Shown piece after piece: positions 1 through 64,000 of a stretch of DNA of 64,000 bases. The notes beneath the pieces were generated by a model. The model was given only the letters and a program-made list of their open reading frames with translations, made no database searches and was not told the origin of the DNA. The translations under genes and the position numbers were made by a program. The DNA is from Planctomycetota bacterium. Lineage in GTDB: Bacteria; Planctomycetota; Planctomycetia; Pirellulales; Pirellulaceae. The stretch is from assembly GCA_026692845.1 (NCBI GenBank), contig JAPLNM010000089.1, forward strand, positions 1 through 64,000, read 5' to 3'. Every line of letters starts with the position of its first letter. Position 1 is the stretch's first letter.

Positions 1-315
1 CTTATTGTAGTGCTGCGCTGGTACGCAAGCAATAAGTTGATTTTTCGGCGCCATGCCTCGAAAAATCCCGGGGGTTTGGGGGCAGAGCCCCCAAGGAGCA
101 TGGGATCGAATTCGAAAACTTTCAGATTTTCGAATCGGCTCGCTTGCCTTTCCCCTAGACGGTCGCTTCTCCCCCAGCCAAAGCCCTGGGGGCGAAGGGG
201 GACCAAGCGGTTATGAAGCAGGCTTGAGGGGTGAGGCTTGAGGCTTGAGTTGAGCTGCCAAACAGCCTGACGACTTATGAGGGACCCTAAGAATAAGGGG
301 TAACAAGATATGCAT
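1..315. other. intergenic stretch with three inverted repeats, no gene
   Basis: I see no credible gene here; the short open frames have no recognisable protein and overlap inverted repeats. Three stem-loops are visible: 76-94 (8-bp arms TTGGGGGC/GCCCCCAA, 3-nt loop), 111-134 (8-bp arms TTCGAAAA/TTTTCGAA) and 171-192 (CCCCCAG/CTGGGGG). A short GAGGCTTGA-type repetition follows at about 220-250. The stretch lies 3' of the DUF3050 gene, so one hairpin could terminate a transcript entering from either side, but none has a good T-tract. Confidence 0.5.
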
Positions 316-1086
316 CTAGGCTTTCAGCCGTTGGTCGTAGATTCCATCCCAAAACTTCCGCCGAGCGATCAGGCTACTTACTGCGGAATCTTCGGCCGCT
401 TTCCAGTTGGACTCGTCGGATCCGCATAGCGCCTGAATGAGCCTTCGTGCCATCGGTCCATGTTCATCATCGTCCAAGCCAATATGCCTTTGAAGGTAAT
501 ACTTGAAGTCCGCTAATTGCCCGTCAGCCTCCGTGTCTAACTTGTCGACGATGCGTTGAAAGACATCCGGTAGCAGATCTTCCCGTCCATAGGTGAAGGC
601 CGCCGCAATGGCGCACAGGTTGCCGCTTTCGATGACGGAAAATGTATGCTCCACGAAAAGTCGAGCCGCATGGGGAATGATTGGCAGTTCGAGCGCGGTG
701 TGCAATGGGACACCTTGGCGAAGCTCGCCGATCAAGGAGTCGATCGCTGCGGTGTTGGCGCCACATTGCTTCATCGAACGGTGGTAAATGTCAAAATGAC
801 TCGCGAACCCGACTTGGTTATCGCCATCGGATTCTTCGGCAAGCACGATCTCGTTGATGAAACGGCAGGCTTGCGCATCGACCGGTGGTAGCCAGGGGAC
901 TTCAACGCAGCAGATGCGTCGTTGCAATGCCTTAAGCAACGCCATGAAATCCCAAACAGCAAAGACATGCTGCTCCATGAATTGCTGCAAGGCTTCAAGG
1001 CGATCCATTGCGACGTAAATGCGATGGTTCAGAAGTTCCGCTCTGAACGGTTCGAGCCGTTCCTCTAGTTTTTCAATCCGAGTCAA
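316..1086 (-). CDS. DUF3050 domain-containing protein
   Basis: A 256-residue protein that matches the DUF3050 family from end to end. The N-terminal pattern [38 protein letters not shown] (about residues 18-55), the internal SHFxIYxRSM stretch (about 95-105) and the RHIxLDxDEHGPMA stretch near the C-terminus are visible. The family has an all-helical heme-oxygenase-like fold; its enzymatic role is unknown to me. The start is TTG at 1086, chosen because the family signature begins only a few residues later and the first internal ATG would cut into it. No signal peptide, so cytoplasmic. The next gene on the same strand, an AlkB-like dioxygenase, lies 200 bp upstream; a functional link is not evident. 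Confidence 0.85.
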
Positions 1087-1286
1087 AATGGTTTTGGTCT
1101 TTCTAGAGTGCTTCGATCGCGCTGAGTGAAAAAGTATCCACTCAAACCGCTGGTGGTCTTGCTTTGTCCAAAATCACGATCAAGAGGGTCGCCATGGTTT
1201 TGCCCTCGTGGGTAGCGGTTGAGCGTAAAATGGGGTTTTGCCTGACCGGCGTTGTGCGTCAGGGCGTTTGGCGTCATGCGGGATGT

Positions 1287-1856
1287 TCATTGTGGTTTTA
1301 CGATTTGCCTAAACGTCAAGTTGATTCGTTCGTCGACAGGGAGTTTGGTTTTGGGGACCGAATGTTGCCAGTGCTGTTGCATCGTTCCCGCCATGATGAT
1401 GAGCGTTCCGTTGCCTGCGAGGAATGTCTGCGTTTTTCTCGTTAGGTTGTGCCTAATACGGAATTTTCTCGTTGCCCCTAGCGAGAGTGAGCCGATGATG
1501 TTGCCCATTTCCGGTTCATCGTCGGCGTGCCAACCCATGCTATCGGATCCGGAGCGATATCGGTTCAGAAGGCAGTAGTTGTATGGGCCTTCGACTGCCT
1601 CGATTCGCTTTTTGATCTCCAGCAAGGTTGCCGTCCAGGGTAGCGCCACGTTATCGACGCCCGAATAACGGTAGGACACGCCTGGATCACCGTAGGAGGC
1701 AATGAGCCGAGGTTGCATGTGTCCAAAGATGCCGGGCTTTTGTTCCCAGGCGCATTCGTCACGCAGTGCATGGAAATAGCGATCCGCAAGGCTCGTTGGC
1801 ACAAAGGCCTCGTCGTAACGAAGTATACCGCCGTCTTGCAATTCAAAGGTTTCCAC
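1287..1856 (-). CDS. AlkB-like 2-oxoglutarate/Fe(II) dioxygenase
   Basis: A 189-residue protein of the ALKBH2/3-type subgroup of AlkB dioxygenases, which oxidatively remove alkyl lesions such as 1-methyladenine and 3-methylcytosine from nucleic acids. The iron ligands are visible as H110-x-D112 (in MGWHADDE) and H165 (in WQHSVPK); R177 and R183 (ERINLTFR) are the expected 2-oxoglutarate-binding and RxxxxxR arginines. The substrate-loop pattern PRLIASYGDPG, with the following YRYSG, is typical of the subgroup. The start is GTG at 1856. Length is normal for the minimal catalytic domain. It stands alone, with no ada or alkA nearby. Substrate range cannot be read from sequence. Confidence 0.9.
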   Translation of the reverse strand: METFELQDGGILRYDEAFVPTSLADRYFHALRDECAWEQKPGIFGHMQPRLIASYGDPGVSYRYSGVDNVALPWTATLLEIKKRIEAVEGPYNYCLLNRYRSGSDSMGWHADDEPEMGNIIGSLSLGATRKFRIRHNLTRKTQTFLAGNGTLIIMAGTMQQHWQHSVPKTKLPVDERINLTFRQIVKPQ

Positions 1857-2075
1857 GGTTTGTTCTCGGTAAATGCCCCAGTAAAAGCCCCGTCTTTTGG
1901 ACGTTCAATGACAGAACTGCTGGCAGCACCTCTGGCAGAACCGATAGCCGGGACCGCGCTAGGGGGGGCCTCGGGTGGCTCGTGACTTGTTCCGATCCCA
2001 AAGGTTTGGAAGCTCTGGAATTGCTAAAAGCAGGGGGAACGGCTGGCTGAATGCCAGGAAAATTGCCAGAAAAAG

Positions 2076-2162
2076 CGGATGGGGTAGGATTCGAACCCAC
2101 GGTGACCTTTCGACCACTCCGGTTTTCAAGACCGGCGCATTAAACCGCTCTGCCACCCATCC
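2076..2162 (-). tRNA. tRNA-Ser (anticodon UGA)
   Basis: Read on the minus strand, the 7-bp acceptor stem GGATGGG (2162-2156) pairs with CCCATCC (2083-2077) and G at 2076 is the discriminator. The anticodon stem GCCGGTC/GACCGGC-like arm carries the loop CTTGAAA, giving anticodon TGA. A long class II variable arm follows and the T-loop GGTTCGAATCC is intact, as expected of a tRNA-Ser. CCA is not encoded. A short T-run follows the 3' end on the minus strand. Confidence 0.95.
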
Positions 2163-2544
2163 TAAACGATGAATTCGTTGGTTGTTGCAAAAATCACAGG
2201 GCTGTCTTTGGGCCGACGGCTCCGTGCGGTCATCATTTTAAGCAAGTCTAGTCAAAAGTCTATACGCTTTGGGGGGCAACTCGAAAGGGGCGGACTTGGG
2301 GTTTTGCTTGGCTTTTGTGCGGCTTGATGGTTTTTTCGTCAGAGGCTACACTGGATTTGAGTTCCAGGGATTTGCGGCCGATTGCAGCCTCACTGCTAAA
2401 GCGCCATTCGCTTCCAACGGCATCGCGGTTTTTTCGACCGTACCGTTGTCTCGGATCGCTCGCTGCGGATCTGCTTAGAACTTCCCTTGGTCCGACGTTT
2501 TCCTTTGACCGACGTTTCCCTTTGGTTTTTCCTTGAAGCTTTCC
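2163..2544. other. 382-bp intergenic region upstream of the PLP-enzyme pair
   Basis: Divergent region between tRNA-Ser (minus) and the first PLP enzyme (plus), so it should hold both promoters, although I cannot place them. The last 55 bases contain a near-perfect duplication, TCCGACGTTTTCCTTTG (2491-2507) followed by ACCGACGTTTCCCTTTGG (2508-2525), just upstream of the start codon. I see no gene. Confidence 0.4.
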
Positions 2545-3747
2545 ATGACACCGACTTCGAATCCCAAGAGCGGCCTGGGTTTTGGCACCCAGAGCGTCCA
2601 TGCTGGCGAAGCTCGCCAGAAGCCCAACGATGCGATCACCGATTCGATCTGCTGCGCATCGACTTATACGTTTGAATCGACCCAATCGATCTTGGATTAT
2701 CTCCAAGAGAACCACGATCGCGAGGAGTATGGTCGTTACGGCAATCCGAACGAAAAAGTCGTCGAGCGGAAGCTCGCGGTCCTCGAAGGTGCCGAGGATG
2801 CGATCCTTTACTCAAGCGGCATGGCGGCGATCGTTGGATTGCTCCTGTGCAAGCTATCGGCGGGCGACGAGATTATTTTCTTCGATCAGTGCTATCACCG
2901 CAGCCGAGAGTTTTGCGTCAAGCATTTATCCCGTTTTGGGGTCGTGACCCACCAGGTCAAGACCGGTGACATGAAGGCGATGCAATCGGCCATCAATTCC
3001 AGGACCAAGATGCTCGTGAGCGAGTCGCCGACGAATCCCCACTTGTCGGTGATCGATTTGGAAGCGTTCGTCGCGATTGGAAAACGCAATGGAATCGAAA
3101 CGCTGATCGATTCGACCCTTGCGACACCTTATAACCTCCAGCCGATCGAGTGGGGAGTCGATTACGTGTGGCACTCGGCGACGAAGTACATGGGGGGGCA
3201 CAACGATTTGCTTGCAGGGGTTATTTGCGGATCGACCGAGAAGCTCGAGCCGGTTCGAAAGCTTCGTGGGATCCTTGGTTCGATCAATTCGCCGCACAAT
3301 ATGTACCTGCTCGAGCGAGGATTGAAGACCTTTGCGCTTCGCATGGAGCGTCACAACCACAACGGCCAGAAGATCGCTGAATTTCTCGAGAGTCATCCTA
3401 GGGTTCAGCGCGTTTACTATCCTGGACTCGCCTCGCACCCCTCGCATGCGATCGCCAAGAAAACGATGAAAGGCTTCAGCGGTCTGATCACGTTCCTGGT
3501 CAAGGATGCCGATTGGAAGCAGACGGCTGCGATCATCGACAAGTGCAAGATACCTCGGATTGGGCCGAGTCTCGGTGGGGTCGAAAGCCTCATCGAGCAG
3601 CCCATGGTCATGAGCTACTTCGATTACCCACCCGAGCAGCGCGAGCAGTTCGGCATTTACGATAACATGATCCGCATGGCCGTTGGCATCGAGGACACCG
3701 ACGATTTGATCGAGGACCTGCGCCAAGCCCTCGAGACGCTTTCGTGA
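2545..3747 (+). CDS. Cys/Met metabolism PLP-dependent enzyme (trans-sulfuration family), copy 1
   Basis: A 400-residue enzyme of the cystathionine gamma-synthase / gamma-lyase / O-acylhomoserine sulfhydrylase family. The signature SATKYMGGHND carries the PLP lysine at about K214; the substrate-phosphate region (YGRYGNPNEKVVERKLAVLEGAE), the SSGMAA motif and the C-terminal SLGGVESLIEQP motif are all intact. The ATG at 2545 is preferred over the TTG at 2533. Sequence alone does not separate synthase, lyase and sulfhydrylase activities. A homologous second enzyme starts 20 bases downstream and an acyl carrier protein follows, so the three probably share a transcript. Confidence 0.9.
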   Translation: MTPTSNPKSGLGFGTQSVHAGEARQKPNDAITDSICCASTYTFESTQSILDYLQENHDREEYGRYGNPNEKVVERKLAVLEGAEDAILYSSGMAAIVGLLLCKLSAGDEIIFFDQCYHRSREFCVKHLSRFGVVTHQVKTGDMKAMQSAINSRTKMLVSESPTNPHLSVIDLEAFVAIGKRNGIETLIDSTLATPYNLQPIEWGVDYVWHSATKYMGGHNDLLAGVICGSTEKLEPVRKLRGILGSINSPHNMYLLERGLKTFALRMERHNHNGQKIAEFLESHPRVQRVYYPGLASHPSHAIAKKTMKGFSGLITFLVKDADWKQTAAIIDKCKIPRIGPSLGGVESLIEQPMVMSYFDYPPEQREQFGIYDNMIRMAVGIEDTDDLIEDLRQALETLS

Positions 3748-3767
3748 TTCACAAGGGACCTACCGCT

Positions 3768-4919
3768 ATGAAATTTCGAACCAGAGCCATCCACGTCGGA
3801 AGCGAACCGGATGCGACCGGTGCGGTCGTTCCACCCATCTATCTATCGACGACCTTCGTGCAGCCTGGTCCGGGTGATTGGGGGGCCTTTGATTATTCCC
3901 GCAGCGGCAATCCCACGCGGGCTCGCGTCGAGAAGACGATCGCCGAGCTAGAGGGAGCCGCCGGATCGCTGGCTTTTTCGTCGGGGATGGCCGCTACGCA
4001 CTGCGCCATCGGTTTGTTGGAGGCCGGTTCGCATATTGTTGCTGGCTGCGATATGTACGGCGGGACGTACCGACTTTTGCATAAGATCTGCAGCCGCAAC
4101 CGCATCTCCGTGACGTTGGTCCATGCCGATGACTCCACGGCGATCGCCGAGGCGATCGGTCCGGAAACCAAAATGGTGTGGGTTGAATCGATCGGCAATC
4201 CGCTCATGAGCGTCCCGGACTTAGAGCAGATCGCGCAGATCACTCAGAAGGCCGGCGTGTTGCTTGCTGTCGACAGCACGTTTGTCCCACCGTGCATCCT
4301 CAAGCCCTTGGATCTCGGCGCCGACATCGTCATGCATTCGGCGACGAAGTACTTCGGTGGCCATAGCGATTGTTTAGCTGGGGCACTTTCTGCCAAGACC
4401 CCCGAACTGCATCGGCAGTTGTACTTCATCCAGAACGCCACTGGGGGGGTCATTGGAGGGCTCGAAGCCTTTTTGCTCCATCGCGGGATCAAGACCATGG
4501 AGTTGCGAGTCCGCGAGCAGTCGAAATCCGCTTTGATGATTGCCAGATGGCTTCAGGAGCATCGGTCCGTCCGAAGGGTGCTGTATCCGGGGCTTGAGAG
4601 CCATCCGCATCACCAGCGCGCCGTACGTCTCATGGGAGACCAGTTTGGTGGGATGGTCACGTTTGACGTCCGAGGGGACATCGAGACAGCCAAGAGGGTA
4701 TGCAAAGCGACCGAACTGTTCGGTTTGGCCGTCAGTTGCGGAGCCGTCGAGTCCTTGATCGAGCAGCCCGCGACGATGTCCCATGCTAGCTATGACCCGG
4801 CGGCCAGAGCCCAAGCGGGGATCAGTGACACACTGGTCCGCATTTCGGTTGGTCTCGAGGACCCCGAGGATCTGATTGCAGACCTCGAGCGTGCCTTGGC
4901 CGTCGCCGGTGGGGCTTGA
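3768..4919 (+). CDS. Cys/Met metabolism PLP-dependent enzyme (trans-sulfuration family), copy 2
   Basis: A 383-residue paralogue of the preceding gene. It has the complete family core: N-terminal TRAIHVGSEPDATGAVVPPI, the YSRSGNPTR motif, SSGMAA, the PLP lysine at about K194 in HSATKYFGGHSD, and the SCGAVESLIEQPATMSH motif. Overall it looks closer to classical cystathionine gamma-synthase/lyase (metB/metC type) than copy 1, but this is an impression. The start is ATG 3768 with AAGGGA 10 bases upstream; an in-frame GTG at 3744 would overlap copy 1 and is less likely. A tandem pair may represent the two steps of a trans-sulfuration route, for example one forming and one cleaving cystathionine. 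Confidence 0.9.
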   Translation: MKFRTRAIHVGSEPDATGAVVPPIYLSTTFVQPGPGDWGAFDYSRSGNPTRARVEKTIAELEGAAGSLAFSSGMAATHCAIGLLEAGSHIVAGCDMYGGTYRLLHKICSRNRISVTLVHADDSTAIAEAIGPETKMVWVESIGNPLMSVPDLEQIAQITQKAGVLLAVDSTFVPPCILKPLDLGADIVMHSATKYFGGHSDCLAGALSAKTPELHRQLYFIQNATGGVIGGLEAFLLHRGIKTMELRVREQSKSALMIARWLQEHRSVRRVLYPGLESHPHHQRAVRLMGDQFGGMVTFDVRGDIETAKRVCKATELFGLAVSCGAVESLIEQPATMSHASYDPAARAQAGISDTLVRISVGLEDPEDLIADLERALAVAGGA

Positions 4920-5009
4920 TTCCAACCAGGGTTTCCCGCTATGGTTCTGGTTGTGCAGATTCCCAGTCATTAGGCCGTTTGCGAGAAGGATCCCCAGCGA
5001 GAAGTCCCC

Positions 5010-5243
5010 ATGGATAAATTTGAGGAAACGCAAACCCAGGTCATCGAGTATCTGTCGAAGCTCGTCGGTAGCAGGCCTCATTTGGACGATTCGCTGGCCA
5101 TGATCGGGATCGATTCGGTGGCAATGGCGGAAATGACTTTTGAGCTAGAAAAACGCTTTGCGCTGAAGATTGACGATGAGATCCTCGACGTCGAATCGGT
5201 GCGTCAGTTGGTGCACTATCTGCACCAGCGAAAGCCGGCTTAG
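5010..5243 (+). CDS. acyl carrier protein-like protein
   Basis: A 77-residue stand-alone carrier domain. The phosphopantetheine attachment motif is IGIDSVAMAE with the serine at residue 36; the following helix (FELEKRFALKIDDEILDVESVRQLVHYL) matches the second half of the ACP fold. It is shorter in acidic residues around the serine than the housekeeping ACP (which has GADSLD), so it is probably a specialised carrier. It lies 90 bases after the second PLP enzyme with no terminator visible between them, and no fatty-acid synthesis gene is nearby. Whether it carries an acyl or an aminoacyl group is unknown. Confidence 0.85.
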   Translation: MDKFEETQTQVIEYLSKLVGSRPHLDDSLAMIGIDSVAMAEMTFELEKRFALKIDDEILDVESVRQLVHYLHQRKPA

Positions 5244-5985
5244 GTACCGATGGAGAATCGTTGGGGATCTGAATGTCTCGCCAAGGCGCCAAACTCGCCA
5301 AGTTAGACAGAATGCGGTGTTGAATTGAGGCCTTTTTTTGGCTATTTGTTGCAAAGACGTGTTTGCTTGCTCGCCTACCATTGAGAAACCGTTATTCAAA
5401 ATAGGCTGATCCGCACTAGGAGCTTTTTGTTTGGCTCGTGGACTTGGCGGCTTTGCGGTGAATTTGGGCGGTTTTGGACACACCGGGCAGCTTGCGCCGC
5501 TCCGCTTTTATTGGCCGATTTAAGAGTTCTGGGCTTTAGCGTTCTGGGGCACGGGCAGGGGCGGTCAGGCGAGCACGAGCACGAAGGGTAGGGGCAGGGG
5601 CGGTGGGGATCGGGGCAGTTGGATCAGTCTTGCTGATGTAGCGAGCGTTCTGTGGTTGTTATTTTTGTGAATTCTCTTGGAACGGCAGCCGGCCTTTGGT
5701 ATAGTCAGGGAGTGGTTGCGAATAAGCGACCCCTTAGGCGGCACTTTTGGGGGTTAGGATTCCCTGTCCTTTGAAGTGAGCGTTTAAGCCCTCCGGTGTT
5801 TCACGTCGGTCCTTACGAAAACTGACTTTTCTTCTCCTTGGTGCGGCGACCTCCGCTGCGCGGGGGCGGGCGTGAAACACTTTTTTTCGATTTCGAGCTT
5901 GAGTTTTCCTGACTTGGGTCGAAGCGATTCCCAGAAGTCCATTTTTCGCGTAACAACATTTTTTTAAACCGGAGTCCAGTGATCC
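5244..5985. other. 742-bp intergenic region with low-complexity and structured DNA
   Basis: No protein-coding gene is supported. It contains one copy of a 43-bp dispersed repeat (5472-5514), a GC-rich low-complexity segment with repeated GGGCAGGGGCGGT and GAGCACGA units (about 5556-5620), and a long-range inverted repeat, GTGTTTCACG at 5796-5805 and CGTGAAACAC at 5871-5880, enclosing a smaller GCGG/CCGC stem. The latter sits about 105 bases upstream of the Gfo/Idh/MocA start and could be part of its leader. Confidence 0.5.
5472..5514 (+). repeat. dispersed ~41-bp repeat, copy A
   Basis: Segment starting TTTTGGACACACCGGGCAGC and ending CCGCTTTTATTGG. Over 41 bases it matches 10836-10877 with three differences. 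Both copies lie in intergenic DNA beyond the 3' end of a plus-strand gene. Confidence 0.7.
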
Positions 5986-7326
5986 ATGAGCGATGCGACC
6001 AATCAATCGGCACCTTCGAATCCTTCGAGCGAGCCATCCCGCCGAGGGTTTCTCAAGACAGGCGTGATCGCCACGGGTCTAGCGGCCACTTTGCCAATCT
6101 CCCGATCGGCGCATGCTCAGGGGAGCGATGCGATCCGCATAGGATTGATCGGCTGCGGGGGTCGGGGCACGGGAGCCGCCGGGCAGGCTTTGGACACCAA
6201 CAGCGAGTCGAACCGCGTGAAGCTAACGGCGGTGGCTGATCCGTTCAAGTTCCGGGCTGACAATGCGCTCAAGGAGCTCAAGGGCAAGCACAAGGACAAC
6301 GCCGATGCGAAGGCTTTCATTGGAGTCGACGGGTACAAAGAGGTATTGGCCTCGGACGTCGACTTGGTGATTTTGACCAGTCCACCGGGATTTCGGCCAT
6401 TGCATTTTGAAGCAGCGGTCAAGGCTGGCAAGCATGTGTTCATGGAAAAGCCGGTTGCGACGGACGCGCCTGGTGTTCGCCGCGTTTTGGAAGCCAACAA
6501 GATAGCCAAGGAGAAGAACTTGGCCGTTGCGGTGGGGCTACAGCGCCATCACCAGAGCGATTACAAGTCGACGATCAAGATGCTCAAGGAGGGAGCCATT
6601 GGGGACATCATTTTGGCTAGGGCTTATTGGAACGGCGATGGAGTATGGACCCGCAACAGGCAGCCGAACCAGACCGAGTTGGAATATCAGTTGAACAATT
6701 GGTACTACTTCAATTGGCTCAGCGGAGACCACATTTGCGAGCAGCACATCCATAATTTGGACGTGATCAATTGGCTCATGGATGGCCCGCCGGCCGAGGC
6801 GCAGGGCCAGGGTGGCCGACAAGTTCGGACAGGCGATGAGAACGGTCAGATCTACGATCACCACATGATCGAGTACACTTATGCCAATGGCACGAAGCTA
6901 TTGAGTCAGTGCCGTCACATACCAGGCTGTTGGAATTCGGTCAGCGAGTTTGCTCATGGGACCAATGGTTGGGCCGACATCAGCGGAGGCAAGATCTACA
7001 ACAAGAAGAACGAGGTGGTTTGGAAGTCGCCGGCTGGAGAGAATGGCTGGGCCCAGGAGCACGTCGATCTTTTTGCGCAGATTCGCAAGGGCGAGCTTCC
7101 CAACGAAGGCGATTACGGCGCGACGAGCACGATGACCTCGATCATGGGTCGCATGGCGACTTACACCGGAAAGCTATTGAAGTGGGATCAGTGCTTGAAC
7201 AGCAAGATTTCCCTGGCCGATTTCGATGCGATCGATTCGTTTGATGACGAGGCACCGATCAAGCCTGACGAGAAGGGCCACTATTGGGTACCTCAACCGG
7301 GCCAGGACACCGATTTGGTGGTCTAG
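5986..7326 (+). CDS. Tat-secreted Gfo/Idh/MocA family oxidoreductase
   Basis: A 446-residue NAD(P)-dependent oxidoreductase. A twin-arginine signal is visible (SRRGFLKTG, residues 18-26, then a hydrophobic stretch ending SAHAQ at about 45), so it is exported folded, probably to the periplasm. The Rossmann motif GLIGCGGRGTG follows at residues 53-63 and the family EKP motif (FMEKPVATD) lies near residue 150. The middle contains HxxHNLDVINW, the usual substrate-site histidines of the family. Such secreted members are numerous in planctomycetes and are thought to act on sugars or polyols; the substrate is not known here. A strong terminator follows. Confidence 0.93.
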   Translation: MSDATNQSAPSNPSSEPSRRGFLKTGVIATGLAATLPISRSAHAQGSDAIRIGLIGCGGRGTGAAGQALDTNSESNRVKLTAVADPFKFRADNALKELKGKHKDNADAKAFIGVDGYKEVLASDVDLVILTSPPGFRPLHFEAAVKAGKHVFMEKPVATDAPGVRRVLEANKIAKEKNLAVAVGLQRHHQSDYKSTIKMLKEGAIGDIILARAYWNGDGVWTRNRQPNQTELEYQLNNWYYFNWLSGDHICEQHIHNLDVINWLMDGPPAEAQGQGGRQVRTGDENGQIYDHHMIEYTYANGTKLLSQCRHIPGCWNSVSEFAHGTNGWADISGGKIYNKKNEVVWKSPAGENGWAQEHVDLFAQIRKGELPNEGDYGATSTMTSIMGRMATYTGKLLKWDQCLNSKISLADFDAIDSFDDEAPIKPDEKGHYWVPQPGQDTDLVV

Positions 7327-7369
7327 CTGTTGGTTTAAACCCACGGTTGCTCGAGTCTATAGACGTTTT

Positions 7370-7434
7370 CAGCCCGGATGGCAGCCTCTCCAATCGCCGA
7401 AAAGGGCGAACTGCCATCCGGGCTGGCGTTTTTT
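7370..7434 (+). terminator. strong rho-independent terminator (nested hairpin)
   Basis: A 15-bp perfect inverted repeat, CAGCCCGGATGGCAG (7370-7384) and CTGCCATCCGGGCTG (7411-7425), is followed by GCG and six T (7429-7434). The loop holds a second small stem, TCGCC/GGCGA. It lies 43 bases past the Gfo/Idh/MocA stop and before the next gene on the same strand, so it separates two transcription units. Confidence 0.85.
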
Positions 7435-7500
7435 CGTTCCTGGGTTTTTATTCGTCGCGACGTTTTGTCGATTCGCTAGGGCAAGGCTATAATTCCGGAT

Positions 7501-8346
7501 ATGGAACCCAACGAGTCTGCCAAAACAGTCGATTCGAAATTGCTCTCGAAATACTCCGACACCGAGAGTTTGTTCGTACGAAACATGCCATCGGCCGTCA
7601 CGGCCTCGACGCCCAATGCGATCCCGTTGCAGCGTTCGCAGGAGCTAGAGCAAGCCATCCGCAGTGCGCCTGCGAATCCTGAGCCTTATGTCGAGCTCGG
7701 CCAAATCTACATCGATCAGCAGCGTTGGATCGATGCGAGACGGGTTTTGGACGCTGCGGTCGAGTACTGTCCTGAGCACGAGCCGGCGTTGATCCTGCAT
7801 GAGGATCTGATGATTCATTTGTCGAGTATGGCTTTGGAGCAGGCTCGCAAGCTCAACGCGCAGCGGCCCAGCGATGAGAGCCGTTATGGGGTAGAGCAAG
7901 CCGAAACGGACCTTGCGAATCGTCGGGTCAAAGTATGTTCGGACCGCTATGGGCGGCATCCGGAACAAAAGGAGATTTTGATTCCCTGGGCAGTTGCCTT
8001 GCGTCAGCTTGGGCGTCAGGACCAAGCCGTCGAGTATTTGCAAAAAGCGTCGGAGGATCCATCGCTTCGCGCGCGAGCCAGTTTGCAACTGGGCATGTGC
8101 CTGGAGAGTCTCGAGCGACCGTTGGAGGCATTAGCGGCGTTCCGTAAAGCGGCTTTGTATCGATCGCCAGAGCCCGATCCGCTCATCCGCACCCGAGCTT
8201 TGGAGCTGGCCATCGCGATTGCCGAAGCGCATCAATTGATCGATTCGGCCAGATACTACACCCAGGAGTTGTTGCATTGTTGCGACAGTTCGCAAAAAGA
8301 GGCCTTGGAGTCGAGTCTCAGGAGGCTTGAGGCCACCGAGCTTTGA
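7501..8346 (+). CDS. tetratricopeptide-repeat protein
   Basis: A 281-residue protein with no signal peptide. TPR-like helix pairs are visible at about residues 55-98 (PYVELGQIYIDQQRWIDARRV..., then AAVEYCPEHEPA) and 160-225 (AVALRQLGRQDQAVEYLQKA, then LQLGMCLESLERPLEALAAFRKA). TPR domains mediate protein-protein contacts; no catalytic domain is present. It begins its own transcript after the terminator at 7370-7434. Specific role unknown. Confidence 0.85.
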   Translation: MEPNESAKTVDSKLLSKYSDTESLFVRNMPSAVTASTPNAIPLQRSQELEQAIRSAPANPEPYVELGQIYIDQQRWIDARRVLDAAVEYCPEHEPALILHEDLMIHLSSMALEQARKLNAQRPSDESRYGVEQAETDLANRRVKVCSDRYGRHPEQKEILIPWAVALRQLGRQDQAVEYLQKASEDPSLRARASLQLGMCLESLERPLEALAAFRKAALYRSPEPDPLIRTRALELAIAIAEAHQLIDSARYYTQELLHCCDSSQKEALESSLRRLEATEL

Positions 8347-8417
8347 AATTCGTTTTTTGATTTGGTACTTCGCGATCCTTTCCGTTTGTGTTTCAACCTA
8401 ACCTCAATTGAATTCTT

Positions 8418-10358
8418 ATGAAAATAACATCGAAAGCTTTGTCCCGAGTCTGTCTTGGGATGCTCATCGCATCGGGAGTCTCGATGGGTCTTACGTCGAG
8501 CGTTTTGGCTGAGCAGCCCGCCAATACCCTTACGCGTGCCGAGTCGGTATCAGGGTGGAAGTTGCTCTTTGATGGGCAGTCGACGCAGGGCTGGCGGAAT
8601 TACAAGCAGGAGAAGATATCCGAGGGCTGGAAGGTCATCGATGGAGCGATTGTTCGCGATGGGAGCAACGCTGGCGACATCATCACCGACCGCAAGTACA
8701 AGTACTTTGAGCTCTCGCTTGACTACAACATTTCCAAAGGTGGCAATAGCGGCTTGATGTTCCATGTGACCGAGGATAATCCAGCACCTTGGCATAGTGG
8801 ACCGGAGGTTCAGATCCAAGACAACGTCGATGGGCACGACCCGCAGAAGGCTGGTTGGCTCTATCAAATGTTTGAGCCTTATCCCATGCGTTGGGCTGGC
8901 GAGACCGAGATCCCTGATGCGACGCGGCCCCCTGGGCAGTGGAATCAGTTGTTTCTTCGCATCTCCCCGCGGGGCTGTGAGGTCTCGATGAATGGGGTGG
9001 TCTATTACCAATTCCGATTGGGGGACAAGCGATGGGAGGAGTTGGTGGCCAAGAGTAAGTTCTCCAAGTTCCCTGGGTTTGCAAAAGCCGGTGAGGGCCA
9101 TCTGTGCCTTCAAGACCATGGCAATGCGGTATCGTTCCGGAACATCAAGATTCGCGAGCTCAGCGACGAAGGCACGATTGCTCCGCCGGTCGATGGCAAG
9201 CTGGCGATCAAGCCCACGTTGGCTTTCCCGAAGCTCAAGTGGGAGAACTGGATTCCGGTCGATGAGGATGGAACGGCCAATCGGCCTCGACGCACCTTGG
9301 AGTTGACTTATGCTCCCGGTGATTCGAAGCGTCTGTATGTTTTGGATCAAGGCGGAACGATCTACACCTTTGAAAAGGACCCCGACGTCGAGCTAGCGAA
9401 GGTTTTCTTGGAGATTGGAGACCGCGTCAGCAAGTGGAATGCACCGGGTGGCAACGAGCAGGGCCTATTGGGCTTGGCGATGCATCCAAAGTTTCAGGAC
9501 AACGGCGAGTTTTTTGTTTGTTACACCAAGCCCAACACGCATGAGTCGGTGATTTCACGATTCAAGACCATGTCCTCCGACAAGCTCAAGGGGGATCCGA
9601 GTTCCGAAGAGGTTTTGATGGTCGTTGAGCAACCGTTCCAAAATCACAACGGTGGAGCGATCGAGTTTGGAAACGATGGGTATCTTTACATCGCCTTTGG
9701 AGATGGTGGGGCGCGGAACGATCCGAAAGCCAACGGCCAGGACCGTTCGCAACTCCTGGGTTCGATTTTGCGAATCGACGTCGACCAAAAGACCGAGAAT
9801 ACGGCTTACAAGATCCCTGCGGACAATCCCTTCGTAGGGGTCGAGGGGGTTCGTCCTGAGATCTATGCTTATGGGTTCCGCAACCCATGGCGGATTGCTT
9901 TTGATCGCACGACTGGCAAGCTTTGGTGTGCGGATGTCGGGCAGGACTTGTGGGAAGAGGTCAATGTCGTGAGCAAGGGAGGCAACTACGGTTGGAGCAC
10001 GCGCGAGGGGGCCTACACGTTCGGCAATCGGACACCCGGAGCGGATGCAGCCGGGGCGATCGACCCGGTGTGGGCTTATGATCACAGCGTTGGCAAGTCG
10101 ATCACTGGTGGGCGCGTTTACCGCAGCAAGCGGCTCGAGCAACTCGAGGGCAAGTATCTCTATGCCGACTATGTCTCTGGAGGCGTATGGGCATTGACCG
10201 TCGAGGATGGAGCACGCGAAGCGATCCGCAACGAGCAGGTCGTCGCCGGTGGACTTCCTGTCTTGGCCTTTGGTCAAGACGCCGACGGGGAGGTTTACGT
10301 GATGATCGACAGTGGCAAGGGAGAGTCGATCCTCAAGTTGGTCGAGGACAAGCCCTAA
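8418..10358 (+). CDS. secreted DUF1080 / glucose-sorbosone dehydrogenase-type fusion protein
   Basis: A 646-residue protein with a Sec signal (residues 1-31, ending SSVLA). Residues about 45-250 form a DUF1080 (3-keto-disaccharide hydrolase, LamG-like) domain: WKLLFDGQSTQGWRNY, GNSGLMFHV, and a C-terminal FRNIKIREL. Residues about 280-640 form a PQQ-type glucose/sorbosone dehydrogenase six-blade propeller: NEQGLLGLAMHP, the HNGG motif at H410-G413 (the catalytic histidine in soluble glucose dehydrogenase), and YGFRNPWRIAFD. This combination is recurrent in planctomycetes and fits extracellular sugar oxidation or hydrolysis. The next gene starts 3 bases later. Confidence 0.9.
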   Translation: MKITSKALSRVCLGMLIASGVSMGLTSSVLAEQPANTLTRAESVSGWKLLFDGQSTQGWRNYKQEKISEGWKVIDGAIVRDGSNAGDIITDRKYKYFELSLDYNISKGGNSGLMFHVTEDNPAPWHSGPEVQIQDNVDGHDPQKAGWLYQMFEPYPMRWAGETEIPDATRPPGQWNQLFLRISPRGCEVSMNGVVYYQFRLGDKRWEELVAKSKFSKFPGFAKAGEGHLCLQDHGNAVSFRNIKIRELSDEGTIAPPVDGKLAIKPTLAFPKLKWENWIPVDEDGTANRPRRTLELTYAPGDSKRLYVLDQGGTIYTFEKDPDVELAKVFLEIGDRVSKWNAPGGNEQGLLGLAMHPKFQDNGEFFVCYTKPNTHESVISRFKTMSSDKLKGDPSSEEVLMVVEQPFQNHNGGAIEFGNDGYLYIAFGDGGARNDPKANGQDRSQLLGSILRIDVDQKTENTAYKIPADNPFVGVEGVRPEIYAYGFRNPWRIAFDRTTGKLWCADVGQDLWEEVNVVSKGGNYGWSTREGAYTFGNRTPGADAAGAIDPVWAYDHSVGKSITGGRVYRSKRLEQLEGKYLYADYVSGGVWALTVEDGAREAIRNEQVVAGGLPVLAFGQDADGEVYVMIDSGKGESILKLVEDKP

Positions 10359-10361
10359 GCG

Positions 10362-10802
10362 ATGCTTTCGAACGTTCCATTCGGCTTGATTCACTTGGCA
10401 GTAACGTGGTACCTGGTCGGCTTGATTTGGGTAATCCAGCGGGTTCAGTATCCGGCGATGGAGTTTGTCGATCCGGATCCGCAGCGGGCTGCAGTGGCCG
10501 AGAAGCAGCACTGCGATCGGATTTTTTGGGTGGTAGGGCCGATGATGCTCATCGAAGGCGTCTTGGCCGGTTGGCTGCTGGTCGTCGGCATTAGGACTGG
10601 AGCGTGGCTACTGCCAAGTCTAGGGATGCTGCTTTTGGGTGTGATTTGGGTAAGTACTGCGAGGGTTCAGATGCCTTTGCATGATCGGCTGCTCCGAGGG
10701 CCCGACCCTGAGGCGCAAAGAGAGCTTGTCAGAACCAATTGGGTGCGAGCCATCGCTTGGACGTTGCGAGGCTTGGTCGCATTGGCTATGGCTCTGAGTT
10801 AG
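10362..10802 (+). CDS. small four-helix integral membrane protein
   Basis: A 146-residue protein with four predicted membrane helices (about residues 5-25, 54-75, 82-102 and 128-146). A conserved-looking RVQYPAM near the first helix and RVQMPLHDRL after the third suggest an internal duplication or a DUF1772-like fold, but I do not recognise the family with confidence. It starts 3 bases after the DUF1080/dehydrogenase stop, so the two are almost certainly co-transcribed. A copy of the 41-bp dispersed repeat follows. Confidence 0.75.
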   Translation: MLSNVPFGLIHLAVTWYLVGLIWVIQRVQYPAMEFVDPDPQRAAVAEKQHCDRIFWVVGPMMLIEGVLAGWLLVVGIRTGAWLLPSLGMLLLGVIWVSTARVQMPLHDRLLRGPDPEAQRELVRTNWVRAIAWTLRGLVALAMALS

Positions 10803-10835
10803 CTTCGGGGTGGCTTTGGGGAAGTATCCTGGCCT

Positions 10836-10877
10836 CTTGGACTCACCGGGAAGCTTGCGCTGCTCCGCTTTTATTGG
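10836..10877 (+). repeat. dispersed ~41-bp repeat, copy B
   Basis: Segment CTTGGACTCACCGGGAAGCT through CCGCTTTTATTGG, three differences from 5472-5514 over 41 bases. It fills the 77-bp gap between two convergent genes. Confidence 0.7.
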
Positions 10878-10879
10878 AC

Positions 10880-12214
10880 TTATGGGTTGCCCAGGCAGTA
10901 GAGGACCTCTTGGCGTTTGCCATCGAGCATTTCGGAGCATCGGTAGAAGATTTTGCCATCGCAGATTACCGGCGTGGACAAGCTCTCTTCTCCAAGCTGG
11001 TTTTTGGCGAGCAGTTCGAAACCGTCCGGCTTAGCGCGAAAAACGAAGCATTCACCGGCTTCGTTCCAGGCGTAGATACTCGAGCCGACCAGAACAGGCG
11101 AAGCCGAGAAGGTGCCACCGAGTCGGTTTCGCCAAAGCTCTTTGCCGCTTGAGGCGTCCCAAGCAGCGGCGATACCTGCATCGAGCACGCCGTAGAGGAT
11201 GCCTTGGTGAATCAAAAGGGAGGGGACATAGACGCGAGAGTCGTTTTCCCAAACGATTTTTCCCGAGCCATCAGCGAGGACTGCGGACATATGGTTGCGG
11301 GGATAGCCGCCGCTGGTGTAGATATGTTTTCCGTCGCTGGGAGTGGATGTGACGCATTCGGTCGTTGCCCCTGCGACTTCCCAGAAGAGTTCTCCGGAGA
11401 GTGGATTGAGGCTTGTTACCAAATCGCAACCGGTCATGATCAACTGGTCTTTGCCGAACAAGTGCACAAGGACAGGCGATGGGTAGTTCGGTACTTTGGG
11501 TCTTTCGCGACGCCAAACGATTTGGCCCGAGGTGCGATCTAGGCCAGCGATTGCACCGCCGGCTTTGGTATCGGCGGCGATGATCACCAGCGATTGGTAG
11601 AGGGCTGGCGATGCGCCGTAGCCTTGGTGCTCGATGTAGTCGGAGACTTTCGTCTGCCAAATCAACTTGCCATCGAGGTCAACGGCGCTGGCCATCAATC
11701 GTCCTTCGTTGGGGAAGTTGATGTAGATACGTTGGCCATCGCAAGCTGGGGTGGAGGAAGCGGCCGTCGATTTTTCGTTCTTGCGCATCCCACCTTTTTC
11801 GTGGACGGTCGTCGACCAGATCACCGTGCCGGTATTTCGGTCTAGGCACAGGAGCCCTTGGGCACCGGTCGCTTCGTCGGCGCTGGCAAGATAGACTCGA
11901 TCGGCGACCAAGCACATCGAACCGTAGCCTCTCCCTGGGATGGGTGTTTTCCAGAGGACATGGGAGCTTGAGTCCCATTGGATCGGGGGGGACTGTTGGC
12001 TTGCGGCCGACCCATCGCGCCGTGGTCCACGCCACCAAGGCCAATCGGTCGCAGGGACATTCAAGCCATCGTTGAGACGCTGGGGTTCTTGGGCCAATGC
12101 GATTCGGCTGGAAATTCCGTTGGGTATTCCGCTCGCGATTCCGCCAGCGACACCAAAAAAAACTCCGAGAGCCCATGCACGGGGCGCTCGGAGGAACGAA
12201 GTCTTGGGAAGCAT
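10880..12214 (-). CDS. secreted PQQ-like beta-propeller protein
   Basis: A 444-residue propeller protein. An N-terminal hydrophobic segment (AWALGVFFGVAGGIASGI) acts as a signal peptide or anchor. WPWWRGPRRDGSA at the start of the mature part is the motif typical of planctomycete PQQ-binding-like proteins. Repeated blades follow with LLCLDRNTGTVIWSTTV, IAGLDRTSGQIVWRRE and AAWDASSGKELWRNRL. It lacks a visible dehydrogenase active site, so it may be structural or BamB-like. ATG 12214 has AAGG upstream; a GTG at 12235 is the alternative. A related propeller gene is at 18298. Confidence 0.85.
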   Translation of the reverse strand: MLPKTSFLRAPRAWALGVFFGVAGGIASGIPNGISSRIALAQEPQRLNDGLNVPATDWPWWRGPRRDGSAASQQSPPIQWDSSSHVLWKTPIPGRGYGSMCLVADRVYLASADEATGAQGLLCLDRNTGTVIWSTTVHEKGGMRKNEKSTAASSTPACDGQRIYINFPNEGRLMASAVDLDGKLIWQTKVSDYIEHQGYGASPALYQSLVIIAADTKAGGAIAGLDRTSGQIVWRRERPKVPNYPSPVLVHLFGKDQLIMTGCDLVTSLNPLSGELFWEVAGATTECVTSTPSDGKHIYTSGGYPRNHMSAVLADGSGKIVWENDSRVYVPSLLIHQGILYGVLDAGIAAAWDASSGKELWRNRLGGTFSASPVLVGSSIYAWNEAGECFVFRAKPDGFELLAKNQLGEESLSTPVICDGKIFYRCSEMLDGKRQEVLYCLGNP

Positions 12215-12249
12215 CGATTTTGCCTTATTAGTCACGATCCTCGCTGAGG

Positions 12250-12275
12250 ATCAGCCATCACGATCAGCCATCACG
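12250..12275. repeat. 13-bp tandem duplication
   Basis: ATCAGCCATCACG occurs twice head to tail (12250-12262, 12263-12275). It crosses the 3' end of the metallopeptidase gene and the gap before the PQQ-like gene. Confidence 0.8.
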
Positions 12276-12983
12276 ATCTGAGACCATAGCATACTGCATG
12301 ACGTAGTATACGAGGTTCATGACCGAGCTGAAAGTTCCGGCGACGTAGGTCATGGCGGCAGCCGTAAGGACTGAGCTGACGTAGGGCAGTTCGCTGTTGC
12401 TGACGATTCCCTGGGTGATCAATTGATCTTTTGCCCGCGAGCTTGCGTTGAATTCCACGGGTAGATTGACGAGTTGGAAAACGACGACGGCAGCAAAGAG
12501 GATCACGCCCAGGAGCATCGCCCAGCTTGCGAATTGGAACATTCCGCCGATCATCAAGAAAAAGCCTATGCTCATGATGATCGAGGCAAAGGATCCGCCG
12601 AAGTTGGCCACTGGTACGGCGAGGTTCCGAACGACCAGGGGAGCGTACTGGCGTGCGTCCTGGATCGCGTGGCCGACTTCGTGAGCCGCGATACCGACGG
12701 CCGACATGGAGCGTCCGTAGTAGACATCTTGGCTCAGGCGGACGACTTTCGAGCTTGGGTCGTAGTGATCGGACATGACTCCCGGCGATGGCTCGATCGG
12801 GACATCGTGCAGGCCGTTGGCGTCGAGAATGCGTCGGGCCGCATCGTGGCCGCTCATTCGCGCGGGGACTTGGCTCATCTTGTTGTAGGCCGACTTCACC
12901 CAGAATTGGGCTAGCATGCCTAGAATCAGAGCTGGGCCGATGAGAATGAGATAAATCAAGAACGAACTACCGTTGTAAAACAT
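12264..12983 (-). CDS. YugP-type neutral zinc metallopeptidase
   Basis: A 239-residue integral membrane protein of the zinc metallopeptidase family typified by Bacillus YugP. The zincin motif is HEVGH at residues 101-105. One membrane helix lies at the N-terminus (about 8-26) and others at about 120-170 and near the C-terminus. Length is normal. Physiological substrate is unknown for the family. It is transcribed divergently from the beta-lactamase-fold gene at 13162. The last bases before its stop are followed by a 13-bp tandem repeat (12250-12275). Confidence 0.92.
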   Translation of the reverse strand: MFYNGSSFLIYLILIGPALILGMLAQFWVKSAYNKMSQVPARMSGHDAARRILDANGLHDVPIEPSPGVMSDHYDPSSKVVRLSQDVYYGRSMSAVGIAAHEVGHAIQDARQYAPLVVRNLAVPVANFGGSFASIIMSIGFFLMIGGMFQFASWAMLLGVILFAAVVVFQLVNLPVEFNASSRAKDQLITQGIVSNSELPYVSSVLTAAAMTYVAGTFSSVMNLVYYVMQYAMVSDRDG

Positions 12984-13161
12984 GTGGTTATTTTCTCCGT
13001 ATTCTTGTTGTTTTTTCGCGAAAGTGGGGCTTCGAAACCTCGGTAAAAACCGCAGACTGCCAAAAACGACTTTAGGCTAGCAAGTCTAATCTTCGCTAGC
13101 AGTATGATACGCAAGTACCGTACCAAAAAACCGTTGATTCACGATAGGATTCACTCTTGGA

Positions 13162-14337
13162 ATGCAAGTTTCATTTTTCTGCCGTCCACGGCTTTGGGTC
13201 TTTCTAGGGCTTATGGCCAGTTCGATCGCAAGCGTCCGAGGTCAGGAACCGCAGGTTCCCGAGACGTTCGAGCAAGCTTTAGAAGCCCTGCGCAGCAAGC
13301 ACAATCTACCGGGGCTTATCGCTGGTCAGTTTGACACTCAGAGACTTCTACAGGTCCAAGCCGTGGGGTTTCGACGTTCGGGGTCGAGGGATCCTTTGCT
13401 GGCCGAGCATCCGATGCATCTCGGATCGTGTACTAAGAGTATGACTGCAACGCTTGTGGCCATGGCCATCGACGAAGGCCTGCTTACTTGGGATTCGACG
13501 CTCGGAGAGGTTTTTGCATCCGATGCCAAAGTGACCGGTTCGGATTGGGCGAATGTGACGATCCGGCAGATGATGCATCACACCAGCGGCGCGCCTGCCA
13601 ATCCGCCTTGGGCGCAATTTGCCGATCCGGCAAGGCCGATCCGCGAGCACCGCCGCGATGCGCTGCATTGGTGGATGGAACAACCTTGTGAACCGAAGCA
13701 ACCAACGACGGACTCGCCTGGATTTGATTCGCATGGTTTTCTTTATTCGAATTTGGGGTACATGGCCCTCGGTGGGGTGCTTGAGGAAATTCGCCAGCAG
13801 GATTGGGAGGAGCAGATCCGCGAGCGGCTTTTTTCTCCGCTAGGGATGCGATCGGCGGGATTTGGGATTCCGTCGAAGGTGCTCGGGGACAAGGCTCCCT
13901 GGGGGCATATTCGCCCGGTTGGTTTGCTTGTGGCCGTCGAGCGGGACAATCCTCTTGCACTTGGACCTGCGGGCACGGTCTATGCGAGCATGGAGGATTG
14001 GGTGCGTTACCTACAAGTCCACTTGCGCCGCAAAGGCAGCGATACGCCGGTGCTGAAGCTTTCTGCCGAATCGTTTGATCGCTTGCATCAACCGGCATTG
14101 GGCGAGTCGTATGCGGGTGGATGGAATGTGATTCGACGAGGCTGGTCGGCAGGTCCGATCTATACGCACAACGGTTCGAACACGGTTTGGTACTGTGTGG
14201 TATTCTTGGCCCCTGCCGAGGGGCGAGGCATTTTTGCGGCGAGTAACTTTGGGCTCGACGCGGCCGGACCGTGCGATGAAGCACTACAATGGATGCTCAA
14301 GAATCTGCCGTTTGATTCCGAACTTAAATCCCCTTAA
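13162..14337 (+). CDS. secreted serine hydrolase, beta-lactamase (class C) fold
   Basis: A 391-residue exported protein (signal residues 1-27, ending SVRG-Q) of the serine hydrolase / penicillin-binding-like family. The catalytic SxxK is S89-CT-K92, the YxN motif is Y195-S-N197, and H336-N-G338 stands where class C enzymes have KTG, as in the esterase-like members. It probably acts as a periplasmic esterase or D-alanyl-peptide hydrolase rather than as a resistance beta-lactamase. Its stop codon lies in a 12-bp tandem repeat; the DMFase-like gene begins 50 bases later. Confidence 0.9.
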   Translation: MQVSFFCRPRLWVFLGLMASSIASVRGQEPQVPETFEQALEALRSKHNLPGLIAGQFDTQRLLQVQAVGFRRSGSRDPLLAEHPMHLGSCTKSMTATLVAMAIDEGLLTWDSTLGEVFASDAKVTGSDWANVTIRQMMHHTSGAPANPPWAQFADPARPIREHRRDALHWWMEQPCEPKQPTTDSPGFDSHGFLYSNLGYMALGGVLEEIRQQDWEEQIRERLFSPLGMRSAGFGIPSKVLGDKAPWGHIRPVGLLVAVERDNPLALGPAGTVYASMEDWVRYLQVHLRRKGSDTPVLKLSAESFDRLHQPALGESYAGGWNVIRRGWSAGPIYTHNGSNTVWYCVVFLAPAEGRGIFAASNFGLDAAGPCDEALQWMLKNLPFDSELKSP

Positions 14338-14362
14338 TAATCCCCTTAAGAATCCCCGTAAC
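14327..14362 (+). repeat. 12-bp tandem repeat, three units
   Basis: AATCCCCTTAAT, AATCCCCTTAAG and AATCCCCGTAAC run head to tail. The first unit includes the TAA stop of the serine hydrolase gene, so the repeat appears to have expanded from the gene's 3' end. Confidence 0.8.
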
Positions 14363-14387
14363 GCAAAACGCTCGGAAATCCAAAGCC

Positions 14388-15890
14388 ATGAACTTACTCT
14401 CTCGATTGCTGTGTTTGCTGTGCTTGGGATGGAGTGCCGTCGGCACCGCCCAGGAAGTGGCTTCTAAGAATTTGATCCAAGGGGAGAATCTCAAGGCAGG
14501 GAGTCGAGACTGGCAATTGACTCGGGTACGGGTCGATGCAAGCCGTTATCGTTCGCCTTGGATCGAAGGTTACTGTTCGCGTCAGAGCGTGCGTGCAGGC
14601 GAGTCGATCGACATTTATGTCTCGACGCAACCGGCGCGTTCGTTCCAACTCGAGATCTTCCGGACGGGGTATTACGATGGCGCGGGGGCTCGGTTGATGT
14701 CCAAGATCGGCCCTATTGAGGGCAAGACGCAAGCCACCCCGGAACCCGGTAAAAAAAATCTTCATGAGTGCCGATGGGAATCGAGCCACCGATTGACGAT
14801 ACCCAGCGATTGGGTTTCGGGGGTGTACCTTGGGCGTTTGACCACGATTCCCGAATCGGACCAGGAGCCTTACTGGCAGAGTTACGTTATCTTTGTCGTG
14901 ACCGACGATCGGCCTTGCGAGGTTCTATTTCAATGTTCGGACAACACATGGCAGGCTTACAATACTTGGCCGAGCAAGTACTCGGTCTACACCCATCCGA
15001 AGGGGAATCAAGGACCTTGGGCCGATGTGAGCTTTGATCGCCCTTATGGACGCGAGGCACAGTTCGATAGTGTGGTCAACGATCCGTTGACGCAGGGCTC
15101 AGGGGAGTATTTGCCGCTAGAGTTCCCGCTTGCCTACTGGCTCGAGCAGCAAGGCTACGATGTTTCTTACTGTTGCAACAGCGATATGCTCACCCCGGAC
15201 CGAGGACTTAAAGCCAAAGCCTTTGTCAGTGTAGGGCACGACGAATATTGGGATATCGGTCAATTCCGATCCGTCGAGACGATGCGCGATAAGGGAGTCA
15301 GCTTGCTGTTCCTATCGGGCAACAGTGTTTGTTGGGTTTCGCCGTTTCGCGACAGTTTCGATGGCCGTCGAAATCGCATCTTGTATCGTGGGGGGCCTTA
15401 CGGAGCCGACCGACCGATCACCGAGGCTAGGGCCAAGGAGCACGGTCCATTTCCTGAGCGGGGGCCAGACGAAGGTCTTTTGATGGGTGCCAGGAATGTC
15501 GAGCCGGTCAATGGTGGTGGGGATTGGATTTGCACGATGCCTGAGCATTGGATTTTTCAGGGCACGGGGATCAAGCAAGGCGAATCGATCCCGGGTTTGA
15601 TCGGCTGGGAGTATCACGGGGACCCGGCCGACATCCCGGGTCTTGCGGTCGTCGGGACGGGAAAGGCTTGGGTATCGGGTCAGACTCCTCAAACTTGGAC
15701 CGCGACGGTGTATGAAGGCCCCAAGGGGAACGTCGTGTTCAACGCATCGAGTATTTTTTGGGCGCAGGGGCTTTCGGATCCACCTGGCCATACGCTTCCA
15801 TGGTCCCACTGGAGCAGGCCTCATGGACCGGATGCTCGTGTTCAGGGTATCACTAAAAACGTGCTCGACCGGGCTATTGGGAAACGCTAG
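14388..15890 (+). CDS. secreted N,N-dimethylformamidase beta-subunit-like protein
   Basis: A 500-residue protein with a signal peptide (residues 1-21, ending GTAQ). The body resembles the large-subunit domain of N,N-dimethylformamidase: an N-terminal beta-sandwich with SPWIEGYCSRQSVRAGE and FRTGYYDGAGAR, then VLFQCSDNTWQAYNTW and the SVGHDEYWDIGQFRSVE region near residue 285, both hallmarks of the family. Planctomycetes carry it as a single exported protein without the small subunit. The real substrate is unknown. Likely co-transcribed with the preceding hydrolase. Confidence 0.85.
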   Translation: MNLLSRLLCLLCLGWSAVGTAQEVASKNLIQGENLKAGSRDWQLTRVRVDASRYRSPWIEGYCSRQSVRAGESIDIYVSTQPARSFQLEIFRTGYYDGAGARLMSKIGPIEGKTQATPEPGKKNLHECRWESSHRLTIPSDWVSGVYLGRLTTIPESDQEPYWQSYVIFVVTDDRPCEVLFQCSDNTWQAYNTWPSKYSVYTHPKGNQGPWADVSFDRPYGREAQFDSVVNDPLTQGSGEYLPLEFPLAYWLEQQGYDVSYCCNSDMLTPDRGLKAKAFVSVGHDEYWDIGQFRSVETMRDKGVSLLFLSGNSVCWVSPFRDSFDGRRNRILYRGGPYGADRPITEARAKEHGPFPERGPDEGLLMGARNVEPVNGGGDWICTMPEHWIFQGTGIKQGESIPGLIGWEYHGDPADIPGLAVVGTGKAWVSGQTPQTWTATVYEGPKGNVVFNASSIFWAQGLSDPPGHTLPWSHWSRPHGPDARVQGITKNVLDRAIGKR

Positions 15891-16115
15891 CATCGTCGAA
15901 TTTGTCCGTGGTAGCTAGGCATCGAGCGTCCAAGGTATTCCTCGTCCAAGGTAATTCCTATGGGGCAATCGCGAGGCGTTTCGCAGTTGACTCAGAGTTT
16001 CCAGATTCGCTAATCTACCAATGGCTAGATTGGCCAAGGGCGAAAAATGGAATTTCGTCTGAGGGATTCGCCTGCAACCTAACCCCTTTTTTGCACTCGT
16101 GTCAAAGGATTCGAC

Positions 16116-17018
16116 ATGACCGCTTTTGGACAAACGTTTATCGGCACCGTCGGTTCGGTCGCTTCGTATGTTATCGCCGATACCATGACGCTTTTGCGTC
16201 AGTCGTTTCCGAAAACCGTCCGGATCGAAACGACGAATCACTGCCAGGCCGACTGCGTATTTTGCCCTCGATCGACGATCGGTCGAGCGAAGGCCAACAT
16301 GAAGCAGGAAGTCTTTGAAGCGGTCGTCAAGCAGTGTGTCGCGGGAGGCACAAGCTTGGTCCATTTGCACGGTTACGGCGAGCCACTGATCGATAAGCAA
16401 TTGGTCGATCGCATCAAGTACTGCAAGGATCAAGGGATCCGGCGAGTGAAGATTTTCACCAATGGGGATTTGCTTCGGGGCGATCTGGCCGAGCGGATCC
16501 TTCACAGTGGGCTCGACGAAATCAAAATCAGCATTGATGGATCGGACTCCAAGGAGTTCAACTCGCTTCGCATTGGATTGAACCACTCGAAGGTTGTCGA
16601 GAACGTCAAGGCTTTCCGCAAGCTCCGCGATGAGGCCAAGATGAAGACGCCGATCATTGTCGCAGCAACATGTCAAACTTCCAATCGCAAGCAGACCGAA
16701 GAGATGCTCGATGGGGTGGTCGATCACATCGACTTTACCCACATCCACAATTGGGGCGGTGCACTTGGAGACGCCGAGCAACAACGGGTTCGCAAGCCCT
16801 GCGATCGCCTTTGGCGCACGATGACCGTGTTGGTCAATGGCGATGTCTCGCTGTGTTGTTTGGACTACAGCGCCAAAGAGGTCCTTGGAAATGTCATGGA
16901 CGCTCCGATGCTCGACATCTGGAACAACGCTCGCTACAACGAGCTTCGTAAACTCCATCGTGAAAGCCGGCAGAGCGAGATCCCTTTGTGCAGCAATTGC
17001 ACGAAATGCTTTTTTTAA
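16116..17018 (+). CDS. radical SAM / SPASM domain protein
   Basis: A 300-residue enzyme. The [4Fe-4S] cluster motif is C43-x3-C47-x2-C50 (CQADCVFC). GYGEPLIDK is the usual SAM-binding GGEP-type motif and EIKISIDGS is the beta-4 motif. C-terminal cysteines (SLCCLD, and CSNCTKC at the end) form a SPASM auxiliary-cluster domain. Family members modify peptides or sugars by radical chemistry; no precursor peptide gene is evident within the adjacent 225 bp. A GT9 glycosyltransferase starts 25 bases downstream, so a role in envelope-glycan modification is possible (inference). Confidence 0.9.
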   Translation: MTAFGQTFIGTVGSVASYVIADTMTLLRQSFPKTVRIETTNHCQADCVFCPRSTIGRAKANMKQEVFEAVVKQCVAGGTSLVHLHGYGEPLIDKQLVDRIKYCKDQGIRRVKIFTNGDLLRGDLAERILHSGLDEIKISIDGSDSKEFNSLRIGLNHSKVVENVKAFRKLRDEAKMKTPIIVAATCQTSNRKQTEEMLDGVVDHIDFTHIHNWGGALGDAEQQRVRKPCDRLWRTMTVLVNGDVSLCCLDYSAKEVLGNVMDAPMLDIWNNARYNELRKLHRESRQSEIPLCSNCTKCFF

Positions 17019-17043
17019 AACTTTAATCGTCTAAGTAGCCCTG

Positions 17044-18174
17044 ATGGCCAATCAATCAGCCAAACCTTCATTCCATAGGCAATCGGTATTCCATAGGCAA
17101 TCGGCACCCGAGCGAATCCTCATCGTTCGGCTTTCGGCGGTTGGGGATACGATCCTTTCGCTTCCGATCCTGTGCGCACTTCGAGACCGTTTCCCGGAAT
17201 CGAAGATCGCTTGGGTGGTCGGAAAAGGGGCCTCCGATTTGCTTCGGGGACATCCGGACCTCGACGATCTGTTCGTGCTATCGAAGGATCAAACCGCATC
17301 GCCGAGGGCTTATTGGAAGTTCCTTCAGACGATCCGTCAGTGGAAGCCCGATACGTCGATCGATGCTCAGGGGCTTACCAAGAGTGCTTGGATCGCGCGT
17401 TTCTCGGGAGCCAAGCGTCGGATCGGGTTGTGCCGCTCGGAGTTCGAAGGCCGGGAACTGAGTACTTGGCTGAACAATCAACTCGTCATTCCCGAGCACG
17501 CGCAAGTCGTCCTGCGAGGGCTTGAACTGCTCAAACCCTTGGGCATTGAGGCTCCGGAGGTCGAGTACAGAATACCGCGAGATACCCAGGCCATTTCGAG
17601 CGTCGATGCGCAGTTTCAGGGATTGGATATGCCTGAGCATTGGGGGATTCTCAATGTCGGTGCGGGTTGGCCGTCGAAGATCTGGCCAACGGAGCGATAT
17701 GCAGCCGTAGCTAGGCACCTAGGAGAACGTTGGGGTTTGCCAACATGGATTGCTTGGGGTGGCCAGGAGGAGGGTAAGATAGCCCAAGCCGTGGTCCAAG
17801 CATCTGATTCCTGGGCCAGAATGATGCCACCGACGCGTCTTTTAGAGTTGGCCGAATGGATCCGCCGCGCGAGGATTTTCGTCGGATCCGACACCGGGCC
17901 GATGCATCTATCGGTGGCGCTGGATACCCCCACGATCGCGTTGATCGGTCCGATGCCCGTCGAGCGGGTTGGACCATTGGGGCCTAAGCACCTAGGCGTG
18001 CAAAGAGACAGGCTGACTGAACAAGAGCGATCGAACCGCAAATCGGACCTTCGTCCCATGCTCTCGATCCGGGTCGAAGACGTGACGGGTGCTTGCGATG
18101 CGCTCGTGGGTCCGATGGTATCGGCCCAGCGATCGGCGCAAACCACGGGTCCGATCTGGCTTCGAGCTGCTTAG
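17044..18174 (+). CDS. glycosyltransferase family 9 (heptosyltransferase-like)
   Basis: A 376-residue GT9 enzyme. The N-terminal motif RILIVRLSAVGDTILSLPIL (about residues 22-41) and the C-terminal GSDTGPMHLSVALDTPTIAL are the donor-binding signatures of ADP-heptose:LPS heptosyltransferases. It likely adds a heptose-like sugar to LPS core at the inner membrane, consistent with the kds genes at 52.9-54.6 kb. The first 20 residues include an 18-bp duplication (17070-17105) giving FHRQSVFHRQS. Forms an operon with the upstream radical SAM gene. Confidence 0.9.
   Translation: MANQSAKPSFHRQSVFHRQSAPERILIVRLSAVGDTILSLPILCALRDRFPESKIAWVVGKGASDLLRGHPDLDDLFVLSKDQTASPRAYWKFLQTIRQWKPDTSIDAQGLTKSAWIARFSGAKRRIGLCRSEFEGRELSTWLNNQLVIPEHAQVVLRGLELLKPLGIEAPEVEYRIPRDTQAISSVDAQFQGLDMPEHWGILNVGAGWPSKIWPTERYAAVARHLGERWGLPTWIAWGGQEEGKIAQAVVQASDSWARMMPPTRLLELAEWIRRARIFVGSDTGPMHLSVALDTPTIALIGPMPVERVGPLGPKHLGVQRDRLTEQERSNRKSDLRPMLSIRVEDVTGACDALVGPMVSAQRSAQTTGPIWLRAA
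17070..17105 (+). repeat. 18-bp in-frame tandem duplication in the GT9 gene
   Basis: ATTCCATAGGCAATCGGT and ATTCCATAGGCAATCGGC lie head to tail and encode a duplicated FHRQS-type hexapeptide ahead of the catalytic domain. Confidence 0.85.
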
Positions 18175-18297
18175 TGCAACCCGTTTGGCCGTCGATTACA
18201 ATTTTGCTTTATGGTCCATTGGATTTTTTGTTTGCATGCCTGTGGCGATCACTCGAGTGCGCTTTATTTTAGAAAACCTACCCTTGGGAACTGTTTT

Positions 18298-19566
18298 ATG
18301 AAACGTCGATTTGCATTTGTTCTTGTCGCATTGAGCTTTAGTCCGTTGGGTCCATTGTCGGCCAACGATTGGGTTCAATGGCGAGGTCCGAACCGCGATG
18401 GGATTGCCAAGGAGTCGGGACTGATGGATCAGTGGCCCGAACAGGGGCCTGAGATTTCCTACAGGACCAAGGGATTAGGGTCGGGGATGGCCAGTCTTGC
18501 GATTCACGCGGGGTTGCTCTACACGATCGGCAATATCGACGGAAAAACGAACTTGGTCTGTCGCAATGCGGGGGATGGAGCCGAGGTTTGGGCGACTGCG
18601 TTTACCGACGATAAGGGAGCTGCCAACGGGACACCGACGATCGATCCAGAGACTGGATTGGTTTATGCCATGAGCTTCGATGGGGTCATGGTCTGCTGTG
18701 ATGCCAAGACCGGCAAGGTGGCTTGGAAGAAGAGTTTCACGGGAGACTTTGGGGGCAAGATGGAGTCGGGTTGGGGGTACAGTGAATCTCCGTTGATCGA
18801 TGGGGATAAGTTGCTGTGCACTCCGGGAGCATCCAAGGCGATGGTCGTGGCGTTGAAGAAAAAAACGGGTGAACTGATTTGGGCCGGCAAAGCGCCCGAG
18901 GGCAAATTGCGAGGCAATGACGGCGCGGGCTATTCATCGATTGTGATCTCCAATGCTGCGGGGCGCAAGCAATACGTTCAACTCGTTGGACATGGAATCG
19001 TCAGTTACGATGCAGCTACCGGTGAATTGCTTTGGAACTACGATCGGGTGGCCAATACGACAGCCAACATACCGACGCCACTGATCAGCGGCAACTATGT
19101 CTTTTGCTCGACTGGCTATGGAGATGGAGGAACGGCTTTGCTGGAGATTTCGCCTAACGCGAATCGCTCCTTGGGCGTCAAAGAAATCTACTACAAGTCC
19201 TCGAAGGAGTTGCAGAACCATCACGGCGGGATGATCATGATCGGCGAGCACGTTTACATGGGTCACGGCCACAACAATGGCTTTCCTGCTTGCGTCGAGT
19301 GGAAGACCGGCAAGGATCTATGGGACAAAGGACGCGGGGCAGGGGGGGGATCGGCTGCGATCGTCGCTGCCGACCAGAAGCTTTTCTTTCGGTATCAAGA
19401 TGGCATGATGGCGATGATCGACACCGACACGAACGCTTACAAATTGCTGGGCAAGTTCAAGCTTGCGACACACAATGGCGAGAGTTGGCCACATCCGGTG
19501 ATCGTCGATGGCAACCTTTACATTCGAGACCAAGATGAGTTGATCGTCTACAAGATCAGCAAGTAG
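18298..19566 (+). CDS. secreted PQQ-like beta-propeller protein
   Basis: A 422-residue exported protein (signal residues 1-21, ending GPLSA-N). The mature protein starts with DWVQWRGPNRDGIAKESGL, the WRGPxRDG motif shared with the propeller at 10880-12214. Blades recur with the pattern DAKTGKVAWKKSF, KKKTGELIWAGK and DAATGELLWNYD. The ATG at 18298 starts directly with the signal peptide; an open frame to 18211 adds 29 non-signal residues and is rejected. No PQQ-dehydrogenase catalytic residues are apparent. Confidence 0.88.
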   Translation: MKRRFAFVLVALSFSPLGPLSANDWVQWRGPNRDGIAKESGLMDQWPEQGPEISYRTKGLGSGMASLAIHAGLLYTIGNIDGKTNLVCRNAGDGAEVWATAFTDDKGAANGTPTIDPETGLVYAMSFDGVMVCCDAKTGKVAWKKSFTGDFGGKMESGWGYSESPLIDGDKLLCTPGASKAMVVALKKKTGELIWAGKAPEGKLRGNDGAGYSSIVISNAAGRKQYVQLVGHGIVSYDAATGELLWNYDRVANTTANIPTPLISGNYVFCSTGYGDGGTALLEISPNANRSLGVKEIYYKSSKELQNHHGGMIMIGEHVYMGHGHNNGFPACVEWKTGKDLWDKGRGAGGGSAAIVAADQKLFFRYQDGMMAMIDTDTNAYKLLGKFKLATHNGESWPHPVIVDGNLYIRDQDELIVYKISK

Positions 19567-19620
19567 GTTTTCAGTCGAGGGAGGCTGAGAAACCCCCTGT
19601 GGCCCTTCGGGCTGAAGACG

Positions 19621-19638
19621 CCGATGCTACCGCATCGG
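19621..19638. terminator. possible bidirectional stem-loop between convergent genes
   Basis: CCGATGC (19621-19627) and GCATCGG (19632-19638) can form a 7-bp stem between the convergent propeller and PPC-domain genes. No T-tract follows, so termination is only a possibility. Confidence 0.35.
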
Positions 19639-19706
19639 GAAGGTGTGAGCTGAAGACGAATAAAGGCCTTGGACCAATACCTTCTAAAAGACATGGAGAA
19701 CCGTTT

Positions 19707-21263
19707 TTAGGGAGCGATCCGGAGCCAAAGGTACGGTTGTTTGGTGCTAGTGGCGTTCGCCAAGTTCTTTTCGTTTCGGCCCTGAGTCTCGACTTCGATC
19801 GAGACAGGGCCGGCCCAAGCAGCGGCTGCCGAGCCATCTGCTTTGGGAGTTGCAATCACTTTCAAGATGACCTTTTTTTCACTCTCTTCTTTGGCTTTGG
19901 AGACGGCCGCTTGGCAAGTGTACTCGGGTCCGAGTCCGAGCAATCGCACCGTTGCTTCGTCGATGCATCCGTGGGTCCGTTCCAGGGTTACTTCGATTTC
20001 GGTCGGCTTGTCCGGTTTGCCTTGGATGATGTCATTGGCAAGCGTGCCCAGGACCGAGGGAGCTTCGTTTTCGAGTTCCAGGCGGTATCGATACGTAGGT
20101 CCAAAGCGACCGTGCAGATCGCGCACAGCGATCCGATAGACGCCGGCGGTTTTCATTTGGCCAACCAGGACCGGATCCTTGATCTCCCCTGATTCGCCTT
20201 GTTTGCCGAGCGACTTGTTGGCGCCATCGAGAACTTCGATCACCGCATCGAGTGGCGAGCCTAGCGATTCGGCCATCGCCGAGATTTTCCAGAATCCGGG
20301 GGTTGTGGTTTCGATCTGCAGGACGTCTTCGTCGCGGGGCGATTCGAGCGTTCCGAAAAACAAGTAGCGGCGTTGGTTATCCACCAGAGGCACGGCCGTG
20401 GGCATATCGCGTTGGCTCGGTTCGCCGATGGGGGTGGCTTGGGATTGAAATCCTTGTGCTAAATCATCGACATCGCCGATGAGGCATTCGATGCGGTAGA
20501 GGTACTTGTCGCCACCGGCGTATCCGATGGTGCTATCGGGGGCTTCTGGGAACGCGTAGATACGAACGCAGAAGAGTCCATCGCGGGGTGCGTTGAAGAC
20601 CAAGCGGGGGTCCAGGCCGAGGGTATCGAGGTTTTGAGCGAGAACATTCCCTCGTTCGTCGACGATTTCGAGGCAAGCGTCCATCGGGGATTTGAGTGTT
20701 CGATTCGCTTCGACGCTTGCGACGAATCGTTGGCCCTTGGTGAGCTTGACTTGGAAGTGATCGACGTCTCCGGATTTTTGCAACAGGCCGTGGAGTTCGA
20801 CCGGCAGCGAATCGATCGATTGGGGTTTTGCAAACGCGTCGTTGGGTTCGATTTCAAGGACCCCGGGCAGATCGCTTACGAGGAATCGCAGCAGAGGCGA
20901 TGCGCTTTCTGCAGAGTGCAAGCGGACCCAATGGAGTCCGAGTTTTGCATCGGCAGGGATGGTTGCTGTGATTTTGCCGGGGGTATCCGTCGCTGTCCAT
21001 TGGATTGGTGCGGCTTGGATTGGTGCGGCTTGGATTGCAGCAGGTTCGTTCCAAAAAGCCACGGGCCATTTCTCGAACTTACCGGGCAGTTCGATCGTGA
21101 CCGTTGCGTTGCGTTGTCCACCGGTTGGAAGCAGGCGAGCCGCGTCGAGGTTCTGGGCCATTGCATGGCGAGTCAAGCAAGATCCGGCGGCTAGGAGCCA
21201 GAGCAACGCGTAGCTGATCTTTGGACCAACACCGATCCTAGCGGGGGGTTGGTGATAGGGCAT
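19707..21263 (-). CDS. secreted PPC-domain protein
   Basis: A 518-residue exported protein (signal residues about 15-36, ending HAMA-Q). Two bacterial pre-peptidase C-terminal (PPC) beta-sandwich domains are visible: residues about 145-250 (EIEPNDAFAKPQSIDSLPVE, DVDHFQVKLTKGQRFVASVE) and about 285-400 (RYLFFGTLESPRDEDVLQIE, VYRIAVRDLHGRFG). No catalytic domain is seen. It is the last gene of a tight three-gene operon (3-nt gap) with DUF1501 and DUF1549/1553 proteins, so it probably acts with them at the cell surface. A 15-bp duplication (21002-21031) encodes AAPIQAAPIQ. Confidence 0.85.
   Translation of the reverse strand: MPYHQPPARIGVGPKISYALLWLLAAGSCLTRHAMAQNLDAARLLPTGGQRNATVTIELPGKFEKWPVAFWNEPAAIQAAPIQAAPIQWTATDTPGKITATIPADAKLGLHWVRLHSAESASPLLRFLVSDLPGVLEIEPNDAFAKPQSIDSLPVELHGLLQKSGDVDHFQVKLTKGQRFVASVEANRTLKSPMDACLEIVDERGNVLAQNLDTLGLDPRLVFNAPRDGLFCVRIYAFPEAPDSTIGYAGGDKYLYRIECLIGDVDDLAQGFQSQATPIGEPSQRDMPTAVPLVDNQRRYLFFGTLESPRDEDVLQIETTTPGFWKISAMAESLGSPLDAVIEVLDGANKSLGKQGESGEIKDPVLVGQMKTAGVYRIAVRDLHGRFGPTYRYRLELENEAPSVLGTLANDIIQGKPDKPTEIEVTLERTHGCIDEATVRLLGLGPEYTCQAAVSKAKEESEKKVILKVIATPKADGSAAAAWAGPVSIEVETQGRNEKNLANATSTKQPYLWLRIAP
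21002..21041. repeat. 15-bp in-frame tandem duplication in the PPC gene
   Basis: GGATTGGTGCGGCTT occurs at 21002-21016 and 21017-21031, followed by a partial third unit. On the coding strand it gives repeated AAPIQ. Confidence 0.8.
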
Positions 21264-21266
21264 AGG

Positions 21267-22580
21267 CTACATGAGTTCTTTGATAGGGGTCGGATCGCTG
21301 ACCAAGTGTGCAGGTCGTCCTGAGGGGGTGTAATAGACTTTGTCGGGGTCGATCCCCATTTTGAGGTAGACCGTCGAGACAAAGTTTTCGGGTGCGAGAA
21401 TCCGTTCGCATGCCGAGTGGCCTTGGCGATCGGTAGCACCGATGACTTGGCCGCCGGGCGTGCCGCCGCCGGCAAAGAGGATCGACATCGCATTGGCCCA
21501 GTGATCGCGGCCCGCTTTGGCTTGCCCTGGCAGCGTGCTGATTTTTGGGGTGCGACCGAATTCGCCCAGAGCGATGACCATGGTTGTTTCGAGCAGTCCG
21601 CGTTGGTCGAGGTCGTTGATTAGGGCCGCGACGGTTTGGTCCCAGGACGGGAGGCGGGTTTTCAGAGCGCCGAAAAGGTCGGAGTGATGATCCCACCCGC
21701 CGTCGTAGAGAGTGACGAACGGTACACCGGCTTCGACGAGTCGCCGGGCCAGCAGGGCGCGTTGGCCGAAGCTATTGCGACCGTAGGCATCGCGTGTTGC
21801 ATCGGATTCTGTTTGGATATCGAACGCTTTTTGGGCTTCTGGCGTCGTGATCAATTCGACCCCTTGTTGAAAGAATTCATCGACGGCGACGACTGGGTCG
21901 GCCGTCGCTGGATCGCTAAAGCGGGGTAGTCGATCGACTAGGTGCCGCAGGTCGCGTCGGGAGCCGAAGCGATCGTCGGAGATACCGCTAGGGAGTTCCA
22001 CATCGCGGACGCGGAAGTGCTTGTTGTTTGGATCGCCGCCGACGACGAAGGGAGCGTATTTGGCGCCTAAGAAATTCGGGCCGCCGGATCGGGACATGCT
22101 GGGCATGGAGAAGTAGGGGGGCAGACCGTGGGGAGCGGGCCGTTCTTTGGCAGCGACCGAACCGAGGCTTGGGTGAAAGCTGACAAACGCGCCGCAACCG
22201 ACCGGGATGCGCGGGGGCGCACCGGTCATCATGTAGTGGTTGCCTGCGCCGTGGTTGCCTTGGTTGTGGCAGACGGAGCGTACGATGGCGTATTTATCAG
22301 CGATGCTGGCAAGTTGGGGCAAGTGTTCGCAGATTTGGATCCCTGCGACGTTGGTATGGATGGGTTGGAATTCACCGCGAATTTCGACGGGTGCTTCGGG
22401 CTTGGGGTCGAAGGTTTCGAAGTGGGTCGGTCCTCCGTCCATCCATATCAAGATACAGCTTGAGGGCTTTTTGTTCGCAGGGAGGTTAGCGGCGCAGGTT
22501 TCTCGAAGTTGCAGCAGGTTCGAGAAGCTACCGCCAGCGAGTCCAGCGACTCCCAATTGCAGCCAATGACGTCGGAGCAT
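21267..22580 (-). CDS. DUF1501 domain-containing protein
   Basis: A 437-residue member of DUF1501, a family with an alkaline-phosphatase-like fold. RRHWLQLGVAGLAGG at the N-terminus resembles a twin-arginine signal. Family motifs are visible: SCILIWMDGGPTHFETFDPKPEAP, HNQGNHGAGNHYMMTG, YDGGWDHHSDLFGALK and ALGEFGRTPKIS, holding the presumed metal-binding Asp/His residues. In planctomycetes these are nearly always paired with DUF1549/DUF1553 cytochromes, as here (3-nt gaps on both sides). Function unknown. Confidence 0.93.
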   Translation of the reverse strand: MLRRHWLQLGVAGLAGGSFSNLLQLRETCAANLPANKKPSSCILIWMDGGPTHFETFDPKPEAPVEIRGEFQPIHTNVAGIQICEHLPQLASIADKYAIVRSVCHNQGNHGAGNHYMMTGAPPRIPVGCGAFVSFHPSLGSVAAKERPAPHGLPPYFSMPSMSRSGGPNFLGAKYAPFVVGGDPNNKHFRVRDVELPSGISDDRFGSRRDLRHLVDRLPRFSDPATADPVVAVDEFFQQGVELITTPEAQKAFDIQTESDATRDAYGRNSFGQRALLARRLVEAGVPFVTLYDGGWDHHSDLFGALKTRLPSWDQTVAALINDLDQRGLLETTMVIALGEFGRTPKISTLPGQAKAGRDHWANAMSILFAGGGTPGGQVIGATDRQGHSACERILAPENFVSTVYLKMGIDPDKVYYTPSGRPAHLVSDPTPIKELM

Positions 22581-22583
22581 GAT

Positions 22584-24815
22584 TCAATCCTTGTGAGTGA
22601 ATTCCGGAGAGTTGAGCATCGACCAGAGGATATCTTCGACCAGTTTTCGACGATCCATGTTGGGTTTTCCGAATTCGTTGACTAGATCGGAAAGTTCGTT
22701 CGATTCGGGAAAACGGGAAAAGGTTGCCAGATAGAGGTCTTCGAGGATTTCCTTAGGGGGCATTTCGGAGCCGGCGAGGCGTTTGACACGACCGTTTTCG
22801 TCGGTGATTTTCGAGGCGATCGCTGGAGCGTTCATCAGATGAAGGGCTTGAACGACCGTCGATTCGGGGATCCGTTCGCAGGGGGGATCTTGGTTGGGGT
22901 CAGGACGGCCGAATGCATCGAGGAGTTCCGATTCGGTACGAACGGTCCAGAGTTGCATCGCGCGGGTCCCGTTGGGTGAGCCCGAGTAGGGTTGGGTCGT
23001 TTCGGTGATATCGCAGATCGCATCGGCGAGGACTTCGGCGCGAAGACGTTGTCGGTAGTGGCGAGAGAAGTTTCGGTGGTCGCCCCGATTGGTTTCGTTC
23101 GGTTCGGAGGCAAGCGCGTAGGTGTGAGACTGCAGGATCGTTTTGAGCAGTTCTTTTTGGTTGAAACCGATGCTGCGAAAATGCGTAGCGAGTTGATTCA
23201 GGAGTTGAGGGTTGCTCGGTGGGTTCGTTGCACGAAGATCATCGACAGGGTCGACGATACCGACGCCGAAGAGTTCCGCCCAAACGCGGTTGACGGCGAC
23301 GTGGGCGAATGTGGGGTTTGATTCGCTGACCATCCAATCGACGAGTTTTTCGCGGGGGTCTTCTCCGTCGGCGATGGGAACTTCTAAACCGCGTAGGGTT
23401 TTGGGGGTAAGGGATTTGCCTGTCAGGGGGTGTTTGACATCGCCGCTGGATTTGACCAGGACCGTTTCCTCTCCGCCGGAGATCGGTGGAGACAGGCCGG
23501 TCCCTTTGAAGCCGACGCGAGAAAAGAATGCGGCAAACGAGTAGAAATCATGTTGGCTGTAGACTTCGAAGGGGTGTTGGTGGCATTTCGCGCAATCCAG
23601 GCGGACGCCGAGGAACAGTTGGCTAGCCATCGTCACGATTTCGTCCGGTTCGCGTCGATCGCGAAAGATCGTCACGGCACCATTTTTCCAGTTGCTGCCT
23701 CGGGCCGTCAGGACTCCTCGTACGAATTGATCGTAGGGGAGGTTTTGTCGGAAGGCCTCGCGGATCCACGTATCGAGGCTCAGGACGGCTTTGATACCGA
23801 CGCGGTAAGGGTTTGGACGCAGTAGGTCGGCCCATTTGTTCGCCCAGTTGTCGGCGTATTCGGGGCGTTCGAGCAGCGCATCGATCAGGGTGTTTCGTTT
23901 GTCGGGGTTGGGGTCTTGGAGGAAGTTACGGGCTTCATCGCTGGTGGGTTGTCGACCGATGACATCGATAAAAGCACGCCGCAGGAACTGGGAATCCGAT
24001 GCGGGTTTGCTCGGAACGATATTTAGATCCGCAAGACGTTGGTAGACCAGCGCATCGATGAAGTTCTTGCGGGGGAGTTGCGAGTAGATGTTCGGATCGA
24101 CCGGATCGGGTCTGGGGATTGCCGAAGACCAAGTCGCGATGTTTCCCATATAACGCGCCATGATGGTCGCTTCGCCAGGCAGTGCGCCTGCTCGGATTTT
24201 TCCATCGGGTTTAACGGCAAGGACGGCCGGTTCATTCGATTGGTAAGCGCTGGTCTGCGTCACATCGCGGGTCGAGCCATCGCTGTAGGAGGCAGTGACA
24301 CGAAGGTTGAGTTCTTCGCCTGGGGCCAGGGGTTTCGGTGCCGGGCTGATCGAGACTTCGGTTAGGGTCGGATCGGACGCGCTGATGCGGGGGAAACCCG
24401 ATTGGATCCACTGGAGAAGGGTTTGGTAGTCGGGAGAATCCGGTAGGATTTTCTTGCCCCCGCCGTGGGGGAGTTGGGCGGTTGCTTTAAGAAGCAGAAG
24501 GCTATCGGCTGGCGTTGCCGGTGCGACGCGGCGACCGCGGGCATCGGTGACGATCGAGCGGTAGTCCATCTCGGAGTCGAAGCCGAGCAAGGAGAGGGCA
24601 AAGCCATTTTGGCCACGGGACTTACCGTGGCAGGGACCGGAGTTGCATCCTCGGGCTGTGAGGAGCGGTTGAATATCGAGTTCGAACTTTGCTTTCCAGG
24701 CCGGCGACGGTATCAGTGCTTCTGATACTGGTGCGGGAGCTTGGGCGAGGGCTTGCTTGGGCCCAAAAGTGGACATGAAAGCTAGCAAAAAACAAAAAAT
24801 AGCTGCAACGGACAC
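22584..24815 (-). CDS. DUF1549/DUF1553 planctomycete cytochrome-type protein
   Basis: About 743 residues if started at GTG 24815, directly at a signal peptide (VSVAAIFCFLLAF ... QALAQ). In order: a planctomycete cytochrome-C-like segment with CNSGPCHG, a bacterial Ig-like (Big_2) domain (SPAPKPLAPGEELNLRVTAS ... PGEATIMARYMG), DUF1549 with a CxxCH motif (DCAKCHQHPFE) and DUF1553 (VNRVWAELFGVGIVDPVDDL). The open frame continues upstream without a stop to 25493 through a 66-bp tandem repeat. That would add over 200 residues ahead of the signal peptide, so I place the start after the repeat; the alternative is a 969-residue product. First gene of the operon with DUF1501 and PPC proteins. Confidence 0.85.
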   Translation of the reverse strand: MSVAAIFCFLLAFMSTFGPKQALAQAPAPVSEALIPSPAWKAKFELDIQPLLTARGCNSGPCHGKSRGQNGFALSLLGFDSEMDYRSIVTDARGRRVAPATPADSLLLLKATAQLPHGGGKKILPDSPDYQTLLQWIQSGFPRISASDPTLTEVSISPAPKPLAPGEELNLRVTASYSDGSTRDVTQTSAYQSNEPAVLAVKPDGKIRAGALPGEATIMARYMGNIATWSSAIPRPDPVDPNIYSQLPRKNFIDALVYQRLADLNIVPSKPASDSQFLRRAFIDVIGRQPTSDEARNFLQDPNPDKRNTLIDALLERPEYADNWANKWADLLRPNPYRVGIKAVLSLDTWIREAFRQNLPYDQFVRGVLTARGSNWKNGAVTIFRDRREPDEIVTMASQLFLGVRLDCAKCHQHPFEVYSQHDFYSFAAFFSRVGFKGTGLSPPISGGEETVLVKSSGDVKHPLTGKSLTPKTLRGLEVPIADGEDPREKLVDWMVSESNPTFAHVAVNRVWAELFGVGIVDPVDDLRATNPPSNPQLLNQLATHFRSIGFNQKELLKTILQSHTYALASEPNETNRGDHRNFSRHYRQRLRAEVLADAICDITETTQPYSGSPNGTRAMQLWTVRTESELLDAFGRPDPNQDPPCERIPESTVVQALHLMNAPAIASKITDENGRVKRLAGSEMPPKEILEDLYLATFSRFPESNELSDLVNEFGKPNMDRRKLVEDILWSMLNSPEFTHKD

Positions 24816-24825
24816 CGCGTAACCC

Positions 24826-25320
24826 GGTGCCTGGCACCTAGCTGGGGTCGCGGGGATTGCAAGCAAATCGAGGTCCGCAGGGGAGCCCAAAGGTGCCTGG
24901 CACCTAGCGGGGGTCGCGGAGTTTGCAAGCAAATCGAGGTCCGCAGGGGAGCCCAACGGGGCCTGGCACCTAGCGGGGGACGCGGGGATTGCAAGCAAAT
25001 CGAGGTCCGCAGGGGAGCCGAAAGGTGCCTGGCACCTAACGGGGGACGCGGGGATTGCAAGCAAATCGAGGTCCGCAGGGGAGCCTAAAGGTGCCTGGGA
25101 GCCTAAAGGTGCCTGGCACCTAACGGGGGTTGCGGAGATTGCAAGCAAATCGAGGTCCGAAGGGGAGCCTAAAGGTGCCTGGCACCTAGCGGGGGTCGCG
25201 GGGATTGCAAGCAAATCGAGGTCCGCAGGGGAGCCTAAAGGTGCCTGGCACCTAGCGGGGATTGCGGAGATTGCAAGCAAATCGAGGTCCGAAGGGGAGC
25301 CTAAAGGTGCCTGGCACCTA
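24826..25320. repeat. 66-bp tandem repeat array, seven full units
   Basis: Units begin with the palindrome GGTGCCTGGCACC at 24826, 24892, 24958 (variant GGGGCC), 25024, 25108, 25174, 25240 and 25306 (last one partial), plus an 18-bp partial duplication at 25090-25107. Spacing is exactly 66 bp (22 codons). Read on the minus strand the array is open and would encode RCQAPLGSPADLDLLAIPAT-like 22-residue repeats in frame with the DUF1549/1553 protein. There are no unique spacers, so it is not a CRISPR array. Confidence 0.95.
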
Positions 25321-25723
25321 GCGGAGGGTTGCATGGTTGCCCTGGTGTGCCTAGTAGCGGTGCTTGGAAAAAGGTGGGTGGTTTTTGGCGGGAAAGGGGC
25401 GTCTTGGCTTCCCCTGGAGTTCCTTTCGATCGCCTCTGCGACCCTTGTAATCTTCATCATAGGATAATCGACCCGCAGGTGGCTTGGAAACAAACAACCA
25501 TGGACGAAGGGGGGATTTTTGAAAAAACGCTCCGACTCTTCGGATCGATGAACTTTTTGTTTCGATTTGCATTACCAGGGCCTGCGTTCCCTGGGTTGGC
25601 ATTGCACCCAACACTCTGGCCCAAGGGGGCTTATACTCTCAGCATCGTCGGGATTCCCACGAGCACGGCCGGTTTTCTGTTTCGACCGGGCTTTTAAACA
25701 CTTTACTCCAACGACTACTTTCT
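25321..25723. other. 403-bp divergent intergenic region
   Basis: This separates the minus-strand repeat/DUF1549 gene from the plus-strand esterase and should contain both promoters, which I cannot place. No gene with recognisable features is present; a small inverted repeat CCAGGG/CCCTGG occurs near 25577-25596. Confidence 0.4.
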
Positions 25724-28700
25724 ATGTATCGCTTGCTTTCCTTGGCCGTTTTCGTCTTGGGTACTTTGCTTCCGGTTAGCCACGCATCGGGACAGTTTGA
25801 TGGTTGGAGCCACACCGGGTCGATCTTTCTGGTGACGACTCCCGAGGGTGCGAATTTGCCCGAGTCGGCCTCGGAGGAAAACGTTCCGGTACTGATCCAA
25901 CTGCACAAGGACTTCTTCGACTTTACCCGTGCGCAGCCAGCCGGTCAGGATATCCGCTTTTCGGCCAGCGGCACGAATTTGGCTTATCAAATCGACCATT
26001 GGGACGCGGTCGCAGGATCCGCTAGCATCTGGGTTCGAGTGCCTCAGATCCGGGGCAACGCTCGGCAAGAGCTCACGTTGCACTGGGGCAACCCGGACGC
26101 GAAAAGCCAATCCGATGGCAGCGCGGTTTTTGCTGCATCCAACCATTACTTGAGCGTTCTGCACCTTGACGACTCTTTGATCGATGAAGTCGGCAGCGTC
26201 AAGCTTACGAATAGCCAAACGACGCTTCGTTCCGGACGTATCGGTTCGGCTCGGCACTTGGCCAACGGCCAGGGCATCCTATGCGGAGAGAAAATCGAAA
26301 GTTATCCCGTCGGTTCCCAATCGCACTCGACCGAAGCTTGGATCCGCCCGGAGAGATCCAACGGCCGTGTGCTTGGGTGGGGCAATGAGCATGGTCAGGG
26401 CAAGGTCATCATGCATTTCAAAAGCCCGCCTCATGTTGAAATGGAATGCTACTTTTCTGGTGCGAATGTATCGAGCCTGGGCCGAATCCCGCTGAACCAA
26501 TGGACCCACATTCTGCATACTTACGAAAAAGGCAATTCGCGAATCTACGTCAATGGCGAACTGAGCAACACCTCGCAGACAGCCGATGCACCTTTGGCGA
26601 TCAAGTCCCCGGCGCGTTTCTACATCGGTGGTTGGTACAACAACTACGACTATGCGGGCGCTATCGACGAAGTTCGCATCAGCAATGCGGTCCGGTCTGC
26701 CGACTGGGCAAAGCTTCAGTTTGAGAATCAAAAGGAGCTTCAAACCCTTGCCGGTCCGGTCGTACTTCGCGGAGACCGTTTCGGAGTCTCGACCGATCGT
26801 GTGACGATTGCCGAAGGAACGCAAACGAGCATCACCGCAGAAGCACTCGGCGCGCAGAAAATCTACTGGATCCTCGTCGAAGACCAGAAGGAAACGATCG
26901 TTGCTATCGATCGGCTCACGGTTCCATTCGATGCAGGTCGCGTGCAAGGAGACACCCAAGTGACCTTGAGATGCAAAGCCATTTATCCTGAAGGGGTTCG
27001 AACGCGTGACATCGCCATTGCAGTCAAGGAAAAGATACCAGAACCGAACTTTACGCTCGATGCTCCGCGAACCTGGAATGGACGAGACCCCATCGAGGTC
27101 ATCCCGCGTCTAGGCAACCTAGAGGCGATGACGGCTGCTGGGGCAGGTGAACTGAATATCCGATGGGAATCAGGACCCTTTGCCATCCTTCAAGAATCCA
27201 CTCAAGGGAAGCTGCTGCTGAAGCGTTCGCAGCAGAGCGGCACTTTGAGGGTTACTGCAACGATCGACAATGGAGGCCAAAGCGTTTTGCAATCGATCGA
27301 CATCGCTGTTACCGAACCCGATCAAGACGCTTGGACTGACCGTGTCGTTGGCAAGGACGAGAAGCCTCAGGAGGGGCAGTTTTATGCGCGCGATCCGAGC
27401 AATCGAGGCACGCTGTATTACAACGGAAATTTGGATGCAAGCGTGCAGACGAATTCGCCGACGGTGTTCCTGAAACTCTATGCCGATGACCGATTGGTCG
27501 AAACCGTCACGAGCAAGCTTGGGGCGGACGGATCCTATGCCCTTTCGGTGAAGCTATCGGCGGGCCTGATCAAGTACCGAGTCGAATTCGGGGTCGACCA
27601 AGATCGCGTGCTTGCATCGGTCGGTGATATCGTTTGCGGGGACGCTTATTTGATCGATGGCCAGTCCAATGCGCTTGCTACCGACACGTCGGAAAAATCG
27701 CCCGCAGAAACCAGCACATGGATTCGCAGCTATGCGATTGCGTCGCAAAATCCCGGGGGCAAGGCCAACGAGGGAAATCTTTGGGTTTTGCCGGTATGGA
27801 AAGCAGAAAAAGGCCAGCGAGCCGAGCTAGGTTGGTGGGGAATGGAGCTTGCCAAACGACTCGTCGCGAGCCAGAAGGTACCGATCTTCATGATCAATGC
27901 CGCAGTCGGAGGGACCCGCATCGATCAACACCAGCGCAATGCGGCCAATCCGACCGACCTATCGAGCATCTATGGTCGGATGCTTTGGCGTATTGAGCAG
28001 GCGAAACTCACGCATGGGATCCGAGCGATCCTGTGGCATCAGGGGGAGAACGACCAAGGGGCCGATGGACCGACGGGGGGCTTTGGCTGGGAGACTTATC
28101 ATCCCCTATTCCTTCAGATGGCAGCCGGATGGAAGCAGGATTTTCCGAATGTTCACCGTTACTATGTGTTCCAGATTTGGCCGAACTCGTGCAGCATGGG
28201 TGGCCGAAACGGCTCTGGCGATATGCTTAGGGAAAAGCAGCGGACCTTGCCCGAGTTGTTCTCCAAGATGCGGATTCTTTCGACGCTTGGAGTCGAGCCC
28301 GAGGGTGGTTGTCACTTTCCTTTAGAAGGTTGGGGCAAGTTTGCTCAGATGCTCGAACCTCTCATGGAGCGTGATTTCTATGGCAAGGATTCCCAAGGGG
28401 CACTTACAGCCCCTAATCTCAAGCGTGCTGTGCTCGATCCGACGCGTTCGAGCATCGAGCTTGAGTTCGACCAGCCGATTGTCTGGGACGAGCGTCTGGC
28501 GCGAGATTTTTATCTCGACGGGGAAAAGGGAAAGGTGTCCGGTGGAAGCGTTTCGGGAAGAGTGCTTACGCTGCGGCTTGTAGAGCCCACGGAGGCTACC
28601 AAGATCACCTACCTCAAGGAGATCGATTGGAAGCAGGATCGGTTGCTCAAGGGAACCAACGGAATTGCGGCACTGACTTTTTGCAACGTGGGGATGCGCG

Positions 28701-28735
28701 TCGGCAGTCGGGGAGATTCGTCCGATTCCCGGTGA
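25724..28735 (+). CDS. large secreted DUF2341-LamG-SGNH (SASA-type) esterase
   Basis: A 1003-residue exported protein (signal residues 1-24). Residues about 28-115 match DUF2341 (VPVLIQLHKDFFDF ... QELTLHWGNPDA), about 145-335 form a LamG/concanavalin-like domain (STEAWIRPERSNGRVLGWGN, FYIGGWYNNYDYAGAIDEVR), about 350-620 look like Ig-type beta domains, and residues about 635-880 form an SGNH hydrolase of the sialate O-acetylesterase (SASA) type. Catalytic S648 lies in DGQSN, the oxyanion GGT at about 730, WHQGEND at 771-777 and the C-terminal H864 (GGCHFPLEGW). It probably deacetylates extracellular polysaccharide at the surface. Confidence 0.9.
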   Translation: MYRLLSLAVFVLGTLLPVSHASGQFDGWSHTGSIFLVTTPEGANLPESASEENVPVLIQLHKDFFDFTRAQPAGQDIRFSASGTNLAYQIDHWDAVAGSASIWVRVPQIRGNARQELTLHWGNPDAKSQSDGSAVFAASNHYLSVLHLDDSLIDEVGSVKLTNSQTTLRSGRIGSARHLANGQGILCGEKIESYPVGSQSHSTEAWIRPERSNGRVLGWGNEHGQGKVIMHFKSPPHVEMECYFSGANVSSLGRIPLNQWTHILHTYEKGNSRIYVNGELSNTSQTADAPLAIKSPARFYIGGWYNNYDYAGAIDEVRISNAVRSADWAKLQFENQKELQTLAGPVVLRGDRFGVSTDRVTIAEGTQTSITAEALGAQKIYWILVEDQKETIVAIDRLTVPFDAGRVQGDTQVTLRCKAIYPEGVRTRDIAIAVKEKIPEPNFTLDAPRTWNGRDPIEVIPRLGNLEAMTAAGAGELNIRWESGPFAILQESTQGKLLLKRSQQSGTLRVTATIDNGGQSVLQSIDIAVTEPDQDAWTDRVVGKDEKPQEGQFYARDPSNRGTLYYNGNLDASVQTNSPTVFLKLYADDRLVETVTSKLGADGSYALSVKLSAGLIKYRVEFGVDQDRVLASVGDIVCGDAYLIDGQSNALATDTSEKSPAETSTWIRSYAIASQNPGGKANEGNLWVLPVWKAEKGQRAELGWWGMELAKRLVASQKVPIFMINAAVGGTRIDQHQRNAANPTDLSSIYGRMLWRIEQAKLTHGIRAILWHQGENDQGADGPTGGFGWETYHPLFLQMAAGWKQDFPNVHRYYVFQIWPNSCSMGGRNGSGDMLREKQRTLPELFSKMRILSTLGVEPEGGCHFPLEGWGKFAQMLEPLMERDFYGKDSQGALTAPNLKRAVLDPTRSSIELEFDQPIVWDERLARDFYLDGEKGKVSGGSVSGRVLTLRLVEPTEATKITYLKEIDWKQDRLLKGTNGIAALTFCNVGMRVGSRGDSSDSR

Positions 28736-28934
28736 TTGGCTATGGGTGATAGGCTCTCTTTGTGTGGCCTTTGGCAGCGTTCCTATTCCAATAGTCTCCA
28801 ATAGCGAGGAGAAAAGGGTGCCAAAACGCTCTTCGCGGTGCTCTGTTCTTGGCGAATTCTAAGAAGGCATGTATAAAAGGCGATCTTATCGACCAAGTAC
28901 CCCTCGAAATATTGCTCGTCGGAAAGGCCATGCG

Positions 28935-29453
28935 ATGGCGGAATCCAAGAAAAAACCGGATACGGCTTCCAAAGTGGAGAACATATTTGACCTCGACCTT
29001 GTGGGTCGGTTGGTCGAGTTGATGAAGCAGCACGATTTGGGCGAGGTCGATCTTCAGCAAGACGACCAGCGGATTCGGCTCTGCAGTGCGCATGCCTCTG
29101 GGGTGGTTCTTCCTACGGCATACGCGTCTGGACCTGCGAGTGCTCCGAGTGCATCTTCGGCGTCTGCTAGCCCGTCGGCTGGGTCGCCGGCAGAGTCGGA
29201 TGCGGCGCACATTGTGGTCCTCCGATCGCCGATGGTTGGGACCTTTTATTCTAAGCCCAACCCGACATCCAAAGACTTCATCGATGTCGGTTCGACGATC
29301 CAAAACGACACGGTCGTGTGCATCATCGAGGCGATGAAGGTTTTCAACGAAATCCCAGCTGAGATCCGTGGCAAGGTCGTTCAAGTGTTGGCGCGAAATG
29401 AGGAAGCTGTCGACGTGGGCAGGCCGCTCTTTAAGATCGATACCCGAGGCTAA
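28935..29453 (+). CDS. accB: acetyl-CoA carboxylase biotin carboxyl carrier protein
   Basis: A 172-residue carrier protein. The C-terminal biotinyl domain has the EAMK motif with the biotinylated lysine at K135, preceded by the 'thumb'-containing [12 protein letters not shown] region. The middle is an Ala/Ser/Pro-rich linker and the N-terminus ([24 protein letters not shown]) is the usual AccB helix region. ATG 28935 is chosen because GGAAAGG lies 8 bases upstream; an open frame to 28869 gives an Arg-rich extension without support. accC follows after 8 bases. Confidence 0.95.
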
Positions 29454-29461
29454 GGCGCTCT

Positions 29462-30820
29462 ATGTTTAGTCGCGTACTTGTCGCCAACCGTGGCGAAATC
29501 GCTCTGCGTGTGATTCGGGCTTGCAAAGAACTCGGTATTGAAACCGTAGCGATCTTCAGCGAAGCGGACCGAGGCTCGCAGTATCTTGAGCTGGCAGACC
29601 AAGCGTTTTGCGTTGGGTCGGCCAAGTCGATGGATAGTTACCTTCGGATCGATCGTGTCATCGCGGCGGCCGAGTTGGGCAAGGCCGATGCGATCCATCC
29701 CGGATATGGTTTTCTCGCTGAAAATTCGCACTTCAACGAAGTCTGCCGCAGTTGCAATTTTGAGTTCATCGGTCCGAGTCCCGATGCGATGGAGAAGCTT
29801 GGCGATAAAAACACCGCACGAGAAATGGCAATCGCTGCGGGCGTCCCGGTCGTTCCAGGTAGCGATGGCTTGATCGAAAGCGAGGAGGACGCGATCCGAT
29901 CGGCGCGAAAGATCGGTTTCCCGGTCTTGATCAAGGCCACCGCAGGGGGTGGAGGCAAAGGAATGCGTGTCGCGGCCGACGAAGCTTCTTTGCAAAACGC
30001 GGTGGCCCAAGCTCAGACCGAGGCCAAGGCTGCCTTCGGCAACTCTGGTGTTTACCTCGAGCGGTACATCGATAGGCCTCGGCACGTCGAGGTCCAGATC
30101 ATCGCGGACCAACATGGCAGTGTCGTTCACCTTCATGAGCGCGATTGTTCGGTCCAACGTCGGCATCAAAAGCTGATCGAAGAGAGCCCATCGCCTCGTC
30201 TTCCCGAAGCGACGCGTAAAGCCATGTGCGACGCTGCGGTTCGCATGGTCAAACAAGCGAATTATTACAATGCTGCGACCGTAGAGTTCATCGTCGACCA
30301 GCAAGACGATTTCTACTTTATCGAGGTCAACGCTCGCATTCAGGTCGAGCATCCGGTGAGCGAAATGATCTCCGGGGTCGACTTGATCAAAACCCAAATC
30401 CTCGTTGCCGCCGGACAAAAGCTTGCGTTTGCGCAAAACGATATCAAGCCCCGTGGGGCGGCCATCGAGTGTCGGATCAACGCCGAGGATCCCGATCGCA
30501 ATTTTCAGCCTTGTCCTGGGAAAATCCAAACGATGTATCTTCCTGGAGGTTTCGGCGTTCGGGTCGACTCCCATGCGCATGCAGGCTACAGCGTCCCGCC
30601 GCACTACGACTCGATGATCGCCAAGCTCATCGTCCATCGCGAGACACGCGACGAAGCCATCGTGACGATGCAACGGGCCTTGAGCGAACTTCGCATCACA
30701 GGGATCAAGACCACGGCAGGCTTCCATAAGACCGTATTGGCCCAGCCTGAGTTTGTCCAAGGGACAGTCGATACCAAGTGGGTCGAGCGCGTCTTGCTGC
30801 CTCGACTTCAGAACAAGTAA
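29462..30820 (+). CDS. accC: biotin carboxylase subunit of acetyl-CoA carboxylase
   Basis: A 452-residue enzyme of normal length that carboxylates biotin on AccB using ATP and bicarbonate, the first step of fatty-acid synthesis. Visible features: N-terminal [20 protein letters not shown], the ATP-grasp glycine loop [12 protein letters not shown], the [18 protein letters not shown] catalytic stretch, [16 protein letters not shown] metal-binding motif and [12 protein letters not shown]-like region ([13 protein letters not shown]). Operon with accB upstream and a TauE/SafE transporter 10 bases downstream. Confidence 0.97.
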
Positions 30821-30830
30821 ACGGCTTGGT

Positions 30831-31565
30831 ATGGATTTCACAAGCGACCTGTGGCTCTGCTTGGCGGTAGCATTGGTCGCTTGGCTCTATTCAAGCGTCG
30901 GGCACGCTGGGGCTTCTGGGTACATCGCCTTGATGACCTTAGCGGGAATGGCTCCTGAGCGGATCAAACCACTCGCGTTGCTTTTGAATATTTTGGTTGC
31001 AACGATCGCTTCGGTTCAGTTCTACCGAGCGGGTCATTTTTCGTGGGAGCTATTTTGGCCCATTGCGCTCTTGGCACCTGCGATGGCTTTTCTCGGAGGC
31101 TACTACAGGTTGCCCTTGGAGTGGTTCAAGATCCTCCTTGGAGTCGTCTTGGCCGCCTCGGCACTGTGGCTTTTGAGTCCGATCAAGCATGAGGAGAAGG
31201 TGGTCGAAGCGTCCAAGCCTTTTGCGATTGGGCTTGGAGCCTGCTTGGGTTTTCTTAGCGGATTGACAGGGACAGGAGGGGGGATTTATTTAACGCCGCT
31301 GCTGTTGTTTTTGGGATGGGCCAAGACCAAGACTGCCTCGGCCGTATCGGCGGTTTTCATCATGGTCAATTCGATAGCAGGGCTTGCCGGGGTGGCCAGT
31401 TCAGGCACACCGATGCCGCAGGGTTGGGTTTTGCTTGCGATTGCCGTGGTTGTTGGTGGGAGCATCGGTGCGACGCTCGGAAGCTTCCGGTTCCCAGTGG
31501 GCTTGGCCAGGATCTTGTTGTCGATGGTCATGAGCATTGCAGCGGCGAAACTGCTATTGGGTTGA
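30831..31565 (+). CDS. TauE/SafE family membrane transporter
   Basis: A 244-residue integral membrane protein with about eight hydrophobic helices. The two family half-motifs are visible: SSVGHAGASGYIALM near residue 20 and GFLSGLTGTGGGIYLTPLLL near residue 145, marking the inverted duplication of TauE/SafE anion exporters. ATG 30831 gives a normal length; the frame open upstream overlaps accC and is not needed. It is placed directly behind accBC, an unusual neighbour. Substrates in the family include sulfite and organosulfonates; here unknown. Confidence 0.88.
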   Translation: MDFTSDLWLCLAVALVAWLYSSVGHAGASGYIALMTLAGMAPERIKPLALLLNILVATIASVQFYRAGHFSWELFWPIALLAPAMAFLGGYYRLPLEWFKILLGVVLAASALWLLSPIKHEEKVVEASKPFAIGLGACLGFLSGLTGTGGGIYLTPLLLFLGWAKTKTASAVSAVFIMVNSIAGLAGVASSGTPMPQGWVLLAIAVVVGGSIGATLGSFRFPVGLARILLSMVMSIAAAKLLLG

Positions 31566-31664
31566 TCGGCACGGGTGCAACTTGCAGCGATCATTGCATG
31601 GAGTACACTTGGTGTCCTGGTCCCTGGTGTGGTTTCGACTGACGGTTCTTTAGACATTCGAGCT

Positions 31665-33359
31665 ATGAAGAATTCTATTTGCTTGATAGCGGTCCTGCCT
31701 CGGTTGTTTGCCATCGCGTCGGTAAAGTGCATGGTGGTCTGTTTGCTTGTAGCGATCGCTTCTGGGCATGGCCGCCTGACGGCGCAGGAAGCTTCCTTGC
31801 AGGGGATTGGCTCGCAGGGTATTGGCTCGCAGGGTATCACCTCGCAGATCGACCGGCGGATTGCTTTGGGCTATAGCAAAGCGTCGATTGTTCCGGCGGA
31901 GATTTGCACCGACGAGCAGTTTGTCCGTCGTTTGTATCTGGACATTGCCGGGCGTATTCCGACACTTGCCGAGCGAGCGTCGTTTATCGAGGATCGGTCA
32001 GCGACCAAGCGTCTTGATTGGATCGACCGATTGCTTGTCGGCGAGGACTACGTCCAAAATTTTGCGGATACGTTCGATACGTTGCTGATGGGCCGAGCCT
32101 CACGCGGCAAGATGGGGGAGCGCCAGAACCACTGGCGACCTTATTTGGAGGATGTCTTTCGCAGCAACCGGCCTTGGGATCAAGTCGCCCGGGAGATTCT
32201 TTTGGCCAGGCCCGAGGGTGCTCGGCAGGCTGGTGCGGTGTGGTTTCTTTACGAGCGGAACGACAATGCCCAAGCGATTGCCGAAGCGGTAGCTCCAGCA
32301 TTTTTTGGGATCCGAATCGATTGCGCGCAGTGCCACGACCACATGATCGCCACGGAGATCCATCAGCAGCACTATTGGGGTTTGGTCGCCTTCTTCAATC
32401 GCAGCAAGAACGCAAAGACCAATGCTGGGCCGAGGCTCAGCGAATCGGCCATTGGAGGTTTTTCCGAATTTGCGAATATTTACGGTTCGAGCTATCCGAA
32501 CTTGCTGACGTTTTACGAATCCAAGACGATCGACGAAACCCGACCGGAGAAAGACGCCAAGCAAGAGGATAGTCAGGAGCTGTATCTTCCGGCAACGAAT
32601 CCTGAGGATCCGCGGATACCGAAGTTCTCACGGCGTGAAAAGTTCGTCGAAGAGATCCTCAATGGTCATCCGCGATTTGCCAAAGCCTTCGTCAATCGGA
32701 TTTGGGCGATGCTCATGGGGCGCGGAATCGTACACCCTTATGATCAGATGGATTCGGTCCATGCTCCATCCGATTCGGAGTTGCTCGATGGGTTGGCCGA
32801 GGAGTTTATCGACTCAGGCTATGACATTCGAGGATTGGTTCGGGGGATTCTCGCGGCTCGTCCGTATCAACTCGGATCGCTTCGCCCGGCCGGTGCAGAA
32901 GACCCCTCAAGGTTTGCTTGGTCGATCGAGCGGCCGTTGACTGCCGAGCAGCTTGGTCGTTCGCTCCAAATCGCGTTGTTTCAAAGTGCCAGCAAGGATC
33001 ATGCGTGCATTGCCGATCTGCGAGATCGGATGCCTGAGGTACTTCCTGAAACGTTCGTCACCGATGTCGGGGACGCGTTGTTCTTGACGAACAATCCCAA
33101 GATTCAGCAGATGATACTCGAAGCAAGCAAGCAGGACGGATTGGTTGCCAAGTTGGCTTTGAGGGAAGATACCAGGGCTGCTGTCGACGAGATGTTCCAT
33201 GCGATTCTCGGGCGATCTGCAGAGCAAACCGAGCTTGATACCGTGCTAGAGTTTGTTCAGGCGCGACTGGCCAAGCGTCCTGCGATCGAACCGATATCGG
33301 TTTGGCAGAGTGCTGTATGGGCGGTGTTGACCTCTGCAGAATTCCGTTTCAATCACTAA
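31665..33359 (+). CDS. DUF1549/DUF1553 domain protein (second locus)
   Basis: A 564-residue exported protein (signal residues about 20-45, ending GRLTAQ). DUF1549 covers about residues 60-250 with LYLDIAGRIPTLAERASFIED and the CxxCH motif DCAQCHDHM; DUF1553 follows (KFVEEILNGHPRFAKAFVNR, MGRGIVHPYDQMDSVHAPSD). It lacks the cytochrome-like and Ig-like N-terminal part of the 22584-24815 homologue. A 15-bp repeat after the signal peptide encodes GIGSQGIGSQGITSQ. The stop codon lies in a 14-bp repeat array shared with the gap before DUF1501. Confidence 0.9.
   Translation: MKNSICLIAVLPRLFAIASVKCMVVCLLVAIASGHGRLTAQEASLQGIGSQGIGSQGITSQIDRRIALGYSKASIVPAEICTDEQFVRRLYLDIAGRIPTLAERASFIEDRSATKRLDWIDRLLVGEDYVQNFADTFDTLLMGRASRGKMGERQNHWRPYLEDVFRSNRPWDQVAREILLARPEGARQAGAVWFLYERNDNAQAIAEAVAPAFFGIRIDCAQCHDHMIATEIHQQHYWGLVAFFNRSKNAKTNAGPRLSESAIGGFSEFANIYGSSYPNLLTFYESKTIDETRPEKDAKQEDSQELYLPATNPEDPRIPKFSRREKFVEEILNGHPRFAKAFVNRIWAMLMGRGIVHPYDQMDSVHAPSDSELLDGLAEEFIDSGYDIRGLVRGILAARPYQLGSLRPAGAEDPSRFAWSIERPLTAEQLGRSLQIALFQSASKDHACIADLRDRMPEVLPETFVTDVGDALFLTNNPKIQQMILEASKQDGLVAKLALREDTRAAVDEMFHAILGRSAEQTELDTVLEFVQARLAKRPAIEPISVWQSAVWAVLTSAEFRFNH
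31800..31844 (+). repeat. 15-bp in-frame tandem repeat, three units
   Basis: CAGGGGATTGGCTCG, CAGGGTATTGGCTCG and CAGGGTATCACCTCG run head to tail and encode QGIGS-type pentapeptides just past the signal peptide of the DUF1549/1553 protein. Confidence 0.85.
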
Positions 33360-33401
33360 GTTTCAATCACAAAGTTTCAATCACAAAGTTTCAATCACCA
33401 G
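33346..33401 (+). repeat. 14-bp tandem repeat, four units, spanning a stop codon
   Basis: GTTTCAATCACTAA (33346-33359, includes the TAA stop), then GTTTCAATCACAAA twice and a last GTTTCAATCACC. It fills the space between the DUF1549/1553 stop and the ribosome binding site of the DUF1501 gene. Confidence 0.9.
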
Positions 33402-33413
33402 GGAGCCAACGGC

Positions 33414-34733
33414 GTGGTCCGACGACAAGATTGCGGGAGTCCGGAGCATCAGGCCCATCGGCGGTTGTTTCTTCAGGGTTCGATGGCCGCCGGGGTCGCC
33501 TCGGTGGCGAGCTTCAACGGGCTTTTCTCGATCCCGACTTTGGCCCAAGAGACCAAGAAGCAGGGCAAGAAGTGCATCTTGCTTTGGCTTTGTGGGGCGC
33601 CGAGTCAATTCGAGACATGGGATCCGAAGCCTGGTACGATAACCGGTGGTCCGTTTGGATCCATAGCCACTTCATTGCCAGGGATACGGATCAGTTCCTT
33701 GATGCCCCGGTGTGCGACGATCATGGATAAGCTTGCGGTGATCCGCTCGATGAGTACCGAGCCGAGCGAGCATTTTCAGGGGATCGACGTATTGACGCGG
33801 GGCGAGGCGCCCCGTCCCCCGTTTACGCGTCCGATTCTAGGTTCGGTCGTCGCCGAGCAGCTCGGTCAGCTCGACAGTCCGGTCCCACAGTTTGTCTTGC
33901 TGGATCCTTGTCCTGAGGGTAACGAGTTCAAGTCGTTCAAGGCTGGGAATTGGGCTGGATGGCTCGGTGCCGAGTATGGTCCGGTACGCTCGGGGGGTGA
34001 GTATGCGATACCGGATCTTCTACGACCCGAGTCATTGGCCCAGGTCGACCATGAGGATCGAGAGGCGTTGCGGAACTTTCTGAGTCGCAAGTATCAGAAC
34101 GAGCAGCGGAGCCAAGCGGCGGCGGGCTACAATGCCGCGTTTGATCGGGTTCGAGGGCTCATGAGTTGTGCACCCCTTTTTGATCTCGACACGCTCCCTG
34201 CGGCCGATCGAGAGCGTTATGGACCGGGGGCCTTTGCACAGCATGCGCTTCAGGCTCGCCACTTGATCGAGAACGGATCGACGTTTGTGATGGTTGCCAA
34301 CGGGATGCCTTGGGACAACCATGTCTTTCAGCATGAGATGCATCAGATGCTAGTGCCTGAAATGGATAATGTCCTGTTTCAGTTGGTGACCGATTTAGAG
34401 CAGCGGGGGATGCTTGAAGATACGCTTGTGATCGCCATGGGTGAGTTTGGCCGGACCCCTTGGCTCAACGAGGCACGGGGTCGCGATCATTACTCGAAGG
34501 CTTGGAGTATGGCGATGGCTGGTGGAGGGATTCGCGGAGGGGTGGTCGTTGGGAATACCGACCCGATGGGTTTTGAGGTAACCGAAAATGCGATCGACAA
34601 TCGCCGATTGTTTGCGACGATTTTCAAGACGCTTGGGATCGATGGCAACGAGCAGTACGACTTGCCGGACTTACCGACGTTCCACCGAGTCGAGGGGAAT
34701 GTGCAGCCTATCGAAGAACTTTTGATCGGCTGA
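33414..34733 (+). CDS. DUF1501 domain-containing protein (second locus)
   Basis: A 439-residue DUF1501 protein with a twin-arginine-like start (HRRLFLQGSMAAGVASVASF). Family motifs: KCILLWLCGAPSQFETWDPK, RSMSTEPSEHFQGIDVLTRG, GMPWDNHVFQHEMHQ and AMGEFGRTPWLNEARGRDHY. The GTG start at 33414 is supported by AGGGAG 8 bases upstream. It repeats the DUF1549-DUF1501 pairing of the 21.3-24.8 kb locus, though the two loci are clearly diverged. A WD40-like gene follows after 21 bases. Confidence 0.92.
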   Translation: MVRRQDCGSPEHQAHRRLFLQGSMAAGVASVASFNGLFSIPTLAQETKKQGKKCILLWLCGAPSQFETWDPKPGTITGGPFGSIATSLPGIRISSLMPRCATIMDKLAVIRSMSTEPSEHFQGIDVLTRGEAPRPPFTRPILGSVVAEQLGQLDSPVPQFVLLDPCPEGNEFKSFKAGNWAGWLGAEYGPVRSGGEYAIPDLLRPESLAQVDHEDREALRNFLSRKYQNEQRSQAAAGYNAAFDRVRGLMSCAPLFDLDTLPAADRERYGPGAFAQHALQARHLIENGSTFVMVANGMPWDNHVFQHEMHQMLVPEMDNVLFQLVTDLEQRGMLEDTLVIAMGEFGRTPWLNEARGRDHYSKAWSMAMAGGGIRGGVVVGNTDPMGFEVTENAIDNRRLFATIFKTLGIDGNEQYDLPDLPTFHRVEGNVQPIEELLIG

Positions 34734-34754
34734 TCGATCGGATCCTTTGGAGCG

Positions 34755-35516
34755 ATGATGCAAAAGACAATTACACGAATCCATGATTTCAAGCTTCCGA
34801 CGGCCATTCTTGGAGCCTGCTTACTGGAGGATCACAACCAGATGGTCGCCGCTTGCATGGATGGCATCTACCGTGTCGACCTGAGCACCAAATCGCATCA
34901 ACGGATTGCGGAGCATGATAGTTATGCCAGTTCGGCAGTGTTCCTACCCGAGGCTCGAATGTTTGTCACGGGTGGATACGACGGCAAGCTCAAGTGGTTT
35001 TCGGCGCAGGACAACGCATTGGTACGGGAGCAACAGGTCCACTCTTTTTGGTCTTGGGATTTGGCTCTGAGTGCCGATGGGCGTTGGTTGGCAAGTGTCA
35101 CCGGGCAGTACTTGGCGGGCGACTACAAGTACGCGCCGGCCAAGGAGACCGAGCCTTCGGTCAAGATCCTCGATGCTTCCGATGGCCGAGTGGCTTATAG
35201 TCTACCGCATACGCCTTCGGTGCAATCGGTTGTTTTCAGTCACGATAGCCAATGGGTAGCGGCTGGGAATTTAATGGGTCAAGTGCGGGTTTGGGATGTA
35301 GCAACCGGCGCGCAGGTTGGTGGGTTTGAATCCAAGGATTTCACCAGTTGGGGGATCATCAAGAGCCACTGTTATCTCGGCGGTATTTTTGCGATGGAGT
35401 TTACGCCTGACAATCAGGAGTTGATCGTTTGCGGGATGGGGGATATGCGGGACCCCATGGCGGGCAATGGCAAGCAGTTATGGCAGCGCTGGAATTGGAA
35501 AGAGTCCAAGCTATGA
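34755..35516 (+). pseudogene. WD40-repeat protein, N-terminal part of a frameshifted gene
   Basis: Residues 1-253 of a WD40-type propeller: CLLEDHNQMVAACMDGIYRVD, FVTGGYDGKLKWFSAQDN, DLALSADGRWLASVTG, VVFSHDSQWVAAGNLMGQVRVWD. The frame ends at TGA 35514-35516 right after WNWKESKL, while a propeller-like continuation runs on in the +1 frame to 35787. A net 2-nt loss (or 1-nt gain) near 35510 explains this. It may be real decay, a sequencing error or, less likely, recoding. It lies 21 bases behind DUF1501, and WD40 proteins are frequent partners of these genes in planctomycetes. Confidence 0.7.
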
Positions 35517-35787
35517 GGGGCTCATGGAAGCGCTTTGCATGCATCCTACCAACGAGAGTTTTGTCATGGGGGGAAGGTTGCGAGGTGGGGACTGGAACGG
35601 GGCTCTTTTCGATCTTGCAAGTGGCGAGCGCCTCGGGACGATCAAATCGGGATATCGCATCACCGAGTTCCTCTTCAACACGCGAGGCGAGTTGATCGTC
35701 GTTGGGGGGCAAGGCCAACCGGGTAAGAACGACCAGGGGAAATTTTCCGATTTTGGTCGTGTTGAAGTGTACGAGATCAAGAGTTGA
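35510..35787 (+). pseudogene. WD40-repeat protein, C-terminal part in the +1 frame
   Basis: Reading YEGLMEALCMHPTNESFVMG, then GRLRGGDWNGALFDLASGER, GTIKSGYRITEFLFNTRGEL and the terminal VEVYEIKS. The sequence shows the same blade pattern as the preceding frame and completes its propeller. An internal ATG (35524) could start a separate 87-residue product, but no propeller of that size would fold alone. See the frame break at about 35510. Confidence 0.65.
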
Positions 35788-35815
35788 TTCGAAAACTGAT
35801 TAGGTAGATCTAAGG

Positions 35816-36023
35816 ATGTCGGAGTCGCAATCGGTAAGAGGTTGGGAATATAAAACGGTACTGTTGGCCCGGGGTTGGGTGGGTGAAATTTGATTCAGAC
35901 GCATTCGATGCGACGTTGAATCGATTCGATAGCGAGGGTTGGGAGTTGCTCTCTTCCTACACTATCAATACTGATGGAACGACGACCCAGATCGTGGCGA
36001 TATTCAAGCGACCTAGGAGCTGA
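35816..36023 (+). pseudogene. DUF4177 domain protein, frameshifted
   Basis: The N-terminal part (MSESQSVRGWEYKTVLLARGW) is in the frame starting at ATG 35816, which stops at 35893. The C-terminal part (VKFDSDAFDATLNRFDSEGW, then ELLSSYTINTDGTTTQIVAI and FKRPRS) is one base ahead and stops at TGA 36021. Together they give the complete DUF4177 pattern WEYK...LN...GWEL...FKRP. Removing one G from GGGTGGGTG at about 35876-35884 restores the frame. Too short and broken to appear as a normal gene. Function of the family unknown. Confidence 0.65.
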
Positions 36024-36058
36024 GTCCTCGTCGGACCTGGGAGTCCGGCTAACTTTCT

Positions 36059-36355
36059 ATGTCCACAACAGCAGCACGGATTGTCGGTTTCGATTGGCTT
36101 CGAGTTCTAGCGCTTTTGCTCGTGACGGTCTTTCATGCACTGGGGCTTTTGGGTCTTGACGCCTGGACTAAAATGGCTGGCCTGAGCATGGGTACCTTGG
36201 GGGTGTCGCTTTTTCTTGCTCTAAGCGGGGCCTTGATTGGAAACGACGGTCGGCCTGCATTCGAGTGGTTGGTGGCGTCAATCGCAGCGGTGCTGATGCA
36301 GAAGGCCGTTTCAAGGTGTTTGGGTTTTTTTCTCAATCCGAAGCCACCGGGCTGA
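36059..36355 (+). pseudogene. truncated acyltransferase-3 family fragment
   Basis: A 98-residue frame whose first 60 residues (RIVGFDWLRVLALLLVTVFH, then GLSMGTLGVSLFLALSGALI) are the N-terminal part of a membrane acyltransferase of family 3, normally 350 or more residues. After WLV the similarity ends and the tail is Cys/Pro-rich; the frame then runs into the opposite-strand gene at 36333. The rest of the enzyme is absent from the window. This is the third broken gene in a row. Confidence 0.6.
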
Positions 36356-36869
36356 CCCACGATATTGCTTCAGACTGGCCGGATTTTGGTACCGTGGGTG
36401 TTTCTGGCAGGACGAATTCGCAAACCCCTCGAGCGCTGTTGGGTAGTTTTGCGAACACCGTTACTTCGCGGACATTCCGCGTCCCGACTGGAAACGGGAC
36501 GCTTCCGTTTCTAGCGATAAACGCCGATAGGGGGATCGAAACTGTTTTCCCTGCGGGTATGCCTGAGGGTTCCGAGGCGTAAAACTGGCTGCTGCGTCGG
36601 AACTTGTTGATGCCGATGGTCAGTTGGCTCCAGGGCTCCGACGTCGGGTTCCAGATGGAGATCGCTGGTACGAGTTTTTGTTGCCCGGGGTTTTTGGGAT
36701 CCTGAACCCACATCCCATCGAGGCGCACGCGTGCATCGAGAAGCGGCTCGGTCATCGGCTTGGACAAAAAGAACAGAGCGACAGCCGAGCAGACTGGGAT
36801 CAGGATTGCTCCCAGGATCAAACCGGTCAACCCGAGTCGGCTCAAGCGAATCCCCGGATGCTTCGACAA
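36333..36869 (-). CDS. hypothetical membrane-anchored protein
   Basis: A 178-residue protein with one N-terminal membrane helix (LGLTGLILGAILIPVCSAVALFFL, about residues 12-35) and a soluble extracytoplasmic domain of about 140 residues rich in beta-type sequence (WVQDPKNPGQQKLVPAISIW, GIPAGKTVSIPLSAFIARNG). I do not recognise the family. Codon composition and the clean anchor argue that it is real. Its 3' end overlaps the acyltransferase remnant by 23 bases, tail to tail. Confidence 0.65.
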   Translation of the reverse strand: MSKHPGIRLSRLGLTGLILGAILIPVCSAVALFFLSKPMTEPLLDARVRLDGMWVQDPKNPGQQKLVPAISIWNPTSEPWSQLTIGINKFRRSSQFYASEPSGIPAGKTVSIPLSAFIARNGSVPFPVGTRNVREVTVFAKLPNSARGVCEFVLPETPTVPKSGQSEAISWVSPVASD

Positions 36870-37285
36870 ACCATTGCTCCTGTTCGATGGCGGTGGGTTA
36901 AAAATCGGCCTGCAAGGCTATTGGGCTTCAGGCTCTTGGACTTCGGATTACTATCCTCGGTAGTCAACGGATGTCAACGCTCAGAGGGCTTTGCACGAGA
37001 GGATTGGAACCATAAAGCCAAGAGCCTAAGAAGGCAGAAAGCCAAGGAAACACAGAGTCACAGAGAACACAGAGAGAAAAATCGCGATGGTGGGGGCATG
37101 CTTGGGCGTTGGCCAATCCGGCAAAGACTTGCAATGGTCGGTTTCGGATGCTACCGTATGACGGAGGTTTCAAGCGAAGAAAACGGCAGGAATCCTTTGG
37201 AAACGTAGGTTTTTCGACGTTCAATCCGTGTGCTTGTCCATTCGTTCGCCATCCGTTCGCAAACCGTTCACTGCAACTGAACTCT
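36870..37285. other. intergenic region with a CACAGAG-type repeat
   Basis: It holds a direct-repeat-rich segment at about 37025-37082 (AAGGCAGAAAGCCAAGG, then CACAGAGTCACAGAG, AACACAGAGAGAAAA), resembling the CACAGAG-type repeats scattered through many bacterial genomes. It also holds near-repeats of CCGTTCGC (about 37240-37270). An open frame through it joins the downstream GTPase, but its Cys/Arg-rich translation does not look like protein. No gene is supported. Confidence 0.45.
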
Positions 37286-39538
37286 GTGTCCAAAATCTCC
37301 CGCGATCCACTAGCCGATCCTTTAGCACAACTGGAATTGGATTTTCTTGCCCAAGCCTTAGGCGATGGTACGAGTTTAAAGTCCCTGTTGATCGAGCGGG
37401 AAAAAACGTTGGGGATCGGTCCGGAAAACTCTCTGGCTGGCCAGATCGAGTCTGCCTTTGCGCATGCTAGGACGATGGTCGAGTCGCCCGTATGCCCGAT
37501 CGTAGCGGTTCTGGGGATGCTCAACGCGGGCAAGAGTTCTCTGGTCGCTACGTTCCTTTCACCACCGAAAAGAGCCTCTGCAGGGCGAGTGCTGATCGGT
37601 TCGGCCAACACCGAGGGAACGCACCGATTTGTCCTTTGGCTCCCTGAATCCTGGAGGAGCAATTCGGTCATCTGGGGTTTTTTGTCGAATCGTCTGACTC
37701 AGGTATTCGGGTGTGCGCCCGAGGAACTTGCCGTCAGTGCTGAGCAAGCCGCCCAGCAGTACAACGATCAGTCGATGCGAGAAGTGTTCGATGTTTCGGG
37801 TAAGCAAGTGCGGCGAAGCGCGTTGGAGGTTCCACTGGTGGCAAGCGACCCGCAGCTGGATCGTTTGGGAATTGCGCTCATGGACTGCCCGGATGTGCAA
37901 ACCGGTTTGATGTCTGGTTGGCTTTCCGAACCGGACCTAGCCCGCACCACACGCTTGGACGAACTTTCGATGGCAGCATCCGAAGCCCGCTTTGCGGTGC
38001 TCGAGCGTTCCGCGTTGGTCTGCAGCGCCTACATCGTGGTCCTGCCTGCAAATGCGATGCATGACCAGACGGTCAGTCGACTTTTGAAAATGCTCGAGGC
38101 CAAGATGCCTCATGTGCAACGGATGTTGGCAGTCAATCGTGTTCCGCGAAAATACGATTCCTCGGAGATCTCGCATGAGATGCGGACCTTGTACGGTTTT
38201 TCCAATCCGAGCCGAATCTATATGGCATATCATTTCGAGGGCCCACAGAGGCGGGAAAAACTCCAGAGCGTTCCTGGCGAAATATCCGATCGAAACGATA
38301 CGCATCTGCCTGCATTTTTCAGGATCGACCAAGCCCCGGTACCCCAGCCCCCCGACCCCATCGACGATGCAGCATGGATGCTTCGACTCGGCGAGCAGCT
38401 CCAAGGCAACGCGTTGCTTTCCGACGCGATCGATTCGTCCTTGACGAACCTGAAGATCGCAGCGGTGCGTGGGTTGCAAACCGCGCGCGATTGGATTTCC
38501 GAGAGCAATCGCCGTCTAGCGTCGATTCACAGCATCATCGCCCAGGCTTGTTTGGACTTTTCCCTCGATCCTTCGGCACCGGCAAGCCAACCTAAGATCC
38601 GATTGCAGGCTTCTCGTCAGGTTGTCGAGCAAATCGCCGAATCGCTCGAGCGGACCGCTCCGTGGTGGGCCAAACCCGGTCGATGGATGCAGCGATTGGC
38701 ACAAGCCAGCAAAGACTCCGTCGGGTATGCCACCTCTTGGATGAAGATGCCCACGTGGATGATCGATCGGGGCAATACCGTCGGGCAGTGGGCTCGCACA
38801 CGGCTTCAGCGAGGCGAGAGTGGTAAGGTCGTCACGGCCGATGTGTTGGTCGATGCGTTGGCCAAGTGCGATCGCCGAGGGCTTTTGAGTCTCGATGATC
38901 GAGGAACCCAACGCGAGCACATCCGCGAGGCTTGCCAGCAGGCCATCACTCGATTCCAAGCAGAGAGTTCGACGCAGTTGGATCCCGAGCAAGTCGATGG
39001 GCTGACGAAGAAGCTTTGGGAGCAGATGCCCATGGGCAAGCGGATCATCCGAGGAGTAGCTCCCGCGGGGATCCTTTTTGCGCCGCTGCTTGCAGTGATC
39101 ATGATCCCGTTGGACTTTGGCGGCTCGTCGGTTCTGGTCTTTGCATCGCTCAAGGAATTGTTGTTTGCAAGCGCCGCAGGTTTTGGATTGATGCTTGCTA
39201 GCGGAGATGGCATGCCGCAATTGGCAGAGTCCGAATCGGCTTGGCAGCAACTTTCGGATCTGGTCGCCGTTTTGACCGATCAATTCGGACTGGCGCGCAA
39301 GCCTGCGAGCGACCCGACCGAAGTGACGCTCGGGACTACCACTCGGAAATTGGCACCCAGTACGATCGCCCCGAATCGCCAGCCGACGGCATGTCTTCAA
39401 GGGATTCCATCTAGCGAGCGTTCGTCGAACGTCCCGGCCTGGGAGTCCATGGCAAGCGGATTGGAGCGATTGCAGCAGATTCATCAACAAACCACCACAG
39501 GCCCAGCCGGCAAGACCGGCCCAGGAGAGGTTCACTAG
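37286..39538 (+). CDS. dynamin-like membrane GTPase, first of a pair
   Basis: About 750 residues from GTG 37286. The P-loop is G77-MLNAG-K83-S84, of the GxxNAGKS type seen in bacterial dynamin-like and TEES GTPases. G3 is D200-C-P-D203 (DxPG is usual) and N284-R-V-P in LAVNRVPRKYD stands at the G4 position in place of NKxD. A long helical middle part follows and a hydrophobic segment at about 592-640 (GILFAPLLAVIMIPLDFGGS ... LKELLFASAAGFGLML) likely inserts in the membrane. The start is uncertain: a frame is open back to 37109. The second GTPase begins 2 bases after its stop. It probably acts in membrane remodelling, by analogy to DynA/DynB-type pairs. Confidence 0.8.
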   Translation: MSKISRDPLADPLAQLELDFLAQALGDGTSLKSLLIEREKTLGIGPENSLAGQIESAFAHARTMVESPVCPIVAVLGMLNAGKSSLVATFLSPPKRASAGRVLIGSANTEGTHRFVLWLPESWRSNSVIWGFLSNRLTQVFGCAPEELAVSAEQAAQQYNDQSMREVFDVSGKQVRRSALEVPLVASDPQLDRLGIALMDCPDVQTGLMSGWLSEPDLARTTRLDELSMAASEARFAVLERSALVCSAYIVVLPANAMHDQTVSRLLKMLEAKMPHVQRMLAVNRVPRKYDSSEISHEMRTLYGFSNPSRIYMAYHFEGPQRREKLQSVPGEISDRNDTHLPAFFRIDQAPVPQPPDPIDDAAWMLRLGEQLQGNALLSDAIDSSLTNLKIAAVRGLQTARDWISESNRRLASIHSIIAQACLDFSLDPSAPASQPKIRLQASRQVVEQIAESLERTAPWWAKPGRWMQRLAQASKDSVGYATSWMKMPTWMIDRGNTVGQWARTRLQRGESGKVVTADVLVDALAKCDRRGLLSLDDRGTQREHIREACQQAITRFQAESSTQLDPEQVDGLTKKLWEQMPMGKRIIRGVAPAGILFAPLLAVIMIPLDFGGSSVLVFASLKELLFASAAGFGLMLASGDGMPQLAESESAWQQLSDLVAVLTDQFGLARKPASDPTEVTLGTTTRKLAPSTIAPNRQPTACLQGIPSSERSSNVPAWESMASGLERLQQIHQQTTTGPAGKTGPGEVH

Positions 39539-39540
39539 CG

Positions 39541-41325
39541 ATGGAAGATCCAATGCAGATGGTCGAGCGGATCGAGCTAGCATCGCAGCAGTTGCTCGGC
39601 TCGCATCCGGTACGATTTCAGATCGCTCGATGGTGCGAGGAATTTCGCCAAGCGGCCAACGATATCCTTCACGACCGAGGCGTGTCATTGCCGTGCATTG
39701 GAATCATCGGAGCCAAGGGCCAGGGTAAGACTTGGGTCGTAAGGCAGTTGGTGCTTGACCCGGCGATCGCGCAGCTATTGCCTAGCGGCGTGCTGGCCAA
39801 AGAGGCTACTACAAAGCTGCATTGGATTGGTCCTGTAGCACCTGATGCTTTGGACCCGAGTCGCGAATCCTATCTGGCTTGCCCAGCCAAAAGCATGCTC
39901 GATTTTCAAAGACCTTACATGGTACTCGATACTCCGGGTTACACCGATGAGGATCCGATGGCAGCGGCCATCGCCAAGGAGGCCATGAGTTTGGCCCCGA
40001 TCAAGATTCTCGTTGCCCGACGCGATCAGCTTCGAAGCGCCATCCACGTGCAACTCGCTGCGCTGACCGAGGGGACCGTATGCATGCCGATAATCACTTG
40101 CGTTCCGCAGAGCGAATCGAGCCATACGGGTAGCCACACCAACAGCCTTCAAAGGGATATCGAATGGTACACAGCAGCCTTGAGTTCCAGCGCCCCTGGG
40201 ACTCGGTTTCTTGAGCCGGTTCTCGTCGCGGACTTTGAAGCCATGGGGGATGAAGCGAGCATAGCAAAGCAACTGCAAAACGATCTGATCGCAAGGCTCG
40301 CGCACGAGGATCTCAAGGTTGCATCGGCGACCAAATCGGTGCGGCTCAGGACCGCTAGCGACCGGCTCGGGCATCGGGTTTCCGAGGCTATTGAGACGCA
40401 GGTCCCACAGCTTTCCTCGGCGATCGCTCAGTTGGCATCGACCGCTGATGCATTACCGAGCCAAGCCATTGAGATGGTGCTCGGTTCGAAGCATGTCTTG
40501 CGGAATGCGATCCGAGACCGCATTCGCGGAGAGTTGATTTCCTCGACCGGGTTGTTTTGGTTTCCCTATCGTACCCTTCTGGGAGTGCTGGGCTTTACGC
40601 ACGGTGCTTGGGACCGTCTGATCCTCTCGATGACAGGCAGTTTGCCGTCGATTTTCGGAACCTTCGTGACATGGGCCAAGAACGTCAGCAGTACCCGTCA
40701 GGCGCATCAGGAGTTGCAAGACGGGATCAAGGAATACTTGAACAAACAGATCCAAGATCGATTGCTTCCGGCGCAGCAGGAGTTTTATCGCGCGATCGAT
40801 CGGATTGGAGGCACGAGCCGGGACCCGGTCCGCGATTCCCACCGGGTCGACTCGGGCCTTCGGATCCGCATCAGTGGCATCGATGCCTTGCAGGTCCAAG
40901 CCCGCGGGGTATTTGACGAAACGCTTCATAAGTATCGGATACCGCGATGGCTTTTGCAGTTGCTTGGGTTTGGTGCAACCTTGGTGTTTTGGGCGTTGAT
41001 GGCCGGCCCGATCATCGCTATCTATCGGCAGTACTTTTTGGCGACGATGAACGCCTGGAGCGACGGCACGAAGGACCTATCGGAGTTCCCGAGTCCTAAG
41101 GCGACGATGATGTTCACGGCGTTTGGGATCTCGACACTTCCGGTGCTGCTAATCGCGATGCTTGTGATGGGTTGGTTCCAGCGAGCTAAGCGGCTCGACG
41201 CGATCGCCGAGGAAATCTACTCGGCGGAGTTGCAGAAAGTCGAGTCGCTCAAGCGCGATGGGACGATCCGACTGTACTACGAAGACCCTTTGCTCCAAAA
41301 CGCGGAGTACCTTACCTCGCTTTAG
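39541..41325 (+). CDS. dynamin-like / P-loop membrane GTPase, second of a pair
   Basis: A 594-residue protein. The P-loop is G57-AKGQG-K63-T64, and G3 is D130-T-P-G133 followed by YTDED. No NKxD is visible; ITCVPQS stands where G4 is expected. Helical segments follow (residues about 260-460), then two membrane helices (about 470-495 and 523-545) and a short charged cytoplasmic tail. It starts 2 bases after the first GTPase, so translation is coupled and the two probably assemble together. It differs clearly from its partner in sequence, so it is not a simple recent duplicate. Membrane fission, fusion or tethering is an inference. Confidence 0.8.
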   Translation: MEDPMQMVERIELASQQLLGSHPVRFQIARWCEEFRQAANDILHDRGVSLPCIGIIGAKGQGKTWVVRQLVLDPAIAQLLPSGVLAKEATTKLHWIGPVAPDALDPSRESYLACPAKSMLDFQRPYMVLDTPGYTDEDPMAAAIAKEAMSLAPIKILVARRDQLRSAIHVQLAALTEGTVCMPIITCVPQSESSHTGSHTNSLQRDIEWYTAALSSSAPGTRFLEPVLVADFEAMGDEASIAKQLQNDLIARLAHEDLKVASATKSVRLRTASDRLGHRVSEAIETQVPQLSSAIAQLASTADALPSQAIEMVLGSKHVLRNAIRDRIRGELISSTGLFWFPYRTLLGVLGFTHGAWDRLILSMTGSLPSIFGTFVTWAKNVSSTRQAHQELQDGIKEYLNKQIQDRLLPAQQEFYRAIDRIGGTSRDPVRDSHRVDSGLRIRISGIDALQVQARGVFDETLHKYRIPRWLLQLLGFGATLVFWALMAGPIIAIYRQYFLATMNAWSDGTKDLSEFPSPKATMMFTAFGISTLPVLLIAMLVMGWFQRAKRLDAIAEEIYSAELQKVESLKRDGTIRLYYEDPLLQNAEYLTSL

Positions 41326-41366
41326 CGGACCTCGCTCTAGTAGGTAAGCCTTGGGTGGCTTCGTTG

Positions 41367-42371
41367 TTATTGCGGCTCTGGCTCTGGTTCTGGTTTGGGG
41401 ATATGTCCGAAGCGGGTTGCGGCCCAACAGGCCGCACCGATCGCGCCGGCATCGTCGCCTAGCTCCGCGAGTTTGATCTTGAAGATGTCCTGGTAGCATT
41501 CGAGGACATTTTCAGAGACGATCTTTTTGACTTCTTCGAGATATAGCTGGCTCAGAGCCTCGACCAATCCGCCCCCTAAGAGGATCACTTCGGGCGTGAG
41601 CATGTGGATCAGGTTGACTGCCGCATATCCGATGGTACGCGCGGCCCGTCGGACGACGATCTCGACCTGTTCGTCCCCACCTTTGATGGCTGCGGCAAGG
41701 ACTTTGCTGCGGATTTCTGCGACATCCGAACCAGCGAGTTTGGCGAGCACCGGAGCTTCGTTGCGATAGGCTAGTTTGGCGCAATGCGAGGCGATTGCCA
41801 AACGACTTGCTTCGCTTTCGAGGGTTCCGCCCATGGGGGTCCCACTGGTATGTTCGCTTGAGGAAATTTTGGTGTGGCCGATCTCCATGCCGGTATGCGA
41901 CTTGCCCCGCAAGATCTGGCCTTCGTAGACAAAGCCACCTCCGATGCCGGTACCTGGGAAAATCCCTGCCACGCTGTGGGCGTTGCGTGCGGCTCCACAG
42001 ACGTACTCCCCGTAGACACCTGCGTCAACGTCGTTGAGAACCGCGACGGGACGACCAAAGGCCTCTTCGAGCTGCTTGGCCAAGGGGACATTTTTCCACT
42101 TGAGATTCACGGCCACGTGGACGATCCCCTTTTCCATGTCGACTGGACCTGGGCAGCCGATTCCGATGCATTGGACACGTTCGGGCTCGACGCTGGCTTT
42201 GGCGAGTGTCTCTTGGATCAGTTCGATGACTCGGGTGATTCCGGCCTGACCGCCGTCGGATCCCCTGGTTTTCTTGCGCTCGCGAAAAAGTATTTTCTTT
42301 TTATGGTCCATCAAGACGCAAAGCATCTTGGTCCCACCCAGATCAAAACCGCAGTAGATGTTCTCGCTCAT
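41367..42371 (-). CDS. ROK family sugar kinase (glucokinase-like)
   Basis: About 334 residues from ATG 42371 (MSENIYCGFDLGGTK). ATP-binding and family motifs: GFDLGGTKMLCVLMD, GIGCPGPVDMEKG, the catalytic aspartate in LNDVDAGVYGEY, GTGIGGGFVYEG, and the C-terminal GDDAGAIGAACWA. The usual zinc-binding CxCGxxGC cluster after the ExGH motif is missing: here EIGHTKISSSEHTSGTPMGG has no cysteine. It likely phosphorylates glucose or a related sugar in the cytoplasm. The C-terminus is a PEPEPEPQ run. Confidence 0.9.
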   Translation of the reverse strand: MSENIYCGFDLGGTKMLCVLMDHKKKILFRERKKTRGSDGGQAGITRVIELIQETLAKASVEPERVQCIGIGCPGPVDMEKGIVHVAVNLKWKNVPLAKQLEEAFGRPVAVLNDVDAGVYGEYVCGAARNAHSVAGIFPGTGIGGGFVYEGQILRGKSHTGMEIGHTKISSSEHTSGTPMGGTLESEASRLAIASHCAKLAYRNEAPVLAKLAGSDVAEIRSKVLAAAIKGGDEQVEIVVRRAARTIGYAAVNLIHMLTPEVILLGGGLVEALSQLYLEEVKKIVSENVLECYQDIFKIKLAELGDDAGAIGAACWAATRFGHIPKPEPEPEPQ

Positions 42372-42522
42372 GGCATTCACGCAGGGACTATCCTCAAAAC
42401 AAAAATTACTTCGCGCGGCTGATTATACCCGCAATCGATTTTTTGGTTGGGTACAATACACGCCTGCTAGAACCTTTCCCAGATTTGATCCTCCCTACCT
42501 CCCTTGATTTGAAACGCATCCC

Positions 42523-45500
42523 ATGACGATGACCTTTGTGCTCCGCAATAGCTTGGCCAAAAATACCTTGGTCAAAGCAACTCTAAGGATCGCTTTGTGC
42601 CTGCTGACGTGCTCTGCCTTCGACGCCTCTGCACTGGCCCAGAGAGAACTCAAAGATATCCCCGTTCCGAATGCTGATGTAGAAAAAACCACCTTCGTTG
42701 TCGACGAAGGTTGGCAAGCAGAACTTTACGCAGGGGATCCGGCGATGGCCAAGCCGATCCATATGAACTTTGATAACCACGGCAGGCTCTGGATCGCCTC
42801 GAGCGAGACCTATCCACAGATCAAGCCTGGCGAGCCCTCCAATGACAAAATTATCATCCTTGAGGATTCCGACAAGGATGGCAAGGCCGATCGGACGATC
42901 GTCTTTGCCGAAGGTCTGCTGATCCCCACCGGTGTGCTCCCTGCCAACGACGGCGATAAGGCCAGTGCCTATGTGGTCAACAGCGACCAGTTGCTGTACC
43001 TAAGGGACACCGACGGCGACCTGGTGGCCGACGAGAAGAAAGTCGTCTTGGCTGGGTTTGGCACCGAGGACACGCACCACTTGCTCCACTCCTTGCGATG
43101 GGGGCATGACGGTTGGATTTACATGAACCAATCGATCTACATCCACTCCCACATCGAAACACCTTGGGGCGTCGAACGCCTCAACGGCGGAGGTATCTGG
43201 CGATTTCACCCCGAAACCAAACGCTTGGAAATCGTCGTCCGTGGTTTCGTTAATCCATGGGGCGTGCACTTTGATCGCTATGGGCAAATGTTCGCAACCG
43301 ACGGCGCATACGGCGAAGGAATCAACTACGCCTTCGAGGGGAGCGTCTTTGTCACGGCCGTGGGTGCCAAACGGCTCATGACCGGTCTAAACCCAGGCAG
43401 CCCCAAACACTGCGGATTGGAAATCCTCTCGGGGAGCCACTGGCCTGATTCGATTCGTGGCTCGATGGTCACCAACGACTTCCGAGCCCACCGAGTCTGC
43501 CGATTCCAAGTCACCGAGGATCGATCGGGCTACGAATCGGTTCAGCAAGCCGAATTGATCAAAACTCCCCACGTCGCGTTCCGTCCGATCGATGCCAAGC
43601 AAGGTCTCGATGGTGCGCTGTACATCGCTGACTGGTACAACCCGATCATCCAACACGGCGAAGTCGACTTCCGCGATCCACGTCGCGATCGAACCCACGG
43701 ACGTATCTGGCGACTGACTCACAAAGATCAAAAGCCGGTCGTCAGCCAGCCGATCACAGCCAAAGACTCCGTCGAAAAGAATCTCGAACGCCTGCGCGAC
43801 GACGCCGACTTGGTCCGTCTCTTTGCAGGCCAATCTCTGCGTCAACAGATTCGAGCCGCAGGACCAGCCCAAGCGAGTTTCGACGCCCAAGTTCAGCAAG
43901 CGGTCAAAGACCCGGCCCGAGGCCTCGAACAGCTCGAACTCTCTTGGGTTCTCGAAGGCTTAGGCAACTTTGATCCCACGCTCCAAAAGTCCCTCTTCGA
44001 GTCGACCGATGGACGCCTTCGCGCAGCGTACACCCACCAAATTGCCAACCAAATCCGATGGGTCAAAACCAGCCAATTCGAGTCGCTCGACGCGTCTCAG
44101 ATCGGCCAGTGGACCGCCCTTGGCAAACGCCTCGTCCAAGACGAGCATCCTCGCGTGCGGTTAGAGGCCGTCCGACTCTTGGCCCAGTTGCCCAGCGTCG
44201 ATGCGGCCCAAGCCGCATGCCTTGCACTGCAAAAGCCGATGGATCGATTCCTCGATTTTGCCCTTTGGCAAACCATGCGAGACCTTGCCAGCGTGTGGCT
44301 ACCGGAATTTCGCACTGGCAAGTTCCGATTCAGCAATGATCCCTCGGCCATCGCTTTTGCCCTGAAGGCCGCAGAGGATCCCAGCACCATCGATGCTGTG
44401 CTGACGATGCTCGATGAAAAAATCTCCAGCGACGGTCCGGCCAATGCCCAGGCTGCTCGATCGACCATGGCCATCCTGGTCGCCGAACTTGGCAACGCAG
44501 CGCAGCAGGCCAAATTGATCGATCGGCTGATCGATCCGGTTACCCCAACTGCCCTACCTGACGAAGCTCTCCGAGGTCAGCTCTTGCAAGCCATTCTCGA
44601 TGCTTCGCTAAGGCGCAAAGAAGCCTTGGCTATCGTACCAGCCACGGCGGAGGCTTTGACCAAGCTAGCCGAGCAAGCCATTGCCAAAGACAAAAAGAGC
44701 GAGTCTCTGGCTCCGACGGACTTAGGCCTAGTCGCACTCCGGACTCTCGGACCTTGGCGTATCCCCGGCACGCGACCTCGCATCGAAGCGATCAGTCAAG
44801 ACGCCTCGAGCACCTCGGCGATCCGTGTTGCGGCCCTTCGAAGTCTCGCCAATCTCGGAGACGATTCTGCCAAAGGGCTCCTTGCCCAATTGACCCAAGA
44901 CGCCAGCATCGAAGTGGCGATCGCGGCGATGGAGGGGCAAGCCGATACGAACCTCGCTGCGGCTGCCAAATCCTTGATCGGACGTTTAAGCACGGATCCC
45001 ACAGGTGCCGAACCCTTGAGCAATGCAGCGGCTGGTTTCCTGGGTCGAAAAGACGGAGCGGCAAACTTAGTAGCCGCCCTCCAAGGCGCCTCGGTCGATG
45101 CCTCGGCTGCTCGGCAACTGAAATCCGCACTTCGGAAAATGAATGCCGGCGGAGAGCTGATCCAAGCCATCGATGCGGCTGGGAAACTGCAAGAGAACCG
45201 ATGGGTTCTGAGCGACGAACTTCGAAACAAATGGCTCGAACTGGCCCAAACCCAAGGCGATCCGGTTCAAGGGGAGTGGATCTACCGACGCAACGAACTC
45301 CAATGCATCCAGTGCCATAAAATCGGTGGGGTCGGAGGTCTGGTCGGTCCGGATCTGACGAGCATCGGAGCCCAAGCTCCGGCGGACTACTTGCTCGAAT
45401 CGCTCCTGAATCCAGCAGCTAAGGTCAAGGAGGGCTACAACGCAAAACTGGTTCGTACCGAGAACGACGAAGTCCTTGCGGGGATCCCCGTTCGCGAATC

Positions 45501-46137
45501 GGACGGCGAGGTCGTGTTGCGGCTTGCCGACGGCAAAGAAGTCACCATCAAAAAAGACGAGATCCAAGACATCAAAGAGTCTCGCTCGCTCATGCCCGAC
45601 GGGTTGCTCGATTCGCTCACTCAAGCCGAAGCGATCCATCTGTTGCGATTTATCACCGAGATGGGGAAGATCGATGGCAAGATGCTCGTCGCCCTCGACG
45701 GTGCGGTGCGCCAATGGGAGGCGCTCCAGTGGACTGAAAAAGCGCACGTGCTATTTAACCGTACCAGCCTCGATTCGATTGTAGGCGATCAATCGAACTT
45801 CACTTGGCAACTCCATCCGGCTATGGTTTCCGGGGGGGTTCCCATGCGATCGTTGGCCACGTTCCGACCTCACCCGGGTGTGCCCAACCACACGTTCTTG
45901 CGGACCAAGTTCACGATCACACGAGCCGGCGATGTGGTGTTGGATTTTGGCGACGCGCCTAAGGGAAGCATCTCGCTTTGGGCCAATAGCAAGCCTGTTC
46001 CTGTCGAGGGCAAAACCGTCAAGCTTCCGATGAGCTTAGGCGAGAACTGGATCTTTGTAGGGGTCAATCGAGACATCATCGGCCAGGAGTCGGTGAGCAT
46101 CTCGATCGATCCGAATGTGACGACCGCTAAGCAGTAG
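42523..46137 (+). CDS. giant PVC-type heme-binding CxxCH protein
   Basis: A 1204-residue exported protein (signal up to about ASALAQ-R). In order: a membrane-bound-dehydrogenase-type propeller (about 55-410; WQAELYAGDPAMAKPIHMNF, EDSDKDGKADRTIVFAEGL, GLDGALYIADWYNP), a long HEAT-like helical region (about 420-890) and a cytochrome c domain with the CxxCH at C928-IQ-C931-H932 (followed by GLVGPDLTSIG). The C-terminal 200 residues include a beta domain. This architecture is characteristic of Planctomycetes/Verrucomicrobia. Codon use looks richer in C-ending codons than neighbouring genes, which resembles rpsA in this window. A hairpin terminator follows. Confidence 0.93.
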   Translation: MTMTFVLRNSLAKNTLVKATLRIALCLLTCSAFDASALAQRELKDIPVPNADVEKTTFVVDEGWQAELYAGDPAMAKPIHMNFDNHGRLWIASSETYPQIKPGEPSNDKIIILEDSDKDGKADRTIVFAEGLLIPTGVLPANDGDKASAYVVNSDQLLYLRDTDGDLVADEKKVVLAGFGTEDTHHLLHSLRWGHDGWIYMNQSIYIHSHIETPWGVERLNGGGIWRFHPETKRLEIVVRGFVNPWGVHFDRYGQMFATDGAYGEGINYAFEGSVFVTAVGAKRLMTGLNPGSPKHCGLEILSGSHWPDSIRGSMVTNDFRAHRVCRFQVTEDRSGYESVQQAELIKTPHVAFRPIDAKQGLDGALYIADWYNPIIQHGEVDFRDPRRDRTHGRIWRLTHKDQKPVVSQPITAKDSVEKNLERLRDDADLVRLFAGQSLRQQIRAAGPAQASFDAQVQQAVKDPARGLEQLELSWVLEGLGNFDPTLQKSLFESTDGRLRAAYTHQIANQIRWVKTSQFESLDASQIGQWTALGKRLVQDEHPRVRLEAVRLLAQLPSVDAAQAACLALQKPMDRFLDFALWQTMRDLASVWLPEFRTGKFRFSNDPSAIAFALKAAEDPSTIDAVLTMLDEKISSDGPANAQAARSTMAILVAELGNAAQQAKLIDRLIDPVTPTALPDEALRGQLLQAILDASLRRKEALAIVPATAEALTKLAEQAIAKDKKSESLAPTDLGLVALRTLGPWRIPGTRPRIEAISQDASSTSAIRVAALRSLANLGDDSAKGLLAQLTQDASIEVAIAAMEGQADTNLAAAAKSLIGRLSTDPTGAEPLSNAAAGFLGRKDGAANLVAALQGASVDASAARQLKSALRKMNAGGELIQAIDAAGKLQENRWVLSDELRNKWLELAQTQGDPVQGEWIYRRNELQCIQCHKIGGVGGLVGPDLTSIGAQAPADYLLESLLNPAAKVKEGYNAKLVRTENDEVLAGIPVRESDGEVVLRLADGKEVTIKKDEIQDIKESRSLMPDGLLDSLTQAEAIHLLRFITEMGKIDGKMLVALDGAVRQWEALQWTEKAHVLFNRTSLDSIVGDQSNFTWQLHPAMVSGGVPMRSLATFRPHPGVPNHTFLRTKFTITRAGDVVLDFGDAPKGSISLWANSKPVPVEGKTVKLPMSLGENWIFVGVNRDIIGQESVSISIDPNVTTAKQ

Positions 46138-46154
46138 GAAGCCTACAGGATGCA

Positions 46155-46185
46155 CCGCCGAGAGCATTTCCCATGCTCTCGGCGG
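46155..46185. terminator. 13-bp stem-loop between convergent genes
   Basis: CCGCCGAGAGCAT (46155-46167) pairs perfectly with ATGCTCTCGGCGG (46173-46185) around a TTCCC loop. It lies 18 bases past the cytochrome stop and 41 bases from the stop of the convergent beta-helix gene, so it can serve both directions, though no long T-run follows. Confidence 0.7.
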
Positions 46186-46225
46186 GATGCGTGTTTACTT
46201 AAGTGCTAGAGAAGCAAGATACTTA

Positions 46226-47944
46226 CTAGGCGAAGCTTTGTAGTTCCGAGACGACCTGGTCCAACAGCCTTTCGTGCTGCAAAGCAGATCGATCATTGCT
46301 TAAAGAGGAACTGGTTGTCGTTTGTGATGACTGAATAAGCTTTGGGTTGGGGGCTTTTACCATCGCAGCGACGGAGAATCTCTGCGCGGCAAGGGATGCT
46401 CCCGGACTCGACGAGCGAAGTAAAGGCGATCCTTGAATCGCACCCGTAGAGTTTTCTTTTGAGCTCGTCGATTTCGATTCTAAGGTAGGCGCAGGTGTGG
46501 CGTTTCGGACGGTACTCTTGGTGCTTAGAGTTCCAGTTACCGTTGTAGAATCTCCGGCAAAGTCGACTGCACCGGTGTCCATTTCAGTGATTCGAGTATC
46601 GCCATTGAGGTCGCCCGATGGCAGGTAGTTCGATGACGCTCTACCGATGACCACCGAACCTGTGATCGGGCGAGCATTCAGACCAGTGCCATCGAGTTTG
46701 AGATTGGTGAATGAGGTAGCGAGGTTAGAAACATTGATATTTCCGGTTGCCACAGCTTGCCCGGTCCTGCTGCTCGAGTAAAACTGCCCAGTCGGAGAGT
46801 GGATTGCGTTGTTGGCAAATGCTAGGTCGGTCGTTAGCCAGTTGGTTAATTTGATCGTTGTAGCACCACCCAAAAAGGTATTGTTAGACACGACCAAATT
46901 GACTGGATTCGTCGTAAAGGGCTTCGAGACAAAAGCGGTCGACTTGCCAATGACCAGATTATTCCGTACCACGGCATCTGCAGTGACTTGGATTCCCGCA
47001 TCGATCGAATTGATTACGACGTTTTCCTCGATGACATTTCGGTCAGCCACTCCGCGACCGGTTCGATAGACGGTGATGCCTGGATACTTTGTTCCGTCAA
47101 CAAAGTTGTACTTGACCACATTGGCGTAGGAACCATCTTTGATCTCGATACCGTCGCCTTGGGCGGCTGTATCGCTGGCCAGGTGATGTAGGTAGTTACC
47201 AACCACGTGGCTGTTGTTGGTCTTGAAGACCCCATCGTTGGATCCTAGATAAAAACCCTCGCCATGGCCACCTGTGTAGGAGATTTCGTTATCGACGAAA
47301 TAGAGTTGGGAGGTGTTTTTCGAGTTCGCAGCCACTCCGACTCCCATCCCATGGTGGATTTTGGAGTCGTAGAGCATAAAGTTCGAAGCGGTTTGTAGTT
47401 TCAGCCCGGTGTCACCACCGTAGACATCCAAGTTTCGTATCAAAAGGTATTGAGAATTGTCCACGTTGATCACGTTTTGGAGCGAATCTTTGCGGGTGAT
47501 GGACACTTTCTCGCCAGGAGCCCCTTCGATCACAACCGGTTGGCTTGCAGTTCCTTGAGCCGTGATCACGAAGTAGGAGTCGACGGAGTAAGTTCCGGCG
47601 TGGATGACGACCCTTGAGCCGGCAGGAAGGGTTGTCAGGAGGCCTTTAAGTGCCGCCCCGTTTTGGGCTGGGGTGAGGCTTGGGTCGTAAAAAACCTCGC
47701 GAGTCACCGGGCCGATGTTTTGGTACCAAGCGGGAGCAGCAGAGGGCACTCCGTCGGTTTTCCTCCAGAATGGAGCTGGAACCTTGGACGAAGGCGTGGA
47801 TGAGTACAGACCGGGTAGGGATTCACCCGTACCGCCTGGGAGAGCCCCCCAGAGTCCAGAGTCGGCGGCAAACAGCTCTCGTTTTTCGAGTTGCTGAACG
47901 TGGAGAACTCGGGGGGTATGGCTTTTTTTCTTATGGCTCAACAT
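46226..47944 (-). CDS. secreted right-handed beta-helix protein with LExR-L-type N-terminus
   Basis: A 572-residue surface or extracellular protein. Residues 17-28 read QQLEKRELFAAD, a variant of the LExR-LLxAD motif at the start of many planctomycete exported proteins. The body is a right-handed parallel beta-helix (about residues 90-420; repeats such as YLLIRNLDVYGGDTGLKLQT, FMLYDSKIHHGMGVG, VVRNNLVIGKSTAFV), followed by a Ser/Thr-rich C-terminal region. Pectin-lyase-fold proteins of this type bind or cut polysaccharides; catalytic residues cannot be assigned. ATG 47944 is chosen over an upstream one inside a repeat array. Confidence 0.85.
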   Translation of the reverse strand: MLSHKKKSHTPRVLHVQQLEKRELFAADSGLWGALPGGTGESLPGLYSSTPSSKVPAPFWRKTDGVPSAAPAWYQNIGPVTREVFYDPSLTPAQNGAALKGLLTTLPAGSRVVIHAGTYSVDSYFVITAQGTASQPVVIEGAPGEKVSITRKDSLQNVINVDNSQYLLIRNLDVYGGDTGLKLQTASNFMLYDSKIHHGMGVGVAANSKNTSQLYFVDNEISYTGGHGEGFYLGSNDGVFKTNNSHVVGNYLHHLASDTAAQGDGIEIKDGSYANVVKYNFVDGTKYPGITVYRTGRGVADRNVIEENVVINSIDAGIQVTADAVVRNNLVIGKSTAFVSKPFTTNPVNLVVSNNTFLGGATTIKLTNWLTTDLAFANNAIHSPTGQFYSSSRTGQAVATGNINVSNLATSFTNLKLDGTGLNARPITGSVVIGRASSNYLPSGDLNGDTRITEMDTGAVDFAGDSTTVTGTLSTKSTVRNATPAPTLESKSTSSKENSTGAIQGSPLLRSSSPGASLAAQRFSVAAMVKAPNPKLIQSSQTTTSSSLSNDRSALQHERLLDQVVSELQSFA

Positions 47945-47962
47945 GGTACGGGGATTGCTCCT

Positions 47963-48042
47963 GGGGTTAGCATCCGTTGGGGTTAGCATCCGTTGGGGTT
48001 AGCATCCGTTGGGGTTAGCATCCGTTGGGGTTAGCATCCGTG
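47963..48042. repeat. 16-bp tandem repeat array, five units
   Basis: GGGGTTAGCATCCGTT occurs five times head to tail (last unit ends TG). It lies immediately upstream of the beta-helix gene, in its 5' leader/promoter region. Confidence 0.95.
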
Positions 48043-48172
48043 ATGGTCGATTCGAGCCGACGGCCCACGTTGAGAATTTCTTACCGCAATCTTTAGATGC
48101 CCTTTTTTGGGGATGGTTCCACGTCGGGCTAGCCTAGCCCGCATCAAATGCACCCGTTCCCACGACACAGGC

Positions 48173-48252
48173 CCCGTGGGCTTAAAAACCCGTGGGCTTA
48201 AAAACCCGTGGGCTTAAAAACCCGTGGGCTTAAAAACCCGTGGGCTTAAAAA
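48173..48252. repeat. 16-bp tandem repeat array, five units (different sequence)
   Basis: CCCGTGGGCTTAAAAA occurs five times head to tail. It lies 130 bp from the GGGGTTAGCATCCGTT array, has the same period and copy number but an unrelated unit. The desaturase stop is 28 bases beyond it. GTGGGCTTAAAAACCC could form small hairpins with adjoining units. Confidence 0.95.
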
Positions 48253-48280
48253 AACGGTATGGTAGGGACATATCGCGAAG

Positions 48281-49306
48281 TTATCGCTTCCAAGACTGAG
48301 GCCGTACCACGTCGTAAACCAGGCCTAGTTTCTCGAAGACCCAGATCGTCAGCCAACTGACATCGAATTCCCACCACTTGTGTCCGTGCGCGGCGGCTCG
48401 TTGATCGGCATGGTGGTTGTTGTGCCAGCCTTCCCCGTTGGCGATCAAACCGATCAACCAGTTGTTGCGACTGTTGTCCTTAGTCTCGTAGTTCCTGTAG
48501 CCCCAGATGTGGGTCACGGAGTTGACACTCCAGGTGATGTGCCAGTTTAAAACGGTTCGCACGAACACTCCCCAGACGAGCAAGCTCGATCCGAACTGGA
48601 TGCCGCCCCACAGATTTCCCGTCATGAGCCAGCCGAGGACAAATCCGACGATTGGGTAAAGGACCGCGACGGCCAGATAGACCTTGAGCCAATTCCAATG
48701 GCGTTCGAGCTTAAGGTAGAATGGGTCTTTCAGGAGGTCTCGTGTGAATCGTTGGTAGTCTTTGACATCGGTGAATTCTCGGTTCTCGAACATCAGCCAA
48801 CCGAAGTGTCCCCAGAAGAAAGTGACCAAGGGACTATGCGGATCGGGTTGATGGTCCGAATGCTGATGGTGGATCCGGTGCATGGCGACCCAGCAAGCCG
48901 GAGTGTCTTGCATCGTGCAAACGCCGAGCAAGGCCAGCGTGTGCTCGAACCACTTCGGAGCGTTCATCCCTCGGTGGGTCAAAAGGCGATGGTAGCCGAT
49001 GTTGATCCCTAAGGTACCGAAAACATAAAGCCCGAGGATACTCAGCACCACTCCGGTCCAACTGAAGAGCCAGGGGACAAAGGCCAAGCAGGCAAGTAAG
49101 TGGATCAAGGGAATCGAAATCGCATACCGCCAACGGACTTGGACCGGCTCGACGGCCGTCTGCGGCCAAGCCAGCGTCTGGTTCGGATCGGCAGGCAGTA
49201 CCTTGGGCTGGTTCGAGGTCGCTTGTGCAACGGATTGCGTTGGCTTTTCAGGCACGATGTCGATCGACATGGAGTGTGTTGGTTTAGGGATTGTGCGGAG
49301 GGGCAT
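48281..49306 (-). CDS. acyl-CoA / acyl-lipid delta-9-type fatty acid desaturase
   Basis: A 341-residue integral membrane diiron desaturase. The three histidine boxes are H106-RLLT-H111, H143-RIHH-147 and H295-NN-HH-299, and hydrophobic segments lie at about 62-100 and 205-255. It introduces a double bond into a saturated acyl chain, setting membrane fluidity. The first 50 residues are Pro/Thr/Gln-rich, so the start may be 49306 or ATG 49270. It has no obvious operon partner. Confidence 0.93.
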   Translation of the reverse strand: MPLRTIPKPTHSMSIDIVPEKPTQSVAQATSNQPKVLPADPNQTLAWPQTAVEPVQVRWRYAISIPLIHLLACLAFVPWLFSWTGVVLSILGLYVFGTLGINIGYHRLLTHRGMNAPKWFEHTLALLGVCTMQDTPACWVAMHRIHHQHSDHQPDPHSPLVTFFWGHFGWLMFENREFTDVKDYQRFTRDLLKDPFYLKLERHWNWLKVYLAVAVLYPIVGFVLGWLMTGNLWGGIQFGSSLLVWGVFVRTVLNWHITWSVNSVTHIWGYRNYETKDNSRNNWLIGLIANGEGWHNNHHADQRAAAHGHKWWEFDVSWLTIWVFEKLGLVYDVVRPQSWKR

Positions 49307-49503
49307 TTGTTGAAAGTTCCCGGTCGGTCAAGTATCGTCGAAGGGTCTCATAGCGTCGACCGTCAAAATCGGAATTATGCAACCGTTTCCTATCTCGGTC
49401 TGATGCCCAGGGCTGCATAAACCGCAAGGATTTTAATGCCTTTCTCAGGGGAAGAGACCTGTGGCATGTGGGGGTTTTGCCACCTTTAGAGGACTAGGAC
49501 GCA

Positions 49504-52500
49504 TTACCTTGGCCGATTCCCGCGGGGCTGAAGGGGATTGTAGTCGCGGGCCGATGGGAGCGTCGGCGAGGAACTCCCGGCCGATCCGCCAAGAGGTGAA
49601 ACGCTCGGTTGGGTGCTGTTAGGTTGAAGACTGCTTGGCTGCATATTCATTGGAAATGCTCCTTCGATCTTGCGGATTTGGGCGTTGATTTGTCCGGTAC
49701 GCAGGCGCATCGACGCGGAGCTGACCTGGATCGACTGGCCTGCGTCGGACTGGTTCGGGCCCCCAAGCCTTCGGATCGTCGCTGGCCGCTGGACCGTCCC
49801 TTCGACCCTGACGGCATCGTCGAGGGCCGCATACCCGATGCGGCTTGCATCGACGACCACATCGCCCGATTCGGTCCGACTGGTCAATTGAGCCGCACCC
49901 AACGCATCGATTTCCCAAGCTCCCTTCGAGCGTGTTGCAGGACCTTGGTTGTAACTCAAACTCGAAGCATCGAAGAGATTGAGTTGATCGCAGATTAGAC
50001 GCGATTGTTGGGGAGCTAAGCGTTCGGAGTTCCTCACATCGAGTTGGTCATCCCAACTGGCGATCGGTCCGAGCAAGGCGGCGACCTTGTCATAGAACGA
50101 TACGATCCGCTGGGGGACTGAACCTTCCATGCGACCGACAAAAGTCAGATGCAAGCATTGAAGGGTTTCGGGACCAGCGCCGGGGGGGGGTGTTGCCGCC
50201 GCCGGGGTGCCGGGCTGTAGCACCCCGGTCGCTAGCGAACTGGTGTTGGCGAAGCGTCGGCTCCATAACTGGCCAGGTCCAAAACCCACCCAAGTTCGCG
50301 AGGGAACTTGGAATTCCAATCGGGGAAGAACAAAGTTTTCCGCAGAGCGGCGGACTCCGGCTAGATCGGTTTGCACTGCTTTGATATCCACATCGCCATC
50401 GAGTCGCACGATTTGAACCTCCGGCCGCACGGCAGGCTTGGGGCTTTTTCCCGACCCAGTCGGCCATTGGAATGCGACCCGCTGCGACATGTCCAGAGTC
50501 AACGTCCGTGCGTTGGCCAAAAGATGCCACAGTGTGCTCGCATCGGTTTGAAGTCTGCAGTCGATGATGACCCCCCCTCCGAACCTCGCGGTTCGGCCAT
50601 CGAAGGTCATCCGTTCGCCCCACTGGACTCGAGGTGCCGACCTCCAATTCCAACTGCCATCGTTGGGTTCCTGCGAGAGTGCCTCCTGAGGCAAGATTAA
50701 CTCGCCGGGCTGATTGATCCAAAACAACTGATCGTTCTGGGATAGCTGCAACTCCTTGGCAACGACCCAACCGGATCCAACGGCGATTTTGGCTGGTTGG
50801 CCGACCAGGTAGACGTTCGACCGTTCGCTCGATTCGCTCTGAATCACGAGCTTGTCCCCCGTAGCACTCAGAGGCCAAGGAGATTCGGCTGATAGGAATT
50901 CTCGCAACAGCGTAAAATTTCCTTCGAGAGTCAAATTCTCGACGATGCTTTCGTTTCCGATTCGAACGATGTCGGCTTCAAGCGTCTTGCCGGTAATGCT
51001 CATCGGAGCGCCGGGTGGGGTGCTTGTGCGAACTGCTGGTCGAGGGGCAGGTAGGCCCGTTGGCAACGCGTTTGCCAGTGGATTTTGCAGTGGATTTTGC
51101 AGTGGATTTTGCAGTGGATTTTGCAGTGGATTTTGCAGTGCAGGTGTGGCTAGATTCGGAGGCGACAGATTGCCAGTAGGAGCCGACGTTGGTCCTTTTG
51201 GGGCCTTGGATTTGGCTCCTGAGTCGCTGATCGAATACCCTGCGCGAAGTGCTTCTTGGGGATCGAGATGTCGGAAGCGAACGGCCATCGATTCGACTTG
51301 GGCGTTGAGTTCCGGGGTGTTGACCAGGACCTGACCATCGGCGGTGATCGAGTCGGGGATAAAGGCGGGTAACTTGCCGTCTGGGTAGTAGGGGGCAAGT
51401 TTTGCAGCGATTGCATCGTCGACTGGCAAGACCCACAAATGGAGTTTTTCGGCAACGAACCTACCGCGAAGCGAACTGCTGATATTGGCTCCTCCGTCGA
51501 TCGAAATCAGATCTCGGTTTTCGTGGGGTCGGATCGACAAGCGTTTGCTCCAACGAAGGTTCCAGATCTCCCCTTCCTCCGATTCGACTTGGGCCTGTCC
51601 TATCCCGTCTGCGATGACCCAACCGAGTCGCGTGAACTTCGACGGCTCCCCGTTGGAGAGGGCTTCGGGATTTTGGTACTGGATGTTGGGCGAGGTGATC
51701 TGCATGTTGCCTCGTTTGAGAAACACTCTCGAGGAATTTTTGGGTGCAGAACCGGGTAAGACGTTGCTCAAGCTCACCATGCCATGGACAAGGTCCATGA
51801 CCAAGTGCTGTCCGTGGGCTTCGGCCTGCATACCTGGAGCATTGAGTCGCACCCAACGGCTTTGGTCGTTTGGATCTCTTCCTGGCAATCCGATCGCTTC
51901 GAGTCGGTCGAGTTTCCAGGCCGTTTGGTCTTGGTTTGAATTCCAACCCACATTGAATCTTAGTTCGTTGCAGTCGAATGTATCGATGGGCTTGCCCTCG
52001 ACGACATGTTCGAGATGCACACCGTCCATGAAGGTGGCTTGGGATTGATGGAATTGAAACTGGAATCGACCACGGCAATCGAGTTTGGCGTAAGCTTTCG
52101 ATGCTCGATCTGTACCCGCCGGATCGGTCGGCCATAGGCCTCCGTTTTGGAGTTCGAGTTGCACTTGATCGACGTAGAACAGTTGCAGGTAATCGAGTCC
52201 TGCGAAAGGGCTGTTGCTTTTGGCAGTCGCTGCGGCGGTCGATTCTGATAGCAGATCTTGGTCCATGAAGATCGAAAGGTAACGGCCTTGAACGCTTGAG
52301 CCGCCGAGTTTCATGCTGATTTGTTTGTCGGTCCAAACCTGACGTTTATCGATACGAACATCTTCGGCGATGATTCGCATTTCGCCTTGGTTGGTCCTTG
52401 GATCGGGTGGTGAGTAGATTTCGATCTGGCCGCTGAGTTGGCCTTGAGCCACCGGAGGAGGGTGGCCTAGGGTCCAATCGAATGCGGCTTTGAATTGAAT

Positions 52501-52902
52501 CTCCGCACCCTTGGGGCTATTGATGAAGATCGCGCGTTGGTTCTCTTTTTGGCCATTGGGATTTTGACCATCGTGATTTTTGCCTTTGTGATTTTTTGGA
52601 TTGATCACGATGGTCAGTGGGCTAAATCTCCAACGGGTATCGGTCAACTGTTCGCGTTTTTGGTACAGCAGGATGAACTGATCCTGTTCGATGACCAAGG
52701 GGGATTGGCGTTGCCAGGAGCCTTCGGGGAAATAAGCTTGCCACCATTGAGCCGTTTGTCCGGTCGGGTTGTGTTGGTTGACCCAGCGCGAAGGTTCGAT
52801 CGATTTGGCGGGCTGGACACTTGGCGTTACGAGCAGTTCGTAGCCCACGAGGCAGGCTAATAGCGGCAAGAGGATCTGCAGGTAATACTTCAGGAAGATC
52901 AT
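49504..52902 (-). CDS. giant LptC/LptA-like (OstA-type) LPS-transport protein
   Basis: 1132 residues from ATG 52902, which overlaps the kdsC stop by 4 bases (ATGA). A single N-terminal membrane helix (YYLQILLPLLACLVGYELLV, about residues 5-25) anchors a very long periplasmic region. Segments resemble LptC/LptA-type beta-jellyroll repeats: GQIEIYSPP ... MRIIAEDVRIDKRQVWTDKQ with GGSSVQGRYLSIF; EADIVRIGNESIVENLTLEG; VRVEGTVQRPATI. Pro/Asn-rich linkers include a 12-bp repeat (51076-51135). LptC (about 190 residues) plus LptA (about 185) are far shorter. Gene order kdsD-kdsC-this matches kdsD-kdsC-lptC-lptA of proteobacteria. No lptB in the window. Confidence 0.75.
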   Translation of the reverse strand: MIFLKYYLQILLPLLACLVGYELLVTPSVQPAKSIEPSRWVNQHNPTGQTAQWWQAYFPEGSWQRQSPLVIEQDQFILLYQKREQLTDTRWRFSPLTIVINPKNHKGKNHDGQNPNGQKENQRAIFINSPKGAEIQFKAAFDWTLGHPPPVAQGQLSGQIEIYSPPDPRTNQGEMRIIAEDVRIDKRQVWTDKQISMKLGGSSVQGRYLSIFMDQDLLSESTAAATAKSNSPFAGLDYLQLFYVDQVQLELQNGGLWPTDPAGTDRASKAYAKLDCRGRFQFQFHQSQATFMDGVHLEHVVEGKPIDTFDCNELRFNVGWNSNQDQTAWKLDRLEAIGLPGRDPNDQSRWVRLNAPGMQAEAHGQHLVMDLVHGMVSLSNVLPGSAPKNSSRVFLKRGNMQITSPNIQYQNPEALSNGEPSKFTRLGWVIADGIGQAQVESEEGEIWNLRWSKRLSIRPHENRDLISIDGGANISSSLRGRFVAEKLHLWVLPVDDAIAAKLAPYYPDGKLPAFIPDSITADGQVLVNTPELNAQVESMAVRFRHLDPQEALRAGYSISDSGAKSKAPKGPTSAPTGNLSPPNLATPALQNPLQNPLQNPLQNPLQNPLANALPTGLPAPRPAVRTSTPPGAPMSITGKTLEADIVRIGNESIVENLTLEGNFTLLREFLSAESPWPLSATGDKLVIQSESSERSNVYLVGQPAKIAVGSGWVVAKELQLSQNDQLFWINQPGELILPQEALSQEPNDGSWNWRSAPRVQWGERMTFDGRTARFGGGVIIDCRLQTDASTLWHLLANARTLTLDMSQRVAFQWPTGSGKSPKPAVRPEVQIVRLDGDVDIKAVQTDLAGVRRSAENFVLPRLEFQVPSRTWVGFGPGQLWSRRFANTSSLATGVLQPGTPAAATPPPGAGPETLQCLHLTFVGRMEGSVPQRIVSFYDKVAALLGPIASWDDQLDVRNSERLAPQQSRLICDQLNLFDASSLSYNQGPATRSKGAWEIDALGAAQLTSRTESGDVVVDASRIGYAALDDAVRVEGTVQRPATIRRLGGPNQSDAGQSIQVSSASMRLRTGQINAQIRKIEGAFPMNMQPSSLQPNSTQPSVSPLGGSAGSSSPTLPSARDYNPLQPRGNRPR
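51076..51135. repeat. 12-bp in-frame tandem repeat, five units
   Basis: CAGTGGATTTTG is repeated five times head to tail inside the LptC/LptA-like gene. On the coding strand it encodes five LQNP-type tetrapeptides in a linker between beta-rich segments. Confidence 0.95.
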
Positions 52903-53465
52903 CGGAGTCGAGCAGGGACGAGGTCCTCCCATCTTCCTTTGGCTTGCAAAATTCTTTCGATCAGCTCTCGCACCGCGCCGCGTCCGCCTGCGCTGTTGGT
53001 CACCCAGTGCGAGATCTGCTTGACCTCCGCGGCCGCATCGGCCACCGTGACGGCTAGACCCACGTTGGCCAAGACCGGCATGTCGGGTAGATCATCGCCG
53101 ATGTAGCAGACCTCTTGGGGTTGGACTCCGATGGCCTGCATCATTTCTCGGGCAGCAGGAAGCTTGTCCGCGAAGCCTTGACGCACCCACTGGATTCCGA
53201 GTTCCTGGGCTCGAAGCTTCACGACCTGCGAATTCCTGGCCGTCAGAAGTCCGAATTCAAAGCCCGCTTTTTTCCAAAGTTTGATCCCGTGCCCATCCCT
53301 TACGTAAAAGGATTTGCTCTCCACTCCAGCGTTGTCGAGGGTGATCATTCCATCGGTTAAAACGCCGTCGACATCCGAGAGGATCAACCGTATGGGCTTA
53401 GCAATTTCGTAGTCGCGGTGGTTCAAGGAATAGAGCTTTCCACAAGGGAGGTTGAACGGAAGCAA
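52899..53465 (-). CDS. kdsC: 3-deoxy-D-manno-octulosonate 8-phosphate phosphatase
   Basis: A 188-residue HAD-family enzyme of the YrbI type, without a cap domain as expected for KdsC. The nucleophile motif is D31-V-D33-G (LSDVDGVLTDG); the motif with conserved lysine is in QGFADKLPA and motif IV is CYIGDDLPDMPVL. It removes phosphate from KDO-8-P in LPS core synthesis. The kdsD stop lies 44 bases upstream and the LptC/LptA-like start overlaps by 4 bases. Start ATG 53465; a few N-terminal residues (MLPFNLPCGKLYS) may be extra. Confidence 0.93.
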   Translation of the reverse strand: MLPFNLPCGKLYSLNHRDYEIAKPIRLILSDVDGVLTDGMITLDNAGVESKSFYVRDGHGIKLWKKAGFEFGLLTARNSQVVKLRAQELGIQWVRQGFADKLPAAREMMQAIGVQPQEVCYIGDDLPDMPVLANVGLAVTVADAAAEVKQISHWVTNSAGGRGAVRELIERILQAKGRWEDLVPARLR

Positions 53466-53509
53466 GTCGTAGGGGCGATGCGATGATGCGGTGGCTGAGG
53501 TACAAAGGA

Positions 53510-54607
53510 CTAGAGGGTTGAACCGAAAATCCTCAGCGACGTTGGAGGCGCGTATTTGTCTGTCGAACCGGATGCATGGCCGTCGAATTCGCCGGCACCG
53601 GGTTCCAATCCGATCAGGTCGGTGATGTCGATCAACCCGATCGCTTGGTCGAAATGATTGACCACGGGCAATTCACTGATTTTGCGGACCGAGAGAATCT
53701 CGATCGCTTCGCTCAATTTTGCACCTGAGCAGATCGCGGAAAACTCGCGAGTCATGACCGCATGCATCGGTAGGTCCAAGTCGGCTTGGGCATGTTTACC
53801 CAAAAAGCGAGTCAGGTCGCTATCGGTGAAGATCCCTACCAAAGCGCGTTCGTCGTTTTCGATCATCACCGCCCCGGTCCGACGCCCTGGCCGAGAGGTT
53901 TCGACAAGCATCTCTCGGATGCTCCAATCTTGATGGCACACTCGGCATTCATCCAGATTGCGCATCAGCTCGTCGACCGATGCGAGACGTCGTCCCAAGG
54001 CACCCCCGGGGTGCAATTCGGCGAAATCGTTTTGTTCAAACGCTTTGTTCTCGCTGACGAGCATCGCCAAAGCATCTCCGAGGGCGAGCATCGCTAGCGT
54101 GCTTGTCGTCGGCGCAAGGTTCAGGTGGCAAGCTTCGGGGCACATCGGTGTTAACAGCGTGATGTCGGCGGCCAGCGCCAGCGGACTATGGATCTTGCTG
54201 GTCAAAGCGATGATGCACGACGAACGGCGAGATAGGTGGGGCAAAAGATCGACGATCTCTTGCGACGAGCCGCTGTTGGACAAGACCAACATCACATCGC
54301 TTGGTCCAATGCATCCGAGGTCCCCGTGGAGGGCTTCGGAAGGATGCAGGAAGTGAGCACGGGTTCCAGTCGACGAAAAGGTCGCGGCAATCTTTCGCCC
54401 AATCAATCCTGCCTTGCCTATCCCGCATACGATCAGATTGCCTCGCATCGTGGCGATCTTGTCTGCGGCAAGGACGAATTCTTCGTCCATCATGTGGGCC
54501 AGTTGCATCAGAGCACTCACGCCGTGCTGAACCACGGCAACTCCGCGAGCCAGTTGCTCCTGACGACCCTTGGCTTGCCTTAGCCCTCTAGGTATGGGAT
54601 GTTCCAT
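53510..54607 (-). CDS. kdsD: arabinose-5-phosphate isomerase (SIS + 2 CBS domains)
   Basis: A 365-residue enzyme of the KdsD/GutQ family, which interconverts ribulose-5-P and arabinose-5-P for KDO synthesis. The SIS domain (about residues 40-175) shows IVCGIGKAGLIGRKIAATFS, HPSEALHGDLG and LSNSGSSQEIVDL; the ELHPGGALGRRL stretch is the family junction. Two CBS domains follow (about 205-335). Length is slightly above the 320-330 usual, mainly at the N- and C-termini. First gene of the kdsD-kdsC-LptC/A operon. Confidence 0.94.
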   Translation of the reverse strand: MEHPIPRGLRQAKGRQEQLARGVAVVQHGVSALMQLAHMMDEEFVLAADKIATMRGNLIVCGIGKAGLIGRKIAATFSSTGTRAHFLHPSEALHGDLGCIGPSDVMLVLSNSGSSQEIVDLLPHLSRRSSCIIALTSKIHSPLALAADITLLTPMCPEACHLNLAPTTSTLAMLALGDALAMLVSENKAFEQNDFAELHPGGALGRRLASVDELMRNLDECRVCHQDWSIREMLVETSRPGRRTGAVMIENDERALVGIFTDSDLTRFLGKHAQADLDLPMHAVMTREFSAICSGAKLSEAIEILSVRKISELPVVNHFDQAIGLIDITDLIGLEPGAGEFDGHASGSTDKYAPPTSLRIFGSTL

Positions 54608-54737
54608 TCGACGCGTACCATCCGTGTTCGCGCAAGTTGATCATTTGCTAAATAGGAATCCCGAGTAGGGGTTGCAATGCGGATCGCACCGCCTAGTCAG
54701 GGGACTCCGACGGACGGTAGATTAGCAATTTTGGGTT

Positions 54738-54772
54738 TGCAAGCCAACCTCGATGCACGAGGGTGGCTTGCA
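54738..54772 (-). terminator. 15-bp imperfect stem-loop after the pseudouridine synthase gene
   Basis: TGCAAGCCAACCTCG (54738-54752) and CGAGGGTGGCTTGCA (54758-54772) pair with one mismatch around a 5-nt loop, 29 bases beyond the stop of the minus-strand gene. No T-tract follows; it also separates that gene from kdsD. Confidence 0.55.
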
Positions 54773-54800
54773 GATGGCACCTAGGGCAACGGCAAGAATG

Positions 54801-56792
54801 CTAGCTTTTCGATCGGCCACGGCCACTGCCATTGCCGCGTTTTGGGCCGCCTGATTTTGGGCCGCCACGTTTCGGCCCCCCCATTTTGGGGCCACCGCGT
54901 TTCGGTCCACCGGTTTTAGGTCCACCTGTTTTAGGTCCACCGGCACTGGGTCCACCGCGTTTGGGTCCACCGCGACTGGGACCACTGCGTTTGGGTCCAC
55001 CGCGACTGGGTCCACCGCGACTGGGTCCACCGCGACTGGGCCCACCGCGACTGGGCCCACCGCGACTGGGCCCTGTAAATTCCGTACCCCCAAATTCTTG
55101 CCCGCCTTGTTCTGATCGGCCACGGCTAGGACGACCGCGTTTTGGGGCTCCCCGTTCTTCTGGGCCGCCAAATTCTGGACCGCCTTGTTCTGGTCGACCG
55201 CGGCTAGGACGACTGCGTTTTGGGGCTCCCCGTTCTTCTGGGCCCCCAAATTCTTGCCCGCCTTGTTCTGATCGACTGCGGCTAGGACGACCGCGTTTTG
55301 GGGCGGCCCGTTCTTCTGGTCCTCCGCGTTCTGGACCACCGCGTTCTGGACCACCGCGGCTAGGACCACCGCGGCTAGGACGACCGCGTTTTGGAGCGCC
55401 CCGTTCTACTGGTCCGCCCCGCTTAGGATTACGGTTGTTTTGCGATTCGCTCAGAGCGGCGCCTTCGGAGCGACGCGATCCGGAACGTTGTTTGCCTTGG
55501 TTGCGCGTTGGACGTTTGCCGTTGGGGGGCCGAGCGGCCGGCTCGGAGTCGTCTTGCTCGAACGACTCGTCTTCGAAGAGATCGTCATCGGGATCGTTGA
55601 GTTCGAATTCGGAGCCATCGGACTCGGAGGCCTCTTCTTGGCCAATGACGGTACCGGCGGGTCGACGGGGCATGAAGTAGAACTCTTCGTCGGAGTCTTT
55701 GCCCTTGGGATGGGTTGGTCCATGGTCTCGAACGAGAATCAGAGGTTCCTTTAGTCCAAGGTCGGCTTGGCTTTCGTCGTCGAGTCGATCTTCATCATCG
55801 AAATCATCGTCGGTAGCAAATGGGTTTTGAGCGAGGCTAGGGAGTTTTTCCCAAGACTTTTCTTTGGGGGCTTTCGTGGATTTGCGAACGGACGCTTTGG
55901 TAGGCGAAGTGTCTTGTTGGGTCGATTCGGGTTCTTGGGTAGCCGAGGCGAGTTTCTTGCGAGCTTTGCGTGCGGCTTTGCGTTCGCGACGGATTTCCTC
56001 GACAGCTTGATAAAGGCCTTGGACTTCATGGTTTGAAAGGGGTCGGTAGGCTCCTTCGGGCAGGTCGGAGAGTTTCAGTGGTCCGATGGCGATGCGTTTG
56101 AGGGAGACGACTTTGTGTCCGAGTCGAGCCAGCACGCGTCGGATTTCCCGGTTCTTCCCTTCGCTCAGGGTGATTTCGATTTCGGTACTCGATTTGCGAA
56201 CTTTTTTAAGCTTGGCATGATCGACTTGGGCTTTGCCTTCTGCGAGGTAGATCCCTCGTTCAAGTCGCTTGAGCGCTTCGAGTTCGACTTGGCCTGCGAC
56301 GATGACCGAATAACGTTTGGGGATCTCGTGTTTAGGGTGAGTCAGTTGTTGGGCCAATTCGCCGTCGTTGGTCAGGATGATCAGGCCGGTGCTGAACGCA
56401 TCGAGCCTGCCGACGGGGAACAAGCGAAATTGGTTTGGGACAAAGTCGATCACGCGCAGTCGACCTTGGGGGTCTCGATTGGTGCACAGGACACCTTCGG
56501 GTTTGTGGACCGCAAAGTAGACGGGTCGAAATTGTTTGAGCATTTCGCCGTCGACGCTGATCGATGCGGTGGTCATGTCGACTTTGACGCCGACTTGGGT
56601 GATGACTTTCCCGTCGATTTCGACGCGGCCTTGCTCGATGAGTTCATCGACATGGCGGCGCGAGCCCAAGCCGGCGGCGGCAAGGACTTTGTTGATCCGT
56701 TGCAATTCAACCGCGGGTGGATCGCTGACCGGGGATTTTTTGAGAGTGGATTTTTGGGGATCGGAAATGGGTTTGGCTTTGCGAGGTGACAT
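54801..56792 (-). CDS. RsuA/RluB-family pseudouridine synthase with very long RGG-rich tail
   Basis: 663 residues from ATG 56792 (AAGGAA about 11 bases upstream). An S4 RNA-binding domain lies at about residues 31-76 (RINKVLAAAGLGSRRHVDEL) and the catalytic core at about 85-265 with the active aspartate D131 in VGRLDAFSTGLIILTND and EGKNREIRRVLARLGHKV. This part makes pseudouridine in rRNA. It is followed by an acidic stretch (about 310-410) and some 220 residues of SRGGP/KRGGP/ERGGP-like repeats (54801-55450), making it more than twice the usual 240-300 residues. The tail is disordered-type RGG sequence. The phosphatase gene lies 61 bases upstream. Confidence 0.88.
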   Translation of the reverse strand: MSPRKAKPISDPQKSTLKKSPVSDPPAVELQRINKVLAAAGLGSRRHVDELIEQGRVEIDGKVITQVGVKVDMTTASISVDGEMLKQFRPVYFAVHKPEGVLCTNRDPQGRLRVIDFVPNQFRLFPVGRLDAFSTGLIILTNDGELAQQLTHPKHEIPKRYSVIVAGQVELEALKRLERGIYLAEGKAQVDHAKLKKVRKSSTEIEITLSEGKNREIRRVLARLGHKVVSLKRIAIGPLKLSDLPEGAYRPLSNHEVQGLYQAVEEIRRERKAARKARKKLASATQEPESTQQDTSPTKASVRKSTKAPKEKSWEKLPSLAQNPFATDDDFDDEDRLDDESQADLGLKEPLILVRDHGPTHPKGKDSDEEFYFMPRRPAGTVIGQEEASESDGSEFELNDPDDDLFEDESFEQDDSEPAARPPNGKRPTRNQGKQRSGSRRSEGAALSESQNNRNPKRGGPVERGAPKRGRPSRGGPSRGGPERGGPERGGPEERAAPKRGRPSRSRSEQGGQEFGGPEERGAPKRSRPSRGRPEQGGPEFGGPEERGAPKRGRPSRGRSEQGGQEFGGTEFTGPSRGGPSRGGPSRGGPSRGGPSRGGPKRSGPSRGGPKRGGPSAGGPKTGGPKTGGPKRGGPKMGGPKRGGPKSGGPKRGNGSGRGRSKS
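54830..55400. repeat. degenerate tandem repeats encoding the RGG-type tail
   Basis: Repeated 12- to 15-bp units around CGACTGGGTCCACCG (tail 54925-55075) and a larger unit of about 100-110 bp (GACCGCGTTTTGGGGC ... TTCTTGCCCGCCTTGTTCTG) recurring at about 55087, 55170 and 55250. All stay in frame with the pseudouridine synthase. Confidence 0.8.
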
Positions 56793-56853
56793 GGCGAACG
56801 TTCCTTGGTGCGGTCTCTGGCTGTATCGAAATGTGGTAATTGAATTTTTTGGA

Positions 56854-57534
56854 TTAGCTAGTGGGTGGTTCGAGGGCAAACTCTCGGACTTCTCCCTCGA
56901 GGGTCGACTGCCAGACTTGTTGCGATTGGAGGTCCAATGCGGTAAGCCATTTTCCGCCGTAGCAGAAAGTATCGATGCAGGTCAGGTGGGGGAGTTGGAC
57001 GATTTGTCCTTCGGGATGATGGGTATGGCCCATGATCACGTGTTTTCCGGAGAAATGGGGTTTAGGGGTTTGTTGGGAGATTTTGACCCAACGCAAGAGG
57101 TCGACCGATTGGTTTTCCATCTTCATTTGGGAGTCATAATTGGCATGGACGATGATGTGCGAGGGGGATTCGTAGTAGGGCAGGAGCGATTCGAGGAATT
57201 CGCGATGGGAGGTTGGGATAACCGACAGGTCGCCGGCAAAACCGTAGCTTTCCATGGTTTTGTGTCCACCGTGGTTGAGCCAGCCGAACGGTTCGCGTCG
57301 TCGGTCGAGGACCGAGAGCATCATTTCTTCGTGGTTTCCCATCAGTGGAAACAGTTGCGTCTGGGACTGGAGCTCCATGAGTCGTTCCAGGACACCTTTG
57401 GAGTCTGGGCCGCGGTCGATGTAGTCCCCGACGGTCACGACGATGTCGTCTTGGGTCGGGCCGATGGCAGCTAGCAGGGCGTCCAAGGCTTTGAGGCAGC
57501 CGTGGATATCACCGATTGCGATGGTACGTGTCAT
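56854..57534 (-). CDS. PP2A-like serine/threonine metallophosphatase
   Basis: A 226-residue phosphoesterase with the full bimetal motifs of PPP-type phosphatases: GDIHG (residues 8-12), GDYIDRG (about 36-42), GNHEE (about 66-70) and the downstream GHTHH. Family members hydrolyse phosphoproteins or Ap4A-like nucleotides; the substrate cannot be told. Same strand as, and 61 bases upstream of, the pseudouridine synthase; probably one operon. Confidence 0.92.
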   Translation of the reverse strand: MTRTIAIGDIHGCLKALDALLAAIGPTQDDIVVTVGDYIDRGPDSKGVLERLMELQSQTQLFPLMGNHEEMMLSVLDRRREPFGWLNHGGHKTMESYGFAGDLSVIPTSHREFLESLLPYYESPSHIIVHANYDSQMKMENQSVDLLRWVKISQQTPKPHFSGKHVIMGHTHHPEGQIVQLPHLTCIDTFCYGGKWLTALDLQSQQVWQSTLEGEVREFALEPPTS

Positions 57535-57756
57535 GGGAAAGTCGAGGAATACAAAAGTTAGCTAGGCTACTAGGCTAGCGGAAATCTTTAGCTGGATGGA
57601 ACAAGTCGCATCAGGATAGGTCGAAAGCGGCCTATCGACTACGTCAATTCCTTGCGCAATGTCGCAAAGGACCGTTGGGTTTGGTCCGAAAGGAGTTAAA
57701 ATTCGGTCACCCCTCAATGCTATGGTCCGGTAACGCTATGGTCAGGACTTCGACGC

Positions 57757-58305
57757 ATGCACCCGAGTTCGCTCCCATTGGAAAAGCTAGAGCAGCAGTG
57801 CCGATGGAGTTTTTCCCGAGCTAGCGGTCCTGGCGGACAGCATCGCAACAAGGTCGAGACGGCTGCGAGCATCGAGCATCTTGCCAGTGGGATTCGGGCA
57901 AGTGCTAGTGAGGAGCGGTCCCAGAATCGGAATCGGCAAGTCGCCTTGCACCGCCTTCGGTGCGCTCTGGCTGTCGACTACCCGGGACCTTCAGAGGAAG
58001 GAAGCTTGGAGCATGGCTCGGGCGGTGGCGTATCGCCGGGGGCATCGGAACTATGGAGGGCTTATTGTCTCTCGGGCCGGATCCGGATCTGCGAAACCAA
58101 CGAGCATTTCCCGTCGCTTCTGGCGGAAGTCTTCGGTGCGGTCCTTGCCGACGGCTTGGACCTGTCGAAAACCGCTGAGCGGTTTGGAACATCTTCGACG
58201 CAGTTGGTGAAGTTTTTTTCTATTTACCCGCCGGCCTTGGTCCGGATCAACCAGGGTTTGGTCCAGCGTGGACTATCGCCTCGGGTGTCGACGTCGAAGC
58301 GTTAG
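57757..58305 (+). CDS. peptide chain release factor-like (ArfB-type GGQ) protein
   Basis: A 182-residue protein. SGPGGQHRNKVETA (GGQ at residues 26-28) is the catalytic motif that triggers peptidyl-tRNA hydrolysis on the ribosome; RSQNRNRQVALHRLR is the usual continuation. It lacks the stop-codon-recognition domains of RF1/RF2, so it may rescue stalled ribosomes. A C-terminal extension with LVKFFSIYPPALVRINQGLV replaces the basic tail of ArfB, as in planctomycete homologues. Converges on the sigma-factor gene (20-bp gap). Confidence 0.85.
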   Translation: MHPSSLPLEKLEQQCRWSFSRASGPGGQHRNKVETAASIEHLASGIRASASEERSQNRNRQVALHRLRCALAVDYPGPSEEGSLEHGSGGGVSPGASELWRAYCLSGRIRICETNEHFPSLLAEVFGAVLADGLDLSKTAERFGTSSTQLVKFFSIYPPALVRINQGLVQRGLSPRVSTSKR

Positions 58306-58325
58306 TTCGGAGCGTTCAAGACCGA

Positions 58326-59111
58326 TCAGGAGCCGATCTCGACGCGGCGACGACCGAGTTGTTCCTGCAGACGTTGGACGATGCTCGTGTGCATTTGGCT
58401 CACGCGGCTTTCGCTCAGGTCGAGTGTCGCGCCGATTTCTTTCATCGTCATCTCTTCGTAGTAGTAGAGAATGATGATCAGGCGTTCGTTGCGATTGAGT
58501 CCTTTGGTGACCAGACGCATCAGATCGCTTTTGCCGGTGCGACGCGTTGGGTCTTCACTGCGTTTGTCTTCGAGGACATCGATTTCTCGGATGTCTTTGT
58601 AGCTGTCGGTCTCGTACCATTTCTTGTTTAGCGAGACGAGTCCGACGGCCGAAGCGTCGACTTTCATCTTTTCGAGTTCGTCGATCGAGATACCCATGTA
58701 CGCCGAGAGTTCGTGGGTTGTCGGAGCGCGTCCGTACTTGGCCTCGAGAAGCTTGGTCGCTTCGTTGAGTTTGCTGGCTTTGCTGCGGACGAGTCGAGGG
58801 ACCCAGTCCATGGTGCGCAGTTCGTCGAGCATTGCGCCGCGGATACGAGGGACGCAGTAGGTTTCGAATTTGACCCCACGTTCCATATCGAACGCATCGA
58901 TCGCATCCATCAGGCCGAAAATCCCGGCGCTGACTAAGTCATCGAGTTCGACGCCTTCGGGTAATTTCGAGCGAAGTCTTTCGCCGTTGTAGCGAACCAG
59001 CGGAGTGTAGCGCTCGATGAGTTGGTTTCGAAGAGGGATACTGGTTGGATCGGCTTTGAACTTCACCCAGACCTCGGTCATATCAGCATTTTGAAATGCG
59101 GTCGATGCCAT
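58326..59111 (-). CDS. fliA: FliA/WhiG family RNA polymerase sigma factor
   Basis: A 261-residue sigma-70 family protein from ATG 59111, supported by GGAGGT 4 bases upstream. Region 2 is visible (YTPLVRYNGERLRSKLPEGV, AGIFGLMDAIDAFDMERGVK, FETYCVPRIRGAMLDELR, the sigma-28 signature), region 3 (APTTHELSAYMGISIDELEK) and region 4 (LNRNERLIIILYYYEEMTMKEIG, LSESRVSQMHTSIVQRL). It directs transcription of late flagellar genes. No other flagellar gene is in the window except possibly a small membrane protein gene upstream. Confidence 0.93.
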   Translation of the reverse strand: MASTAFQNADMTEVWVKFKADPTSIPLRNQLIERYTPLVRYNGERLRSKLPEGVELDDLVSAGIFGLMDAIDAFDMERGVKFETYCVPRIRGAMLDELRTMDWVPRLVRSKASKLNEATKLLEAKYGRAPTTHELSAYMGISIDELEKMKVDASAVGLVSLNKKWYETDSYKDIREIDVLEDKRSEDPTRRTGKSDLMRLVTKGLNRNERLIIILYYYEEMTMKEIGATLDLSESRVSQMHTSIVQRLQEQLGRRRVEIGS

Positions 59112-59265
59112 CCGAACCTCCATGTAGTGTTTGCTTAAATGTCCATAACCCGCTAGGCGAGTCGACCCCGGGGACTCTAACGAGTTCAACGAGCCGATTC
59201 CACATCAGTTAATCAAAGATTCAGAAATCGGGTTTGTCGGGCTTACCCAGATTGCCGAATCGGCG

Positions 59266-59439
59266 CTAACGTGAGGTAGGAAACAAGCTTCCGGTGGTCC
59301 ACCCAAGAACCGATGCGATGAGCATCGCGGCCAAGCCTCCAAGGAGCGTCCGTTCGGCATCCACGCCTTGAAAGCATCCGAGCAGTAGCTGGACGATCAA
59401 GGCGGTGTAGCCAAAAGTAGCCGCTGTCCTGTAGGCCAT
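59266..59439 (-). CDS. 57-residue membrane protein
   Basis: A short frame (ATG 59439, TAG 59266) encoding a protein starting MAYRTAATFGYTALIVQLLL and ending GWTTGSLFPTSR. Two hydrophobic helices are visible (about residues 9-23 and 34-46), separated by a short polar loop CFQGVDAERT. It lies 155 bases upstream of the fliA start on the same strand. I do not recognise the family. The order of hydrophobic and polar residues argues for a real protein, but it is short. Confidence 0.55.
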   Translation of the reverse strand: MAYRTAATFGYTALIVQLLLGCFQGVDAERTLLGGLAAMLIASVLGWTTGSLFPTSR

Positions 59440-59649
59440 CGCTGTCCTTGCGAGTCTGATTTACAATTCCTGTCGCTTCCTAAGTCTCCGATTGCGAACC
59501 GAGCGAGTGATGCTTTGAGGAGTTTTGCTCCCAAAATCGAAACTACACTTTGTCCGCAAACTTTCTATCGGCGTAGAATGTGGTGACTCTGCAGGCAAAT
59601 CAAGATTTTTTAACGACTCCTAACCGCTACAGCCGGAACAAATTCCCCA

Positions 59650-60036
59650 ATGTCTAAACAACACTCCCCGGGTTTCCTCAAGATCGTTCAAGAAGCCCGA
59701 GCCAACATCGCCGAATGCTCCGTCGCGGAACTCAAGTACAAGCTCGATTCGGATCCAACGGCAGTTCTGATCGATGTTCGCGAGGAGAGTGAGTTTGCCG
59801 CCGGCCACGTACCGAACGCTGTGCACCTTAGCAAAGGCATCCTCGAACGAGACATCGAGTCGCGGTATCCAGACAGCAATACCGAACTGTACTTGTTATG
59901 CGGAGGTGGATTCCGCTCGGCGCTGGCTGCTGATAGCTTGCGCAAGATGGGCTATGTGCGCGTCACTAGCGTCGACGGCGGCTGGAAAGCTTGGACCGAT
60001 GCTCGCTATCCGACCAATAAGCCATCCGACCAATAA
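59650..60036 (+). CDS. rhodanese-like domain protein
   Basis: A 128-residue single-domain rhodanese. DVREESEFAAGHVPNAVHL is the CH2A-type motif and the active-site cysteine is C84 in LLCGGGFRSALAA; the loop GGGFRS is sulfurtransferase-like (persulfide-carrying). No signal peptide, so cytoplasmic. It may supply sulfur; its partner is unknown. ispE starts 53 bases downstream. Confidence 0.9.
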   Translation: MSKQHSPGFLKIVQEARANIAECSVAELKYKLDSDPTAVLIDVREESEFAAGHVPNAVHLSKGILERDIESRYPDSNTELYLLCGGGFRSALAADSLRKMGYVRVTSVDGGWKAWTDARYPTNKPSDQ

Positions 60037-60089
60037 GCCTTAAGCGACCCTCGGATCACTTTATTACCAAAAAGCCAACCCAGAGCCTC

Positions 60090-61298
60090 ATGAAAATCCA
60101 ACGCGTGGTCTGGACCGGAGCATCGAATTACGCGTTAGCGCCCAACACTCCGGGCTACCGATGCACTACCCCTGCGAAAATCAATCTGTTCTTGGAGATA
60201 CTGGGCAAGCGATCCGATGGCTATCACAATCTGGATACGGTGATGCTGGCCGTCGACCTGACCGACACGCTCGAAATCTACCCCAGAGAGTCCGGCGAGC
60301 TTACCATGGAGCTCGACTTGTCAGAGGCTCAGCAGGTCGGCCAAAGGCAGCTTGCTCTGAAGGATCCGACTTGGGATATCCCTACGCAATCGGCCAATTC
60401 CAAGGGCGCTAGTCATGCCCTTGCCGATGCCGGTGTCGATGCCGGTGCGAATCTCGTCCTCAAGGCGCTCGATGCGCTGCGTCGCGCTTTGGAGACTAGC
60501 TCAAGTGCCTCGTCGGTGGATAGACCTTGTGGGGCGCATGTGGTTTTAAAAAAAAGGATTCCTAGCCAAGCCGGACTCGGGGGTGGCAGTTCCGATGCGG
60601 CTGCGGCTTTGGTATTGGGTTCATTGCTATGGCGGCATCAAGCACAAACACAACAACCCGATGCGCAACAACCCGCAGGCGCATGGCTCGGGCAGATCGC
60701 CATGCAACTCGGTAGCGATATCAACTTCTTTCTCCAAGGTCACAACGGCACGCGTTGGACGGCTCGCTGCACCGAGCGAGGCCAGATCGTCCAACCCATC
60801 GCCAACAACGTCGCGATCCATGGCTTGATCGTTCATCCGCCGGCCGGATGTCCGACGGGCAAGGTCTTTGCGCATCTGCGAGAGTGGCTCGATGAACGCA
60901 CGGTTCGAGAGACTCCCGATCGCTTGATCGCGTTTCTTGAGGATCCGACAAGCGGCGAGCTAACGGGCAATGCAGCAAAAGGAGCAATGGGTAGGAATGG
61001 CCAAGACACGCCAGCACAGTTGGCTCGCCTGCTGTATAATCGGCTCGACCCGGCAGCGTCGCAATCCACTCCGTGGGTCGAACGAACCTCCAGAAGGATC
61101 GATCGGTGCGATTTGCTCGGTCAGTGTCTGAGCGGTAGCGGTTCGGCTCGATATGCCTTATGCTCCGAGCGAACCCAGGCCGAAGCCCTGGCGTTGGATT
61201 TGCAAAGGGAAGGAGAGTTTCGAGCTTATCCGTTTTCCGCGTGGACCAGCCCTGGAGTGGAAAAGCAAGTATCGATCATCACCCATTCGCGAACCTGA
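60090..61298 (+). CDS. ispE: 4-diphosphocytidyl-2-C-methyl-D-erythritol kinase
   Basis: A 402-residue GHMP kinase of the non-mevalonate isoprenoid pathway. PAKINLFLEILGKRSDGYHN (from P28) is the substrate-binding motif, GLGGGSSDAAAAL at G162 the ATP-binding motif, and CLSGSGSARYAL near the end the third GHMP motif. It is about 100 residues longer than the usual 285-300 owing to Ala-rich insertions (about 105-150) and a longer N-terminus. A SpoVG gene follows 33 bases later, as in many genomes. Confidence 0.94.
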   Translation: MKIQRVVWTGASNYALAPNTPGYRCTTPAKINLFLEILGKRSDGYHNLDTVMLAVDLTDTLEIYPRESGELTMELDLSEAQQVGQRQLALKDPTWDIPTQSANSKGASHALADAGVDAGANLVLKALDALRRALETSSSASSVDRPCGAHVVLKKRIPSQAGLGGGSSDAAAALVLGSLLWRHQAQTQQPDAQQPAGAWLGQIAMQLGSDINFFLQGHNGTRWTARCTERGQIVQPIANNVAIHGLIVHPPAGCPTGKVFAHLREWLDERTVRETPDRLIAFLEDPTSGELTGNAAKGAMGRNGQDTPAQLARLLYNRLDPAASQSTPWVERTSRRIDRCDLLGQCLSGSGSARYALCSERTQAEALALDLQREGEFRAYPFSAWTSPGVEKQVSIITHSRT

Positions 61299-61331
61299 AC
61301 GCCGATTCAACGGACTGAGTGAAGCATCAAG

Positions 61332-61994
61332 ATGGATATAACTGAGGTTCGAATCAAGCTCATGGACTTCTCGGAGGATCGCCTCCGGGCTTTCTGTTCG
61401 ATTACCTTGGACCAAGCCTTCGTGGTACGTGATCTGAAGATCATCGAAGGCTCGAATGGTCCGTTTGTAGCGATGCCCAGTCGCAAGATGACAGCGAGGT
61501 GTGGTCGCTGCGGGTCGAAAAATCATATGCGGAGCAATTTCTGCAACCAGTGCGGGAAGCGCTTGCGAGGGGCCCAAGACCTTCAAGACATCGAAGGGGC
61601 ATCCAATAAGCTCTATGCCGACATCGCCCATCCGGTCAACCAAGCTTGCCGCGATTTGATCCAACAAGCGGTCATACGCGAGTATCAACTCGAGCTTGAG
61701 CGGGCCGAGCAGCCCGGATATGTCTCCCGCTACGACGAGGAGTATGTCGAACACATCCCGCATGCGGTTTCGACCCCGAGCATCATCCCAAGACCCTACA
61801 TGCTCAAAGAACCTGCCCAAGAAGTATCTGCCCTGGAGGCATCTGCTAAGGACTCATCTGCTAAGGAAGCATCTGCTCTCAAGCCGGCACCGACAGCATT
61901 ACAGAACGAGCCTACAGAAAGCCCAGCCGCAGAAAGCTCAGCCGGGGAAATCCCGATGCGTCGGGAAGGGGACTTCGGAAACGGTATTTTCTAA
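61332..61994 (+). CDS. spoVG: SpoVG-family protein with embedded zinc ribbon
   Basis: A 220-residue protein. Residues 1-55 are the SpoVG core ([43 protein letters not shown]). A four-cysteine zinc ribbon follows, C57-GR-C60 and C71-NQ-C74, then SpoVG resumes with [19 protein letters not shown]. The last 70 residues are an Ala/Ser/Glu/Pro-rich tail carrying a 15-bp tandem repeat (about 61838-61880). SpoVG binds nucleic acid and regulates septation and other processes; here in a non-sporulating lineage. Its 3' end overlaps rpiB by 57 bases tail to tail. Confidence 0.9.
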
Positions 61995-62477
61995 ATGGCT
62001 GCGATGAAACTCGCCGGCCAAGACACGTTGTTCAATCGCTAGGATCTTTTCGAGTCGTCGGGCATGCCTAGGTTGCGGCGCGTATTTGGCTCCGAGAAAC
62101 GCCTTGATAATTTCAAAGGCCAATTCTGGACCGATGACCCGAGCCCCGATGCACAGGACGTTCATGTCATCGTGTTCGACTCCTTGGCGAGCCGAGTAGG
62201 TGTCATGGCATAGGCTTGCGCGGATGCCCGGGAATTTGTTGGCAGCGACGCTGACTCCGACGCCCGATCCGCAGACCAAAATCCCTCGGTCGATCGAACC
62301 GGCGATCATTCGGGTTGCAACGGCTTCGGCAAAGTCGGGAAAATCGCAGGATTCGGGCGAGTGGGTTCCACAATCGATCGCTTCGACCCCCAGAGAGGCC
62401 AGGAACTGGTGCACCTCGTTTTTCATCGAAAAACCGGCGTGGTCCCCTGCGATCGCGTAACGTGTGTTTTGGCTCAT
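61938..62477 (-). CDS. rpiB: ribose-5-phosphate isomerase B
   Basis: A 179-residue enzyme of the RpiB/LacAB family that interconverts ribose-5-P and ribulose-5-P. Conserved parts: [15 protein letters not shown], the [20 protein letters not shown] region, [17 protein letters not shown] with the catalytic cysteine, and the [20 protein letters not shown] region. About 30 residues longer at the C-terminus than the usual 145-150, and this extra part is what overlaps spoVG on the opposite strand. Confidence 0.93.
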
Positions 62478-62754
62478 AAAGTCTCTCGGATTTGTAAAAA
62501 TGCGCCGTTGCCGTCTTGAGGCCTCGCGGGTACACTTCGTCCCGTTAGGTTTGTAGGGTTTTTGGGCAAACTTGGTCGTCTGCCCCCCGCGATCCGCTCC
62601 TCGTTATGACTGGTCGTTTCGCCGCTGATTCCACTGTTTTATCGCTAAGAAGGAGCCTAGACAATCGATTTAAGCATTGGTTGATCGGATTCCTGGCTGC
62701 GATTTTGGGATTTCTCCAGCGTCGTGCGAACCGGAATTTTCAGGTCTGTTTCCC

Positions 62755-64000
<1,246 letters not shown>

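Follow-up and report, generated by a model that had tools for sequence, protein, structure and literature searches.

Adjoining genes of a Pirellulaceae planctomycete encode a probable divergent pair of dynamin-like proteins

Two adjoining genes, called A and B, in the planctomycete DNA analysed here (the window, a stretch of 64,000 nucleotides) each probably encode one subunit of a heterotypic complex at the cytoplasmic membrane, a divergent relative of the bacterial dynamins. The evidence consists of sequence, conservation, co-occurrence and predicted folds, from which we infer a physical A-B complex, membrane insertion, a remodelling activity and a choice of nucleotide. The genes adjoin and are inherited jointly, as expected of a heterotypic pair of dynamin-like proteins (DLPs). 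The original prediction of two same-strand open reading frames 2 bases apart is confirmed in the window, where A ends at 39538 and B, in the same direction, begins at 39541. The longest frame of A starts at TTG 37109, but GTG 37286, the start used in the first reading, agrees with close relatives, as the open frame in one of them (G013) leaves room for 747 aa at most. The P-loops GMLNAGKS (A) and GAKGQGKT (B) and the G3 motifs DCPD (A) and DTPG (B), all proposed beforehand, are found among the following features.

37286..39538, + strand: gene A, 750 aa, GTG start; putative dynamin-like NTPase subunit (sequence, conservation, structure model)
37514..37540, + strand: G1/P-loop GMLNAGKSS of A, residues 77-85; GK in 65 of 66 rows, the remaining row being truncated
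37607..37639, + strand: N-x-x-GTHRFVLW block of A, residues 108-118, probably G2/switch I by sequence; T112, R114, F115 and W118 in 66 of 66
37883..37894, + strand: variant G3 DCPD of A, residues 200-203; Asp replaces the usual Gly in 66 of 66
38135..38146, + strand: variant G4 NRVP of A, residues 284-287; N in 65 of 66, K/R in 61 of 66, Asp at +3 in 0 of 66
39059..39193, + strand: hydrophobic hairpin of A, residues 592-636, with a conserved PxDxGG turn (hydropathy, structure model)
39541..41325, + strand: gene B, 594 aa, ATG start; putative dynamin-like partner (sequence, conservation, structure model)
39709..39732, + strand: P-loop GAKGQGKT of B, residues 57-64; GK in 49 of 52 rows, missing from 3 divergent rows
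39928..39939, + strand: G3 DTPG of B, residues 130-133; Asp in 49 of 52, Gly in 49 of 52
40096..40107, + strand: G4 position of B, TCVP without NKxD, residues 186-189; first residue N/T in 43 of 52
40954..41016, + strand: predicted membrane helix 1 of B, about residues 472-492, within predicted helix 469-508 (hydropathy)
41113..41175, + strand: predicted membrane helix 2 of B, about residues 525-545, in predicted helix 521-546 (hydropathy)

The homologue set behind these counts was built from 93 A and 70 B sequences, of which those with <82% identity to an earlier pick were kept (67 A, 48 B); two Contendobacter A fragments were removed, three B rows were entered manually, and sequences with <75% profile coverage were excluded, except L205 and L210-L212. 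The motifs of A are conserved yet unusual across the 66 aligned homologues, with GxLNxGKS, GTHRF, DCPD in place of DxPG, and an NKxD that lacks its Asp. Canonical GTP-specific dynamins carry DxPG as G3 and N/TKxD as G4, a set from which A departs in its 66 rows and B departs at G4 in most of its 52 rows. Without the Gly of G3 and the Asp of G4, A cannot be assumed to hydrolyse GTP. The absence of a clear NKxD had been pointed out at the outset and extends to the aligned homologues, as the Asp occurs in none of the 66 A homologues and in 2 of the 52 B homologues. The P-loop is missing from B in three divergent lineages, whereas the A motifs are kept there, which suggests that the nucleotide site of B is dispensable. 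A profile alignment of A against B with hhalign gives a probability of 95.5 and spans the G domain. The long helices and C-terminal hydrophobic segments expected from the first reading are likewise present, the former as predicted helices (A 374-426; B 371-426 and 469-508) and the latter as a hydrophobic stretch in the hairpin of A (592-634) and two in B (about 475-490 and 526-541). The hairpin is probably a membrane-inserting tip; the block pLDDT of the tip in the structure model is 51-75.

The placement of A and B rests on predicted fold rather than on sequence matches. The structure models of the two proteins have a mean pLDDT of 85, and their top fold matches overall are members of the dynamin superfamily (Fzo1, mitofusin-1, BDLP, IniA, the Campylobacter DLP pair and LeoA). 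For A, the best VIA row is Fzo1 (Z 19.6, 322 residues, 4.6 Å, model residues 4..741), mitofusin-1 scores Z 19.2, and the first other GTPase is Era at Z 12.3; the 36 best VIA rows contain nothing but dynamin-superfamily and EHD chains. The Foldseek matches of A include IniA, DRP1, BDLP, Fzo1 and the Cj-DLP pair, with E values between 4e-6 and 1e-4; for B, BDLP is the best match (E 2.3e-9) and LeoA has E 3.5e-6. In VIA the best match of B is also Fzo1 (Z 19.0, 265 residues); EF-Tu follows at 16.4, a small distance behind and level with the mitofusin-1 row (17.1). The models thus suggest a dynamin-type G-domain fold that is clear in A and less exclusive in B, and the dynamin assignment of B appears somewhat weaker than that of A. 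The alignments of A to Fzo1 and MFN1 span residue 2-7 to 738-741 and bring in helices from both chain ends as a neck, while in B VIA covers only the N-terminal part of the chain well (1..288) and reaches the C-terminal part in few rows. Query-normalised TM-scores are at most 0.34 among the matches listed for A and B, so that the trunk arrangement is unmatched. The dynamin-like structure, on which the original prediction had staked itself, is supported in the neck of the models; whole-chain superpositions are poor, so the comparison reaches trunk and paddle only in part.

At the level of sequence families, neither window protein reaches a Pfam or NCBIfam cut-off. The gathering cut-off of PF00350 (Dynamin_N) is 27 bits; A scores 13.8-14.1 bits and for that reason is not filed as a member, and B is without a match. 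In scans of the family members with Pfam and NCBIfam, for which curated cut-offs are known for the first member only, the matches are weak and mostly to P-loop proteins, including for B DpdH at E 2e-5 in 11 of the 52 B members. Profile matches to PDB sequences from wide alignments were rejected, being either short and confined to the P-loop or chance similarities to designed or helical proteins. The YcjX/YcjF domains (DUF463/DUF697) are absent among the Pfam matches of the window proteins up to E 10, a range in which HMMER filters drop most weak matches.

Joint inheritance is apparent across the family. Among 199 surveyed genomes, 90 have both genes, 1 has A alone, 1 has B alone and 107 have neither, and in both single-gene genomes the match reaches a contig end on the side where the partner is expected. 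A Fisher test of the co-occurrence takes no account of phylogeny and is not read as a probability. The claim that pairing persists across planctomycetes, offered as refutable, thus stands in this survey, with both genes in 90 of the 92 genomes that have either. A and B adjoin in 68 of these 90 genomes and lie apart in 22 (7 genera), and the pair occurs in 17 of the 68 genera of the family. Both arrangements are found within each of three genera (g1, g46 and g60), suggesting that at least three separations were independent, with both genes kept. Of 60 relatives, the window genome included, 28 have A and 28 have B, which marks the reading frames as more than chance. The 26 sampled congeners all carry A or B, with 25 of 26 for each gene and some fragments at contig ends, and a divergent neighbour is common to 20 loci, all in the genus of the window, suggesting a stable vertical locus. 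A is also directly followed by B in G571, G620, G644, G618, G789 and G069 and in two MAGs, one labelled Verrucomicrobia and the other Contendobacter; the pair is present in a record titled Rhodopirellula baltica (L190), and a MAG labelled Saccharospirillum (G833) has A with B not detected. The distance matrices of A and B correlate with r 0.92 over 45 pairs, a value that includes shared phylogeny. In wider draws from the phylum, with 3 candidates scored per genome, B is found in 3 of 392 genomes. The wide profile of A matches in 17 of 392; three of these matches extend over the protein, and the other 14 are short and confined to the P-loop. A draw from the class has A in 23 of 297 genomes, one being a short P-loop match, and in the order to which the Contendobacter MAG belongs, 8 of 40 genomes are matched, the only real match being that MAG itself.

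BDLP1 (Nostoc, 2j68/2j69), Fzo1 and mitofusin occur singly or as isoforms and have the canonical G motifs. They are the best fold matches of A and B and share with A the neck helices from both chain ends, although whole-chain TM-scores are low. Cj-DLP1/Cj-DLP2 of Campylobacter jejuni (PDB 5owv, 5oxf) resemble A/B as two adjoining DLP genes, and their chains are among the Foldseek matches of both models; a heterotypic complex is proposed as the norm in the part of PMC6104087 consulted. They differ from A, which has DCPD, lacks the G4 Asp and gives only a marginal sequence match at the P-loop (5owv_A, E 0.17 with the A profile). IniA/IniC of mycobacteria (PDB 6j72, 6j73) also form a two-DLP operon, and the IniA chain 6j73_B is the top Foldseek match of A, but iniBAC encodes IniB as well (PMC6715688, seen in part), and PDB searches with A and B give no sequence match to IniA/IniC. 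Since paired bacterial dynamins are already known (PMC6104087, PMC4159319), A/B would be a further variant of such pairs.

Other readings of the pair have to be weighed against these data. That A and B are ordinary TRAFAC GTPases, with an Era/EF-Tu-like G domain and unrelated helical membrane tails, is improbable. MMR_HSR1 does outnumber Dynamin_N among the weak Pfam matches (32 versus 13 of 66 A members, where it is the commonest; 32 versus 21 of 52 B members, where AAA_22 is commonest at 37), and translation GTPases rank shortly after Fzo1 for B. The best VIA rows of A, however, are confined to dynamin-superfamily and EHD chains with the terminal neck helices aligned, and the top match of B takes in N-terminal residues 1-48. 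A role in defence against phage or membrane damage, of the Eleos (LeoA/LeoBC) or DynA type rather than in housekeeping membrane shaping, is also rather improbable. The portion of PMC8844932 covered gives an example of a bacterial DLP acting in phage resistance, and the patchy occurrence among genera would suit such a role. Among known systems, LeoA and LeoB/C resemble A/B as an operon of DLPs (PMC4159319, in the part seen), and LeoA 4aur is a Foldseek match of B. PADLOC scores are marginal, with LeoA at E 0.0052 for A and LeoBC at E 0.0047 for the Contendobacter B; the LeoA match (13.9 bits) spans only residues 31-92 of A, window B has none, and the best PADLOC matches among ten proteins are to other models (ZorA E 5e-4, CARF3 E 4e-4, one divergent B each). 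Against such a role, A/B occur throughout a genus at what looks like a stable vertical locus, and tblastn of A and of the Contendobacter B finds no match in the plasmid collection.

The neighbourhood of B raises a third reading, in which the dynamin pair would belong to an A-B-TolQ envelope machine linked to the proton motive force, for instance in budding or outer-membrane constriction. The original claim that no other type of gene shares the operon of the pair is true of the window and fails in 32 of 70 distinct related loci, where a TolQ/ExbB-like gene comes directly after B, within 800 bases, in 6 of them with A moved away. This count was made after dropping duplicated-DNA loci (5 of 81) and then loci with <900 bases 3' of B (6 of 76), and includes close species, so that the loci are not independent. 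The gene overlaps B by 4 bases in 9 of the 24 loci with both ORFs listed, and its product matches NCBIfam tolQ at E 3e-22, scoring 79 bits where the equivalog cut-off is 221. Such a machine nevertheless seems unlikely, because 38 of the 70 loci, like the window, are without this gene 3' of B, and five of five A/B-less genomes tested also hold TolQ/ExbB-like relatives, adjoining two ExbD-like ORFs in 3 of 4 inspected. Gene co-location does not equal interaction, and the open library searched contains no paper joining a bacterial dynamin with TolQ.

In the preferred reading, a heterotypic dynamin-like complex, A would be the conserved nucleotide-binding subunit, with its G domain on a neck bundle from both chain ends and a long helical trunk ending in the probably membrane-inserting hairpin. 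B, which would have a G domain and N-terminal neck like those of A and its most conserved core in the helical region with two membrane helices, may act as membrane-anchored partner and regulator. Nucleotide-dependent A-B contacts could then tether, bend, fuse or cut the membrane, as in Cj-DLP1/2 or IniA. A bolder extension, an asymmetric dynamin machine that joins an invariant DxPD-switch nucleotide-binding subunit to a partner drifting towards a pseudo-GTPase anchor, physically coupled in the Rhodopirellula lineage to a TolQ/ExbB proton-driven stator and shaping the bud neck or the invaginations of the cytoplasmic membrane, is speculative and quite unlikely.

Canonical dynamins in the host were sought with PF00350, whose ten matches in the genome of the window fall at nine places. 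Six of the nine, read partly over the first 120 residues, resemble Der, HflX, two ABC-F proteins, FeoB and probably IF-2. A control search gave matches in 14 of 14 genomes, above the cut-off in 13, so the search is unspecific and the absence of a canonical dynamin is unproved. In the open library searched, no paper on dynamin and Rhodopirellula concerns the A/B pair by its title and none describes a bacterial dynamin-like protein as a pseudo-GTPase; the text portion of PMC7203096 covered does not mention dynamin. The mechanism of planctomycete budding was called unknown in a 2014 review (PMC4164004, in the portion covered).

The putative heterotypic dynamin-like pair also offers a natural experiment, in that the nucleotide site of A is kept in all untruncated homologues examined and that of B can be lost. 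For planctomycetes, which lack FtsZ, the analysis puts a name to a dynamin-like pair that is inherited jointly. Because genomes have both genes or neither, apart from two cut at contig ends, A and B are good candidates for an undescribed membrane-remodelling complex.

Genes A and B of the window, encoding proteins of 750 and 594 residues read as a divergent dynamin-like pair, are co-directional and separated by two bases, as the original prediction had described. The GTG start of A is backed by close relatives.

37286-39538, + strand: gene A, open reading frame (ORF) with a GTG start
39541-41325, + strand: gene B, ORF
36333-36869, - strand: divergent ORF of 178 residues, upstream of A
41367-42380, - strand: ORF downstream of B

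Since both flanking ORFs are on the - strand, the pair stands alone in the window. The divergent ORF has one N-terminal hydrophobic stretch and no NCBIfam match; its homologues (36-92% identity to the window's copy) lie upstream of A in 20 loci, all of the window's genus and some with B moved.

Sequence searches place neither protein in a curated Pfam or NCBIfam family. Window A gave only sub-threshold Pfam matches, at the P-loop (Dynamin_N, 13.8 bits where the cut-off is 27; when rescanned with the shorter start, Dynamin_N 14.1 and MMR_HSR1 11.6 bits), and no match to the PDB by sequence. Window B had no Pfam match and only marginal PDB matches to dephospho-CoA kinase, and NCBIfam matched neither protein. 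Wide alignments were built of 66 A and 52 B sequences, with sources including contigs labelled Pirellula, Rhodopirellula, Rubripirellula, Roseimaritima, Stieleria, Roseiconus, Aporhodopirellula and others. Pfam scans of all members again gave weak matches only, the best being Dynamin_N for A (4e-5) and MMR_HSR1 for B (1e-6). Aligned with one another, A and B prove to be related via the G domain (hhalign probability 95.5).

AlphaFold2 models fed with these alignments (pLDDT 84.7 and pTM 0.81 for A; 85.1 and 0.66 for B) were searched with Foldseek, and the matches were compared again with VIA-align. The top Foldseek matches of A are IniA, DRP1, BDLP, Fzo1 and the Campylobacter dynamin-like protein (DLP) pair. 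In VIA-align, A aligns with Fzo1 (Z 19.6, 322 residues, 4.6 Å) and mitofusin-1 (Z 19.2, 330 residues), and its best 36 rows consist entirely of dynamin-superfamily and EHD proteins, followed by Era at Z 12.3. The alignment range covers residues 2-741 and includes helices at both chain ends, in keeping with the architecture of a dynamin neck. The dynamin-like assignment of A is thus upheld by model comparison. For B, the leading Foldseek match is BDLP (E 2.3e-9), with Fzo1, DRP1, mitofusin and LeoA next, and VIA-align gives Fzo1 (Z 19.0, 265 residues) and mitofusin-1 (Z 17.1); however, EF-Tu follows closely at Z 16.4, so that the same assignment, although best matched by dynamins in both comparisons, is weaker for B. 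Whole-chain TM-scores are low for A and B alike. Mean hydropathy over the alignments peaks at residues 592-634 of A and at 475-490 and 526-541 of B. The predicted helices at the A peak are short, and together with hydropathy they suggest a paddle-like inserting hairpin rather than two full membrane helices; those at the B peaks are predicted to be long enough to span a membrane.

The nucleotide site differs between the partners. The P-loop GK of A is present in 65 of 66 rows, the remaining one (L188) being truncated, and T112, R114, F115 and W118 are invariant within the GTHRFVLW block that follows it. The G3 motif is DCPD, with the usual glycine replaced by aspartate in 66/66 sequences. N284 occurs in 65/66, and the G4 aspartate in none, which bears out the reported lack of a clear NKxD. 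In B, GK is found in 49 of 52 rows, and at L208 and L209 the loop ends in GKG. The three loci without it (L210, L211 and L212, from families f120 and f10 and from genus g44, which belongs to the window's family) lack a P-loop throughout B; their A partners retain both GxLNxGKS and DCPD, and the helical and membrane region of B is still matched by the profile. From these alignments A would be the obligate nucleotide-binding subunit, and the essential part of B is probably its helical and membrane region.

The two genes remain together across genomes. Among 199 genomes of the window's family, A occurs in 91, B in 91 and both in 90, consistent with the prediction that homologues stay paired. The sole exceptions are G233, where the A match runs up to the final base of the contig, and G222, where the B match starts at a contig end; in both the partner would be expected on that side, and neither therefore counts as a true loss. 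Among 26 sampled congeners, A and B were each found in 25, with at least one of the two in every genome, some as contig-end fragments. In 68 of the 90 genomes with both, B comes immediately after A in the same orientation (profile matches at most 2.5 kb apart; at most 240 bases in 66). In the other 22 the genes lie apart, some by 10-13 kb and some by far more or on other contigs, and contig breaks do not explain this because, judged by the coordinates, at least 2 kb of contig is present where the partner should be. Separation is seen in genera g1, g7, g36, g46, g60, g61 and g82; adjacent cases also occur in g1, g46 and g60, implying that several separations are independent. Both genes persist despite separation. 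In three genomes of genus g7 they are about 10-13 kb apart on the same strand (L214, L249).

Adjacent pairs also occur in G571, G620, G644, G618, G789 and G069 and in MAGs labelled Verrucomicrobia (L199) and Contendobacter (L205). In a MAG labelled Saccharospirillum, A is present but B was not detected; the contig begins 111 bases before A. Outside the Pirellula/Rhodopirellula group the A-B family is rare in wider genome draws with few candidates scored per genome. G069 carries the pair twice in tandem (G069:C2:10360-13991 and 17215-20846, L212); the two copies score equally, lie about 6.86 kb apart and reflect either a genuine duplication or a repeat introduced by the assembly. In the Contendobacter MAG (L205:5779-8149), A is split over two ORFs beside an intact B and may be a pseudogene, a true split or a sequencing error.

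Clustering of neighbouring ORFs revealed a third gene immediately after B in many loci.

L165-L225 (26 loci), L243-L246, L250 and L252, downstream of B: TolQ/ExbB/MotA-like gene

It is found in 32 of the 70 distinct loci with 900 bases or more beyond B, six of them with A moved away, so that the absence of other gene types from the operon holds in the window but not in these 32. Where both ORFs are listed (24 loci), it overlaps the end of B by 4 bases in 9, and its best NCBIfam match is TolQ, under the cut-off. The 14 genomes tested, with A/B present in nine and absent from five, all contain similar genes; in three of four A/B-less genomes inspected (L259, L260 and L262, read from the sequences) two ExbD-like ORFs come after them. 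The best relative in the window's genome lies elsewhere (G000:C29:86932-87594, 54% identical). The presence of similar genes in A/B-less genomes, and away from the pair here, indicates that the link between B and the TolQ-like gene is confined to certain lineages and is no more than a lead.

Dynamins that work in pairs are an established kind in bacteria (PMC6104087, PMC4159319). No description of A or B was found in the open literature searched. What distinguishes A and B from known pairs is the DxPD switch, the TolQ-like neighbour and the fact that only one partner can lose its nucleotide site, making them a variant within this kind.

The proposed complex is modelled on two systems: the Campylobacter pair, for which PMC6104087 describes two DLPs forming a 2:2 tetramer that bridges membranes, and IniA, which according to PMC6715688 cuts membrane tubes with GTP. 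By analogy, A and B would form a membrane-bound complex, with A as the nucleotide-binding partner and B as anchor and regulator. Because A lacks the G3 glycine and the G4 aspartate, hydrolysis and guanine specificity cannot be presumed. In the cell the pair may serve membrane repair, the shaping of bud necks or invaginations, or defence; genus-wide presence and the divergent neighbour shared by 20 loci speak for a housekeeping function rather than a defence island.
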